From Neelides folsomi (Eukaryota > Arthropoda > Collembola > Neelipleona > Neelidae), in contig JAQGBZ010000288.1 of NCBI GenBank assembly GCA_034687125.1, positions 18,305 through 82,304 of the forward strand: DNA of 64,000 nt, written 5' to 3'. The notes beneath the pieces are model-generated. The model was given only the letters and a program-made list of their open reading frames with translations, ran no database searches and was not told the DNA's origin. Of the stretch, positions 1-64,000 are shown piece after piece. The first letter of the stretch is position 1. Every line of letters starts with the position of its first letter. Position numbers and translations under genes: made by a program.

Positions 1-1257
1 CCAATTTGAGAAGACCCCAACAACAACACAATTTCTTAATTCAACATTTTGATCTCTTCCAGATGCCAAAGGTCAAGTTGAAATTAAATGAATCTTGAAC
101 AAAGCAGTTGGGGTTTTTTTGATCGAAGAAAATCGCCGTCTTGAGATGTTTCTTGCTATTAATTGTGCAAGACTGAAGCTCCTTTTCCTTTCTACGTTGG
201 AGGGTCCGAGGGTGAAAGTGCAGGTGAATGTCAAAATTCGACCAAGCCAAAAAGAAAACTTGCAGGAAAACAAAGACAAATGAATTCATCACAGTGGCTT
301 CGTCTCATTCCATCATCTGAAAAATTCGGTAACATTAATTTCGGCTTTTAACTTCTAATGGGGTCCGGGTCATGAAAAACCTTTGGTTTTATAAATGTGT
401 AAATATAGTTTCATCGGATGTCTTTAGTGGGAATGTGCAGAGATGAAAAAGAGATGAATTTAAAGGCCGTTACTTCCAGGACCCTTCAACTCTCCTCGTA
501 AAAGATTGAGAGTCGAAGGGTCGGAGGAGTTTCAAACCTCGGGAAAGGGACATAAATGAGGAAAATACGCATGTAATGGATTCTCTGCCAAAGAGGATCT
601 TTGAATTTAATAGGGGGTTTTACAGCCGGCGGCGTATTAAAACCACTTCTCTGTTCAATTATTCAATGCCCTGCGGGGTTCGTCCCCGAAGCTCTCCTGA
701 ATAAAAATTGCGGGAATTCGTGGGCGGAAGCCAAAGAGATCCCTTCATCCCCCCCACCATATTTCCAATGTCTTTCCCCACATCCCTCACAGGGGATTTT
801 GAAAGGACGGGGAATGAAGAGTTTTTAAACAGCGGGAGGGTGCGGGTGGCTTTTCCTGTCAACCAAATCAAAGAGGAACCCAAATGGTCTCAATAAACCC
901 ACCTCGTAAACAAATCATTCGACCCTTCCCTTTATGAATTGTTAAATATGGAAATAAAGTTGAAACGATGGGAGTTCCATTGGAAATATGGTAATTAAAA
1001 TTGGCATTAATTGAGAGAAACGGGGGCGGGGATTTCCAGGTTTCAATGAGGAAATGAAGTCTAATTGGGAGAGAACACTCCCAAGTGGAACGGGGCTTTG
1101 AAAGTGGAAAAGTTTGAGAACAATGAGATCAATGTCTGAATGGAACGAGTTTGGAAATGGACAAGTTGTTGTTTGAGGGACGTGGAGTTAGGTGGACATG
1201 GCCATGAGGAAACAAACTTGACTCACTTTCTATGACTTAACATTTCTCGGCATTCTC
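1..1257. other. Intergenic, no supported gene
   Basis: No reading frame here carries recognisable domains. The stretch at about 590-900 is richer in G and C than its surroundings and has overlapping short frames on both strands, but no signal peptide or convincing splice sites. An 83-codon minus-strand frame at 41-292 begins with a hydrophobic run and is not otherwise supported. The end of this stretch is the 3' flank of the minus-strand peptide-hormone gene. Confidence 0.5.
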
Positions 1258-3554
1258 TCAGTTTTGGTCGATGCGCGGGTCGTCTAAGCTCGGAGGGTCG
1301 AGAATCCAAGACTCGAAATCCTCGGCCCCAGGTGAGAACCGAAGAGACTTCTTCTTACGCCCACTGAAATTTTCACAAAATTTTCTTCACTTGTTCTCAT
1401 CAAGGATTCATTTATTCGGGAATGTTCTCCGTAGCTCAACAAAGCTGTGGAGTCCCTCTGGGTTTAAATGGAGGCTTCTGCCTTCTCAAAACCCAAATTA
1501 ATCTCAAATAGGGAAAACTTGGGATTTCCATCCCTTTTTTAAAAACTTTCTTTCATTTCCCCCATCGTTCACCTTCAGCATGACGTAAATAGAGAGATTG
1601 AGAACTTTTACTTTAAAAACTCATTTCTTCATTTTGTACTCCGACTAATAGAAAGTTGGGGGGGCTGACAGGAATTTGTTCGTGTTATGTATACACGCGG
1701 ATTTACAACAAATTAATAGATTCATAAAGCTATTAAAAAATTTTAAAATCCAAATTTCCAATTTAAACCATCAACTTCAAATACACGTAATCTCATCTCA
1801 AAATAGAAAGTTTTCAGATTCGGAAAATACATTTAAATTGAGATTAACAAATATGAAATCTAATCTCATACTTTAAACTTATACTTATTTATAAATAAAC
1901 TAGTAAAACCATTTCAAACTTTTTAATCTCAAAAAAAACTTCAAAATTAAACTAATCCATAAGAATATATGAGGCATCAAATTGTAAATAGTGCACTTGA
2001 AAATAAAATAGGCCATACATACATGTCTAACATAATAATAATATTTAGTATATTTATCCTATAAATTGGAATTTGGATTAGATGAATGAAATTTCATGAT
2101 AAAATAATCCTTATCCAAATTGTTCTTTGCATTCTAGCAGAAAGGAAAACAAAAATTTGATGCTCAAAATGAACGATGGAGGGTTTTTCCACTCGAGTTA
2201 TTTAGGAAGGTTTTCCTATTTAAGTGGAAAGGCTTCGTATTCAAATTCGACTTGTGTGTTTAGTAAAAGTTTTGGTTAATGGAGGGGCCGAATTGACAAA
2301 GAGCTCTTTTGAAATAAACATTGAATAGACAACTCACATTTTGTCGAAATCGATGAGTTTAAATCCGTGATGACGTGTCAAGTCATTGTGGCGGTTCCAT
2401 TCCCGACGTGGGCCGTATTTCTGAAGGGCTAAAAGAGTCTCAAGTTCCGCCACTCGTTGATCCGACTGCCGCTTCTCCCTCATCCCTCTCCTGCAAAATT
2501 CAATAAGCATTTCCATGAATATTCCCACCCCTAATTTCCATCTCCAATGAGGAATTTTCAATTTTTCCTCAACTTTAACATTTTAAATGGTCCGGGGGTT
2601 ATTTCCCTACCGACCCATTGCAAACGGAAGTTTTTCCTTATGATAATAAACATCTAATGTATTTTATCTACCGTTTGTATCTACTTTTATTACAATTCCA
2701 AGCTGCTTGAAATACATGCAGTAACTATTATATAAACTCCTGGATGTTCAATGTTGTGGGATGTGGAATGTGGAAGAAAGAAGTTTGAAGGGATTTGGCC
2801 TACCGCAAATTAGAAAAGGATTAAAGTAATAGGAAGATGTTGGGGATTGAATGTTGGCCTTTTATTAATCCGCATAAGAAGAAAATGCTCGGATTTCTAT
2901 TCTTCAACAACGCCCACACTGGAAAGAACGATGGTTCAAATCCAAAAATTGGGAAAAACCATTTGGCCCCCTATTTATTAGTACAACATTCAGAGTTATC
3001 TCAATACTTTCCAATTACTCGTCTTATCGCTCAAAGGTCTTTATGGCGGATGATAGGAAAAGTGTAACAAGTGGATTTTCCAATAAAGTACATAAATTCA
3101 TCAAGATTCGACCTTCATGGGCAGACACCAAAAACGTCCCTTTCATTTTAACATACAAAATCTCACATTCTCAGTTACATTAGCAAAAATATAATTATAA
3201 AAAATTAATAAAAAATCTGTCATAGAGTAAAAAATGAAGAAGGGGAAAAAATAATTGCTTAAGATAATGAAGGCCTTACAGCCATGAAATTCGAGTTAAA
3301 GTGTATTTTAAACAAAGGGATATTGAATGTCCTCATTACTTCCTCAAAGGAATAATTGGATGTAAATTGTAATTTGGGCTGAAAAATGCTGATGAAATTT
3401 TCTCAACGATGCAGTGACGCCTTTTTTCAATCATGACAAGACAAATCAAAGGTATCAAAAATATTTCTTACGGAATGGCTGGTCTTGCCGAAACAAACAA
3501 ACTTCCAATGAAGATGAAGAAAACAATGCAGATGAGTTTATTGAAAACTTCCAT
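1258..3554 (-). CDS. Secreted peptide-hormone precursor, candidate insect PTH-like hormone (iPTH)
   Basis: Exons 3554-3472, 2490-2338 and 1363-1258 join in phase (83+153+106 nt) to 113 residues. Seen: a signal peptide (MEVFNKLICIVFFIFIGSLF, cleavage near residue 23), a short spacer, then REKR at 32-35. A 44-residue peptide follows (residues 36-79), starting with Gln (possible pyroglutamate) and ending in FDKI. Gly80-Arg-Lys-Lys-Lys supplies an amide donor and basic cleavage site; an acidic 29-residue tail ends at TGA. The peptide holds AELETLLAL and RREWNRHNDL, the latter resembling the EW/L/H spacing of vertebrate PTH. Introns have clean GTAAGA and GTGAGT donors. Inference: a neuroendocrine hormone for a family B GPCR; family assignment rests on recall of insect iPTH and is tentative, while the prepropeptide architecture is strong. 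Internal RR at 56-57 might be a second cleavage site. Confidence 0.8.
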
Positions 3555-3672
3555 TTTCCAAGTTGAGTTGATGTCAAAGAACCACTTTGGGATCACCGGT
3601 GTGATTGAACGCGAAGAGACGTTCTTCGTTCCTTTGGTGGAGTGAGAGTGAAGTAGAGTGAGGTATGTGGAG

Positions 3673-3683
3673 CCTTTTATATA
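3673..3683 (-). promoter_or_regulatory. TATA box of the PTH-like precursor gene
   Basis: Minus strand reads TATATAAAAGG. A start site about 25-30 bases downstream (near 3650) leaves a 5' leader of roughly 95 bases before the ATG at 3554, with no intron needed. Confidence 0.6.
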
Positions 3684-4645
3684 CCAATACAAACTCAAAC
3701 AAATCTGACTCAATCCACCATCGTTCTTGCCAAGGCGCCAGGCCCAATTCGCTCTGACAATGAGAGGGAATGGACCGACCCCCTCAACATTATGCAAACC
3801 TATTGTTTTTTTTAAATTCTCCTTTTAAAACCACCTTCAAGTATAAGTAAATTGTAGTTATATTATTTACTTTTGGATTGATATTAAACTTACTTATTCA
3901 ATCCCAACCAAATCAATACAACTAATGGTCATCAAGTCATTATTATCCGTTTAATAAAAAGAATTTAAAGGAAAAGTTGTATTTATTAACTTCCACAATT
4001 AATCTAAATAAATTAGTTTTATAGAAAATAATTGAACCACCACTTTTAAGTACAAAAAGTAATGCAATATGTGAGAGTTCCTTAATGTTCTACTTGTTAA
4101 GAATTCAAGTTCTAGAATTCTGCAACCATATTTGTATTGTTCGAATGGTATATCAAATTACATTGCAATCAACTTTTAATTATATTTTATGTTAACTTCC
4201 TTTAATTAATAGAGAGTATTTTTTATTACCATTAGCCAATATGTCTGATTCGTGGTAGATTTTAATTGGGAGGGCTTCAAGCAGTTAATTCCCATTTCTT
4301 GAACCTGTAAGTATTGTACTGTTATATATTAAGCACTTTGAAGTAATCTAATCAAAATTAATTAAATATTTAAATAGAGCTGATAAGCATAGTTCGACTG
4401 CACAAGTAAGCGTAATGTTAAATTTTAATTTCACTTTGAAAAACCTTAGGTCTATGGATACAATTTGAAGTCTTTTTTATCTTTGGGTTTAATTAATGGG
4501 TTGATTTGGGCAATTGAGATGGTGATGAACGTTCTGGCGCTTCTGGGCCGACGACTTCAACATTCCAATTGAAAAAAAAGAGAGAAAGAGGAATCTTTCT
4601 TATAGGATGATCTCACACTTGTTGCCTGAAGTCCTGAAGTGTGTA

Positions 4646-4676
4646 CTTTGAACGTTCGATTGCGGAACGTTCAAAG
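4646..4676. repeat. Perfect 12-bp stem hairpin
   Basis: CTTTGAACGTTC at 4646-4657 is the exact reverse complement of GAACGTTCAAAG at 4665-4676, with a 7-base loop GATTGCG. Each arm itself contains the palindrome GAACGTTC. Confidence 0.7.
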
Positions 4677-5025
4677 ATGGGATTAAAAGGAAGAAGCTGC
4701 AGATTGGTTATATAATAATATGTTTTTACTTTCCATTATCATGATCCAACTTGAGAGGGTCTGGGTGTGCGGAAGATTTTACTTCGTGTAGCAAAAACGG
4801 GGCTTATAGAAAAACGCGAATGACCAACACGTTCTTTCTTGAATGAATGAATATTTTTTCCATTCATTATTCTTATGACTCATCAACTCACCAGAGGTAT
4901 TTTTAAAATATGACATCTCTTTCCATCTCTCATTTAGAATCTCATGAATTTGTCATTGCCAATTTTCGCCTGAATCCTCTTTAAAAGAAGGAAATTGATC
5001 TATAATGATTAAATGGTTTTGAAAT

Positions 5026-5057
5026 ATGTCTTATATGAAAATGGTCATATAAGACAT
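5026..5057. repeat. Perfect 13-bp stem hairpin
   Basis: ATGTCTTATATGA at 5026-5038 pairs exactly with TCATATAAGACAT at 5045-5057 across a 6-base loop AAATGG. It lies 350 bases from the first hairpin. Too short for an ordinary miRNA precursor as seen. Confidence 0.7.
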
Positions 5058-8057
5058 TTTGGAGGTCTTTGATGGAGCGAGTTGGGAGATTATCTTAATA
5101 AATGGTTCATTCTTAATCGAACTCTTTTGGATTCATTTAGAGCAAGTACAATGGAAGTGGGTGATTTGTTTGAAGCGGAGGAAAAGATTAAAGATCCTTT
5201 TGTGAACAATGAATTGAGGACAAAGTTTTAAAAGTCTCCTCTTACCTCTAATTTAATGTTGAGACGGAGGCGGAGTGGAAGATTTAAATTCCAAATTCCT
5301 TTGAACAAATTTCATATCACATGCCTCTAAACGGGAATTTGATCCATTGAAACAAAAGCCGTTTCTTTGCAAACTCTTCAAACCCTCGGTCTTAAAGTTG
5401 AATTGTACATAGGGACCAAGGCAGATGGAATATTTTTGGAATATATTAAGCATATAAGATACACATTTCACAATACTCATATACAAACTCCAGGTGTAAT
5501 TCCCCGCAGTTTTCCTCCGCCTTCAAATGAAGTTCTTTGACCATATGAGCAGAAATAGGTAAATAGTTACAATGTAATTTAAACTCCAGCTCATAGCAGG
5601 AATAGTTTGGGAATTTGGAAATTATAATGTAGATTGTCATATAAATTTTATTATTTGTCGAATCGTTGGGTCGCATTTCCCTGGCCCATTCATTCACTCC
5701 GATGGTTTTCATGACGGAAATTTCGCATATGGGGACGAGGAAGCAATCGAGGCCATCTCGAACATCTCGCCCCATATGGACACAATATTTTGACAATTTG
5801 ACTCATGGAAGATTATCCAATGCATTTACTATATTTCCTAAACCTTATTTTGTTGACTCCCGTCGCTTTGAGGAGAAAACGACCGGAGGATCCTTTTGCT
5901 CAATGACCAATTTTATCTCTCGATTAAATCCCCGTAAGAATTATCATCAGTCATTAAAGGAAGCAATAAAGGAGAAGATGACGTAATCGCTCCAACGACC
6001 TCCTTTGGCTATTTTATGTCAAGAGAAATTAATTGGACAAATTCTTCAATCTTTATTAAATCTGATCTGGAATGTTTAATAACTACCCTCATTAAAACTC
6101 ATATACGTTGTTGTACTTAACTTTCCCCCTCACAAGGAAAGTGTATTTGGCTAGTTCATTTTTGCACAACTCCTACATATTTCGACGTGCGTTCCATCAC
6201 GTAAGCTCCATTTCAGCCATATCTGAATATTCATGTTCTCTGACAATGAAAGAGTTCTGAGAGATGTTTAAAAGACTTCGAAATCCTTCGACTCGCAAGG
6301 ATTCCCCACTGTTGGGCCTCATTTATTCCGAGCTCAACAATTACAACTAACTCTTGAGCATATTTATGGTTTAGAAATTCCCAATGAACACTTGCCCCAA
6401 TATCCGAGTTGAATCATACATGTGCATTTTGGGGAAACGTTCATACTAGTGGGATTTTTGAGTGCCGGTGACTCGCTCACATGTCCAATATAGGAATATT
6501 TTAGTAGATAATGTTTAATCTTGTGGACTTTCCCCAAATTAACCTTTGTTATTTTTATTATTGGTATTTAAGTATATGGAAACAATGTCCATTGATTGAG
6601 GTGAATCAGTATCCAGATGGTTTTATTAGTATATGGACACGAAACGTGGGAAAAGGACTCTGAACGAGGGATTTAATAATTTAAGATTATGATAAATTGA
6701 TAAAGAATGATTCATTCATTAGATTTGATTGTAAATTTGGAAAGCTTTCATTTATATTTATTTACACACCGCACATCTGCACGGGTTCAGATGTTCAGAG
6801 CTTCCAGCGCATATTAACACAACTCACAATCAATCAACCGGAGCCAAATCACCCAAATCTTCTCCGAGTCTCCAATTAGTCTTAAGGTCAATATGAGAAA
6901 CTAATCAAACTCAATTAATTAATAAGGACGTTATAATAGATGGGTATATCGAATGGAGACTTGTAATGTTAATGATTTTAACATTAAAATTCACGTTTCT
7001 TTAATATAATTAAGGAACCAAATTCAATAAAGTCTTCTGTCTAGCTCTAATTTTTGGATTAAAGTCCTTTTTAGTGTTAAATATAATGGTTGATGCATAA
7101 ATGTTCTTCGGATGAATGGTTTGTTTGTGTAAAATCTTTGTATGTTGTGATCAATTGTTATCATGTATGAGTATTTGTGGTAATTATATAATTAATGGAA
7201 AGGAGCAGAGAAAGGACTTTCAATGCAATCAGTCACATATATCAAAAAGATCAATACTTCAATCTTAACATATACATACTTACAATTAGTTAGCATATCA
7301 AAGCCAATACTGAAGTATAATAAACCATAAACATAAACTATTTAAAACTTAAATAATAATATGATAATAATTAAAGATACAATAAATATGTAAATGTACT
7401 TGTTAAGAGTTTAAATCTTCCCATCAATCGTATGGTTTTAATGAGGGTATGACCTGGACTGGACCCACTTGTCCTTCCTCTTCCCCTTGATGACGTAGAA
7501 AGGCAAGGAGACGTTACCGCCAATACAATCTTCAAATGTATATAAATGTAAGTTAGCGATTTTAAAAATGAGGCCTAATCTACATTCAATAATACTTCAA
7601 TTATATTAAAGATTAAATATATTTATAATAGACCCAATGTAAATATTTCTACATGGTCTAATCTAAGCATATAATATATTTGAATAACTAAAACAAATAA
7701 ATAAATAATTTTTTATAAAATGATCTAAAATATCACCCAGCTAGCAGCTCAGTGATTGTAATTGTAAGCACAATTAAATTTATTTAATATCTAAATCCAC
7801 ATTCGAATTCATTCAAAATTGTCTCAAACAACCCCGTTGAACTATACATGAACAATTTATTGAAATTCCTCACCGCGAGGATTGTAAATTTCTTTTCTAA
7901 ACGTGAAAATGAAAAGTTAAAAAAAGTAAATTTAATCTTCAGAATTCTATTAAAATTGATATAAATTAGATAAATAATAAACCCAGATTCATACACAGTT
8001 CCGTTGTGAACTCAGAAATGTGTTTTAGTTATATTAGCTAATTGAATTCTGGTCACC

Positions 8058-10156
8058 ATGCTTAGTAAGATTCAAATGTTGAATTCGTCCCTTCGTCCGC
8101 TTCTAATCGGTTAGAATTTCTTCTTCAATATAACGAATAACGATACAATTACATATTCATTTATTTACGATTTTATTATACCAGTATTATTTAGACATAG
8201 TTTTCTTATTTTTTCAAAATAGAAGCGACACGAGGACTAACAATTTCAGCACTTAAAATCGAAATGAAGATTCCCGGAAATCATAGTATTTTGTCGATTG
8301 TATCACCTTTCCTTAATCAAACCAGAAATACGACCAGTTTCTTCTGTAGAAGTACGTCTGATAAATTTAACAATTTTAACATTTATAACTTGATTACGTA
8401 TTTATAATTGTGTTCAATTTAGACTCGGCTGAACAGCTCTGGAAAGGAGTAACGAGTGTAAGTAATGCTGGACGAAAGAGAGGTCGTGGGAAAGGAACAG
8501 GGAGGAAAACGGCAAAGAATTTAAATAGGGGACAAATAATTGGAGTTGGTAAGGGATTTGAATACAATCCTGTATTGATGGATAAAGATTAATTTATATA
8601 CAATATATATATATATATATGCACCTATATGATTAATTCAAAGAATCTTGGTTTTTCATTTTATTCATATTTTCAGGGAAAGTGAATATTCGGTTTCCGG
8701 GACTCAACGCCCCGATTATTCAGGGAAAAGAACTTCTTCAGCAAGTTTCCCTTCCACCTGATGAAGAACGTGAAAAAAAGTTACTTCGCTTAAGAGATTC
8801 AATGGCTACTTTCAAACCTCTCAAATTATCTCCTCTTGAGCGAGGATGGTCAGGTGCTAAAATGCACGGGAGAAGTATTGGACCTCCTGATCCAATTGGA
8901 GATGGTAATTTTAGCTACACTATTTTTATGGAATTAAATATAAATGCTAATTTATTAAATATTAAAATATTAAATTAAATTTTCAGTTACATTTGAAGGC
9001 TTTGACACGAAGATCTTGGCAGTAAGTTAAATTATTAAAATGTCTAATACATACTAACTGGTTTATTAATCATTGCAATCATTTCATTTATTAGATGAAA
9101 ACAGTCGCACATATGAGTGCGAATTTTGGTAAAGTTCGCCAGTTTTCCGTCTTCTCCTTCACAGGGAATGGCAATGGACTTGGAGGATTTGCTGAAGCAA
9201 AGAGCGCCGAAGGTAAAGCGGCTTTGAGGAAATCCAAAAACCGAGCTGCCCAAAAGCTCTTGTATTTTGAGCGCTTCAATGATCATACAAGTAAGTTGTC
9301 AATTTTACAATAAAGAATTTTTTATATCTGTACGATTTGATTTAACAAACTTTCCATCAGTTCTGCACGACTTTCATTGCCGGTTTGGCCAAACTCAACT
9401 TTTCGTTTACAAGAAACCACCTGGCTATGGGCTCGTTTGCCACCGAGCTCTACGAGAAATTTGCAAACTGATTGGAATTAAAGACATCTATGCGAAAAGG
9501 GAAGGTGCTCGAAATTTGCAACACACTGTAAAGGCATTTATTCTTGGTCTTCTCAGACAAGTGAGTGTTTGGAATTTTTTAATTCAATATCGATATAAAT
9601 AATTGTATGATTGATAAATAATAATTTCTTTAATTTAGAAAAAATACAATGAAGTCGTAGCCGACAAAGGTCTCTTCCTAGTCGAACAGCGAAAAGAAGA
9701 ATTTTTGTTCCCTCGGGTTATCGCTGCTCCACCGAAGCTTCGAACCGAAAATGAAATTCCTTCTGATGAAGTTCTTGACTTCACTCAGGCATGTTAACTT
9801 TTTAAAAGTTCCTATTATCCGCTAATTAAATCCGAATATTATTTAATTGCTTAAAATGGTATTAATTCTTATTTAAATGAAAATTTCAAATGAAGGTGAT
9901 GATGGATGGGAAAATTGCACTGAGGAGGAAAAAGAAGGAGATTTTCTACACACGACTCCCAAGTTGGACCAATCACTTATTGAAGACCGAATGGCGTCGC
10001 GGACACCAGGAAATCAACGTTCATATGGCGGCTGAATATGGGCATGGGAAGAGTCAACTTACTTCTATTTATCCAGAGAGCGATCGCCACTACGCCAAGC
10101 AGCTCATGAGGAAAAAGAAAGCTGAAGCTGCTGCTCAAGAAGAGGCCGAATCATAA
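8058..10156 (+). CDS. mRpS5: Mitochondrial small-subunit ribosomal protein S5 (uS5m)
   Basis: Structural protein of the mitochondrial ribosome small subunit. Exons 8058-8109, 8250-8351, 8423-8548, 8677-8904, 8987-9021, 9095-9290, 9361-9560, 9639-9788 and 9896-10156 give 449 residues, about family length. Family blocks seen: AEQLWKG, a GRKRGRGKGTGRK basic stretch, LNRGQIIGVG, ERGWSGAK..GPPDP, then the S5 core GNGNGLGGFAEAKS with KAKNR-like KSKNRAAQKLLYFER, and GYGLVCHRALREICKLIGIKD. The first exon supplies a plausible targeting start (MLSKIQMLNSSLRPLLIG) and joins in phase, but its donor GTTAGA is weak; the alternative start is ATG 8264 (427 residues). Oddities: a 35-nt exon at 8987-9021 and a GC donor (CAG|GCATGT) at 9789. 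Converges on the ADAMTS gene 370 bases away. Confidence 0.93.
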
Positions 10157-10525
10157 GATCTTTCAATTTTTCATCATGGCTCCATATGTAAACATTTTAG
10201 TTATTTAATAGACATTGTGTCTCTTTGATCAACAATGAGTTTTTTATATTAGAATTCCCTCCATTTTCAATCCTTCTATCAAATAGTAAATTATTTAATA
10301 AAGTTGATAAAAATTGAAAACTGAACGAACTTGAGTAATTTCAAATCATTTCAAAGATTGGTTAGTTTAAGTTGTAAATATGAGTCAATTATGAGCAATT
10401 ATTTTTAAAGAAATTAAATTTTGTTTATTTACTCTAGTTAATAAAATGGAGAAATCTTTTGGTATCATTTTGTTTTGTAGCAAAGTCAATTTTGAATTGA
10501 CCGGCCATTGTCTTTCTGCTCATTC

Positions 10526-13500
10526 TCATAGAATTGAGTATGAAAATGTTGAGGGCGATTTTCGACGGAGAAGGAAGTTGAGCGAGGCGGGGAGTTTGGA
10601 CACTCTGAGGATGTTGGGAGGGCAAGGGGCGAGACAGGGGATGAAGCCAGAAATCCCCGGGCGACGATCCGAAGAGCAAAGAGATGCATCTACCGTTGTG
10701 GATCCACTCACGCACTCTACAACCACTTCCCGCATTCCTAAACAAACTCAAATAATTACATAACGACTTACACTTAAGATATAAGTAACAGGGAAAAGGG
10801 AAAAACAATAGAAACTTAAATATTTACATTAAAAATGGTATAGTATTAAAAAGTAGAAATTTAATAAAACTTAATACAATTTAACCGCTTTAATAACCAA
10901 GAGTGGGAGGTACGAGAAAGAAACCGTATTTAATGAAATGAACGAACCAGATCCACAAGTAACGGAGCAGTCAGACACACTTTTCCGCCATTCGTAAAAT
11001 GAGCCTTCAAGCGGAGAATTTTCTTCTTCCTCCCTCATGTACATTTTTGGCCTCGAGAAGTCGATGGGTATTGCTGACCAATTCCCAGGTATTTCTCTTT
11101 TCGTTCGGGAAAAAAGCCCGTCCAATGCCCCAACGTCGCGTTCTGACATCACTCCTTCTGGCGTATCATCCGCTCCAAATTCCTTTAATGTAATAATAGT
11201 TCCTTTCATGTTAAGTATTTCATATGTAAAGATATTTTATTTCAAGTAGTTATTATTAAATTGAAAACAAAAGGCCTTTCAATTACGATGCATTTCCCTG
11301 CTAAGCAATAAGCCTTTCTAGATGAATCTCCACGCGAGCAATCTGTTCCTGGAGGGAATTGACCTTCTTCTCCATTGACCATGTAGAAACGGTAAGGGAT
11401 ATTTGAGTCCTGGCACCCGATCCGGCAAGGTCTGTCAACTTCTCCTAAACCAAAGTAAATTCGTTTGCAATAGTTACAACTTAATTAAAGACATTGTTGA
11501 GGAAACTGAATTTTGGAAATAAAACCTTTGGTGGCTGACAATTGCATTCCAATTCCAGAAAGTCCACGAACTTTCGCAGAATATTTACGACAAATTTTGC
11601 TCGCATGTTCAAAAGGAGTCTCAAGACGACGACAACCCAACTCCAAGATCTGAAATCATAATAGTTATCAACTTATCAAACATAAAAGAAAAATTCAACA
11701 TTTCAATTACACTCTAAAATTCAATAAAATATAAGTATTCTACATAGAAAATACATATTACAAGTAACACAGGTAATAATATTACTAGTGTAATAATTTA
11801 GTAAGGATATTAAATTGATTGGGATGATTTTAAAATGATTGTCTTACGGTCGCCTTTGAAGGTTTGCAGAGTCTCAAGGAAAGTCTTAGCCCTGGACAAT
11901 TGGATGTGGAGGTTGCTGTACAAGGTCGTTCAACGACTTCGAGTCCTTTAGCAAGGGCGAGACAAGAAGGGCGACATTGGCTTCGACTTTCCCAATTCCC
12001 CCAACCACTCCGTCCCACGCGACTCTTCCCACATTCATCTTCAGAAAGGGAAAAGTGAGTTGACCCGTCGCAAGCGAACTCCTGGAAAAACCCCAGTTTA
12101 AAAAGGAATATGTGCTTAAATTAAGAAAGCAATTAAAATGGCACGAGAAAGTGACCTTTAGTGAGCAGATTGCAAGTTCCGATATGATGAGTTCAAAAAT
12201 GAGGAGAAACTCAAGATGCTCAATTTGACAATTTCCTACAAACATCCCCTGGCATGACGGACATTGCCATGAGGTGACAAAAGACCAGAACGAACTCGCA
12301 ATGGATTGCGTGTTGTTTAAAACCACCTTTGTTAATTAACTCTTTATTTGTAATCTCTTTGAGTCCACTGACACTGAAGGCCATCTTTTACTAAAATAAG
12401 TACAATTAAACTTGCGTTGATTTGATGAATGAATTATAAAATAAAATGCATTGGATTATGCGGTGGAAATCCTTAAATGAGAATTGAATGAACCAAAGGA
12501 GTAAAAGGGTGAATAATAATAATTTGTTTTTATGAATGTCTTGTTGCATAAGCATCAAAGCCATCTCAATTGTCTCCATGTGAATCGAAGAGTGACCAAA
12601 ATTCGTCAACACCCTCAGACTCAAAGGGAGGATGAAAAGTGAATTTTTCAATGGTCCCACTTTCCTTTTATCTCCTTCACCTTCCTCTTTGGTGGCACAC
12701 TCGGAATGAACCAAATTTCTCAATGGGAAATCTCTCTTATCTCACTTTGCCCCATTGGGAAATACAAAAGGATGATTGGGAGATCAACATGGTGCAAGTT
12801 GGAGAGGGATTCAATTTGTTACAACATCTCTCCAACTCTTCCTCAGTTCCACTCTCTTTAATTCCTCCACTGACCAACTGCAAAGATTCAGAAACACCAA
12901 AATCCCTCAGAATCAGAGACGGTGGAGTGGAAAGATGGGAATCACGGTTGTTCAAAAATGAAGGTTCAATTATTAAACGCTGATCATAATGGGAGATGAA
13001 AAAACCTCATATCTATTATACCACATATGTACTTTGAAATGGATCTTATAGTAGACATAGCAAATTGAATGTAGTTCATAAATACGATTACAATGTGGAA
13101 TAAAGCATAGGGTTAAAGCACTTGAACTAATTTGATTAATTCACGGAGTGTAAAAGGAAGGTCATTTCCATTTTTACATCAGTTGAATGAATAGATAATA
13201 CGTACCGTATGCGTGAGTATATGGTTCACTTATAAATATACATACACCATAGATTTATTAAATTTACTATGCACCATATACCAAATATCCATATAGTGGG
13301 TATAAATGCATAAAATCCTGTGAAAATATTTAAAAATGAAGATTTGGGCAAAAACAGTTTTTTACCTGACATTTCCCTGCGACGCAGAAGGTGGAGGATC
13401 CAGGACGAGAGAGAAGGCGACAAGCAGTTCCATCAGGGAAACTCCAACCTCGACTCCTTGAACCATCACGTCCAACACTCCCACACCACACAGAACAAGC

Positions 13501-16500
13501 CCGTTCAGCTATAAATTAAGAAAAATGAACAACTCAACATGCAATTAAGCCTCACTTCCCACTCCAATTATTCTTTATATTTATATAAAATACAAAATTC
13601 ATTTTAAAGCTAATCGTCCAATGATTTGAATCCCTTACGATCGTTCGTGTTAGTCATGAAACCAAGTCCGGTGAGTTCGTTGTCAGCGAGGGCGGCTCTT
13701 GCACAAACTTCTTTTGCATATCCCTCCACCGTCCTATCACGTCCACCCGGTTCGCAGACCTTTAACCCCAAAATACAAATAAACATTTGGAACCATTTTA
13801 TAATAACAATTCGAAAGGGAAGGGATCGGTGGATCATTGTTTGTAATTAAAGTTTTATTTAATAATTAAGGATATTTTAATATAATTTTACTCCGTAATA
13901 TTTGTATATGATTTTTAAATGACCTTTTGAGGGCGACAAGTCTTGTACTTTCTGTCAGGTCCGTAGCATTGCGCCCCGCCGTTTTGTGGCCGAGGAGAAT
14001 CACATCTCCTCGCGGCGAGTCGAATCCCCGTTGAGTCATCAAGACACGAAGAAGAGCATTCAGTGAAGGGGGACCAACTCCCCCAACCGCCCTCGACAGC
14101 ATGGCCCGATGAAGAAGCCGCCGTTTCCGACCCGCGTCCCTCGTCCTCTCCAGCTACGCATTTCCCACCTCGACACCACTAGAAAAATGAAGAATGAGAT
14201 TGAGATGACTTGACCTCACAACTCACCATTCCCTTTCCACAAAAAGTTCCTTCAAGGGCCGGATGAGAAGTCCAAGTATAGTGATCCCGACGGCAATGGA
14301 GATCTCTGCAGACATCTTCAATGGGCTGCTGCCCAGCGTGGAAACTTCCTTTCCCATACTTCAATACGCCTTCATGGTGAATAAATGTATTAGAACTTAT
14401 TGTTAGGAAGATAAATATGTAGGTACTTAATAAACGTTGTATAGTAAATCCCCTATTGGCTTAATTAATAACATTGTTTATCTGCATCGAATCTCTGGCC
14501 CGGGAGTCTTCCATCTGCATCGTGAGCGAGTCGCGGATCGGCTTCCCCACTGTCGAAGAGACACTTGGCTTGGGGAGTTTCAAGAAAACTATCCAAGTAC
14601 TTTTGACTACAAGGAGACCATGTGATTTTTCCTGATCCCAACGTCGGCGACATGATGTGACTTGTTGGGTCGCAGTCATTTCCCGCCCCTGGGCCATCAT
14701 GGCGCATTCCAAGACTTAAAACAAGTCATAATTTTTATATATGATTCCGTGAATGAGCAGGCCAAGTGAATGTTTAAATTGATGCGAAATGATGTTTAAT
14801 TGTAAGTGAAAGGTGAAAATCATAAAATTAAGAATTTTTAAAATTCTTACTTGTGACCGATCTCATGAGCGACGACGTAAACGCTGAAAGAGAAAAGGAA
14901 ATAAGGCAAGGGATTAAAAGCAATTTGGGAAACCTTTCAAAGTGTCGTCCTTCATTGACGGTGCAGGAAGAGGATCGGGTGCACATGCCGGCAACAGGGG
15001 CGAGTCCCACCACTTGATTGCTCACTTTCCCTGAGCCGTGAACAACGTAGAGGTCAAGTCCAGTGAGGATCAAAGCGTGGTCCCAAGTCCCGTCTTTGTT
15101 CTCCCCTCTTTGCCACTTGCAAAAGCTCGTGAGGAAACGGTCGATGTCGAAGGGGCGCAGAAGGCCGGGCGGATCCTCCCTCAACACTTCCAACCGCTTC
15201 AGCACGAATCTCACTTTTCGACCCAATGAAGGGTCACCGTAAAGAAGCTGCACAGCATTGACCATGGCTAAGACCACACGTGTCACTTCCGCTTCCGCCT
15301 CATCCCCAAAATTGGCCTCCATGTGGGCAAAAAGGTCTTTGTCCACGAACACGGCTGTCTCGACCGTCAAGTCCCGTCTCACCTTCTCCACCAAGTTTTC
15401 TCCTGAGTCTGGTGGGCGGCCGATGCGCTGACCAAATACAGAATTTCCTTCCTCCTCAGGCTCAGTGAACCGATGGAGACTTCTTTTCGGCGGCCGACGA
15501 AGGTCTTCTTCTGTGCTCAGAGCGGCCAATTTGTCTTCGTAGTCTTCGTGAAATAGGAACCGGGGTCGGCCGGATCGGCGGAACGGCGGAGTGTCCGTCG
15601 ACCGATATCGCAGCCAATAAGAGTCCGTTGGAGCTCCGAGGGGAGTATAAGACCGGGAAGAACGGCGGGTCCGGGTGGATTTCCTCGTTGGCCAGACCAA
15701 CACAGCAGACGAGTTGAAGCGAGCAGGGAGGGGATGGAGGGAAAAATCGTTTTCTCCATCCCCAGACAATATCACACCTTTCTGTTGAATTCATTAATTT
15801 TGGTAAATTGATCATCAATCCAATCAATTCATCTCCTAATTAGAAGAAACTAAACTTTTGAATTTCTCACCAAACCGCCACAAAGATCCAAAGCTGCCGC
15901 TCCATGGGCCACTTCCTTTTCCTTCCCCAGTGGGTGGTGAGTGACGTGGGCATGGACGAAGCAAGAAGTGAGGGATTGGGCCATTCCACGACCGACCTCC
16001 TCCACACCGCCCCCGCCGCGGACCACGTGGACAAACTGAGGATGGAGAAGATCCGGATTGTGTCGGAATTTGAGGTGGAAGGATCGGCCGAGTGCTTTGA
16101 CTTCCATCCCATCTCCATCACCTATCCTCTCCGCCACCCCGACCTCCCTCACTAATAAAGAGGGAATTATGAATTAAATGGTTTGTAGACCGGAAGTGTT
16201 CCGCTCTCAAACCCACAGAGACACACACGCTCATTTTTCATTTTGGTTTTTCCTTTGGGGACTCTTCCCCATCCCTCATCGAAGAGACAGCAGAGAAAGG
16301 GAAGGTTCTTTGTTCTCCAAATTGGCCACGATCCACTTCCCCCTTCACTTTCCCGCTCAAGACAATCATGATTATTTTAACTGCAGGGACACGTGTGTAA
16401 TTGCCTCCAGGGGTTCTGCTCCACATGTGGATGATTTGGCCCGTGAAGGGCCGGAAGTCTCACCTGAACCTTCGTGGTCCGGCCCAAGGATCCGCTCCGC

Positions 16501-18454
16501 CTCGACGCTGTTCAGCTCCAACTCTCGACCCTCAAATATGAAGACACAATATTTCAACCTCCCAATTTAATTTATTTGACCTTTGTTCAAGTTAATTAAT
16601 ACACCTTGCTTGTTTACAATTTAATTATTTACATCCTTTTCTAATTTACCTTAATGAGTAAGTAATATTTAATAAACAATTAAAGGAAATGTTTAAAAAC
16701 CACTCCTTAATTCTACCTAATAATTATTGAAGATATTTATGCACGCCTTTATCTACATATTACTATTTAATATTCACATTTACATGCGTCCAGCACAAAT
16801 TTTTATTAAAATATAGTTAAATGTTATTAAATTGGATTAAACGTAGATGATTGGAAAAATCCACCTTGCAATTTTCTTTTCAATATTGAAACATACATAT
16901 ATGGTCAATGTTAATTTAATCATGTGCTGAATCATGAAATTAACATTAAGAATGTTCCATTTTAAAGTAACATTAAAAAGCTACTTATGTCCTTATCAAT
17001 CTCATTACTTTTTAGTTTGTATTTACCTTTTTCCATTAAAATACACATAACATTTGGTTTTTTTATCTTGAAAGTATTTACTCTATTTCTTTTTAAATCA
17101 CTTTATTTTAAGGTTCGAGTAATTAGGTAATTATGCACACAATACATGCCCTGGTGGTTATTTATCTATTCACTGGCACTTATTTACTGTACTACTGACT
17201 GACTTGCCTGATTATCTATTTGCAATAATAAATGCGTAAGTTGGCTATTTTAACTCCATTCATTCATCTTATTGACTATCATGAAATCGTGCGTCTTTCA
17301 CAATTGTTTCCTTTCCACTTCTCCCATTGTGCAATTTAAGATTCATTTGAGGACATAAAAGTAAAGCAAGTAGCAACATTTGGATTTGTCAAAGTGTTTA
17401 TAAGTGAATCTTTTAATTCCCAGACCATTTGCTTGGACCCAACTGCCACGAAATGTTTTTTTGCTCAAATGTGACGAGGTTTTCATAATTGCGGTGGCTC
17501 GGGTCTGTTGCGTAAGTGGGGCACATTTGGTGAAGTTGCGAGGAGCCACTGGCCGCCCTCGAAGCTCAAGCGCCCAAAACTCTCCTCATTACGACGATCA
17601 TCCACCGTAGCCCAGTTGAGGCTACCAACAACTTCCTTCTAATTAACTCACCCTCACTCAGACCAAGGTCCAACAACAACTTCCCTTTAATGAGAAGGAC
17701 GAAACTCCAAGGGTCACATCACGAATCTTCTTTTAATTAATTATCTATGGTTTCACTTCTCACATTTACAGTCAATTCTCTTTCGGGTAAATGAAAGCCA
17801 TCAATTGACTCTTCACTGGAAATTCCTCTACTATACACATGTACTTGTTTATACATTACATATTTGCACGCATAGTATTCATACTCCTATGTAATTTAAC
17901 ATTTTATAATATTGCATATTGAAGATCATGTGAATCTAAATATAGTAGACTCCTTAAATATTCCAACCATGCATCTATAGTGTATTAATTACTATTTCAG
18001 ATACTACATATACTTTTTTGATTTTACGCGTTAAATTGCTGGAAAAGACAATGAAATAAAAATATATACAGATATCAGATATATCCTATGTACCTACATT
18101 TCAAAGTATTAAAATTCTATCAATTATTCATTAGGAGTAGTTATTTAATTGTAGATATGGAATATTATAAGTTATTATAACTTATAACATGTTCATGTTA
18201 TGACTATTATGAAAACATTTGAGATAATAATATATAGTTTACTTCGAATTGAATATTTTATAAATTATGCTCTGAATTAATTCGGGAATGTTTAGTTGCG
18301 TGTACATAGTTAGCAAATTCAATTCCAATTCCTATGGCGAGTTTAAAATGTTATATCAACTTACCCGACTATCGGTGCAAATCCTTGTTGTCTCAACGAG
18401 TCCGAGGAGACCGAGGAGGATCCCAAACCTCCGCCAAAGTGTCCCCAGTCTCAT
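10526..18454 (-). CDS. ADAMTS-family secreted zinc metalloprotease with duplicated TSR/Cys-rich module
   Basis: Fifteen exons (18454-18365, 16530-16464, 16151-15871, 15781-14934, 14883-14851, 14714-14473, 14369-14227, 14178-13924, 13759-13639, 13508-13366, 12081-11848, 11649-11526, 11444-11287, 11182-10948, 10737-10526) close in frame to 1061 residues. Signal peptide at 1-23 (LLGLLGLV core); ADAM-type prodomain with FHLKFRHNPDLLHPQF; basic sites RRPPKR (241-246) and KVRR (279-282); metalloprotease domain from about 283; HEIGHNLGMRHD zinc site at 435-446 with Met-turn HIMS (Met461), so catalysis looks intact. Then disintegrin-like Cys region, TSR (WGSWSPFTECSSSC), Cys-rich block ending FCVAGKCQ, a second TSR-like (WGNWESRSQCRPSC) and second Cys-rich block ending YCLAGKCI, a linker, and a C-terminal TSR-like segment. 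Extracellular-matrix processing is inferred from family. Substrate is not readable from sequence. Confidence 0.92.
16531..18364 (-). other. First intron of the ADAMTS gene
   Basis: A 1.8-kb AT-rich intron separating the signal-peptide exon from the prodomain. A moderately GC-rich patch at about 17400-17640 has short frames on both strands but no domain and no phase-compatible splice sites; it could be an enhancer or a missed alternative exon. Confidence 0.5.
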
Positions 18455-19370
18455 TCCGACCTCTTGAGCGCCTTCCCCATGAGAGTCTGCCGACGGAGGG
18501 CGAGTGACGAAGGTTGGCTTCTCTCGTCGCCTCCCAATTTCCAAAACCTCCCGACCCCCCACTCATGTGGGAAGGTGAAGGTTGAAAGTCTTCGGTGGCA
18601 GGTGAGGGGGATCACGGGAGTGGTGAAACTCGACATCACATCAAACACCAAATCAAAATCATGCGAGATTGCCCAAATATAACTTTCAATTAAATCTCCA
18701 TTCTCATGATATTTATATATTTATGATTTTATAAAAAGAATAAACGCTTGAGGAATTAATTTATCTAATTAAACACACTTTAACATTTTAAATAAGCTTA
18801 ATAATACAATAATTAATATGCGCTATAAATTATAATAATATATATTAATATCCTTAGGCATAAGCATATTCAAAGATACAAAAATAATCAAGTATATACG
18901 TGTTTGTAATTTGCATATTTACATTACTACATACCTTACATAGCAAATGCTTTGTCTTCATAAACTTATTATGTTTTACTTATTTATTTAGATATAAATT
19001 AAATCTAGCAATACATTATGTATGATACCTGTTTTTTTTAAATACGTATATATCTATAATTATATTAAAATTGTCGTTCAAGGTTTGATTAACAATAAGT
19101 AAAAGCACCTTCTTAATATTTAGAAAATTGGACGTCGAGAAAGAAGGTGCAAAGTACAAAGTTCGAAATTTAAATTCTCCCTATTCCGATTAACATTTAA
19201 ATGGGCTAAAGTTAATGAAGAGACGTTTTCTTCCAACTGGGCTTCAACTTTCCCAAACTCCTTCCTCGTTGGTCAACCAGTCAAAATCGTGAACGTAGAA
19301 GTAAATGAAAGTAATACAATTAACAAACGATGGTTAAACTCCTCGCCCGCTTTTCCGTCCGCTCTCTCGG
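18455..19370. other. Divergent intergenic region between ADAMTS and Piwi
   Basis: Separates two divergently transcribed genes. About 18455-18680 is GC-richer and should contain the ADAMTS 5' leader and promoter; 18690-19080 is AT-rich with no coding signal. Confidence 0.5.
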
Positions 19371-19371
19371 G

Positions 19372-19380
19372 TATAATAAA
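19372..19380 (+). promoter_or_regulatory. Probable TATA box of the Piwi gene
   Basis: TATAATAAA lies about 150 bases before a good donor (ATTAAG|GTAAAT at 19524/19525). A noncoding first exon of roughly 19405-19524 would splice to the acceptor at 19888-19889, two bases before the Piwi ATG. Confidence 0.45.
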
Positions 19381-19890
19381 GGTCTCCTTCCCTTGTCATC
19401 AAACTCGCCCTCGTGCGCCCTCAAAAGAGAATAAAGAAGGCTGTTACGCTGCCCGACTGACCACTCAACTTTCTCCAAACAATCTCAACGTTTTTTCAAA
19501 CCTACGCCGTTCTTCATCATTAAGGTAAATTCTTCAATTCTATCTGTATTGTATCTATGATTTAACAAAGCCAGTCAATTGTAGACTAGATGTGAGTAGA
19601 TTATATATAATGAATGAATATATATATAATGAAGAGATGAATACATTTTAATGATAGATTAAAAATATGTAATTTAACAAAACCAATACATTGTATATGT
19701 ATATAGATTTTAATGTTCAATATTTTGATTTTACAAAAATCTTATGTAGGGTGGGTAGATTTTATTAATATTTTTCATTTAAATTGTGTGATTTCGCCAA
19801 GTTAATATTTAGTAGAGGTGCGTAGATTTTAATTTTACTTGAATTATTAATTAATTTATTAATTTTTCTCTATTGGGTGTTGATTTCAGA

Positions 19891-22800
19891 ATGGAGCAAA
19901 GAAGGCCTTTTGGTAGGGGTCGCGGAATGGGACGTGGTGTGCAGAGAGAACCCGGCTACATCACTCCTGAATCTCAATCTGAAACGAACATTGCCTTGTC
20001 ATCCCTCTCTGGAGAAATGTCGAGTCTTACAACTGAATCTGATGATGTATCGGGAGTTGGAGATGCTGGAAAGCCCAGCAACAGAGGAACTCCTTATTGG
20101 GAGGCTGGGACGAGGATGAGACCTGTCGAAAGTCACCCACTTCCCGATACTGATGAAGACGGTGCGCCCCGGACCGCGGCTTCACGAGGAAGCTCCCTTG
20201 AAAGAAGAATTACATCCTACAAAGTCCCACCATTGCCAGAATCTCCCATGGATGAACGTTCTGCCGAATTGCTCAAAGTTGTCGGAGATGAGCAAGGACA
20301 CATTCCGGGGGATATTCCTAAGCGTGGAGGCCATCGCGCAGTCGGGGTGGAACCTGGAAATTGGCGTAACACCATCCAAACCAGGAGCAAAACCCTGGAG
20401 AGCAAAGTGGGGAAGAATGGAAAGTCAGTGGAGTTGATGTCCAATTACTTCAAGCTGATCCAGTCCAAGGATTGGACTCTCTACAACATCCCTGTCAGAT
20501 TCTCCCCACCAGTGGACGAAAAGAACTCACGACGTTGGCTGATCCGACAAATTTCCGAAGACATCGCTCCTTATGTCTGGGACGGGGCGAATCTCTTCAC
20601 CGTCAATGCATTGTGCGAAAAGGGAAAACAGAGGACTTGGACTATTCCAGACCCCAAGACTGCCTCCAACGTGACCATCAGCATGGAAGATTCCTACAAG
20701 ATTCCGAGCGGGGACCCGCAATGCTTCCAGCTCTACAACCTCATCATTCGCAAATGCATGCTCGGGATGAAGTTGGAAGAACTCGGACGACACTTCTACG
20801 ACCCGAATCAAGAAATATTTATTAAAGAAGCCCAGCTCCGTTTGTGGCCTGGATTCATCACGTCCATGAGACCTCACGAGCGGGACGTTCTTATGTGCGT
20901 CGAAATCACCCACAAGGTCCTGAGGGCTGAAACGGCCTACGACATCGTCCAGGAGCTTTTAAGGGAACATGGAAGAGACCCAAAGGGCCAACAGAGAATC
21001 TCGGACGAGTTGGTCGGCCAGGTTGTGCTGACAACATATGGGAACAAGACGGCTTCATATCGGATCGACGACGTCAAATGGTCCATGAATCCAATGGCCA
21101 CCTTTGAGAAGCGGGTGAAAGGGGAGAAGGGCGCGGAGCCGAAGACGGCCCCAATCTCCTTCGCCCAATACATGCTCGAGAGATACAACATGAAAGTGAA
21201 TGACACGAAGCAGCCGCTTCTCGTGTCCAAGCCGAAGAAGAAGACAATCCACAGTGGGGAAGTGCAGAATGTTTTGCTCATCCCGGAGTTCTGCCAAATG
21301 ACTGGTCTCACTGATCGAATGAGGGCCAATTTCAACCTCATGAAGAGTTTGGCTACTCATCTCCATCAAGGACCGGGGACGAGGATTGGCTCAATCAAGA
21401 AATTCATTAACTCACTTCACTCAACGGATGAGGTAATTTTTTTACTTTGATATTATTACTAAAATTATTATCATTACTTTAAATAAAAATTAATTAGTTG
21501 ATAATTTGTTAATGTGAAATTAAAATTTAACGTTATATTTTCGTTTCAGTTGGTGAAGGAGCTTAAGAGCTGGGACATGAGATTCGACAAAGAACTCATC
21601 ACCTTCCCGGGAAGAATCCTCAACCGAGAAACGATCCTATTTGGAAATGGAGGAACTGAGGCCCCAAACCAAGAGGCTGATTGGACCATGGGATTTAGAA
21701 GTAATTTTTTTATTCTTCAATTAAATATTTATAAATAGATATTTTATTTGAATATATAATATAGGTTCCAGAAGTTCTTTAATTTTACTTATTCTAATTT
21801 GCTTATATTTATTTTTTAGAACAAAAACTCTTTTCTGTGGTCAACATGAACAAATGGGTGTTGGTGTCTCCTTTTCGAGAAAGGCAAGCAGCGGACACTT
21901 TCGTCATGACCATGCAAAAAGTCGGGAAACCAATTGACATGCAAATTGTCAGGCCACTCGAAGTCGTTACCGTTGGGGATGTGAAGCCGGTGACGTACAT
22001 CAAGGAAATCAAGAATGTCATCGCGAAACATAAGAATGATCTTCAAATGGTTTTCGTCGTTCTTCCCAACAATAAAACTGAATTGTACAACGCGGTCAAG
22101 AAATGTCTTGGAGTTGATTATGGAAGTAAGTTTTTATTATTTTTACATATTACATTAAAATTGTTATTTATTCATCAATAATTATTTTATCACTTTTACA
22201 CTTTCTCATGCAATTTCTACTTTAATCATTGCTTATTTAATTTCCAGTTCCATCTCAATGTTTCTTGTCCAAGAACGTCCAGAAGAATAACATGTCAGTG
22301 GCGACGAAGGGAGTAATTCAAATGAGTGCAAAAATCGGCGGAGAACCTTGGAGCGTCAAACTTCCCCTTAAGGACTTGATGGTCGTTGGATTTGACGTCT
22401 ACCATGACAAAAGCTCGAGAGGCAAAACAGTTGGTGCAATGGTTGCTTCCATGTCCCCCACTTTGGCCAAATATTATTCATTGACTTCGTATCATTCAAC
22501 GGATACAGAACTGAGCAACAACATGGCTGACATGATTATTGGTAAGTTCCCTTTTCGAATCTCTTTATTTGGTTCAATGGCCAAAATATTGATATTTATT
22601 TTCAAATTCCAGAATGCTGCCAAGAATACAAAAAGGTGAACGGGAGCCTCCCCAAACGGATCATCCTTTATCGTGATGGAGTCTCAGACGGACAAGTGGA
22701 CTTTGTTGTAAGGAGCGAACTCCAAACGATCATTTCTTCTCTTGAGAGTCACTGCAAGGCTGCAGAAGCGGACGAGGTCAAGTTGACATTCATCATCTGC

Positions 22801-23266
22801 ACCAAGAGGATCAACACGAGGCTTTTCATTAAACAGGAAAATCCTCCTCCGGGAACTGTCTGCGACGACGTGGTGACTCTTCCAGAAAGGTAAAAATTGA
22901 TTTTTAACGAATTGATATTTAATTTATACTAATTGATATTAACCTCTTTCTAATTCACTAAATAGTAAATTGAATAAACTAAATTTTGTTATTAATTTCA
23001 GATACGACTTCTTCCTCATTGCTCAATTCTCCAAGCAGGGAACGGTGAGCCCTGTGAACTTCAATGTCATCCACGATACCAACATGCTGGATCCCGACAA
23101 GGTTCAAATCCTCACGTTCAAGATGTGTCACATGTATTTCAACTGGTCTGGAACTGTCCCTGTTCCTGCTCAATGTCAATACGCACACAAACTGGCCTAC
23201 CTTACTGGAACGGCTTTTGGAAATCAAGCCAATTTGAAACTCAGCAATCTTCTTCATTTCCTTTAA
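19891..23266 (+). CDS. piwi: Piwi-clade Argonaute, catalytic tetrad intact
   Basis: Small-RNA-guided endonuclease of the piRNA pathway. Coding exons 19891-21432, 21550-21700, 21820-22125, 22248-22541, 22613-22889 and 23002-23266 total 945 codons, 944 residues, normal for the family. The N-terminus is RG-rich (FGRGRGMGRG, the type methylated for Tudor binding). N and PAZ regions fill the 1.5-kb first coding exon; PEFCQMTGLTDRMRANFNLM is a family block ahead of MID. In the PIWI domain the slicer residues are Asp716 (VGFDVYHD), Glu754 (TDTELS), Asp786 (YRDGVSDG) and His919 (QYAHKLAYL), so slicing should be possible. The protein ends LLHFL, as the family's C-terminus requires. The acceptor abuts the ATG, so the 5' leader is spliced. 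Piwi versus Aubergine assignment needs a tree. Germline expression is inferred from family. Confidence 0.95.
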
Positions 23267-24173
23267 TTGCCCCATTTTCACAAAGTATTTGATTAGTTAT
23301 TTGAATTATTATGTTTTTCATTTTTAATTGTATGGGTAGGACTATTTGGTGGTAGGATTATTTCATTTTAATTAATTCGTATTTTCGAGTATGTATTTTA
23401 AATAATTTGATAATAATAATTTTAATTTGTTCATGCTTAATTGTTTAAATTCTAATTAGTATTTAAAATGTTCAATTTTATTATTACAAACCTATTTTTA
23501 TGATCATAATTCTTTGTACATATTTTGATATTTTTGTCTTCGAGACGTATTGAGCTAAAATATATGTATATAGAATAGATGTCATAATTCAATAATTACT
23601 TAAGATTCATTTTCCTTTAAATTATCCATATTCGACTTCATTCGCCATTCAGTATAAAATTAAGTACAATTTGTAAATTATATTAAAATAATGGACAATG
23701 AACCACAATTCATTTTTAAGTATAAATTGTTATTTATTATAATATAATTTATATATAATTTTTAATATCAACCATTTTTCATTTTTACTACAAAAGTGTC
23801 TGGGAAAAGTAAAGTTAGAAGAATATAAATAATTTTCATAACATTATTAAATCTTCAATTTCATCTCTCGTAATTTCCATCGACTGGGAGGGAAAGGGAA
23901 TGGTTTTTAAATGGTAGGTAACCGCTTCACTCGACGAAGGCTACTCGATAAATATAACATTTCTTAATTTTTAATCTTCAATTCAATTTGAGCGAAATCC
24001 TCTCAGGCGATCGGTAGAAAAAAGCGAGAAAAATGGCAATCGAGGAAGTCGAAGATTGGATATATAAATTCGCTCTCGGCAATAGTTTATTAGGAAGTCA
24101 GACGTGTGGAACAGCAAGTTACCAACAATTTTTTAGATCGCTCAAATTAAATTAAATTGACGAGGGGCCAGAT
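23267..24173. other. Convergent intergenic region
   Basis: AT-rich 3' flanks of Piwi and Rab35; no coding signal. A moderately GC patch at 23880-24120 has no recognisable feature. Confidence 0.5.
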
Positions 24174-25401
24174 TTAGCAGCAGCCCTTTTTCGGCTTTTC
24201 TTTTGATTTCTTGTCCAAATTGATGGTGTCATGTGGATTATCCTTTGTCAATTGTGACCGCTTCGTGATGAGTACTTGCTTAGTAATGGCCATAAACATC
24301 TAAAACAAACACACCAATTAATACCAACAACCTTCCCACCATCATAAGTAATGCAATCTAATAGTTTTTGTAATTACTTCTTCAACGTTAATATTGTCTT
24401 TAGCACTGGTTTCGTAGAGTTGAATCCCCATTTGATCAGAGAATCGCTGAGCGTCGGTGGTGAGGACGACTTTCTTCGAAGGGTCATCGTTTTTATTCCC
24501 AACAAGAACTTTATTGACAAGATCGCAATTCTGCTCAATTTCGTGAAGCCAGCGTTTGACGTTGGCAAAGGAATCTCCATTCGTCACGTCATATACAATT
24601 ATCACACCATGAGTCCCCCGGTAATACCTGAGAAAATTAAACAATAGTGATTAAATTCATCCATCAATTCGATACTTTAATAAAACTATTACTGTATTTT
24701 TTTTATCAAGGTTCAACGCAATGGAATTATGCTCAATGCGTGAGTTATACTAATAGATGCAATCTATTATGTATTCTCTAATTATTAGGTAAATGAAACT
24801 TTCTCACGATGTGAAGGAAAATAAAGACTACATCTAAAAAAATTAAACTCGCTTGATTTTAGTCAAAATTTTAGTTCATTAAAAATATATTGGGAGAATA
24901 AAATAAAAGATTACTAGTTCTGGCCAATATTTATTTTATTGATAAAATTTGAGCATAACTGGGGCGAGAAACGAATTGATGAAAAATCAATATTCAGTTT
25001 CCGTGGGTATATTTTATGATTCAAAAATAAATTAGGAAATTTGGTAATTAAAAAATATTTAGTTGAATTGCTTACGTTGAAGTGATTGTCCTGAACCTTT
25101 CCTGGCCGGCGGTGTCCCATATTTGCAATTTGACCCGTTCCTGATTGACGACCAGCGTCCGAATCTTGAAGTCGACTCCAATGGTTGTAATGTAATTTGT
25201 GGAGAACACATTGTCCGCAAACCTGACGAGAAGGGCGCTTTTGCCAACCCCTTTACATCCAATGGTCAGTTAAAGTGTTTGGTTAGTTAATTAATTGTTG
25301 GAAAGAGGGTTTCAAGGGCGCGGCTCACCCGAATCTCCAATGATGAGGAGTTTGAAGAGATGGTCGTACTCTTTCGAATGCCCGGCCCCCCGACTCGCCA
25401 T
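24174..25401 (-). CDS. Rab35: Rab35 small GTPase
   Basis: Regulates endocytic recycling and actin at the plasma membrane and endosomes (family knowledge). Exons 25401-25329, 25250-25076, 24627-24378 and 24299-24174 sum to 624 nt, 207 residues. Seen: [18 protein letters not shown] with the P-loop at 22-29, switch I ([11 protein letters not shown]), switch II ([19 protein letters not shown]) with Gln74, GNKNDDP guanine-specificity motif, ETSAK, and a basic C-terminus [12 protein letters not shown] ending in two cysteines for geranylgeranylation. Gln74 is the normal catalytic residue, so it is not locked active. Start chosen at the only in-frame ATG, giving a nine-residue longer N-terminus (MASRGAGHS) than vertebrate Rab35. 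All donors are good GT sites; junction phases 1, 2 and 0. Confidence 0.96.
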
Positions 25402-25683
25402 TATTCCCTGATCCCCGACTTGGAGCAGACGAGGTCGGAGTCGTGGAGAAAAGAGTCAGTTCGCGTCTTTGTGGTCCTCACTGTCGCTGAATGAAAAAGA
25501 CTTTTGAGGAAGGTGCAAGGGGATGGGCGGAGAGGTGGAGGATCCAAATATTTATTACCCTTTTTACCATACAAAATCCCATCCCAAGATCCTCATTTAA
25601 TGAATCAACGCATGTTGTAGGCTCAACATTTCATAAAGTTGCATTCGCACCGATAAGTGTCGAAGGTCTCCAATGTCAATTAA

Positions 25684-25983
25684 TTATTCCCGCAGAGCGG
25701 CACATTTAGATCTTCCCTCTGATCTCGGCCCAGGTGGAAAGTCGTCAGTGATCGGGAGAATGCTCGGCGGTTCCGACTCCTCCTGCTCAGCCTCCGCTCC
25801 AAATTCGGATTTCACCCGTCCGCAAATTCGGATTCTACCCGGAGTCTCGTAAAATGAGATCCCACCCGGAGTCGGTCCAGAGGAGCCGCCACTGCCCTCC
25901 CGACCCACCTCGACCTCCGCCTCGCCAAGGATTTCTCCCGCCGTCGGATCCAGGTCGAGTGGTTTCTCCACCTTCTCCCGCAT
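25684..25983 (-). CDS. Possible small hypothetical protein
   Basis: A 99-codon frame from ATG at 25983, in a GC-rich block just upstream of Rab35. It is acidic, with a Gly/Ser/Pro stretch (GSGGSSGPTPGGISFYETPG), and ends in KCAALRE. No domain is recognised and the opposite strand is open too, so it may be chance or part of a Rab35 leader or promoter region. The frame extends upstream to a GTG that would read MGCC, but that is not an ATG. Confidence 0.25.
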   Translation of the reverse strand: MREKVEKPLDLDPTAGEILGEAEVEVGREGSGGSSGPTPGGISFYETPGRIRICGRVKSEFGAEAEQEESEPPSILPITDDFPPGPRSEGRSKCAALRE

Positions 25984-27640
25984 CCCTCTCGTTCCGAATC
26001 GGATCTTGGGGCAGGGCGAGGGTTGAAAGCGCAGATCCTTTGCAGGGACTACGCAACAACCCACGTAAATACTTCCACATTCAAATCACGTCCACATTTT
26101 CCACTTCCAATGCGCTGCCAGTTCCGCCGGATCGCCTCGCCCCATAAAACAATCCAAGCGTCTCTGACCCCAAACGGTCACATTCGCCCAATCTCACTTT
26201 CCAGGTCTTCTGTTCCATAAGACCAAGGAAGTTTTCCTATTGAGCAACCCTGTCCCCCGAGTATATTTAATATTTAAAATATGCTCGCTTGACGGGTCCC
26301 CTCAATTGGATTTCGTACAACTTGCATTGTCTGCCAATCAAGATTCGCCTCTCTTCCTCTCTATATATTTTACACATTCAAAAGATTCACTTATATCGTC
26401 ATCATATAATACTTATATGAGATATACTGTTATATAACATACAATAGAATAATATAGCATTTATTCTATTTAAGATTTTAGAAGATTTAACACATTTAAT
26501 ATTACAATTAGATACTTTACAGCCATGTATCATTACAAATTAGATTACAGTTTGAGTATGTTTAACCTAATATTCATATTCTCAAAATTTTGATCCATAT
26601 TGGTTTCCATATCCATAAAAAATACCATTGAGAAATGATATTTAATATGATTTTGTCACATCTTGAATTATCATCTGTATTGTTTTGTTTTAAAACATAA
26701 AATTTGCATTAGCATGTAAAATACTAATACCAATACTTATACTATTACTAATATTGTTAATCACAAAGTGCTCTACCTACAGACAAATTCCTACTTTAGG
26801 TATAGGTAGTTAAACAATGCAATGTATACATACGGTATAATATAAAATGCTTAACCAAACGTTTTATAATTTTTAAGACATTTCGACATAATTTCGAATT
26901 CCACTTTGTACTTTAGTTTGTAAATTCAAATATTCAAAGTGAAGGAATATAAATGGTCACTAAACTTATATACTTAGGTAAATAAATTATTGGAGTTCTG
27001 ATGTCAATAGAGCCATTTTTATTTTCTAAAACCATTGCAACATCTCACTACAAATTGATAACTAACTAAAATTAATTGCAAATAGTGAAATCGTTTATTT
27101 GACTTGACCTATTAATGATTTCCGAATATGAAAAGTATAAACAATTCATCACTTTGAATAGAGACAATTGTTGGAAAATGTTTAGAACATCTGGAGCTTT
27201 TCTTAAATTTTACTTTTTAAGTTAGGAAGATAAAAATTAAATTTTTAATGACTTTTAAATTAAAAATTATAGAAATTTTGTGGATTTTGACCATTTTACA
27301 AATGTGAGCTCACACTTTGGCTAACCCCACCCAACCTATTGTAACACTTTTCCCTACCCCACCCCCCCTCTTAAGCGTGAGTTCATTTATGGACAGTCCC
27401 TAAAATAAGGTACAACTATATGTATTTATATCAACTAGATAAACTATTATTATTCATAATTACTGTATTTATTAAACCCAATCTTTGATATTAATTAAGA
27501 TATTATAGAATAAAGAAATTAGCATCATTAAATTAACAAATTAAAGGGATAAATGTTAAATTAATAACCGTACGTTATCTATATATATGCATTACATAGT
27601 GTAATAAACAACAGATTCAGATTTAACTTTTAAGTAATCA
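25984..27640. other. AT-rich intergenic stretch
   Basis: Apart from the GC-rich block ending near 26260 nothing coding is seen. 26260-27640 is AT-rich with scattered homopolymer runs, including a C-rich run at 27355-27370. Confidence 0.5.
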
Positions 27641-28951
27641 CCCAATAAGCACAAAGTATTTACAACTCAGTTACTTCAAGGTCTCACGTAAAGTTACGCT
27701 AAGGTGGAATATGGCCGGCAAAATAACGTTGATATCAGGTTTCAGCGGAACTTCGTTGACTTCAACGTTGATACAAGGTTAAAGTAAGGTTACCCATAGA
27801 AATTTTTTTGGTTGATTTAAACGTTACATTATAATTATAAATCTAATAACGCACGCTGGTTTATATACCGCGACAAATGTGGTAAATAAAAATAGTTTTT
27901 AATTATTTAATAAAAAAGAAACTTTTATTAAACAAATCGATTATGGTTTAAATGAGGTATACATACAAATGTCGACTTTTGATTTACACTTATATCTTTA
28001 TAAAATGGAATTAAGATACATTTTTTAATTAATTTATCCCGATTAATAATATATTTAACATCGTCATCTTCAATCTGTAGAGTTGGATTTGGAATCGAAA
28101 AATGTGCATTCCCAAAGATTTCATCGGATGTGTCGAATTTTTGTTTTTTGTGAAAAGGCTTCTTTCCATTATGCTTTAATTTTTGGTCCCTTTTATCTTC
28201 ATCACTTGACGTTTCAATATTTGTTTCAATTCCGGAGTAAGATTGTGAAACGATCATTGAATTTTCATGTGTCTATAAATTAATATATTTATAGATTAAA
28301 TAATTTAATTTTAGTACAGTCGTATTAAATAATTATTTAAATAAATTGAAATATTTGATTTACCTCCATTATTAAGAATTTTGCACTTATTTTCACTCCA
28401 TGATGATTTTGGAACTGCAGAGTTTTTGATCAATGCACTTGAACAAGGTCCCGGAGGCCAGAGGCAAACAGTTTTCTTAATTCCTTTTTTGACCCAACAA
28501 GAAGGAACAACGGACACACTTTTATCTTTAAATTGAACTATTAGATTACTTTTTTGGAATATAATATATCTAGAGTTGCACACTTGTTTTTCAAAATAGA
28601 AGGATGTGAATATTTCTTACAAGTTCGTTCTTTCACTTCTTTATCGCAAATTAAAACGCGCATGAATGATGTTCAGTGCAGTATTTAGTTGAGGCAACTA
28701 AGTATGTAATGAAACCAGAATGTAACGTCAATATCAACATAAATAAATCTAGACATGAAGTAGTTGTTTTGTTAACTTTAATTCAACGTTGTTGTAGTAT
28801 GAGTTTAAAAACGATTATTTTTTATCGTTTTTCCGTTGCATTGCATTAGTTACCTAAAGGTTACTGCAACATTATTTAAATAACTGTAACCACTATGTAA
28901 TTTTGTAACATTGAAACAACTAATTTGTAAAAACTACGTGCTTGTTGGGCA
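27641..28951. mobile_element. Candidate DNA transposon remnant with inverted ends
   Basis: CCCAATAAGCAC followed by AAAGTATTTACAA near 27641-27665 is matched in inverse orientation near 28927-28951 (rc: CCCAACAAGCACGTAGTTTTTACAA). The flanks inside each end carry several AACGTT/GTTG and GTTAC/GTAAC motifs. A broken minus-strand coding region sits in the middle. No target-site duplication is evident, so the superfamily is unassigned. Confidence 0.5.
27928..28620 (-). pseudogene. Broken DUF4806-type multicopy protein remnant
   Basis: The upstream frame (to about 28365) contains IVQFKDKSVSVVPSCWVKKG, then CLWPPGPCSSALIKNSAVPK and SWSENKCKILNNG. This VVP..W...C.WPP...W block is, from memory, typical of abundant uncharacterised arthropod proteins, some carrying DUF4806. 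The second frame (28272-27928, stop at 27928) is Ser/Asp/Lys-rich: SSDEDKRDQKLKHNGKK. The only good donor (GGAG|GTAAAT, 28364) ends in phase 1 while the acceptor (TTATAG|ACACATG, 28272) starts in phase 0; joining them hits a stop at once. There is no ATG for the upstream part either, and TAA precedes it at about 28622. So I read it as a decayed coding region of the surrounding element. Confidence 0.45.
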
Positions 28952-29877
28952 TACTACTTACATTTAGACATGTGTGGTTAAGAAGATTTTGTACTTTACA
29001 AGTATTTAAATTTATAAGGCTCAGAATGTCATCATAAATCTCTAATATGTAATGTACGTAAATATATCAAGAAAAAGTTTATATATATACTAATATTTGT
29101 AATTGACAATTTACATGCATTCTGCCAATGAACTATTGGATAACTTTTAGTTTCAATTTTAGTATTTATCCCCTTAATTTTATACATTCAATTAAATTAT
29201 TATTAATATTTCATTTACACAATCAGTTTTATTCGAAGTATTATCCATACAAATGATATGAGTACATTTGTATATACAGATATAACTACAATTCCCTATA
29301 TATTTTTAGATCAATAAATATGTACATAAATACATAGTATCAATGAATATTTATCGTATACCTATGTGTAATGCTTAATGCTTATTGATTTTACAAATCA
29401 CGCATAGCCAATACTTGATTGATTCAAGCCCATGAACGTAGATTTAGTAAAACGCCATTAGAAGTGAACCTTATCATTGAATTGCCTTTTTCAACTTAAG
29501 CGTCGATGCGTTTATTTTATGTACTTTAGATAACGAGGGTTGTATTAAAAGTGACTTTCTCCTATTAGGCAAATGCATTGGGGACAGGATGATATATGCA
29601 TCTAATAACACACTACATTGAAGATCTCTTGGCGGCGCTCGATTCCAACCCATACGGATACGGATACTAAATGTTAAATTAAATTACTATTATTAAAGGC
29701 CTGTCCATCTGCAGTTCAATTTCATTTCACAATTAAAATGAACTAATAAACCATTAGAAGTAATTCCTCATGCTCTGGTTGGAGTCATCAGGTCAAAATG
29801 TGGACGAATGTCCATAAAACAATTCTTTATTGACCTTCGTACTCGGAAGAATATTTCAGACTCGCAGACTTTAAATC

Positions 29878-31662
29878 ATGTCCTTGCCATCAAGAAGTCT
29901 GAGTCTTTTCCAAAGAATTAAACCTTGTAAGTCAAAATCACAAACAATATAAATTAAAGTATATCATTTAACAAATATATGGTAAACTTATGCAAGCCTG
30001 AATTTGAAATTTAAAGATTGTCATTGTTTTTAAGACCCTTTGATTTGGAGATCGTATGGGAAATTATCCGAGAATTGGCAGCCGAAACGGGCTCTTATTT
30101 TAACTAAATTGTCAAGGTTGGAGTTTGAGAAACTTCGTCACCCGGGAATCTCCGATGATGACCTTGAAAAGAAATTAAGGCACCGAGGATCAGATTACAG
30201 TACACTTCTTTACCATCATTATATTCATAAGGTTCGGATCTTCGCCAGCCTTTTTCTTCAATTTTAACTTTTATTTTTCATTAAGGGCTGCGAGAATCGA
30301 GTCGACAAATGCTTCAGAGAAATCGGAGTGGAAACCAAAGTCATAAATAGATTTGAGTACAATGATGTAAGTGCACTATATCATTTACTTTCAAAATATT
30401 GCTATGTAATTAAAATTAATTCTCCATTTCAGTTTACTTTGACAGAATTAATAATTAAATACTCTATAGATGCATATTTCCAAGGTCTATTAAAATTGTA
30501 TACTTTACAGGATAATATCAATTGGGCAGATGTGATCGTGACTACAGGCGGAGATGGAACTTTCCTAATGGCAGCATGCCGAATTACCGACAGGAACAAA
30601 CCAGTCATTGGCTTCAACACCGACCCAACAAGGTCTGAGGGATATCTCTGTCTGCCCAAGAAATACTCCATAGCAATTGGAGAAGCCGTGAAAAAGATCT
30701 ACGAAGGGAAGTTCAAGTGGACTTTCCGGAAAAGGATTCGAATCACACTCAAAGGCAACTCAGCCTTCCAAGTTCCTGTAGAACTCCACGACCAACAACT
30801 TCATCATCCTGAAAACAGGTAAAGTGGAAATGGCTAGCCAATTAGTTGTAAAAATATACTCTTATCCATTATTCTTAATAAGGATTGGGTATTTGAAGAT
30901 TCTTTGAATGCTTCCGCGAGCCGTTGAAACGACGAACTGAAGATCTCCATCGGCTTCAAACCAGAGTTCTTCCTGCCCTCGCTCTCAACGAGGTTCGATA
31001 AATTATTATTATTATTTCAACTCCATTATTATTCACAGAATTTCTCAATTGTTAATTGTAAAGGTTTACATCGGAGAGTGCGTTTCTGCTCGAGTTTCTT
31101 ACTTTGAAATGGCCGTTGATGGACGTGAGCCGGTAAAGACGAAAAACGCCGGGCTTTGTGTCTGCACCGGGACTGGGTCAACTTCATGGGCCTACAACAT
31201 CTCCAAGATTTCCCCACAGACAGTGGAAGAAATTCTAAGGATCCTCCAAGAAGAAGAAGGAATACCCGAACTCCCAGCTGCCAAAATGCTTCTTGACCGA
31301 GTCACAAAATCCTACAATTCCCGCCTTGCTTTCCATCCAGGTTAAATGGAAATCTTAATAGCAATTTAGAGATTAATTGGAAATTTTTAATAATTTAAAT
31401 ATGAATTTGATCTTCAGAACGGAAAGAAATGTTGTACACGCTCCGGGATCTCATATCGTCCTATACTTTGCCCTACGCAGTGGAAATTCCATCCCGGGCT
31501 TTTGCCTCCCGCCTCGAAGTTCGATCCCGTTGTTTCGATGCCTGTTTAGTTATCGACGGAGGTTTGACCTTCACTTTTAATGATGGAGCTGTTGCAGTGT
31601 TCGAAATGCACGATGCAGATGCTCTGAGAACAATCATTGATGTCAATGATTCAGACGACTGA
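29878..31662 (+). CDS. NADK2: Mitochondrial NAD kinase 2
   Basis: Phosphorylates NAD+ to NADP+ in the mitochondrial matrix with ATP. Exons 29878-29926, 30035-30231, 30286-30366, 30511-30818, 30899-30992, 31064-31340 and 31418-31662 give 417 codons, 416 residues, close to family length. Seen: basic/Ser N-terminus MSLPSRSLSLFQRIKP fitting a transit peptide, HHYIHKGCENRVDKCFREIG, the GGDGT kinase motif at 122-126 (VTTGGDGTFLMAA), IGFNTDPTRSEGYLCLPKKY, LALNEVYIGECVSARVSYFE, CTGTGSTSWAYNI, and near the C-terminus FNDGAVAVFEM. The run of blocks is that of NADK2 rather than cytosolic NADK. Exons 2 and 5 end in unusual donors (AAG|GTTCGG, GAG|GTTCGA), but both junctions are demanded by the protein and by frame. 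Confidence 0.95.
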
Positions 31663-34600
31663 AACTCATGGCTCAACTCTTGCCCTGTCAAGCTTAAGAA
31701 TTAAAGTAAATATGATAAAATTATTTATTTATTAGTCATATCTCCAATTGTTAATTGGATTGAGAGGAAACTATAAATCCATTTGGCATTTTATGGATTA
31801 AGTAATGCTGATTTATTTGCATATTCAACGTATGCGTAGTAAATTAAAACGAGTTAATTAATTTAATATTTATTTATAAATTATAATTACAAATAGAAGA
31901 AATCATGAAATGTATTTCATTATATCTCTACAAGGTACCTCTAACTAGATTCCATATTATAAACTTAAAGTTACCTTTTACTGTGTAGGTATTTGTTAAT
32001 ATATGGTTTTATTTCATAATGTGGAATCTACCTTGTAAGTTGTAGAGTAAATAGTCATGTCCATGTCATGGAACATTTTAATTTTTTAAACGCCGAATTC
32101 CTAAATAGCCAAATATACATGTCATTTAAGACATTTATACAGATTTCTACTTAGGTACTTGTCACAGGGTTAAATCTTATTGTAAATCAAAATTTGGAAA
32201 TGTAAACTATACTATATATTTTAACATCTTAAATCAATAGCCTTCAGTCATTTTTTTTATTAACGAAAATCAATTTGTTAAGCATGTAATGTACCTGCAA
32301 TGCATTCAAATGACTTTTTGAAACTTCCACTTTCTAAAAACAATTATAGTACATTTTTACAAGTGAATATCTTACCATAATGGAAATCACGAATTGGTGG
32401 TTTTAGAATCAGCTAAAAATGTTACTGTCTTACATAACATATATTCTTGTCTTTTGAGTCTTTTTAAATAAATACTGAAAAATGTGAAATCTCTTTGCTT
32501 GTTCTTATTCATTACTACGTAGTTACTTAATAATAGCAATTCATTCTGATGTCTTACGACCATAACATAATTATTTTCGTATGAGAAATTCAAACAAGTA
32601 TATTCAAATTATTTTTTTATTTTATTAATACAAACATTTAAAGCAAATATACATACCTACATTATATTGAAGTACATTGATATTATTTACTTTTGTAGAT
32701 TATTTTATATCAAATTTTAACATTTATAATTATAAATAGCACATTAGTAGCTAAAAGCTTAGGTAAATATTTATACACATTGTATAGGTCATACACAGGT
32801 AAGGTAGGTAATGTAAAGGTAGACTGTAGGGTATTTAGTAATTAGTAAGTTTAGTCTGTTTTGTGTTTATTATAAAGTTATATTAGTTTAATAAATCAAT
32901 AAATTAAAAATAATCTTACATAAGATTTAAGAGATAATTATTTAAAGCGATTCATCACGAATGTTTCCTCTTTTCCTAAGCTTTAAAATAAACAAAGCGA
33001 AAAGACTATGAATTTGTTATTTTAACAAATTGTTCCACAATTCCATTTCAACAACTTTTCCCCTTTACCCTCACGCCTATAAAATAGTAAATAAAAAAAT
33101 GAAAAATATTTATTGAAATTAAAAAATGGCAAGTAGTTTGGAAAAATTAAAAACGTAATTAACGTAACTGGCTAACTGAAAAGGTGTATGACTTAAGCTT
33201 CCTAAAGGTTTTTTCATATTCAAGTTCAAGCAAGTGCCTGTGAAATTACAACACAACATACCTAATTAACAACGACTGTAACTTTAATTATATTTACTTT
33301 CATTATTACATAATGTATACCATAGTTAGTGATTCATTGATTTGAAATGAACCATACACTATATATCATTAGTATAGTATACTTATTTAAAGACTTAATT
33401 AAGGTCATTTAATAACTCACATTTTCCCAATTTCACAATGTTAACTTTAAGTTTCATAAATATATTAGGTAGGTACTTTTATCAGTAAACAAATCGTTTA
33501 ACTAAAATTTTACATGATTTTATAAGCATATATTTTGTTCCACAAGACTTGTTAAAAGGAACTTATAATATACTTATCTTTTTGTGTTTGATTGAGGTAA
33601 GCTAAGTTCTTAACATATTTAAACATTCAGATACATAATACAATTTTATAACAATCTATAGAATTATTGAATGGGTTAACAAGAAAGTATATCTAGGAGA
33701 TTATTTGTAAATCATATTTTGCATACTTAACTAATAAAGTAATATAACATAATTATATATTTGTATCGATGATATATTTAACTAGAAGACATTAAATATG
33801 AATTTCATTATATTTCATTATTATGTACTCAAGATCACAAACAATTTTCAATTAGATTCGGATTTTATTGTTAAGAGTTAAATTAACTTTAATAAATAAT
33901 TAACCTATAAATAGTCCATAATATGTACAATATTCTTTTGGGTTCTAAAATATCACCTCTGAAACGTGTTGAAGAAATATTAAACTTAAGATAGTTATAA
34001 GCAGTTAAATTGATTATTGTATGAAGTGAGGAATTTCCAGAGAAGGAAGGGGGAAGGAAGTGAAAAAGGGAAGTTGGGAGACCAAAGTCACACAAAAAAA
34101 GTAAATACAGCAAAAAGGTTTTAAATGGAGCAAATAACTCTGACTTGTGACTTTAGAAATATTTGAAATTGAGCCGCGGAGTGATAGAAGTCCAATTAAA
34201 AGTAAATAAGTTTGCAAATAATTAAATTCATATCTCAATTTGGAATGAGGTTGATATTTATGTAAGGGGAAGTAATTAGGAAGTTGGTTATTACAAGTTC
34301 TGTTGAGGGAATAAGATTAGGCGTTTAAATATAGAGGAAGGCTGGGGGGCAAGAGAGAGAGATCTCGATTGTCATTTGGTATTTCCTCTGGGAAGATCTC
34401 GGAGGGTAAATATTTGTGTTGGGGAGATCCAGAGGGACAGACGGCGGTGGCAAAGAACCCTCGAGCACACAAATGTCCTCTCTCTCTTTAAATTAATTAC
34501 CTATTCCGACCGAGTCCTTTTTATTATTACATTGGGTCGTCCCTTGAGAAATCCCGCTCTGCTACTCTCAAAACTCACAATTTGAGAATGATTAATATAA

Positions 34601-36645
34601 ATATTTCATCTCACTCATCTCCCGATTCAAATCCGGACCTTGAGACCTTCAACTAGGGCAAATGAATCTGGGAGAAAATTCTCGTCGATGAATATTGGAT
34701 ACTGGAAAGGTTTGACCTTAGTTCATTTAAAACCAAATAGTCTGACATAAAGTATACTGTGTAGTTATTTCTCTCATTTGAGAAATCATTTGAGCTGACA
34801 ATATTTTCCTGATTCTCCAAAAACATATTTCATGCATCTTTGATTAGATAAATTGCGTTTGGGGGGACGTATTGCATTACATAATTTAAAAAGTTAATCG
34901 AAATTTTAAATCTCATTTCTCGATTAATCTAAATTTTAAATTCAGGCGTGGAGGGCGCGGTGAGGAAAGTTGGGTTTAGGGGAAGTTATGTAATAAATAG
35001 ACCCACTGCTTTCACTGCTTTCACGACTCGCTCCAAATGGACCTTCAGATTCTTCATTTTACTCTCTCCGAATGTAAAAGAGGGTTGTTTAAGGCGTAAT
35101 GTTCCACCGAGTACTTACTCTCATTTTACAGCTCTTTTACGCTTTTCTCCTCTCAAGTTCTCTGACTTGCCCCGATTACACAGCCGCATGTATTCAGATG
35201 GTCCATCATGGAGAATAATATTGGGGATTTCCCTATTTACGACCACTTGTACAAGATCTTGGGGAAAAACTGAGAAAGAATGGCCGCCATTAGAATAATA
35301 CTTCCCCATATCCACTTTATTAGCAAGATGGTTGTAGTATGGGTGTTGGGCAAATAAGATACATCCATTGGGTTCTATACTCCTGCTCATGAACTTGGGG
35401 AGTTTAAGGTCGTCCGTATGTTCGGACCATCATGGCTCTATTCGACCCATTCGCTCCCGAGATCCAAATCATGTGTTTTTATATAGTGAAAAAAGACTCC
35501 TCACTTCCGCCCTTCAGTTTATAGCCCTTCTCCAGGAGGAAGTTAAAGAAAGTTTTTGATCGGCCTTTTTTTCTAAGTAGTTAGAAGGGATGATTGGAAT
35601 TTGGAAGTAGTGCCAAAGGTTGATGTTATCTGTACAACACTTTCTATATCTACATTTCTATTACAAGGAATGAAAATAATGATTAAGTCATATCTTACAA
35701 TGTGTAACTATGTAATACTAATACTGTATATTTTATATACTCTATGTTACGCTTAATACATATTATTTAGATAACAGGTTATTCACTAAAAAGGTTGACA
35801 CTTTCACCGAATTTCTCCCCTTTCCCCATATAAAGTGAAAGAAAAAATGAATATTTTATGTTGATTTTACTAAATTTCAACATAACTTATTTAAATTGTA
35901 CGGATGAGTACTTACATAATTATGTTTAAATGATTAAATTGTAGTTATGTAATACAATATAAGCATACCTAAGTATGGTAAATATATAAAGTATAAATGT
36001 ACATACATACATAGATATAAATATCGTTGAGTTGTAAAGATAAATAATTTGTTAAATTTTATTTGTGAGTTTGTCCTATATCTGTACAATAGGTATATAT
36101 GGTAAAATTCTACTTTACACAGAATAGGGACCCAATCCAGCTTCCTCGACTTCCGCCTCCAAAAATGAGATTTCTTCGGCTTTCCCTACCTGCCGACTTT
36201 ACATGCGGAGGCGAATGAGGTTCTTACATACTACATATGTATCTTTAGCTATAGGCATTAACAATACATGTATCAGTGTCAGCACATCTCATACATTCCA
36301 TTTGGAGCGAACAATTATTTCTCTTTATTCAAAATTTTAAATAGGTAATTTAATATAACTTTAGTTGTATAACAAAATCCTTATTGGATTGCATGTAAAC
36401 ATTAAACAAAGTTAAGGGAAGTATAGGGTCTATCTGTTTTAGTCAATTACTTATTCAATGCCTAATGAATTGAACAACATATAGCTTCTACAGATACTTA
36501 TTATTATGCATACTATATGTTCTATGTTACATACTATACATATTACTATTACTTGTGTATTGTAGGTGGTAATGTTCAGAATTCAAAGAATCTATTTATC
36601 CTAGACTTGTTTTACGTATCTCAAAATGGAGTTTAATTTATATTA
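31663..36645. other. Long AT-rich intergenic stretch
   Basis: No gene found. 34340-35560 is locally richer in G and C and holds overlapping 60-116-codon frames on both strands (34948-35298 plus, 35390-35121 minus), none with domains or compatible splice sites. The rest is AT-rich with many TAGGTA/TACCTA words. Confidence 0.5.
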
Positions 36646-36654
36646 TTTTTGTTA

Positions 36655-37304
36655 GGAATAATTGAAGAATACTGGGACGCGCGATATTAAATGTAAGTTG
36701 AGTGTTTTTACACTTATTCGACTATGCTAATTACGAATCTGAAGTTAGTTTGCGTCGCTCGCGTAAAATAAAAAAGTTATGAATATTTAAAGTTTTATTA
36801 ATCATGTGTGCGCATAGGCAGAAAATGGTAAAGCGATCTAGAGTTGTTGCCTTTTAATAAACACATTAAAAGTCAAATATCCAAATAGAAAAGTATTCTT
36901 CTTAACCTAACCTAACATAATATAAATAATAACTAGAATTCAAAAATAATCAAACCTAACCTAATATAAATATAAACCAGAATTAAAAAAATATATAAAA
37001 TAAATTAAAATAATAAAACAAATCGATTAACCAATCGTAAAATTAAAGTTGAAAAGAAAGAAATGAACATGGAAAAAATGAAAATGATTTTCAGAAATTA
37101 GAAAGGAAAGAGAAAATTGAAGGTGGAATAGGCCGAGCTAGGCACGACCTTTACAAAGCATTTAAACTTTAAATGGTCATAACTTTTTCATTTCACGCGA
37201 GCGACGCAAACTAACTTCAGGTTTGTAATTAGCATAGTCGAATTAGTGTAAAATCACTCACCTTATATTTGATATCGCGCGTCCCAGTATTCTTCAATTA
37301 TACC
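36655..37304. mobile_element. 650-bp MITE with ~140-bp TIRs and 9-bp target-site duplication (Mutator-like)
   Basis: The left ~140 bases, containing GAAGAATACTGGGACGCGCG and GTTTGCGTCGCTCGCGT, recur inverted at the right end at roughly 88 percent identity by eye. TTTTTGTTA flanks both sides exactly (36646-36654 and 37305-37313). Termini are GG...CC. Long TIRs plus a 9-bp duplication are the Mutator pattern. The interior (36900-37140) has no transposase frame and carries CCTAACCTAA words in two imperfect copies, so the copy is non-autonomous. Confidence 0.8.
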
Positions 37305-37313
37305 TTTTTGTTA

Positions 37314-40300
37314 TATTACAATATACATGTTAGCCATTCAATCTCACTCTCAAATCCATAATAATAAACTTTAAAACGTGGGAATTCAAGTGAACATTTC
37401 TCTGGAATTTTTGAAAAAAGTTAAAAGTTTCTCTGAAAAGTTAATTTGAAATTCTATTTAATTGGCTCAGGAAAAAAACTGTTTGCGTCTTGAGATAATT
37501 GATGAAACTTGATGATTTTCAAAACAATCAACTTAACATGATTTTCGTATTTGAAAGAGAATGGAAAAATAGGTCTGATAAGAAAGCTTGAATGGAATAC
37601 AAAGTATTCCTAAAATTTTAATAATAGTAGTAAAAGTTAATTGAGTGTTAATTAACTTTCTTCAACTTGGCAAACTTTATTATTTGGACCATTTTGTAAA
37701 TATGTTTTTATACTTAATGGGAGCTCATCGACAATAAGTTAGTTCATTTCAATAAAGTGAAATTTCCATGTTCCTTTTCTATCACTTCTGTTCCGTCTTA
37801 CACCAATCACTTCGCATTTTAAGGAATAAAAATGTAAAATAAATTGAGTCCCTCGATTTGGTATATTTAAAAAGTTCCCTCATTGTTTATATTTTTCTCT
37901 AGATATTATAATACTGTGAATGACTGACTTTAAATGTTCGTACTCAATTATACATTTACCCTAAAGTAAATAGATACAATTAGTGATTGTTTTGTGGTGG
38001 AATTTTATCCTTCGATTTAGATTTTATTTAACAATCTATAGTAGGTACACTATATGTATATTATATGTATTCAATTAAAAACCGTTAAAGTGAATATAAA
38101 AAATGAAGAATCAGGAGTGTCGGCGTATTTTTCCAATGACTCCTTCGTCTCCTTTAATTTATTGGTCATGATCGGAGCCGAAAAGAACTAGAATCCCTTC
38201 ATGGACGATCATTTGAATGGGTTAAATGGAATGTAATTAATCCATCCTAACTTATCATTTAACTCTAATGAAGTTAAATTTCTAATGTAACTATTTAACT
38301 TTTAGGTACTCATTCATTGTCGTTCAAAACTACCCATTCGTACAACTTTATAAACCCATTTAACTCTACAGTTGCTCTACCATGCCTCTAATTTTTGCAC
38401 AAATCAACTTGATACAACATGCATTAAATGTTCAGTTTCAATTGTTATATTAGTATTTATTTTAAAACATGCTAGTAGGATATATTTAATTAAAATTATG
38501 ATATTTACTTTCACATATGATGGGTAACAATTAGTTAACATGTTACTTATGAATACGTAATAGTTATAACAACATTAATAGAATAGCATCTTTTTGCATG
38601 CCGTCCATCATTCACATTGGTGAGTCTCGACTCTCAAGCTTCAAAGAGCTTTAAAGCTTAAATCAAAAACTTACAAGAGCTTAAACTTTTTATCAATCGG
38701 GCTTTATGTCACCCATAATTAAGTTCAATTCGAATAAGGAGGACATTTCCGAGTTTTGAGAAATCTCTTAATTTGTAAATAATACAAGTTAAAGATGGAA
38801 AATGGGAATAAAATTGCTCCAACTTTGGGTTATTTGATAAAGAATTCTGTGTTCAACACAGGTCGATATTTTAATGTTCTTCTGTTCGACACTTATAGCC
38901 TTTCTATTTACGATCTTTGAACCTGAGCCAGGAGGCTTTTACATTTTTAATTAATGTACGAATCACTTGTTCAACAAAAGGTGAATCTTTTCCTTTACAC
39001 AAATTCAATAAAGCTATTTGGCATCAGAATAAATATGTACATTACTTATGTGAGTATCGATTATTTTCTTGACTAGACTATCATATGGTATATAATAGTT
39101 AACATAGGATTGGTGGAAATATGTAATACAATCAATGTAAGATTTCAAAAATCTGTGGCTCCCGGTGAATATTAATTATAGATAACTAATCTTGTAATTG
39201 ATTGGATATATGGATAATACTTATTGAATATGTAAGAAGCTTGTATTTTATAATTAAAGTATTATACCTAAATAAAAATGTTAAATTTTATAATAAAACT
39301 TATATATATTTAGTTATACAGATAAGTGTAAAGTGTGTATAATAGGTTTGCTTACTTTAATATTGAATTTACAAATTACGTGTAAAACATGTGAAAATAA
39401 CAGTTTATGGAATTTAAAAACTGTACATTGGTAACATATCATATTTTATTTCAAATAAAATGCCAACGCTTGATAAAATAAAAGTAAATAATAAAAAGGA
39501 ATTATTAACTCTTAATAAGTATGATGATGCAAATAAGCACGTTTAAGTAAATAAGTCAATTTACAATTTTCAGTGGGAAATTCACATGAATAGGAATGTA
39601 TAATATAAAATTCAGTAATATTTAACTGGGTATGTATATAAATATGAAGTTAAATATTATTACTTATAAATAGTTACAAGAAAATCTTTCCTTGTTCGAA
39701 TTAATTACATAGTGAGTGAATGTAGGGATTAAATGGAATCAGTTGAAGCTTCAACGATCCCTTTTGGAGTGAGAAAAATACTCGTCCAAAGACATTTATC
39801 TTAACATTTTGAACATTTTTGTTAGAAATTAATTTGATTGTGGTTGTATTTATTTAATTAAGAATTTGAAACACCTCATGGCACCTTCAAGCCAAGACTC
39901 AATATGTCCCCTTAACATTCTTCAACTAAAGAGGAGAAATACTATTTGATATTAACTCTTACCTTTACAATACCATAGTGTCAATGCTCATTAAACTCGA
40001 AGTTAAAACACCTTAAGACTAGTAGGTTAACAAACACAATTCATATCAATTAATTAATATGGTATATCAGGGCTTTAATACTTATATAGAATTACAATAA
40101 ATACTATTACAATACAACAAATACAATTAGTACTTTTATGTTTACATATACTATTATGTAATTAGAATAAGTAATTACTCAATTTCAATATACTATAGCG
40201 CTAAATTTAGCGGATGTTTTAATTGAATTTGTAATTGGACAAATTCAAATCTTCCCTCTTAATAAATGGTTTAGTGAATGTGTAAAGCCAGTGTATGTTG

Positions 40301-40319
40301 AGATCATTTTAATATGAAT
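37314..40319. other. AT-rich intergenic stretch
   Basis: 3' flank of the diacylglycerol kinase gene and upstream spacer; no supported gene, RNA or repeat was recognised. Confidence 0.5.
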
Positions 40320-43300
40320 TTACTCAGCTTCTTCCTCTTCTTCATCTCCCTTCCTTTTGAAGATGGAAAAGAAGCTCTTGGGCTTCGCTTCTGGCGCCAT
40401 TAGCATCGGGACGCGATTCTTGTGAGATATGCGAATCTAAACAAAAGGATGCTAAAGAAAGTGGAATGGGAAATATTTGCTTACGGTTGACGGCGGTTGC
40501 ATCCAGGGCTCTCCGTCAATTTGCATTGGGAGCCGTTTCTTGGAGCGGATGACAACGGTGGAACATTGAGCCAACCGCTTGCCCGAAGCTCGCAATCCAG
40601 TTTTCACTTGACCCATGTGAAGACAATTCTCAAGCCCGATCACTTCAATCAATTTGTCCCCAATATCTGAATAATAGCAAGTTCATTAATTAGATTAAAT
40701 TAATTAGATTTCATTAATTATTTCGTTAATTAAATTTAATAAATTAAATCTGGCGAATAAATGATTTAATATGTAAAAATGAAACCTTGGACAGCAGTGG
40801 AGATGTCTGCATTGGATGCTTCCGACTCACCACGTTTGGTTCTCTTGTTGGCTCGTTTACGAGACAATTGATCTCCCCAGAGATTCGTCCCTCCATGTGT
40901 ATAAGGAATGTTGAGAATGGCCAAACCCTGAAGGGCCGGACCTTGGCTTAAATCAAGTGCCACCCCGTCGCACTATTAAAAAACCAATTATTTATCCTTT
41001 TCTAAACTAATTCCCTTACAAGTCGAAATTATACGTGAAACATAAGACATAATGTTAAACACATACATTAAGAGGAAATGGCCCTTTTATGCAAATTTTA
41101 TTTTAATCATTAAAAATTTTCCCTTTAATGTTAGTTGAATGGGCTATTTGAGGAATTGGTAAAATTATAATTTGTAATTTTCTTGATTGATTGTTCAAAA
41201 ACGTCATAGAGCTAAAGCCTTGTGGGCATTCAGAATTTGCCAAGATGTACAGAAGTATGTATTTATATGAGGAAAGTATGCAAATATTTGTTTAGGTATA
41301 CTTTTAGAGCATAGGAAGAAAGTTGGAAGAAAGAGCTGGGAGAAAATTGCACAAGATTTGCATTTTAAAAGTGAAAGTGGAGATTTAATGTTGGATGTGA
41401 TAAATGAACGGAGCACCTGGAAGAACTCGTTAAAAACTCACCTCAACCTCAATCTCTTGATGGAGATTTTTGCAAGAAGAGGCGAACTGCTCGGTCATTC
41501 CATACTCAAAATACCACATTTTGTTCCTCATCCGAGAGTTGAACTTGTGGGGATTTTTCTCTCGCTCCACGTGGAATTTGACACAGATGGCCGCGTCCTG
41601 CATGAAGCCATTGAAAAACCCATTTACCTCACAACTTTCCCACTCAATCCAACTCCCCAAATGAAATGAGTCCTACCACGCCAACGGAAAAGTAATTGTT
41701 GATGATGTTGAATGGGATGGGATCCCCAGGCTTGTCGTCGACCTCATCCTGGCTAATGTTGATCTCCCATCGGTCCATCATGACTTCGGTAGCTTTCTCG
41801 ATTTTCTATTTCAAACAGCCCCGGGGTTAACAAAAGGACCGAGGTTTAACCTCCGCTACCTCGAGAATCTTGTTGAGACTTTCGCCCTCATAACCGCCGC
41901 CCCATCGGAGACACCGAGCGAGATCATTCCCCGTTCCGAGCGGAATCACCCCAACGGTAGGAGGATGGGCAAATTGAATCTTGTCTACATTAGTAAATTT
42001 AAAGGTATAGCAAGGCCTTTTAGGTTAGGGTGGGTTAGGGTAATTTACCCATGGTGTCGAGTATCCAACCAACGGTTCCATCGCCGCCACAACAAATGAT
42101 TCTGAGTGACGGGACATCTTTGAACATTTGAAGAATGGCCCATGGATTTGTATGAGCAAGGTTGTAAACCTGGCGCGGATTGAGGATGTACTGAAACTTC
42201 CTCAACAGCCGCGGGCCTTGACGACCCCCACTTTTGGGGTTTATAAAGACTAGGAGCGGGCGAGTGTCCGGGAGAGGTGAGATCTGAAATGAAGTTGGTC
42301 CGGTGGCTCCAGGTGTGAACACCGTGGCGATATTTCCCCCTTCGGATGACGACCGTCGCTGTTGAAAAGAAATTAAGGGAAATCGGAGAAAGGGGAGGCT
42401 TACGCGGGAAGGACCGGCCACGGGTTCTTCTCTTCCCATGCTCGAATTGGCTCGACGATCTCTTGAGAAAGATCTCTGACGGTCAAGGATGACTGGACAG
42501 ATGCAAATGGGTGGGATGATGTGGCTTCGATGAGCTCCCAAAGTACATTCAGTTTTCACGCCAGACACACATTTAGTGTGGAGCTGCATATTTAAACCAA
42601 AAGTAAATCGGAAGTATGGGGATATCAATTAAAGAATTTACCGTCATGTGACACCATCGACAATGCTGACCAGACATTCCGCTGCCTGACTTGACCTTCT
42701 TCTTGCACTTGCTACACTTCCCATGGCAATTCCCCATGACCCAATGGTGATGCATGACCTGCTGTGCCTTCCGGGACTTGACATACGTTGCGATGCACGT
42801 GGCTGGATTCCGTTGAACACAACGTTCATGGACAGTGTATTTGCAAACTAAAAGGGGAGCGGGAAAAACTTATAAATATGAACAGACCATTATGGGAAAG
42901 TAAAGAAGGACCTAATGGGAATTGAGGAAATCAACTCTGAATTATTGCGCGACGGAGATGGGGGAAGGGAGGAAATAAAAAATAAATGGTCTCCGTTGCT
43001 AGACGTCATGAGGGCCCAATTGAGGAAGGTCAATGGAGGATTGGTTAAGATGGTCCTTACAAACACAGCAGAGGCCCTTCTTCCCCACACCCACGAGCAT
43101 GTTGAGGCAGAAGTTGCAGTAGGCGGATCTGTTGAAGTGCTTCAGCCTCCAAAAATGCGTCCCATCTTCCTTCACGTTCTGAAGAAACCAAAGTTTATGA
43201 CTATGATGAACATTATTGTCCACCGGAATCGATACTTTGGCTCTGGCCCATCATCTCCCGTCTTACTCCACTTTCCCCCGTATGTTCCTCAGACCATTCC

Positions 43301-46300
43301 GGATTCAAATCCGTCCCATCAACTTTTCTTTCTACATATCCGAATAACTGAGTTGTTCAACATTAAAAGATCTTTCTAACTCGGCTCCAGTGGGAGTCGA
43401 ATTGGATGTATTTTGGCCATAAACTACTCCATGCGGCCTTCTCTCCTCACCCATCAATTTCCTTAATGACAAGTGGATGAATGAATTTATTAAACCGGGC
43501 ATTGCGAGTCTTCCTCGGAAGTATCCATTTGGGGAGGGTGGCGATAAAGCCGGGAGCTTTCCCCCGGCCCATCCAGAGATTGAGCGATGAAGAGAGCGAC
43601 CGCATGAAACGACCCTTCCCACCTAATCGACTCCTTTCTCCAATTCCCCGGCCAAAATCCAGAGGAGATTTACGGCCAAGATTACATCCCTACTAAATGC
43701 CTCTGCTCGGGAAAACGTCAAAGGCCAAGGTCCGCCCTCAAATCCCCCATCCAAGTCCTCTTACACCATTACAGCCATCCCAAACCAAAGTACAAGTGGA
43801 TTATGATTTAAAAGAATGTGAACCTGATCAAGTCCGAGGAGAACGAGCAGTGGGATTGTAGTGAGTCCCCCGCGCTTCCATTCTTCGAGAGACACCGTCC
43901 CATCGGCGTCATAGTCAATCTCCAACATCATGTCTTGGAGGATCTGAAACAATGGCGTGATTTCCTCTGGGAACAACCCCGTGCCCAACTCACCGGCTTC
44001 AGCTCGCTCACGTCCCACCCAAGGTACTCGGCCACTTTCATCATTTGATTCACAATGTTGTCCAACTCCTATGGGGAAATATATCAAAATTCCAATTCTC
44101 GGTAGCTAACAACCTTACGAATGTGTCGAGCACGCCGTTTCCGTCTGTGTCATAGAGCCGGAACATGACTAGAGAAGGTTTTTTTAAAACAACCATCGAG
44201 ATACATTCCCATTTCTAATCCCCCAAACGTATTTCAATTTTTCAATGCATAGTAATAAAATAATTAAATACATTCGAGCTTGTCTTCGGGGCGACCACCT
44301 TCCAAGAGGGAAAGGTAGCAGATGATTTCCTTAAGAGAGATCCGAATCCCAGAGATGTCAACAGGCGGCTCACGTCCTTTCTCCGCAGATCCTCCAGCAG
44401 ATCCCCCGCCATGATCTTTGCGCTTCGCTGTAGGAAAGACGAAAAAGTATCCTTTCCCATTCCTACAAACATTCCACGAAATGTGGGCGAAATCGGGGAT
44501 ACCAAAAGTGTAAGCCCGAGACCGAGACCATTGGGACTTCCCAGCTTCATACATACAGTACATGCTGTACTTCTATCTACATAATACTTTTTCATATATT
44601 TATCTGACTTCTAATTCCCAATGCCAAAAACCGTAACATTATTACAAAGCCAATTTCGCAATTTTAAAAACATAACTATACATACACCTGTATAGATAAA
44701 ATTTGATATAATTTTCGATTCACCTGCATGTTCCATGTAAATCCAGTCATTCATATAAGCTCATATTAAATTTAATCCTATGTGGGAACATTCCTAAATT
44801 CCCAATTAGAAGGTGTCTAGGGGGAAGCGGAGAAAGACCACATTGAAGAAATTGCAGAGGAGCTGTGGGTTTGGTAACGGAAGGGGAAAAGCGAACTTCT
44901 CATGTTTGATACCCTCGTGTTGGGGGAATTCCTGGCTGGTTTGCGATCCGAAGGAATGCAGCTCATCTTCCGACCCTGAAGCAGAATGTTTGAGATTCGG
45001 AGAGGCATTGGCGGAGTCGGCGGGGAACTCGGAGCTCCTTGAGCCTGTTGCCGTAAATGTGAGAGAATCTCGCCATGTTGTCATTGGGATTGAATGGGAC
45101 CATTAGGAGTAAATGGAAGTTCCTCATGTTGATGAGGCTAATGAGGGGGCAGGGGCTTCCTATTGTGCCCCCTAACGACGTGGACTAATGGATTCAGAGG
45201 GAGACATCCATTACCGCCCCATGGAAAGATCTCGGAATAAAGTGAGGCTTTCCCTCATCACCTCGTCCTCAATTACGACCTCGATCTCTCAAAAATGGGG
45301 GAATGTGGGCGAGATGGTCACAATTATTCATCCCGCAGAGAAAACAACTTGGTATGCAAGGAGCGTAATTGGAGGGAGAGTAATTAGAGGATTTTTAAAG
45401 GAATGTGTGAAATGGTTGTAAGCTCCAAGTGACAGGAAGGAGAGACATATATAACTCAAACGTGACTGAGATTAAACGGGATTTGTTATTACGGGACCAT
45501 CCGGACCACTCGGAGTAGTGGAGAAAGTAATAGAATTAATTATTTAAGACAACGCAACTCCTTCAAAGATTAAAAGGAGATTTTTGTGGAGAATTGGGAG
45601 TCTGGATCTGATACGTAGACCCATGAGGACATAACTAACAATTTCCCCTACATTGTGGTTGGAGCAGAAGAGAAGCCCTCCATGACTCCCACATTCCGGC
45701 TTCTCAAAAATACATCTAATCCAATTGAACCTCAAGGGCTCGCTAGTTAGGATTAGTCCGCCTTTTTTTATATCTATAGCCCCTGAGCGTGTTTCTCAAG
45801 GGGAAAGATATCGGAGGTCCATAAAACAGACCGCGACAAAGAGAGTTGATATAAAGGAACCAATTGAGTTTTTCTTCCAAATGTGGATTGAATAGATTTT
45901 AAATGGAGTTTGCCCATCGGCCCCGTAATTGCTCTTTACTTAAAGAAAGAAGTTAAAGAAGGAAGAATGAACACATGTACTTTCTCTTCACATCCAAATC
46001 ATCCAATCTTGGGTTCAAAAACAGAAACGGAGTGAAAAATTGTAAACATTTCCCCCAACTTCCCCCCTCGCTCGACATGAACCCATTTACATAACTTGTT
46101 TTGGCATTAGCTCATAATGGAACCGTTGGAATCTTCCCATTGACCAGATTCTTCCCAATGAGAAGAAAGGCCTATTTATCTGTGAGATCTCATCAACTTT
46201 CTCGACTTATCCATGCATGAAGTTTGAACTCAATTTGAATCTGAACCTATTTGAATGCTTAATGCACATTTTTCTTTCTTTTGCAACAAATTGGAGATTA

Positions 46301-49300
46301 TACTTCCCATCCTCCTCATGCATAGCACTTATATCACTTGCGTTCCTTTTACTACCAAATTTACATTTCTTATCTCCTTTGTGCCAACTCATGTTTATCT
46401 CACTGGCAGCCCAAATCTTTCCCTTAAATAATGAATCCAAACCAGTGCTCAATCCGGCATTGCCGGATGCCGGATGATGCTGAAGTCGGCAAATAGCTAA
46501 CTAAAAATTGTCCTATACTTTCCTTTCCATGAGACAATATTCGAATATCTTATTAAATAAATTAAATTAAAACGAATGGATTTAAACGAACGAGTTTTTA
46601 AATTTTAATTTGCCAAATGTGAGATTAAGATTTAATCACACAATTAGCAAGGTTTACCGGTTTGACTCAGTCTAACGATATTACTCGACATAAAGAATTA
46701 ATGATATCCATCTCGGAGTAATTATCTAGATATTGTATTTATGTTTTATTTATTATTTATTAAGCTATTCCACTGATTTTTGATGAGAGAAATATATTTA
46801 CACTCATTGATCAGTAATTAGGTTCATATGTAATATATGTCTCTAATCCCCAATCCGGTATCTATCCGGCAATGCCGGATGAAATTTCCAATCCGGCTGC
46901 CGGGTGGAGAGCACTGATCCAAACTAATGATTTTAAATCCAATGTTCGGAGGGGGTAATAAGAAGGTAAGTGAAAATCCTGTGGGGGCCATCGTGTTCAT
47001 AATAATGGGATTTTCAGAATCGCCGTGATGAACGCGTTTTTGAGAAATCTTTCCCATGGACTCTACGAGCCCATCAATCACTTTCCATTTCTTGAGTAGA
47101 GGAGAAAATGGGAGTTTTTTACCTGTGCGGGAGCGCAAAGTCCCAGAACCACGCCGATGGCTCATTCTGAAGCGATGGAGACGCTGACGAAGTTTGGTCA
47201 CAACGCTCCGCTTCTTTAAACTCTTCCTCGAAGACTTTGACGAGGACGAGGAGTTGCTGCTCGTCAAACTCCCTTGAGATCCGTCAACCTTTGGAGAGGT
47301 CCGAGGACTCGGGTTTTTCGGTCCTGGGGATCCCCCTGACACTTCACCATCATCCTTTAAAATTTCAATCTCAACTTAGGTAAAAGGATCAGTTACTTTA
47401 TTTATGCTATGCAAATGTAATAAAAAACGTGTTGAGTTTGTTCAAATATTTTGTTGAGGAAAGTTTAAAAGTAATTTGGAAACACTCTTTGTCTGGCTCG
47501 TGATGTTACAAGGTTTTTATTCAAACTCAACTATTTTCATTTGACATAATTTGTAAGAGGAAAGAGGGGGGTTTCTAATTCTAATAAGTTTTTATAATTG
47601 AGAAAAGTGATTGAATGGGATGTAATTAATGTGTAGTGTAGAACTCCACTTCTTGCCAGACTCCCAACAAAATTAATCAATTGGGAATAATGGAATAGGA
47701 AAATATCTTTATATAACTTCATTGGATATATAAAACACCAGGAACATAATACAAATAATAGTGCCCTATGTGTAGTTCGTAATTCGACTAGAAAAACTTC
47801 AATAAATATTACATATATGCCTCCCATTGCCCAATAAAAGTAATTATTTAATTATTTACCAAAGCTCGAAACCATTGAAAAAAGTGTTAATTTCCATCAT
47901 GGGAGAAATCCCGTGACACAATGGTCTATTTATTTTAATGAGTAAAGTGATCGGGGATTGACCTTTGAATTTTTCTCTTCGTTTCCCGACCCTGAGGTTT
48001 GAGGGGACGAGGGCGGCTGGGCTGGCTTTTTGACAAAGGAGAGGAACAGGTGGCGACAGAGCTCATCCGGAGTCTCGACCTCGAGGAAAGTATTGACGAA
48101 GAGCCGGAACCCTTCGTAATCGATGTCCTGAAACAAAACAAGTCGTCATCTCCGAGACTCCTTTTTTAATTTCTTTAGACCTGGGCCCTCCAGGCATCTA
48201 ATCCGATGTAGTGAGAGAAAGCAAAGTTCTAAATGCGTCATTCGGGATTTAAGGAGGACGAGTCTTTGGGCCTATTCCCTCTCCCCCCATTTTAAATATT
48301 CAACGTCGGTCCTTTTCTCACATTCAAAAGAGATCTCTCCACACTGCGTGAGAAAATACCTTCTTCACTTCACTACACCTTATAAAAGAGGATGTGAGCT
48401 CCCGTCAGAGAGAGAATCAATTTGTAAAATATTAACTTTCTACCATTAAATGGTAAAGTTCAAATTCGTAATTGATCATTCATTCATAGGGAACGGAGGG
48501 AAATGGCTCATTGTCACAAAACGGCAATTTGCTCTTTGGCAGGAGATGGAGGTTGTGCATACATTAAACAAACGCTAAACGTAGTTATGATACTTATATT
48601 TATAAATTGTGTACTCTGCTAAATATTTTAAGTATATGCGTATTAACATAAAAGGATTCCATTAGGAAAGAATAACATGAATGCGTAACAGAAACCTCCA
48701 CTTCCCCGAAGGATAAGAGGAATAACAATTTTAGTCAGTTTATAATATTACACACGGAATAGGAACAGGATTTGAGATCATGACAGAGACAATGAGATAT
48801 ATCTCGCCGATGCTTTGCGAACCCGCGCATAATAAAATGTGTGCAAACTCCATTTTCCTCCCAAATGTATCTCTTATTATGAAAATCCACACAATTGGAA
48901 AACATTGAACTGACTCCAAGTGTAAGCGCCCGAAAGTAGCTCAAAAGGAAAAAAGGAAGTTTGAAGCAATTGGAGGAAACGGATAGGGAGATCCCGCTAC
49001 TTGAATTTTCAGCTAATGGGCTCCTTTAATAGCCAATTATCCATTGTAAACACTGTTCTTTTAACCATTCCGAGATTTGTGGACCGAGTAATGGCTTTTG
49101 TCTTCTACAATTATAAGAAAATCACCCACAAAATTTCTTATTTATTTCAACCTTCAACATTTCAAAATCAAAATGTGATTCCTCATCCGTTCATAAATTA
49201 GCCAAAGAAATTCGACATTCCCTTCTTTGCTTTCAACTACATTTATATATAATATATATTATTATCGGTAATTGGATATTTATTATTATTATTATATAAT

Positions 49301-50507
49301 AATAATATTTCCTAACATGCTTAAATTCATTTCAAAGAAAAAAGTGACGCAGTTGTAAGTCAATTAAGGAATACATGAATGAATGAATCTTGGCAAAATA
49401 AAGAAGGAGCATGGTCCAACGAGTTATAACATGTATTTAAGATATTTAACAAAGGCAGGCATGTAATAGGGAGATATTTGTTATTGTATGCTCGTGGTCG
49501 GAATTGGGAATGTTTAAATAAACGAAGGCGCTTACCCCGTCAGGATTGAATTTGGTTCCATGAGCGGCGATGAGTTCCTCGAGAACGTCCTTTAACTTCT
49601 TATTGGAATCTGCGGTAAAAATTGGCCAGATGTTAGGAGGAGCGGGTAATTTGCCCAAGTTGTGCTCATTGTCTCTACCCATGTTGAATGGAAAGGTGCA
49701 AGTGGCGATTCCATCATTTAGAACCCATACATTTACAAAGAGGATTCCCACAATTCCTTTAGCCGGACCCGTGTGAGATATTAATAGGGAAATCCCATCG
49801 GGCTAGTTTTTTATTCACCCCACCTGCCCCACTGCCCCAAATTTAATATTCATATTTCATTGTTTCCACACCTATTGAATCAAGTTTATAGCTCTTAATT
49901 ATCTCCTAATTTCAAAACCACAATAATGAACCAAAGAGGTAAATAAGAGATAAGGAAACGGTTGTAAATAATACGCACAAACCCACCATGATAAAATTCC
50001 TATGCTATGGTCAAATGATCATAAAAAATGACCATCACAAAATTATCCTTCCCCTGTAAATAAATAATCTCAAATATTTTATGTAAATGTATAAAAATTA
50101 ATATGAATCAAATAATCCATTCAATAAATAAAGATGCTTATATTTAAAATTAAAATTAAAATTCCAAGTAATTACCATGACAAATAATGATAAATGATAA
50201 TTTTATAAAAGAAACGAGATTGATTGGGCTGATAAAAGTAATATATTTCCACTTGGCCATACTGATAAGGGAAGGTAAGAAGATATTCTTCATATACATA
50301 CTTATGTAAGTAATGTAAGATAGTGGATCGGACATGTGAAGGTGTTGGTGGGGCGAAAAGAGAAAAGTTCTCACCCTGGGCCAACTCTTGAAGTTGTTGG
50401 AACTCATTCGGAGAAAGCTTTTCCCAGCGTAGGTTCTTTGTCTCTTCGGCTGGTCGAGGATGTCGGTGGTGGCATTGGGCCCGGCTCTTATGCATCTTCT
50501 TGTGCAT
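40320..50507 (-). CDS. Dgk: Type I diacylglycerol kinase (calcium-regulated, beta/gamma-like)
   Basis: Converts diacylglycerol to phosphatidic acid at membranes. Eighteen exons (50507-50375, 49609-49536, 48127-47963, 47354-47123, 44427-44272, 44168-44119, 44068-43994, 43943-43824, 43178-43061, 42847-42642, 42583-42404, 42358-42049, 41984-41860, 41805-41677, 41597-41442, 40972-40786, 40666-40485, 40436-40320) give 904 residues with all phases matching. Order: recoverin-homology N-terminus (about 30-124, [14 protein letters not shown]); Ser/Arg-rich linker (125-230); [20 protein letters not shown]; two EF-hands ([12 protein letters not shown] at 261-272 and [12 protein letters not shown] near 305); two C1 zinc fingers (335-460, [17 protein letters not shown] and HHHWVMGNC); catalytic domain with [11 protein letters not shown] and GGDGT (594-598) plus [22 protein letters not shown]; accessory domain to [10 protein letters not shown]. 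An in-frame TGA precedes the ATG at 50507. Weak donors GTTCAC, GTTTCA and GTCAAT occur. Acidic C-terminus EEEEEAE is short for the family. Confidence 0.96.
42018..42041. repeat. Degenerate TTAGG telomere-like tract
   Basis: Plus strand reads TTTTAGGTTAGGGTGGGTTAGG, a few imperfect TTAGG units inside a diacylglycerol kinase intron. TTAGG is the usual arthropod telomere unit. Confidence 0.4.
44428..47122 (-). other. 2.7-kb intron of the diacylglycerol kinase gene
   Basis: Separates the Ser/Arg-rich linker exon from the exon leading into the EF-hands. It holds a GC-richer block at about 44810-45480 with open frames on both strands but no domain or phase-compatible splice pair, and the hAT-type MITE at 46443-46914. 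Confidence 0.55.
46443..46914. mobile_element. 472-bp hAT-type MITE with 8-bp target-site duplication
   Basis: Element starts CAGTGCTC and ends GAGCACTG. ATCCAAAC flanks both sides exactly (46435-46442 and 46915-46922). Subterminal CCGGCATTGCCGGAT and related CCGG palindromes occur at both ends in inverted arrangement. An 8-bp duplication with CAGTG termini is the hAT signature. No transposase frame. Inserted in a diacylglycerol kinase intron. Confidence 0.85.
48380..48388 (+). promoter_or_regulatory. Isolated plus-strand TATA-like motif inside a Dgk intron
   Basis: TTATAAAAG in a GC-richer context, followed about 25 bases on by CGTCAGAG, an initiator-like word. The only plus-strand frame nearby is 42 codons from ATG 48451 ([19 protein letters not shown] at its start) with no known domain. 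A nested gene is possible but unsupported. Confidence 0.2.
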
Positions 50508-52354
50508 CCGTGGCTCATCTCAGGTCGGCCGGCGGTCCCCTGGAGAGACAAGAACTCAACCACCCCGCCCGAGTCCGGTGGAAGGATGAGGGAGGCAAGG
50601 AGGTTGCAAGGCTCTTATGCCCATTGCGTGTCCCCCCGACCTCATGAGAGGAGATGATGCAAATGGATTCCGCGCCGAGTAATCGCCCTTTCGTGGCCCA
50701 AAGCCGTGTGGTGGGCCATTAGGCTCCTTGTTGGGTGATCTCCATCGGAATGACGAGATGACATGTGGGGGACCACGCCTTGGATCATGCGGCCCTCACA
50801 ACCTCCTCAATCATCTCAACTTCGTCCTTATGAGACAGGGCCCTTACGATCCCTTACTTATTACCAACACTTTAAATCATTATATTGTCAATTTTTTTAC
50901 TGGTCATATCTAAAAAATTGAATTTATTTAAAATTATGAATGGAGTTTTTAAATATTTTTTATTTATCAAAGCGTGTTAGATGTGTGTTAACTTTGTAAT
51001 AATGAGAAATGATAGGCTGATCATAAATAAATAAGCAAAAATATGCTAAAATTCATTAAGCATAATAACCATGTACTTTCTTACTCAAAACTTCAAAATT
51101 TCTCATTGCAAAAATACCCATTTGAGATTTAAGCCATTGGATAGATGCAATTACATTCTTTTCTCAACATTTAATCATTTGAAAAATATGTCCAAACATC
51201 CAATTCAAAGAATTCCAATTATCCTCTTATTCTTCTCACTAATTGCACAATTCAAATGTTGTCTAAATGAATCTGTTGTGGTAAAACCAATGAAACGTTG
51301 AACATGCGTTCTTTTTTTCTCATTGGATGATAAAAACTCGAAATATGAAAAAATGATGGTTAAATATTCTAATTTCGATAAATCATAAATAATAAAATAA
51401 TAAATAATTTTTGTTAATTCATTTATTTTTGATAAATTTTTGTACATAGCCATTTTTACATCTCGTATTAACCATTTTAAACTACAAATACAATTTGTAA
51501 TGCAGAGAACTGAGGTTTAACTTAAAATATTTATCCAGTTCTTAATTATAACATTAAATCAAGAGACAAAAAATGATCTTTAGGTAATGATCTCCTTTAG
51601 TTGTTATTCAAGAGGAGAGTAATGAGAGTTCAGTTTAATCTTCGTTAACATCAGTTTCTCATAGCAAATCCGATTTGCTAAATCTAAAAATTCTCCATTT
51701 TCTTTGCCTTGCTTAACCGGTTTCATGTGACGAGGATTCAAATGTAGTAAGTTATTATGAATTTAAGAAAATACGCAATAAAATCCAAGAGCCTTTCAAA
51801 AATGTTTGTCCAATGAATAAGAAAATCAAAAGGTAAAGCTTCAAACGCAAACTCCATTACTTTGCAATATTTTTGACTCAAACAATCTGCTTTTTGGGTT
51901 TTTTTTATTAAATAAAGTATTTGGAACTTTGTAAGATACATAAATTGTAAATATAGTCTGTTTAGTCTGTTTATGTATCTTATGACTCAAAAGGTTTTTG
52001 GATTAAATTAAGAGAATTTGTATATATACCAGAATTTTTAGTACTTATATGTAGCATATATCAATTCTTAGAAATCTCATTACATTCATATACATATTAA
52101 GCTATAAGGTTAGTAGTATTTCATATTGAGTCCAATACATAACTAATGTATATACACGGAAGTAAATTCATATATAAATCTCAAGATTGAGTAAAATTGA
52201 GAAAAATATATTATCATTTTATACAAAAAGTTCCAAGTTGAAATCATCTAAATAGGATTTTACACAAAAGAAAATTTCTTTTGTGCCATGTGAGATGTTT
52301 CCGTAAATCCATATAAATATCTGTATTATGTGTACATCTGAATACCTGTAATAA
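50508..52354. other. 5' flank of the diacylglycerol kinase gene
   Basis: 50508-50900 is GC-richer and probably holds the Dgk leader and promoter. A 37-codon plus-strand frame at 51188-51301 is described separately. The rest is AT-rich without coding signal. Confidence 0.45.
51188..51301 (+). CDS. Possible signal-peptide exon or micropeptide
   Basis: A 37-codon frame starts MSKHPIQRIP and continues with a hydrophobic run IILLFFSLIAQFKCC, like a signal peptide, then ends after VVVKPMKR. A donor-like GTG|GTAAAA at 51280/51281 would allow splicing onward, but no partner exon was found. No TATA box is obvious. Could be chance in AT-rich DNA. Confidence 0.2.
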   Translation: MSKHPIQRIPIILLFFSLIAQFKCCLNESVVVKPMKR

Positions 52355-52362
52355 TAAATAAA

Positions 52363-52853
52363 TTGGATCAAATTGTTCTTGAAATCGAGTTAGTTAAAGC
52401 TTCATACGCGAATCTTATTTTCAATTTTGAGATTACACAAGGAATCCCATTAGAAGATCGTATGGAGGCGAAGTCTCATATAAATGACTTTGTAATACAT
52501 CAAAGTGGTCGTTATAGAGAAGATATAGATTTGAAAGTATTGGAGTGGCTATAAAAACACGTTGTCTCATCTCTAAAAGGAGATGAGACTGATGAGATTA
52601 AAGTATATAAAAAACTGTTCACAATGTTCGTAACGAGCCCGTCGTCAATACCATGGCAAAAAAGGATGAATGAGGCTATGGAGAGGAAACTTGCTATCAC
52701 CTGTAGAAGGAATTGTCAATGGGCATTCATACATCTGGGATTCTTCTTTGAAAATAATTAACCGGCTTTGACGTCAAGGATCTCTTTGAAAGGAAGAGAT
52801 TGAATCCTTATAATTTCATTAGACAAGATATAAAAGTCATATCTGAAAGTAAG
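52363..52853 (+). pseudogene. Frameshifted coding remnant of unknown family
   Basis: Three abutting frames read as one protein of about 160 residues broken by at least two shifts. Segment 1 to 52554 includes IPLEDRMEAKSHINDFVIHQ and ends LEWL-stop. Segment 2 (about 52556-52761) includes GDETDEIKVYKKLFTMF and SSIPWQKRMNEAMERK. Segment 3 (about 52766-52853) includes DLFERKRLNPYNFIRQ and stops at a good donor (AAG|GTAAGT). No intron boundary fits either shift. The protein family is not recognised. The first shift lies next to a 10-bp hairpin (GTCTCATCTC / GAGATGAGAC, 52564-52589). Confidence 0.45.
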
Positions 52854-55800
52854 GTAAGTCTATTTGAATTTCATCGAAGGAGGCGTTTTTGTGGTCTCAT
52901 CCTTAGCAACTGGTTCCCCTTGTTCCTAATCGACTCTCTCCAAGACTTTTCATCCCGAGCCGGTGAAATGAAGATGCTTTCAAACCCGGGCAAACAAAGA
53001 AATACCTTGACGAGGCCCCTTGAACAAAACCCGCTTTCCGACGCATCTCTCCAAATCTGATTTTATGAATAGGACAAATTTTCTCCTCTTGAGAAATCCA
53101 TCACTCGGTCCGCTCATGAGTGATTTATTACACTTTCCTCAATCCTGGCTGGAGGACCGGCCTTCTCGGAATCCCTCTTTAAAAATCCCTCATCCGTGGA
53201 CGGTCGGATTTCTCTTTGGTAATTATTAGGAGGAGAAAGTTGCGAATTCTGAGCATATGAGATCTCTGATGTGATCAAACCTGGAGTTCCTTCCTCTTGA
53301 ATAGGCAGGAAGCGGTGAAGAGGCACTTGAGAATTCACTCCGGTTTCAATTTACTTTTTAAAGAGACTCTACTTGCGGCGGGGATGAGAGACATCCGATC
53401 TGTTGACGATAGCCTTTATCATTCTCCTGCTTTTATGAGTTTCCGAGATATTGATGTACGGGCTGTAAATAATATCCCAACATAAGGAGCCACTAAAGGA
53501 GATCTTCCTGCATATCTAATGCCCCCAACTTCATCTATTACTTTATTACGTCGTTGAAGGACGCTGACACGGGAGGGTCTCACCCAACTTTCCCGATACG
53601 CCCCGAGAGAAACCAAAGTTGGGTCCTCTGGACGCTCGCGGCCATCGATTTCCCCTCAAATAATTCATAATATGTAACATAACATTACATGGATCAACCC
53701 ACCAATTTCTATCTCTTTGGAAAAAATGACAATTCTTCACCTTTTCAGTATTTCGGCTCAAACAGGAAGCTGGAACGGGTAGAATATTAAGGTTCTCATT
53801 AACCAACAGTTTTCATATGACTGGCAGTATTTCAACCTGTCTTGGAAATATTGACACCAAAGTGTCTCAAAGAGAACGTTGACACATTTGAGATTTGAAA
53901 GCTTGAATGGGATTTGCATATGTGAGAGGTGTGTGGTTTCTAGTGGAGGAGGAAGAAGGTGGGATGGAATTAGAATAAATGGAAAAGAGTCGTACACGTA
54001 AAAACAGCTCAATTAGCCGTCAGTGGTGACAGAAGGGACGGAGTGAGGGTGTAATTGAGAGCGGGAATGCGATCCGGTTGTCCATTAAGACGAATCCACC
54101 TCACTTCCGATCCATCATGTGGCGTGATTTGAGGGGGCCGAGGAGACAAAATGTTGATGAAGTGGATGAAGGCGCCCGACGGCTCCTGACAGGAGGAGTG
54201 AAAGGCGATCGGGGCGGAATTCTCTCGGGAGGAATAATCGGCTCCATTCCGTCGTAGTTCCTAAATATCTCATGTTCTCCCGATTTCCGCTCCGCCCGTC
54301 ATCTTCGAGGGCATTAGGAGAGATGAGATGGATGGAAGGACCTTCCCGCGGGTCGACAACTCAATTCCTCTAATTGAAAAGACGGAATTGACTCTGCGGA
54401 TTAAGACCACGTAAGCTCGGGTTTATACATTATAATAGGGCTGGTGGTTATATATGTATTATATATCTGCCCGGGCTTTGAATGTCCCGAAGGAAATTAT
54501 GGGCGAGGAGGGATTCATTGACCATCGATTACGCCTCATTCACCCGTTGAAATGCGGAGCAGATCCGCCAGATTGGAGGAGTAAATGATACAAGTCTGTG
54601 AGTCCATTGAATAATATACAAGGAACCACAATGGAAGTCGATTGAAACTATTGAAAGTCCCTCCTGTTTTTATAGCCCTGTTCCACAGATAACTCACTTC
54701 AATGGTCCACATGTCTCATACCTATTTATACGTCGGTTGACCTCTCTGCCCCCTCACCACGTTGGGACCCGAGGCATTATGCAATTCCAAACACACCACA
54801 GCTTTGTTCCATTGTAGAGACATTATGTAGACAGCCAAGTTGGGTTTCACACATCGCCTCAATCGAACCTCAGACAGGGATTTAATTTAGGATGTTTGCA
54901 TTTGCTCCTTCTGCATATTTGTGATTCAAAGACTTCAGCTTAATGCCTCTTTTACGGATAATCAAAGTTGCTTATATGGAAATTGTCATTTATGTATTCT
55001 TCCTTGGGCTTTTATCGCTTTTCTCAATGGTCTCGACAATTTGCCTGCTCAAAAAATTGTTTTGAATAAATGGAAGTTGGCTCTCAGCTCGCCATCCGCC
55101 ATAAAATTCTTTTAAACTTGCGGCTTCCATCCGCTTCTTTCCACTTCTTATATGCGAATCTCCTTCTGCTCACTCAGCTGAGATAAAAATTGTCAAGTGT
55201 TTCACGTTGTAATTTTCAACTATTTGTTTGACCTCTTTGAAAGAATGAAAAAATAATTTATTTAAATATTAATCATCGGGGTATGAAAACAGTAAGGTTC
55301 GTCGTTTGATATTGTATATTGTGATTGTCTACAATTGGTGTTTGGGTATTGAAGTTGGTCTGAGTTTTTTCATTAGAATAAAAGGTTCTAGACGGGGGAT
55401 TGGAAGGGGAATAATAATTGAGCTCCATTTGAACCTCTCTGGAGGAGATGTGTGGCGGAGACGTGAAGTCAATTATTGTGGATGTTTGCAGGACAGGATA
55501 TTTGGGATTTGGAAGAGGTAAGTGGAGCAACGGGTTTCATTTTCTCCACCGCCGAGAGACATTTTCCATTTAAGAATGCAATCAGGAGGGACGGGGAGGC
55601 GAGTGGCGGGTAATGAAATGAGAGGCGGTCCCCGCTCCTTCCCATTTCAAACATAAAATTGAGTTGGAAGGAGTTTGAAGAGGTCGGGAATTTAATAAGG
55701 ATCCATCTAAAGGTCGTCGAGTGTCACAGGGTGGAGGAGAACCCCAGAAGCACAAATCCTCAATTTCTCACGCAATCCCTGGTGACGGCAGACGTAAATT

Positions 55801-56803
55801 ACGTACATTCTGATACTCCTCGGAATTGCTTGATCAGCTAAAAAGAAAATTGGCCCTTCGATTGACTGAGACAAATTCCCTCACTTTCCTCGCTCCAGAT
55901 GGGGAAGATCACTCGATATTCAATAAGTTCCAGGCATTAAATCACTGCCCGCTTCATCTTCTCTAAATTGAGCCTAATTGAACAAACAAAGAGTTCTGGT
56001 ACTTAAAACCTTCCCATGAACCCAACTAAAGATAAGGCATCTTCATCAAGTCTTTGGGTATTATGAGAAGGTTGGAAATTGGGATTTCCACAAGGTTCCA
56101 ATATTTATAATCATGTATGAATAGGGAGATGGGATACAAAGGACGCACAATCCGAGTTTCCCATTATGAGCGATTGAATATTTCTCAAAGGAGTCGAAAT
56201 GAGGTAAAACAGATTGATCCCACAAGGACCAACACAGGCTTCATCTCCAAGTATAGGCAACGTTAAACGGCATGGATCTATAGTTAAACATCAAATACGG
56301 ATTTCCTCCTGATTAATGAATTTGACTACAGGGTTCCTGTTGGGATCAAAATATTGAGAAATGCATAAACCAAGTTATACCCAAAATGTCAGTTCCGCTC
56401 TTCACAAAATTCAATTATCAGTGTGCTTTTGTCGACCAATAAAAGTTGATGCTAAACATACACAAAACCAAATTCAAATTTTACATGAGCCTTTATATAT
56501 AAGTCAATAAGATATCTCTATTATTTGAACCTTATGAACCTTTACTTAAATATGCACAGCCAAGACAGAATTTGCAAATGAAAATACAAATTGTGTTTCT
56601 TCTTGATAAAATATTTATTCAAGTCTATGTTTGAAAATCATGTAAAATGGACATTTTTTGACCTGTCGAAATAAAGTTGTATTCTTATCCTCATATAAAA
56701 TAACATTTAAATTTTAAAACTTTATAGTCGTTCATCGAGTTAAAATAAGTATTTGAATTAACAATCGGCTGGAATAACCGATGAGTCAGTCAGATCAAGG
56801 CGG
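52854..56803. other. Intergenic region with GC-richer patches
   Basis: Stretches at 52860-53640, 53980-54580 and 55380-56330 are less AT-rich than typical spacer and carry short frames on both strands, but no domain, signal peptide or phase-compatible exon pair was found. They may be regulatory DNA or untranslated exons of a gene outside the window. Confidence 0.45.
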
Positions 56804-57452
56804 CTATTTTTTTCTGAAAGAAAGAAAACAAAGTATGAGTTGAATTGAATTGATTTCGTTTATTGAAAAGGAGGAAGAACGGGACTAATTGGAAAATTGA
56901 TATTTGGAGAATGAAAGTCATTTGAAAGGAGACGGATATTTTACAAATTGATACTCACCCTCCAAATGAATTGGCGGCAGCCGAAGCTTGGGAGAAAGAT
57001 CCGCCGGGGAATCCGCCGCCGTAGCCGCCATAAGGATTGTACCCGCCCCCTGCAAAGCTGTTTGCACTAGCGAAAGCGTTGGATCCGCCAAATTGCCGCT
57101 TCTCCCGAATTTCTAAAGAAATGGTTAATCATATTAATTCCCAATCGAATAAAGAAACTCCGAAAGTCGAGACAGACTTAATGGATTCTCACAAAAGAAC
57201 CCAGTCGAGGATAATAACAACGTATAGATTTCGCTGAGTCTCGTCAAATTCGGAGAGTCGAAGGGAAATTGAAATGCGAGGGGAAATAATGAGTATCGAA
57301 AATTGAAATATATTCGCCTAGGACTCACTTGTGAGGAAGTCGGGGAGATTGGACTTGGACTCGGAGTCGAGCCGGGGGGATTCCGCTCCGTGGCACCGGT
57401 CCAAGATGAGGAGAAGGAAGGAGCAAATGAGAACGGCAGACTTCCACTCCAT
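56804..57452 (-). CDS. Glycine-rich secreted peptide precursor with furin and amidation sites
   Basis: Exons 57452-57329, 57112-56959 and 56813-56804 join in phase (124+154+10 nt) to 95 residues. Signal peptide MEWKSAVLICSFLLLILDRC (cleavage after CHGA, near 23), a propeptide of about 24 residues, then REKR at 44-47. The mature stretch starts Gln48 (QFGGSNAFASANSF, potential pyroglutamate), is rich in Gly, Ser, Ala and Tyr (YNPYGGYGGGFPGGSF), and ends AAANSFG92-Gly93-Lys-Lys-stop, so Gly93 can donate an amide. The last exon encodes only the final G, K, K and stop. Donors are GTGAGT. A TATA box lies about 120 bases upstream. Inference: a 45-residue secreted bioactive peptide, either neuropeptide-like or a glycine-rich antimicrobial or cuticular peptide; function cannot be settled here. 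NPF lies 1.1 kb upstream on the same strand. Confidence 0.8.
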
Positions 57453-57569
57453 CTTCTTCACAAGCTTGTGGGAAAGACCGAATTTGGTTGTAAAAGAAGG
57501 ACCGACCGGGACGTGGAAGCACGAGCGAGAAAAACAACGGCTCTGCTCCCATCTTCACCTCCAACTCCC

Positions 57570-57576
57570 TTTTATA
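57570..57576 (-). promoter_or_regulatory. TATA box of the glycine-rich peptide gene
   Basis: Minus strand TATAAAA (in CGGTATAAAAGGG). A start site near 57545 gives an unspliced leader of about 93 bases to the ATG at 57452. Confidence 0.65.
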
Positions 57577-57599
57577 CCGTTGGACGGGATTAACATGCA

Positions 57600-58579
57600 G
57601 ATGACATTTCATTTATTCATTTCCTGGAATGAGAATCCAAAAACCCAATCCAAGTCAACCATCCCCATTCTCCATTTCCGAACCAACGTTTTTCCTCATT
57701 ATTCACGGGGGTCGATCTCATCAACAGCCGCCATTCAAATCATTTTGGGGTGATGAGGATTTGCAAGTTGAAGACATATCTAACATGCCTGCAGGAAAAA
57801 TTGCTAATTGATAACCAAATGTGTGAAATCATTGAAATGAGATGCTTATTAAATATTATGTTATATGTGTTGAATGAATGGTTTTTCTAGAATATTGTAA
57901 TTATGATTCTAGTTACCAATTACAACGCATTCTTTAATATTTTTAATATCTTTGGTAGGTGTTTTATGTAAATTGTAATTTAGTACACGTATATTTTTCT
58001 TTCACAATTAATCACTTCATTTAATGGTCGATCAAAGAACGAATGTTTCATATAATATCAAAAAGAACGACTTTTTGATAATCTTGTCATTAAACCATGT
58101 TAAGATCTTCCTCGAAATTAAATAGACTAAATATGATGAAAAATGAATTCCCCGTTTTATTGTATCTCTGTTATTTAAGCTTGAGTCAGCTATTTTGTGT
58201 ATTCTGATAATAAGATAATTATGACCAAGTATGGTAGTTATAATTAAGTAAAAACAAATGTAAATATAGTACATATTAATTATATGCATACAAATATTGT
58301 ATTACTTTAGGGTATACATAAGTAATAGATATAACATTATAAACAATAAGTACAATATCCATAATATACCTCTTCTACCTACGTAAATAGGTATGTATGT
58401 ATTTGTATTTATAATATGTACAGTCATTTTTATATATTCTTTACAAATTAAAATAAATTCTCTGAAAAATAAGTACAGGAAAAAATATTAGTTTTAGCTA
58501 AAATTTGAAATACTCATACATACTTTACTATGTATATGTAATCTTGTCATCATTTACATAAATAAATGATGTTTGATTT
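57600..58579. other. Spacer between glycine-rich peptide and NPF genes
   Basis: Mostly AT-rich; 57600-57810 is the upstream flank of the glycine-rich peptide promoter. No coding signal. Confidence 0.5.
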
Positions 58580-58980
58580 TCATCGGGATCTCGGTCTTTC
58601 GTTGACGAAAATGTCATAAAGGTCGATGACGCCGTCGTTGAAATTTGAACCCAAATCTTTCCGGAATTTCTCGATTCCTCTTTTTCCAAACCTAAGGAAT
58701 TTCATTCGTTGATTCAATTTAAGTTTTAGGCACATTTCCAAGATTTATTTAATGAAGCTTGCCTGGGCCTTCCAGCAACAGCATAATATTTGGAAAGGGC
58801 CTCAAGGTAATTTCTCAAGTCGTCGGAGGAAGTGAAGACTCTTGGGCGAGTTGGTGGTCGAGCTCCGTCCACTTCCAAACTCCCAATTCCTAGTTCGTTG
58901 GCGGGCAAATTGGCCAAAGGGTTGCTTTCCCCTACCCAAAGGAGACCCATGAGGACGAAAAACATTCCTGACCAGCACAT
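58580..58980 (-). CDS. NPF: Neuropeptide F precursor
   Basis: Protostome NPY-family hormone, acting on NPF receptor GPCRs in feeding and arousal circuits (family knowledge). Exons 58980-58763 and 58691-58580 join to 330 nt, 109 residues. Signal peptide MCWSGMFFVLMGLLWVGES (cleavage near 19). The NPF core is RPRVFTSSDDLRNYLEALSK then YYAVAGRPRFGKR: C-terminal RPRF, Gly amide donor and KR cleavage site at 71-77. A C-terminal peptide of 32 residues follows (ends NERPRSR). The intron splits the second Arg codon of RPRF, the conserved NPY/NPF intron position. Its donor is GC, not GT (CCCAG|GCAAGC, 58763/58762), with a normal acceptor CCTTAG. Acceptor AG sits one base before the ATG, so the leader is spliced from an upstream exon. 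Confidence 0.96.
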
Positions 58981-60330
58981 CCTAAAATCAAAAACAAGAT
59001 TCATTCACAAAGAATCCTTTTTACCATTCTTTCAAATCCAGTGTTTTGCTTTCAGTAATGGGAATCCTCTCAGACACAAAGGTTCTTTTGGAAATTCATT
59101 ATGTTAAAAAAGGAAGTTGATAAGAGACAAATAGACATTTTGTTTTCCTAATTTAAAAGAGAGTTGTTGATGTTTGAATTGAATCTCAACTTTCCTTTCT
59201 TCAAAGGGAACTTTCTTTAAATATCAAATCTTAACGAAGTAAAAAAGTAAAATCTGGGGAAAAACAGTTTCAATTCCTCCTTGCCCAATTTTATTCAATT
59301 TAAGACTGGGAATTGAAGTTTGATGTGGAATAATAAGATGATGTTTTATTGGTACGTAAAAAGATACTTAAAAGGATGACATTTCACAAAAGTAATGACA
59401 AATTCAATTTTGTTCTCTAAAGAGACAAAGTGAGTCTCAAAGCCTCACTCAATCAAAGGGTATATGATTTCCTTAATCATTATACTCCACATTAAATCTC
59501 TTATAGCATTTATTTCAACTCAAAGATTATATTATTAAACTAAAAAATCTAGTTGAAAAAATGTTTCAATATTAAACTTACTAAATGAAGGTTTCCTGCA
59601 AAAATATTAGTTTTCGATATAGGATTACTGGAAAAAAGTCATTTTAAATGTTGTATGGATGCAGAAATGTCTGGAATCTACCAGATTTTGTGTACTTAAT
59701 AAGAGGGTTTGAAATTTTAAAGATATGGTTTAAGTAATCGAGTAAGAAGAAATAAGTTGGGAATATTTGCGAAGCAAGTAAAAAGTTGTGCAAACAAATA
59801 TCACGAGAACTCTAAAAATAAGGCGATTAATCAAAATCCGAATATTGAAAATTGAGATTAATATTGGTTGGACATGGATTTGGATAGCAAAATGATTCCT
59901 CAATGTTTGCATTGATAGTCTTTATTGATTCTGATAGCACACGTCTCTGGTAATATTTTTAATCTTAATACTGGAGGTCGTTTACAAGTGTTTTGTCTAA
60001 CTCTAACTTACGAGAGAAATATCAATAATGGAACTAATGCATGTATGTAGGTAAATACTCATTTAATGAAAATTGCTTCCGTTAAATTTATTAATGAATT
60101 CCTTGAAACCCGAAGAAAAGGTTTTCCCATATAACGTCATCTGTACATCATAAGTATGTAGGATATGCATGTAAATTAACTCAAAAAATTATTACATTAT
60201 TAATTACAAAATATGTGATTAATATCCGATTCTGCTTGCCAATGCAATTTACTTAATTTAAAAAGCTTGCGAGACAAAACTTGGATTTAAATGTCGTTAA
60301 TAGAATAAATATAAAATGAATGATCTTCAC

Positions 60331-60465
60331 CTGTTTGTTTTACAATTTGGAGTGAATTTAGTCAAAGGGTAATATTTTGGATCGAGGATGGCGGTGAAGG
60401 AAATGACTGAATTGACTGGATGACACTTGTTACAGGGGAAAGGGATCTTCCACTTGTCGAGGAGT
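60331..60465 (-). other. Probable noncoding first exon of NPF
   Basis: Downstream of a TATA box, the minus strand runs without a long frame to a strong donor (AAACAG|GTGAAG, exon end 60331). Splicing to the acceptor at 58982-58983 would place the leader directly before the NPF ATG, with a 1.35-kb intron. The 5' end near 60465 is estimated from the TATA position. Confidence 0.5.
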
Positions 60466-60490
60466 GTTGGCGGGGAAGAGCGGGACGGAG

Positions 60491-60498
60491 TTTTTATA
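60491..60498 (-). promoter_or_regulatory. TATA box of the probable NPF promoter
   Basis: Minus strand TATAAAAA (GGAGTATAAAAACTCCG). The box lies inside a short palindrome GGAGT...ACTCC. Confidence 0.55.
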
Positions 60499-60519
60499 CT
60501 CCTTCACCCACCATCTCTG

Positions 60520-61735
60520 CGCCCCAATTCCAATGGCGTGGGCAGACTCCTCCTTGCCCATTTTCAATTAGAAAAGGATTCTCTTCGACTAATTACTTTC
60601 CCCATTCTTCATCCCTCATTACATGTCTCGGACGTCCAGACTTCATGTGAAACCACGTGGGGTTTCTCCACCTTCAATCCTCTCGAGAGCTCTCGACAAA
60701 GGGAGAATTATTAAACATTCACTTTTGGCTCAAAGGGTTGGTTCACATCTTCGGAAGACCCTTCATTAAAATATTTAATCCTGCTAAATATTAATCAATA
60801 GGATTTAATCTCGTTAACAACATGAGCAAAATATTGGGTTTGGATTTGATCATTAAATTTATAAATTGGTACAACTAATGCTTGTCTGTCTGTCTGTGAG
60901 ATACAAATGGTATACTCATTTATCTTATTATCTATTACTATGAACAAAGTTAGGATTTATTATTAAAGAATTAACTAAAGGCTTTTACATTATTACCAGC
61001 ATGTATTGAAAGACTTTCTTTGTCTTTGAGGCTAATTTCTTTGAGCCATTTTATTTAACTTTGTAAATCCATAAGATTGAGTTGTCCTTCCAGTTTTCCG
61101 CTTCGGATCTCTTGCGTAAGAATTGAAACTTTGTCTTTTGTAAAAAGTTTCAACCCCACACACATGCCCTTCCTTTGACTCAATAGACAATGTCTGGACA
61201 GCTCGAAAGAAGAATTTCTCAGAACCCCACAGCTTTGATAAGAATATAAAATACTTCAAAGTGGCCTTTTTACATTTTCTTCCCTATGAGATTTGTTGGT
61301 CTTTAATGTATTTAATATACATATAATAAATATAAGTAAGTATATGGTCCACCCTTTATATGTAATAAGATGCTATGTAGTATTACTTAACTATAAAATA
61401 ACTGAATAACCTGGCATTTATCATTTGCACATCTTCACATGAAAGAGACATTTTCTAGTTTGATATTTGCTTAGAAATGATTGACATTATTATGTATATG
61501 ACTGAAAATATTAGGCTTCCCCTCTTTAGACAACAATTGAAAAAATGTAATGTACATTATACAGTATGCATTCTATCAAGCATTAAGAACCTTTGAAAAT
61601 GTTTTATGATTAAAAGCATTCCAAAAATATAGTGTTTATTTGATTCAATGTGTATTTGATTCACTTTAATTAAAATAAAAAATGTATTAAATATTTCAGA
61701 ATGTATCCTATATAATAGCATACATACCTCGTTTC
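60520..61735. other. Upstream flank of NPF
   Basis: 60520-60720 is GC-richer promoter-proximal DNA; 60890-60900 has a short CTGT repeat. The remainder is AT-rich without coding signal. Confidence 0.45.
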
Positions 61736-61737
61736 AA

Positions 61738-62497
61738 CCATGCAGGGGATATTACTTTCAAAAAAGTAACTAGTTACTTATTACTTATTACATTTATTAA
61801 AAATAAAATCAATTACAGTTACCGTTACATTTGAAAATGTAATATATTACTTATTACAGTCACTGTAATAAAGCTACATTTTCGTTACAAGTTACATTAT
61901 TAATAGTTACCTATTACTTATTTCTTTATAGATTGAAAGTATATAAAAAATAATTTAATTCAAAGATAAACGATGTTAAATAAATTTTAAATAACTACTT
62001 ATTGGCTAATAATAATGTTTGCATTTTCAACATTTATTTGATCTCAAAGTTCTTCCCTTGAGAAGCTAAAAATCATCTTGGAGTATTTAATAAGTCGTTC
62101 AAAAGGATAATTTTTCATTCGTCTTAAGACAAAACTTGAAATGATTCATAATTATATATTCTAGGTATATTTGACTGGTCAATAATTATTATATTAAAGA
62201 TTTAATTCAATCTTAATAAGTTTTTGCTATCAACAATTAGAGAATATTATATAATTGAAATTTTTTAAACTGACCACGGCTTTATTTATATTTCGTATTA
62301 TATCCATTTGGTGTCGCCTAATTAAACTATATGTAATATTTAATGTAACGGTAATAAAGTAACGAAAATGTAACTTTTATTACAAGTTACATGTCCTTTG
62401 AAAAGTAATAGTATTACTTATTACATATTACTTATTACAGTAACTGTAATAAGTAACGAAAATTGTAATAAGTAATTCGTTACATCCCATGCATGGT
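61738..62497. mobile_element. ~760-bp palindrome-rich inverted-repeat element (GTAAC/TTATTAC type)
   Basis: Ends read AACCATGCAGGGGATATTAC (left) and, inverted, AACCATGCATGGGATGTAAC (right). Subterminal DNA on both sides is dense in GTTAC, TTACTTATTAC and near-palindromic TTACAGT.ACTGTAA words. No protein frame inside. The ends are so palindromic (CATGCATG) that the target-site duplication cannot be defined by eye; the superfamily is open, hAT being one option. Confidence 0.65.
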
Positions 62498-63038
62498 TTC
62501 AATTCACTCCCTTGCTTATGAAATTAAACATACTCACTTTACATATGTTTCAATTTCAAATAAAAAACAGTGGTCTATCGGCATAAAGTGATTTCACCCT
62601 ATTGATTAATGAAATTACAAGTATACTTATAAATAGGTAGATTGAAAATAATATTAATGTTACGGAACATTTTACAATTAAAAGTACATCATTGATAAAT
62701 AAATACATATGAATACAAATTCAGTAGTTAAGTAATAAGAATATGTTATATAAAGATCCTTATAATCATTATTTTATAATAAATTTTATAAAGGTAGTTT
62801 ATACAGATATAATATGAGTATATTGTATTCCTTTATTTGCTAACCAAACAAAAATATTAAACTAAAATCACATTTTAATGCTATATTTATATAATGTATA
62901 CATAGGCAAGTATGTACTAGTAAAAATCCATACTACCTGTATAAGGAATATGTACTTAATGCACAACAGAAAGGGTTGAGTTTGATTTGAGACCAATTTA
63001 GAGGTACAAGTTAAGACAAATTAAGGATCAAATTCAGC
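62498..63038. other. AT-rich 3' flank
   Basis: Lies beyond the stop codon of the minus-strand repeat-exon gene; nothing recognised. Confidence 0.5.
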
Positions 63039-64000
63039 TCAATTCTTCCATGTACGATTTTTAATCACGCCCACACGCGTTTTGGCTAATGTTTCTCTAG
63101 CAGTCTCCAGCGGGGTGGTTTTCCGAATTTTGGCAATCTCTTCCTTTTCCTGTTTTGAAGAAAACCCATTAGGAGAATTAAAATTTAATACAATTCTTAA
63201 ATAAAATTATTGGAGGGATTTTAGTGATTAGAATTACTTTTATTTTGATTTCCGCTTTCCTCTTAAGCAGCTCCTTGTTTCTGGCAATGAAATCAACTGT
63301 TGGTAAAGCTTTAAAAGTTTTAACAGGAAGCATCTTTTTCTCCGCCGGTTTCGACATAATGTTCTGACATTAAGTTAAAAATTGAAATATTTACAAAAAT
63401 ATCAAGAAGGGTCGGAATAGAATGAAATTAGCTAATTTCTATATATAGTTATTGAAAGAATATGAGTGCTTGTAATTACTGTTTTGGCTTCAACTTTATG
63501 TTCAAGAAAATCTTTGTTTTTGTCGATGAAAAGAGTCGTTGGTTTTGTAGCCTGGGGAGTTTTAGTAGGAACCATCCGTTTTTCCTTTGTCTCTGGCGGT
63601 ATCATCGTTGTAGCCTAATTTAAATTTATTTTAAAAAATAATTATAAATCCGATATTTAATATAAAACTAAAAGGTTTTATTTATTTATTTATCCAATAA
63701 TGAATATAATTTTATAACATATACAAAGAAGTATCTATAAGTATAAACAAATATTATTTTCTAAAATAATCAAGATACTAAATTACCTCTAATTCAACGA
63801 TCTCCTCCTTTGTTCTGATTTTAATGAGTCTATCAGGTTGAGCTGCTTTCTTCTGGAAAAAAGTTTTATGGGTCATTCGAATATTTCAATAATACATAAT
63901 GAAAAATTACAAATATGATGTTATTAAATTAAATCTCTTGCCCTTTCGTTCTCTCTAATTTTGCAAAGTTCTTCGTGTCTTGCAATAAATGCGGCCAGAT
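63039..64000 (-). CDS. 3' part of a gene with repeated FIAR/NKEL motif exons (unknown function)
   Basis: Truncated by the window edge. Exons read from the edge: 64000-63942, 63852-63787, 63614-63480, 63363-63238 and 63149-63039, all with phase-0 boundaries. Repeated motifs: FIARHEELCKIRENER, TLFIDKNKDFLEHKVEAK and VDFIARNKELLKRKAEIK, each linked to KIR-type basic/acidic segments (LIKIRTKEEIVELE, EKEEIAKIRKTTP). Exons 3 and 4 also share an MxPxKT lead-in (MVPTKTPQATKP, MLPVKTFKALP). The protein is Lys/Glu-rich, likely helical, and ends IKNRTWKN. No signal peptide or catalytic motif in this part. The first junction uses a GC donor (GAAAGG|GCAAGA). I do not recognise the family; a cytoskeletal or ciliary repeat protein is a guess only. 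Confidence 0.7.

Follow-up and report, generated by a model that had tools for sequence, protein, structure and literature searches.

The minus strand of the window, by which we mean the whole analysed stretch of 64,000 nucleotides (C288:18305-82304), very probably carries an iPTH neuropeptide gene, of the PXXXamide/QSGamide type, of a small-genome pancrustacean. The source genome comprises 75.1 Mb in 840 contigs. The gene adds one member to an already known hormone family and is not a new kind of gene. The original prediction had proposed an undescribed-looking arthropod hormone of the PTH type. Its novelty is not supported, because the family is already known as PXXXamide, QSGamide or iPTH and is reported as deorphanised in 2020 (PMC7224569). 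The assignment as a PTH-type arthropod precursor is upheld by the family marks, the cleavage and amidation sites and a receptor in the same genome, but not by the likeness to vertebrate PTH that had been offered as evidence.

Gene structure

The gene model, obtained by script and by reading, consists of three short coding exons on the minus strand (83, 153 and 106 nt), which together give 342 nt, that is 113 codons and a stop. All junctions are GT-AG and the exons join into a single frame; the claim that three exons of these lengths would close in phase was reproduced exactly. A TATA element (TATATAAAA; 3675..3683, minus strand), read by eye and also found by script, starts at 3683, 129 nt 5' of the ATG. 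Exon 1 (3472..3554, minus strand, 83 nt) contains the ATG, a stretch that looks signal-like by eye (residues 1-23) and RPAIP, and ends at the donor CATTCC/GTAAGA, where the slash marks the junction. Exon 2 (2338..2490, minus strand, 153 nt) begins at the acceptor TTTTGCAG/GAG, encodes the REKR site and nearly the whole mature peptide, and ends at the donor CAAAAT/GTGAGT. The mature 44-mer QSDQRVAELETLLALQKYGPRREWNRHNDLTRHHGFKLIDFDKI is encoded by 2338..2468 (minus strand), with base 1363 completing the last Ile codon. Exon 3 (1258..1363, minus strand, 106 nt including the stop) follows the acceptor ATTTCAG/TGG and encodes GRKKK, the C-terminal peptide SLRFSPGAEDFESWILDPPSLDDPRIDQN and the stop. 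Downstream of the stop the window contains one ATTAAA, 646 nt away, and no AATAAA.

When bare GT and AG were the only rule, a listing whose filter excluded the 153-nt exon itself gave ten further joins, using different donors or acceptors, that also closed the frame. Judged by reading, their splice sites are poorer than those of the model given here. Since other frame-closing joins exist, the exact junctions rest on site quality.

Matches to other protein families lie elsewhere in the window. Exons of an Argonaute-type gene lie at 19855-21447 and 22241-22636 on the plus strand (PAZ, E 7.2e-28; Piwi, E 9.6e-18). Open frames matched the reprolysin (M12B) zinc metalloprotease family (14831-15790, minus strand; E 5.7e-7), NAD kinase (30268-30819, plus strand; E 9.9e-7) and the diacylglycerol kinase catalytic domain (42038-42628, minus strand; E 4.8e-15). 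The genome also includes a mitochondrial contig, C742, of 15,157 bp, in which a tRNA scan placed trnL(taa) between cox1 and cox2. With COX1 assigned by profile and the remaining protein genes named by eye from their translations, the order is nad2, cox1, trnL2, cox2, trnK, trnD, atp6, cox3, nad3, nad5, nad4, nad4L, nad6, cytb, nad1, where nad5, nad4, nad4L and nad1 lie on the opposite strand to the rest. This is the gene order of the ancestral pancrustacean mitochondrial genome, which makes a crustacean or hexapod the most likely host; a chelicerate, also considered, was dropped in the light of the tRNA scan.

Precursor anatomy

The predicted 113-residue precursor reads MEVFNKLICIVFFIFIGSLFVSA-RPAIPRGM-REKR-QSDQRVAELETLLALQKYGPRREWNRHNDLTRHHGFKLIDFDKI-GRKKK-SLRFSPGAEDFESWILDPPSLDDPRIDQN. 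Residues 1-23 (MEVFNKLICIVFFIFIGSLFVSA) are signal-like in composition, and exon 1 passes a test for at least 10 hydrophobic residues in 14. The REKR site occupies residues 32-35, the 44-mer, which starts QSDQ and ends FDKI, residues 36-79, and GRKKK residues 80-84. The TATA box, signal peptide, REKR, 44-mer from Gln to FDKI and GRKKK were all found where the original prediction had placed them.

AlphaFold2, run on the single sequence of mature residues 1-43, gave a model with helices at 2-18 and 20-33 and an irregular end (mean pLDDT 76.9, pTM 0.39). This predicted two-helix form agrees with a class B1 ligand without being diagnostic of one. Searching the genome with the 44-mer returned this gene as the single match and no second copy up to E = 10. 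At E values up to 10, no Pfam family matched the precursor and PTH was not among its PDB matches.

Membership of the iPTH family

Xie et al. (2020; PMC7224569) deorphanised PXXXamide in Tribolium castaneum, describing it as ligand for the insect PTH receptor and naming it iPTH. As given in that source, the marks of the family are a signal peptide, KR, a mature peptide with a highly conserved SD near its start, a strictly conserved G with two basic residues, and then a C-terminal extension; Pro at -4, the source of the name PXXXamide, was only mildly conserved in an expanded survey (PMC7224569). The peptide is reported there from many insects and other arthropod taxa, and as absent from Diptera and Lepidoptera. 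QSGamide is described as the same family in annelids, molluscs and brachiopods (PMC8557429), and the oyster members have been named PYKIamide and PIKIamide (PMC8398477).

The precursor has a signal peptide, judged by composition, and KR directly before the mature peptide, within REKR (residues 32-35). SD follows within QSD, mature residues 1-3; the G and two basic residues are found in GRKKK (residues 80-84), and a C-terminal extension is present. Position -4 from the amide is Phe (FDKI) and not Pro, which is not a defining feature, because Xie et al. call it only mildly conserved. The iPTH precursors of Tenebrio and Zophobas are listed at 110 (PMC9552230), close to the 113 aa found here.

For the C-terminus, a comparison with Tribolium iPTH, which had been proposed together with the original prediction, gave a positive result. 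The last 14 residues of the Tribolium peptide are given within the 15-letter antigen CTMPVGGGRIDPGRI-amide (PMC7224569), whose first Cys we took as added for coupling, leaving TMPVGGGRIDPGRI. With the C-termini aligned without gaps, TRHHGFKLIDFDKI and TMPVGGGRIDPGRI were identical at 5 of 14 positions, a comparison of only 14 residues with one member of the family (p about 0.001). Shuffling gave p = 0.0004 for identities, and 0.0016 and 0.0008 for the score under two shuffling schemes.

The iPTH homology is carried by these 14 residues and a two-residue mark, and no profile matches the precursor. The gene might then encode a secreted amidated peptide from an orphan family that is confined to this lineage and shares only general neuropeptide anatomy, with the true iPTH gene elsewhere. 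We consider this improbable, as one gene combines SD, the C-terminal match and the amidation site, and the PTHR-type receptor described below needs a ligand.

A PTHR-type receptor in the same genome

The genome yielded 25 matches to the 7tm_2 profile, all above the family cut-off, and translations of five genes (C24 at 133 kb, C125, C41, C315 and C775) looked class B1-like by eye. Three of the five (C24, C125 and C41) were compared with PDB, where the references are solved vertebrate receptors and not named insect iPTHRs. The C24 receptor (131.65-140.02 kb, minus strand) matched PTH1R (220.6 bits) and PTH2R (219.8 bits) first, followed by the secretin receptor (201.7 bits) and the glucagon receptor (200.1 bits). 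For C125 and C41, calcitonin-type receptors came first (158.0 and 153.3 bits, respectively).

Two HRM matches lie upstream of the C24 transmembrane domain on the same strand. The match at C24:139910-140020 was the best of 17 in the genome, and that at C24:137879-137977 was below the cut-off on its own. For the joined ectodomain, PTH1R again ranked first (65.9 bits), narrowly ahead of the calcitonin receptor (61.4 bits), below which PTH2R came (58.1 bits). The original prediction had suggested looking for a family B PTH-type receptor, and such a receptor was found, with PTH1R first for both transmembrane domain and ectodomain. We conclude from these comparisons that the C24 gene clearly has the sequence expected of a PTHR-type class B1 receptor, and that predicted ligand and receptor co-occur in one genome.

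No second close copy of the C24 transmembrane domain was found in the genome, the next match being C125 with 42% identity over 67 residues. HRM matches paired with no 7tm domain were seen at C24:194837-194977 (plus strand) and C402:22301-22408 (minus strand), and may belong to further class B1 receptors. As these two matches are not tied to a receptor, the genome could conceivably hold a second PTHR.

Likeness to vertebrate PTH and other class B ligands

The pattern RREW..H..L..RHHGF had been read as resembling the receptor-binding helix of PTH. When PTH Ser-1 is aligned with the peptide's Ser-2, the residues S1, L11, R20, E22, W23, R25 and H32 agree (7/34, ungapped). PTH Arg-20 and Trp-23 are receptor contacts. 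The agreement had p = 0.004 in this fixed register and, over all registers, 0.087 for identities and 0.42 for the score. We also aligned the peptide with 14 vertebrate class B ligands. Local alignment gave shuffle p values of 0.32 for PTH, 0.66 for PTHrP and 0.36 for TIP39, and semi-global alignment 0.066, 0.79 and 0.44, respectively. The local alignment with PTH was thus equalled by 32% of shuffles and the semi-global alignment by 6.6%, and the likeness cannot serve as the evidence it was taken for. The best semi-global score among the 14 ligands was that of PTH (21); the best local scores were those of urocortin 1 (28, p = 0.044 uncorrected) and GIP (27, p = 0.093). Homology to vertebrate PTH by alignment was rejected as unproven, as the scores do not exceed those of shuffles. 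Tribolium iPTH itself is reported to share less than 12% identity with human PTH, PTHrP and TIP39 (PMC7224569).

We treat the PTH-like motif as a lead and not as evidence of membership. It could be that the peptide keeps PTH residues (Ser-1, Leu-11, Arg-20, Glu-22, Trp-23, Arg-25 and His-32) as a sequence link, and that the ligands of protostome iPTH and vertebrate PTH, not the receptors alone, come from one ancestor; we regard this as doubtful.

The urocortin 1 score raises another identity for the peptide, a true amidated neuropeptide belonging to a different class B1 type (e.g. CRF/DH44-like) that acts on another class B1 receptor. Its length and C-terminal Ile-amide would fit, and the genome holds other class B1 receptors. 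However, the urocortin 1 p value fails to survive 14 comparisons, and the peptide lacks a visible N-terminal motif of the typical CRF/DH44 kind. Both SD near its start and the Tribolium C-terminal fit point to iPTH, and a PTHR-type receptor is present, which makes a CRF/DH44-like identity very unlikely.

Comparison with chance

We scanned both strands of the window for the anatomy of the gene: an ATG exon with a hydrophobic stretch, a 120-210-nt exon whose GTRAG donor follows a dibasic site by 30-50 codons, and further downstream an acceptor that, once joined, yields G[KR][KR] no more than three residues from the junction. The control was 1000 dinucleotide-preserving shuffles of the window. 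Because the rules were written after the gene had been seen, the following shuffle counts are a guide and no clean probability. The full scan returned two models on the minus strand and none on the plus strand; 7 of the 1000 shuffles contained one or more. Dropping the signal exon raised this to six models in the window and to 125/1000 shuffles with one or more. When SD was demanded within nine residues of the dibasic site, this gene alone remained in the window and none of the 1000 shuffles gave a model. The second model passing the full scan (57112-56959 of the window, minus strand; IREKRQFGGSNAFASANSFAGGGYNPYGGYGGGFPGGSFSQASAAANSFG) has a Gly/Ser/Ala-rich sequence after an REKR site.

Codon usage ranked the frame of the model best among the three forward frames in each of the three exons; in exon 1, one reverse frame scored slightly higher (6.72 vs 6.35). 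In a sample of 1641 stop-free 50-codon stretches from the window, real exons included, 468 scored as high as exon 2 or higher, and codon bias was rejected as proof of coding because it is too weak. A sigma-70 promoter scan was discarded as inapplicable to an animal gene.

Unremarkable exon lengths, this weak codon bias, the recurrence of exons 2 and 3 in shuffles when the signal exon is dropped, and the selection introduced by an original search by eye would all suit splice sites and open frames assembled by chance with no gene, but the rarity of the whole anatomy in shuffles, above all with SD, the near-consensus donors and acceptors and the TATA element at a plausible place make such an accident scarcely credible.

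Proposed processing and action

Transcription, processing, amidation, release and activation of the C24 receptor are predicted steps, which we draw from general neuropeptide and class B1 biology. The signal peptide would direct the precursor into the secretory pathway, where a prohormone convertase would cut after REKR and within GRKKK. A carboxypeptidase would then remove the basic residues and PHM/PAL would convert Gly-80 to the C-terminal amide, and the N-terminal Gln may cyclise to pyroglutamate. Cu-monooxygenase domains are present in the genome; PHM belongs to this family, but so do other enzymes.

The amidated 44-mer, for which a largely helical form is predicted, might be secreted by neurons or by endocrine cells of the gut; both were stained for iPTH in Tribolium (PMC7224569). 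At the C24 receptor, the C-terminal half of the peptide would dock on the cysteine-rich ectodomain, and the N-terminal SD end would enter the transmembrane bundle. The system may influence cuticle maturation and fecundity, a suggestion drawn solely from the analogy with Tribolium. RNAi of the Tribolium ligand is reported to have given no phenotype, for which the authors suggest incomplete knockdown or another ligand (PMC7224569).

Comparison with known systems

With this gene, a small-genome pancrustacean joins a young hormone family. Its set of a single ligand gene and a single detected receptor is simpler than that of Tribolium, which has two receptors. If the PTH-like residues are conserved in relatives, a common descent of the vertebrate PTH and protostome iPTH ligands becomes testable from sequence.

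The predicted precursor shares with that of Tribolium iPTH the signal peptide, KR, SD, the G with two basic residues, the C-terminal extension and five of the 14 C-terminal residues, and in both cases a PTHR-type receptor is present in the genome. In contrast, the Tribolium peptide ends PGRI and the peptide described here FDKI, without Pro at -4, and the two iPTHRs of Tribolium compare with one PTHR-type transmembrane domain found here.

Like vertebrate PTH, PTHrP and TIP39, the peptide is helical, here by prediction, with a basic-acidic-Trp patch, and the nearest solved relative of the C24 receptor is PTH1R. PTH(1-84) is not known to be amidated, whereas amidation is predicted for the peptide described here.

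Compared by motif names, the lophotrochozoan QSGamide/QSamide and PXXXamide peptides (PMC8557429, PMC8398477) have the same QS start. The oyster QSamide3/PXXXamide gene is reported to be alternatively spliced (PMC8398477). By name, the oyster PYKIamide and PIKIamide also share the C-terminal K-I-amide, which ends the peptide described here as FDKIamide.
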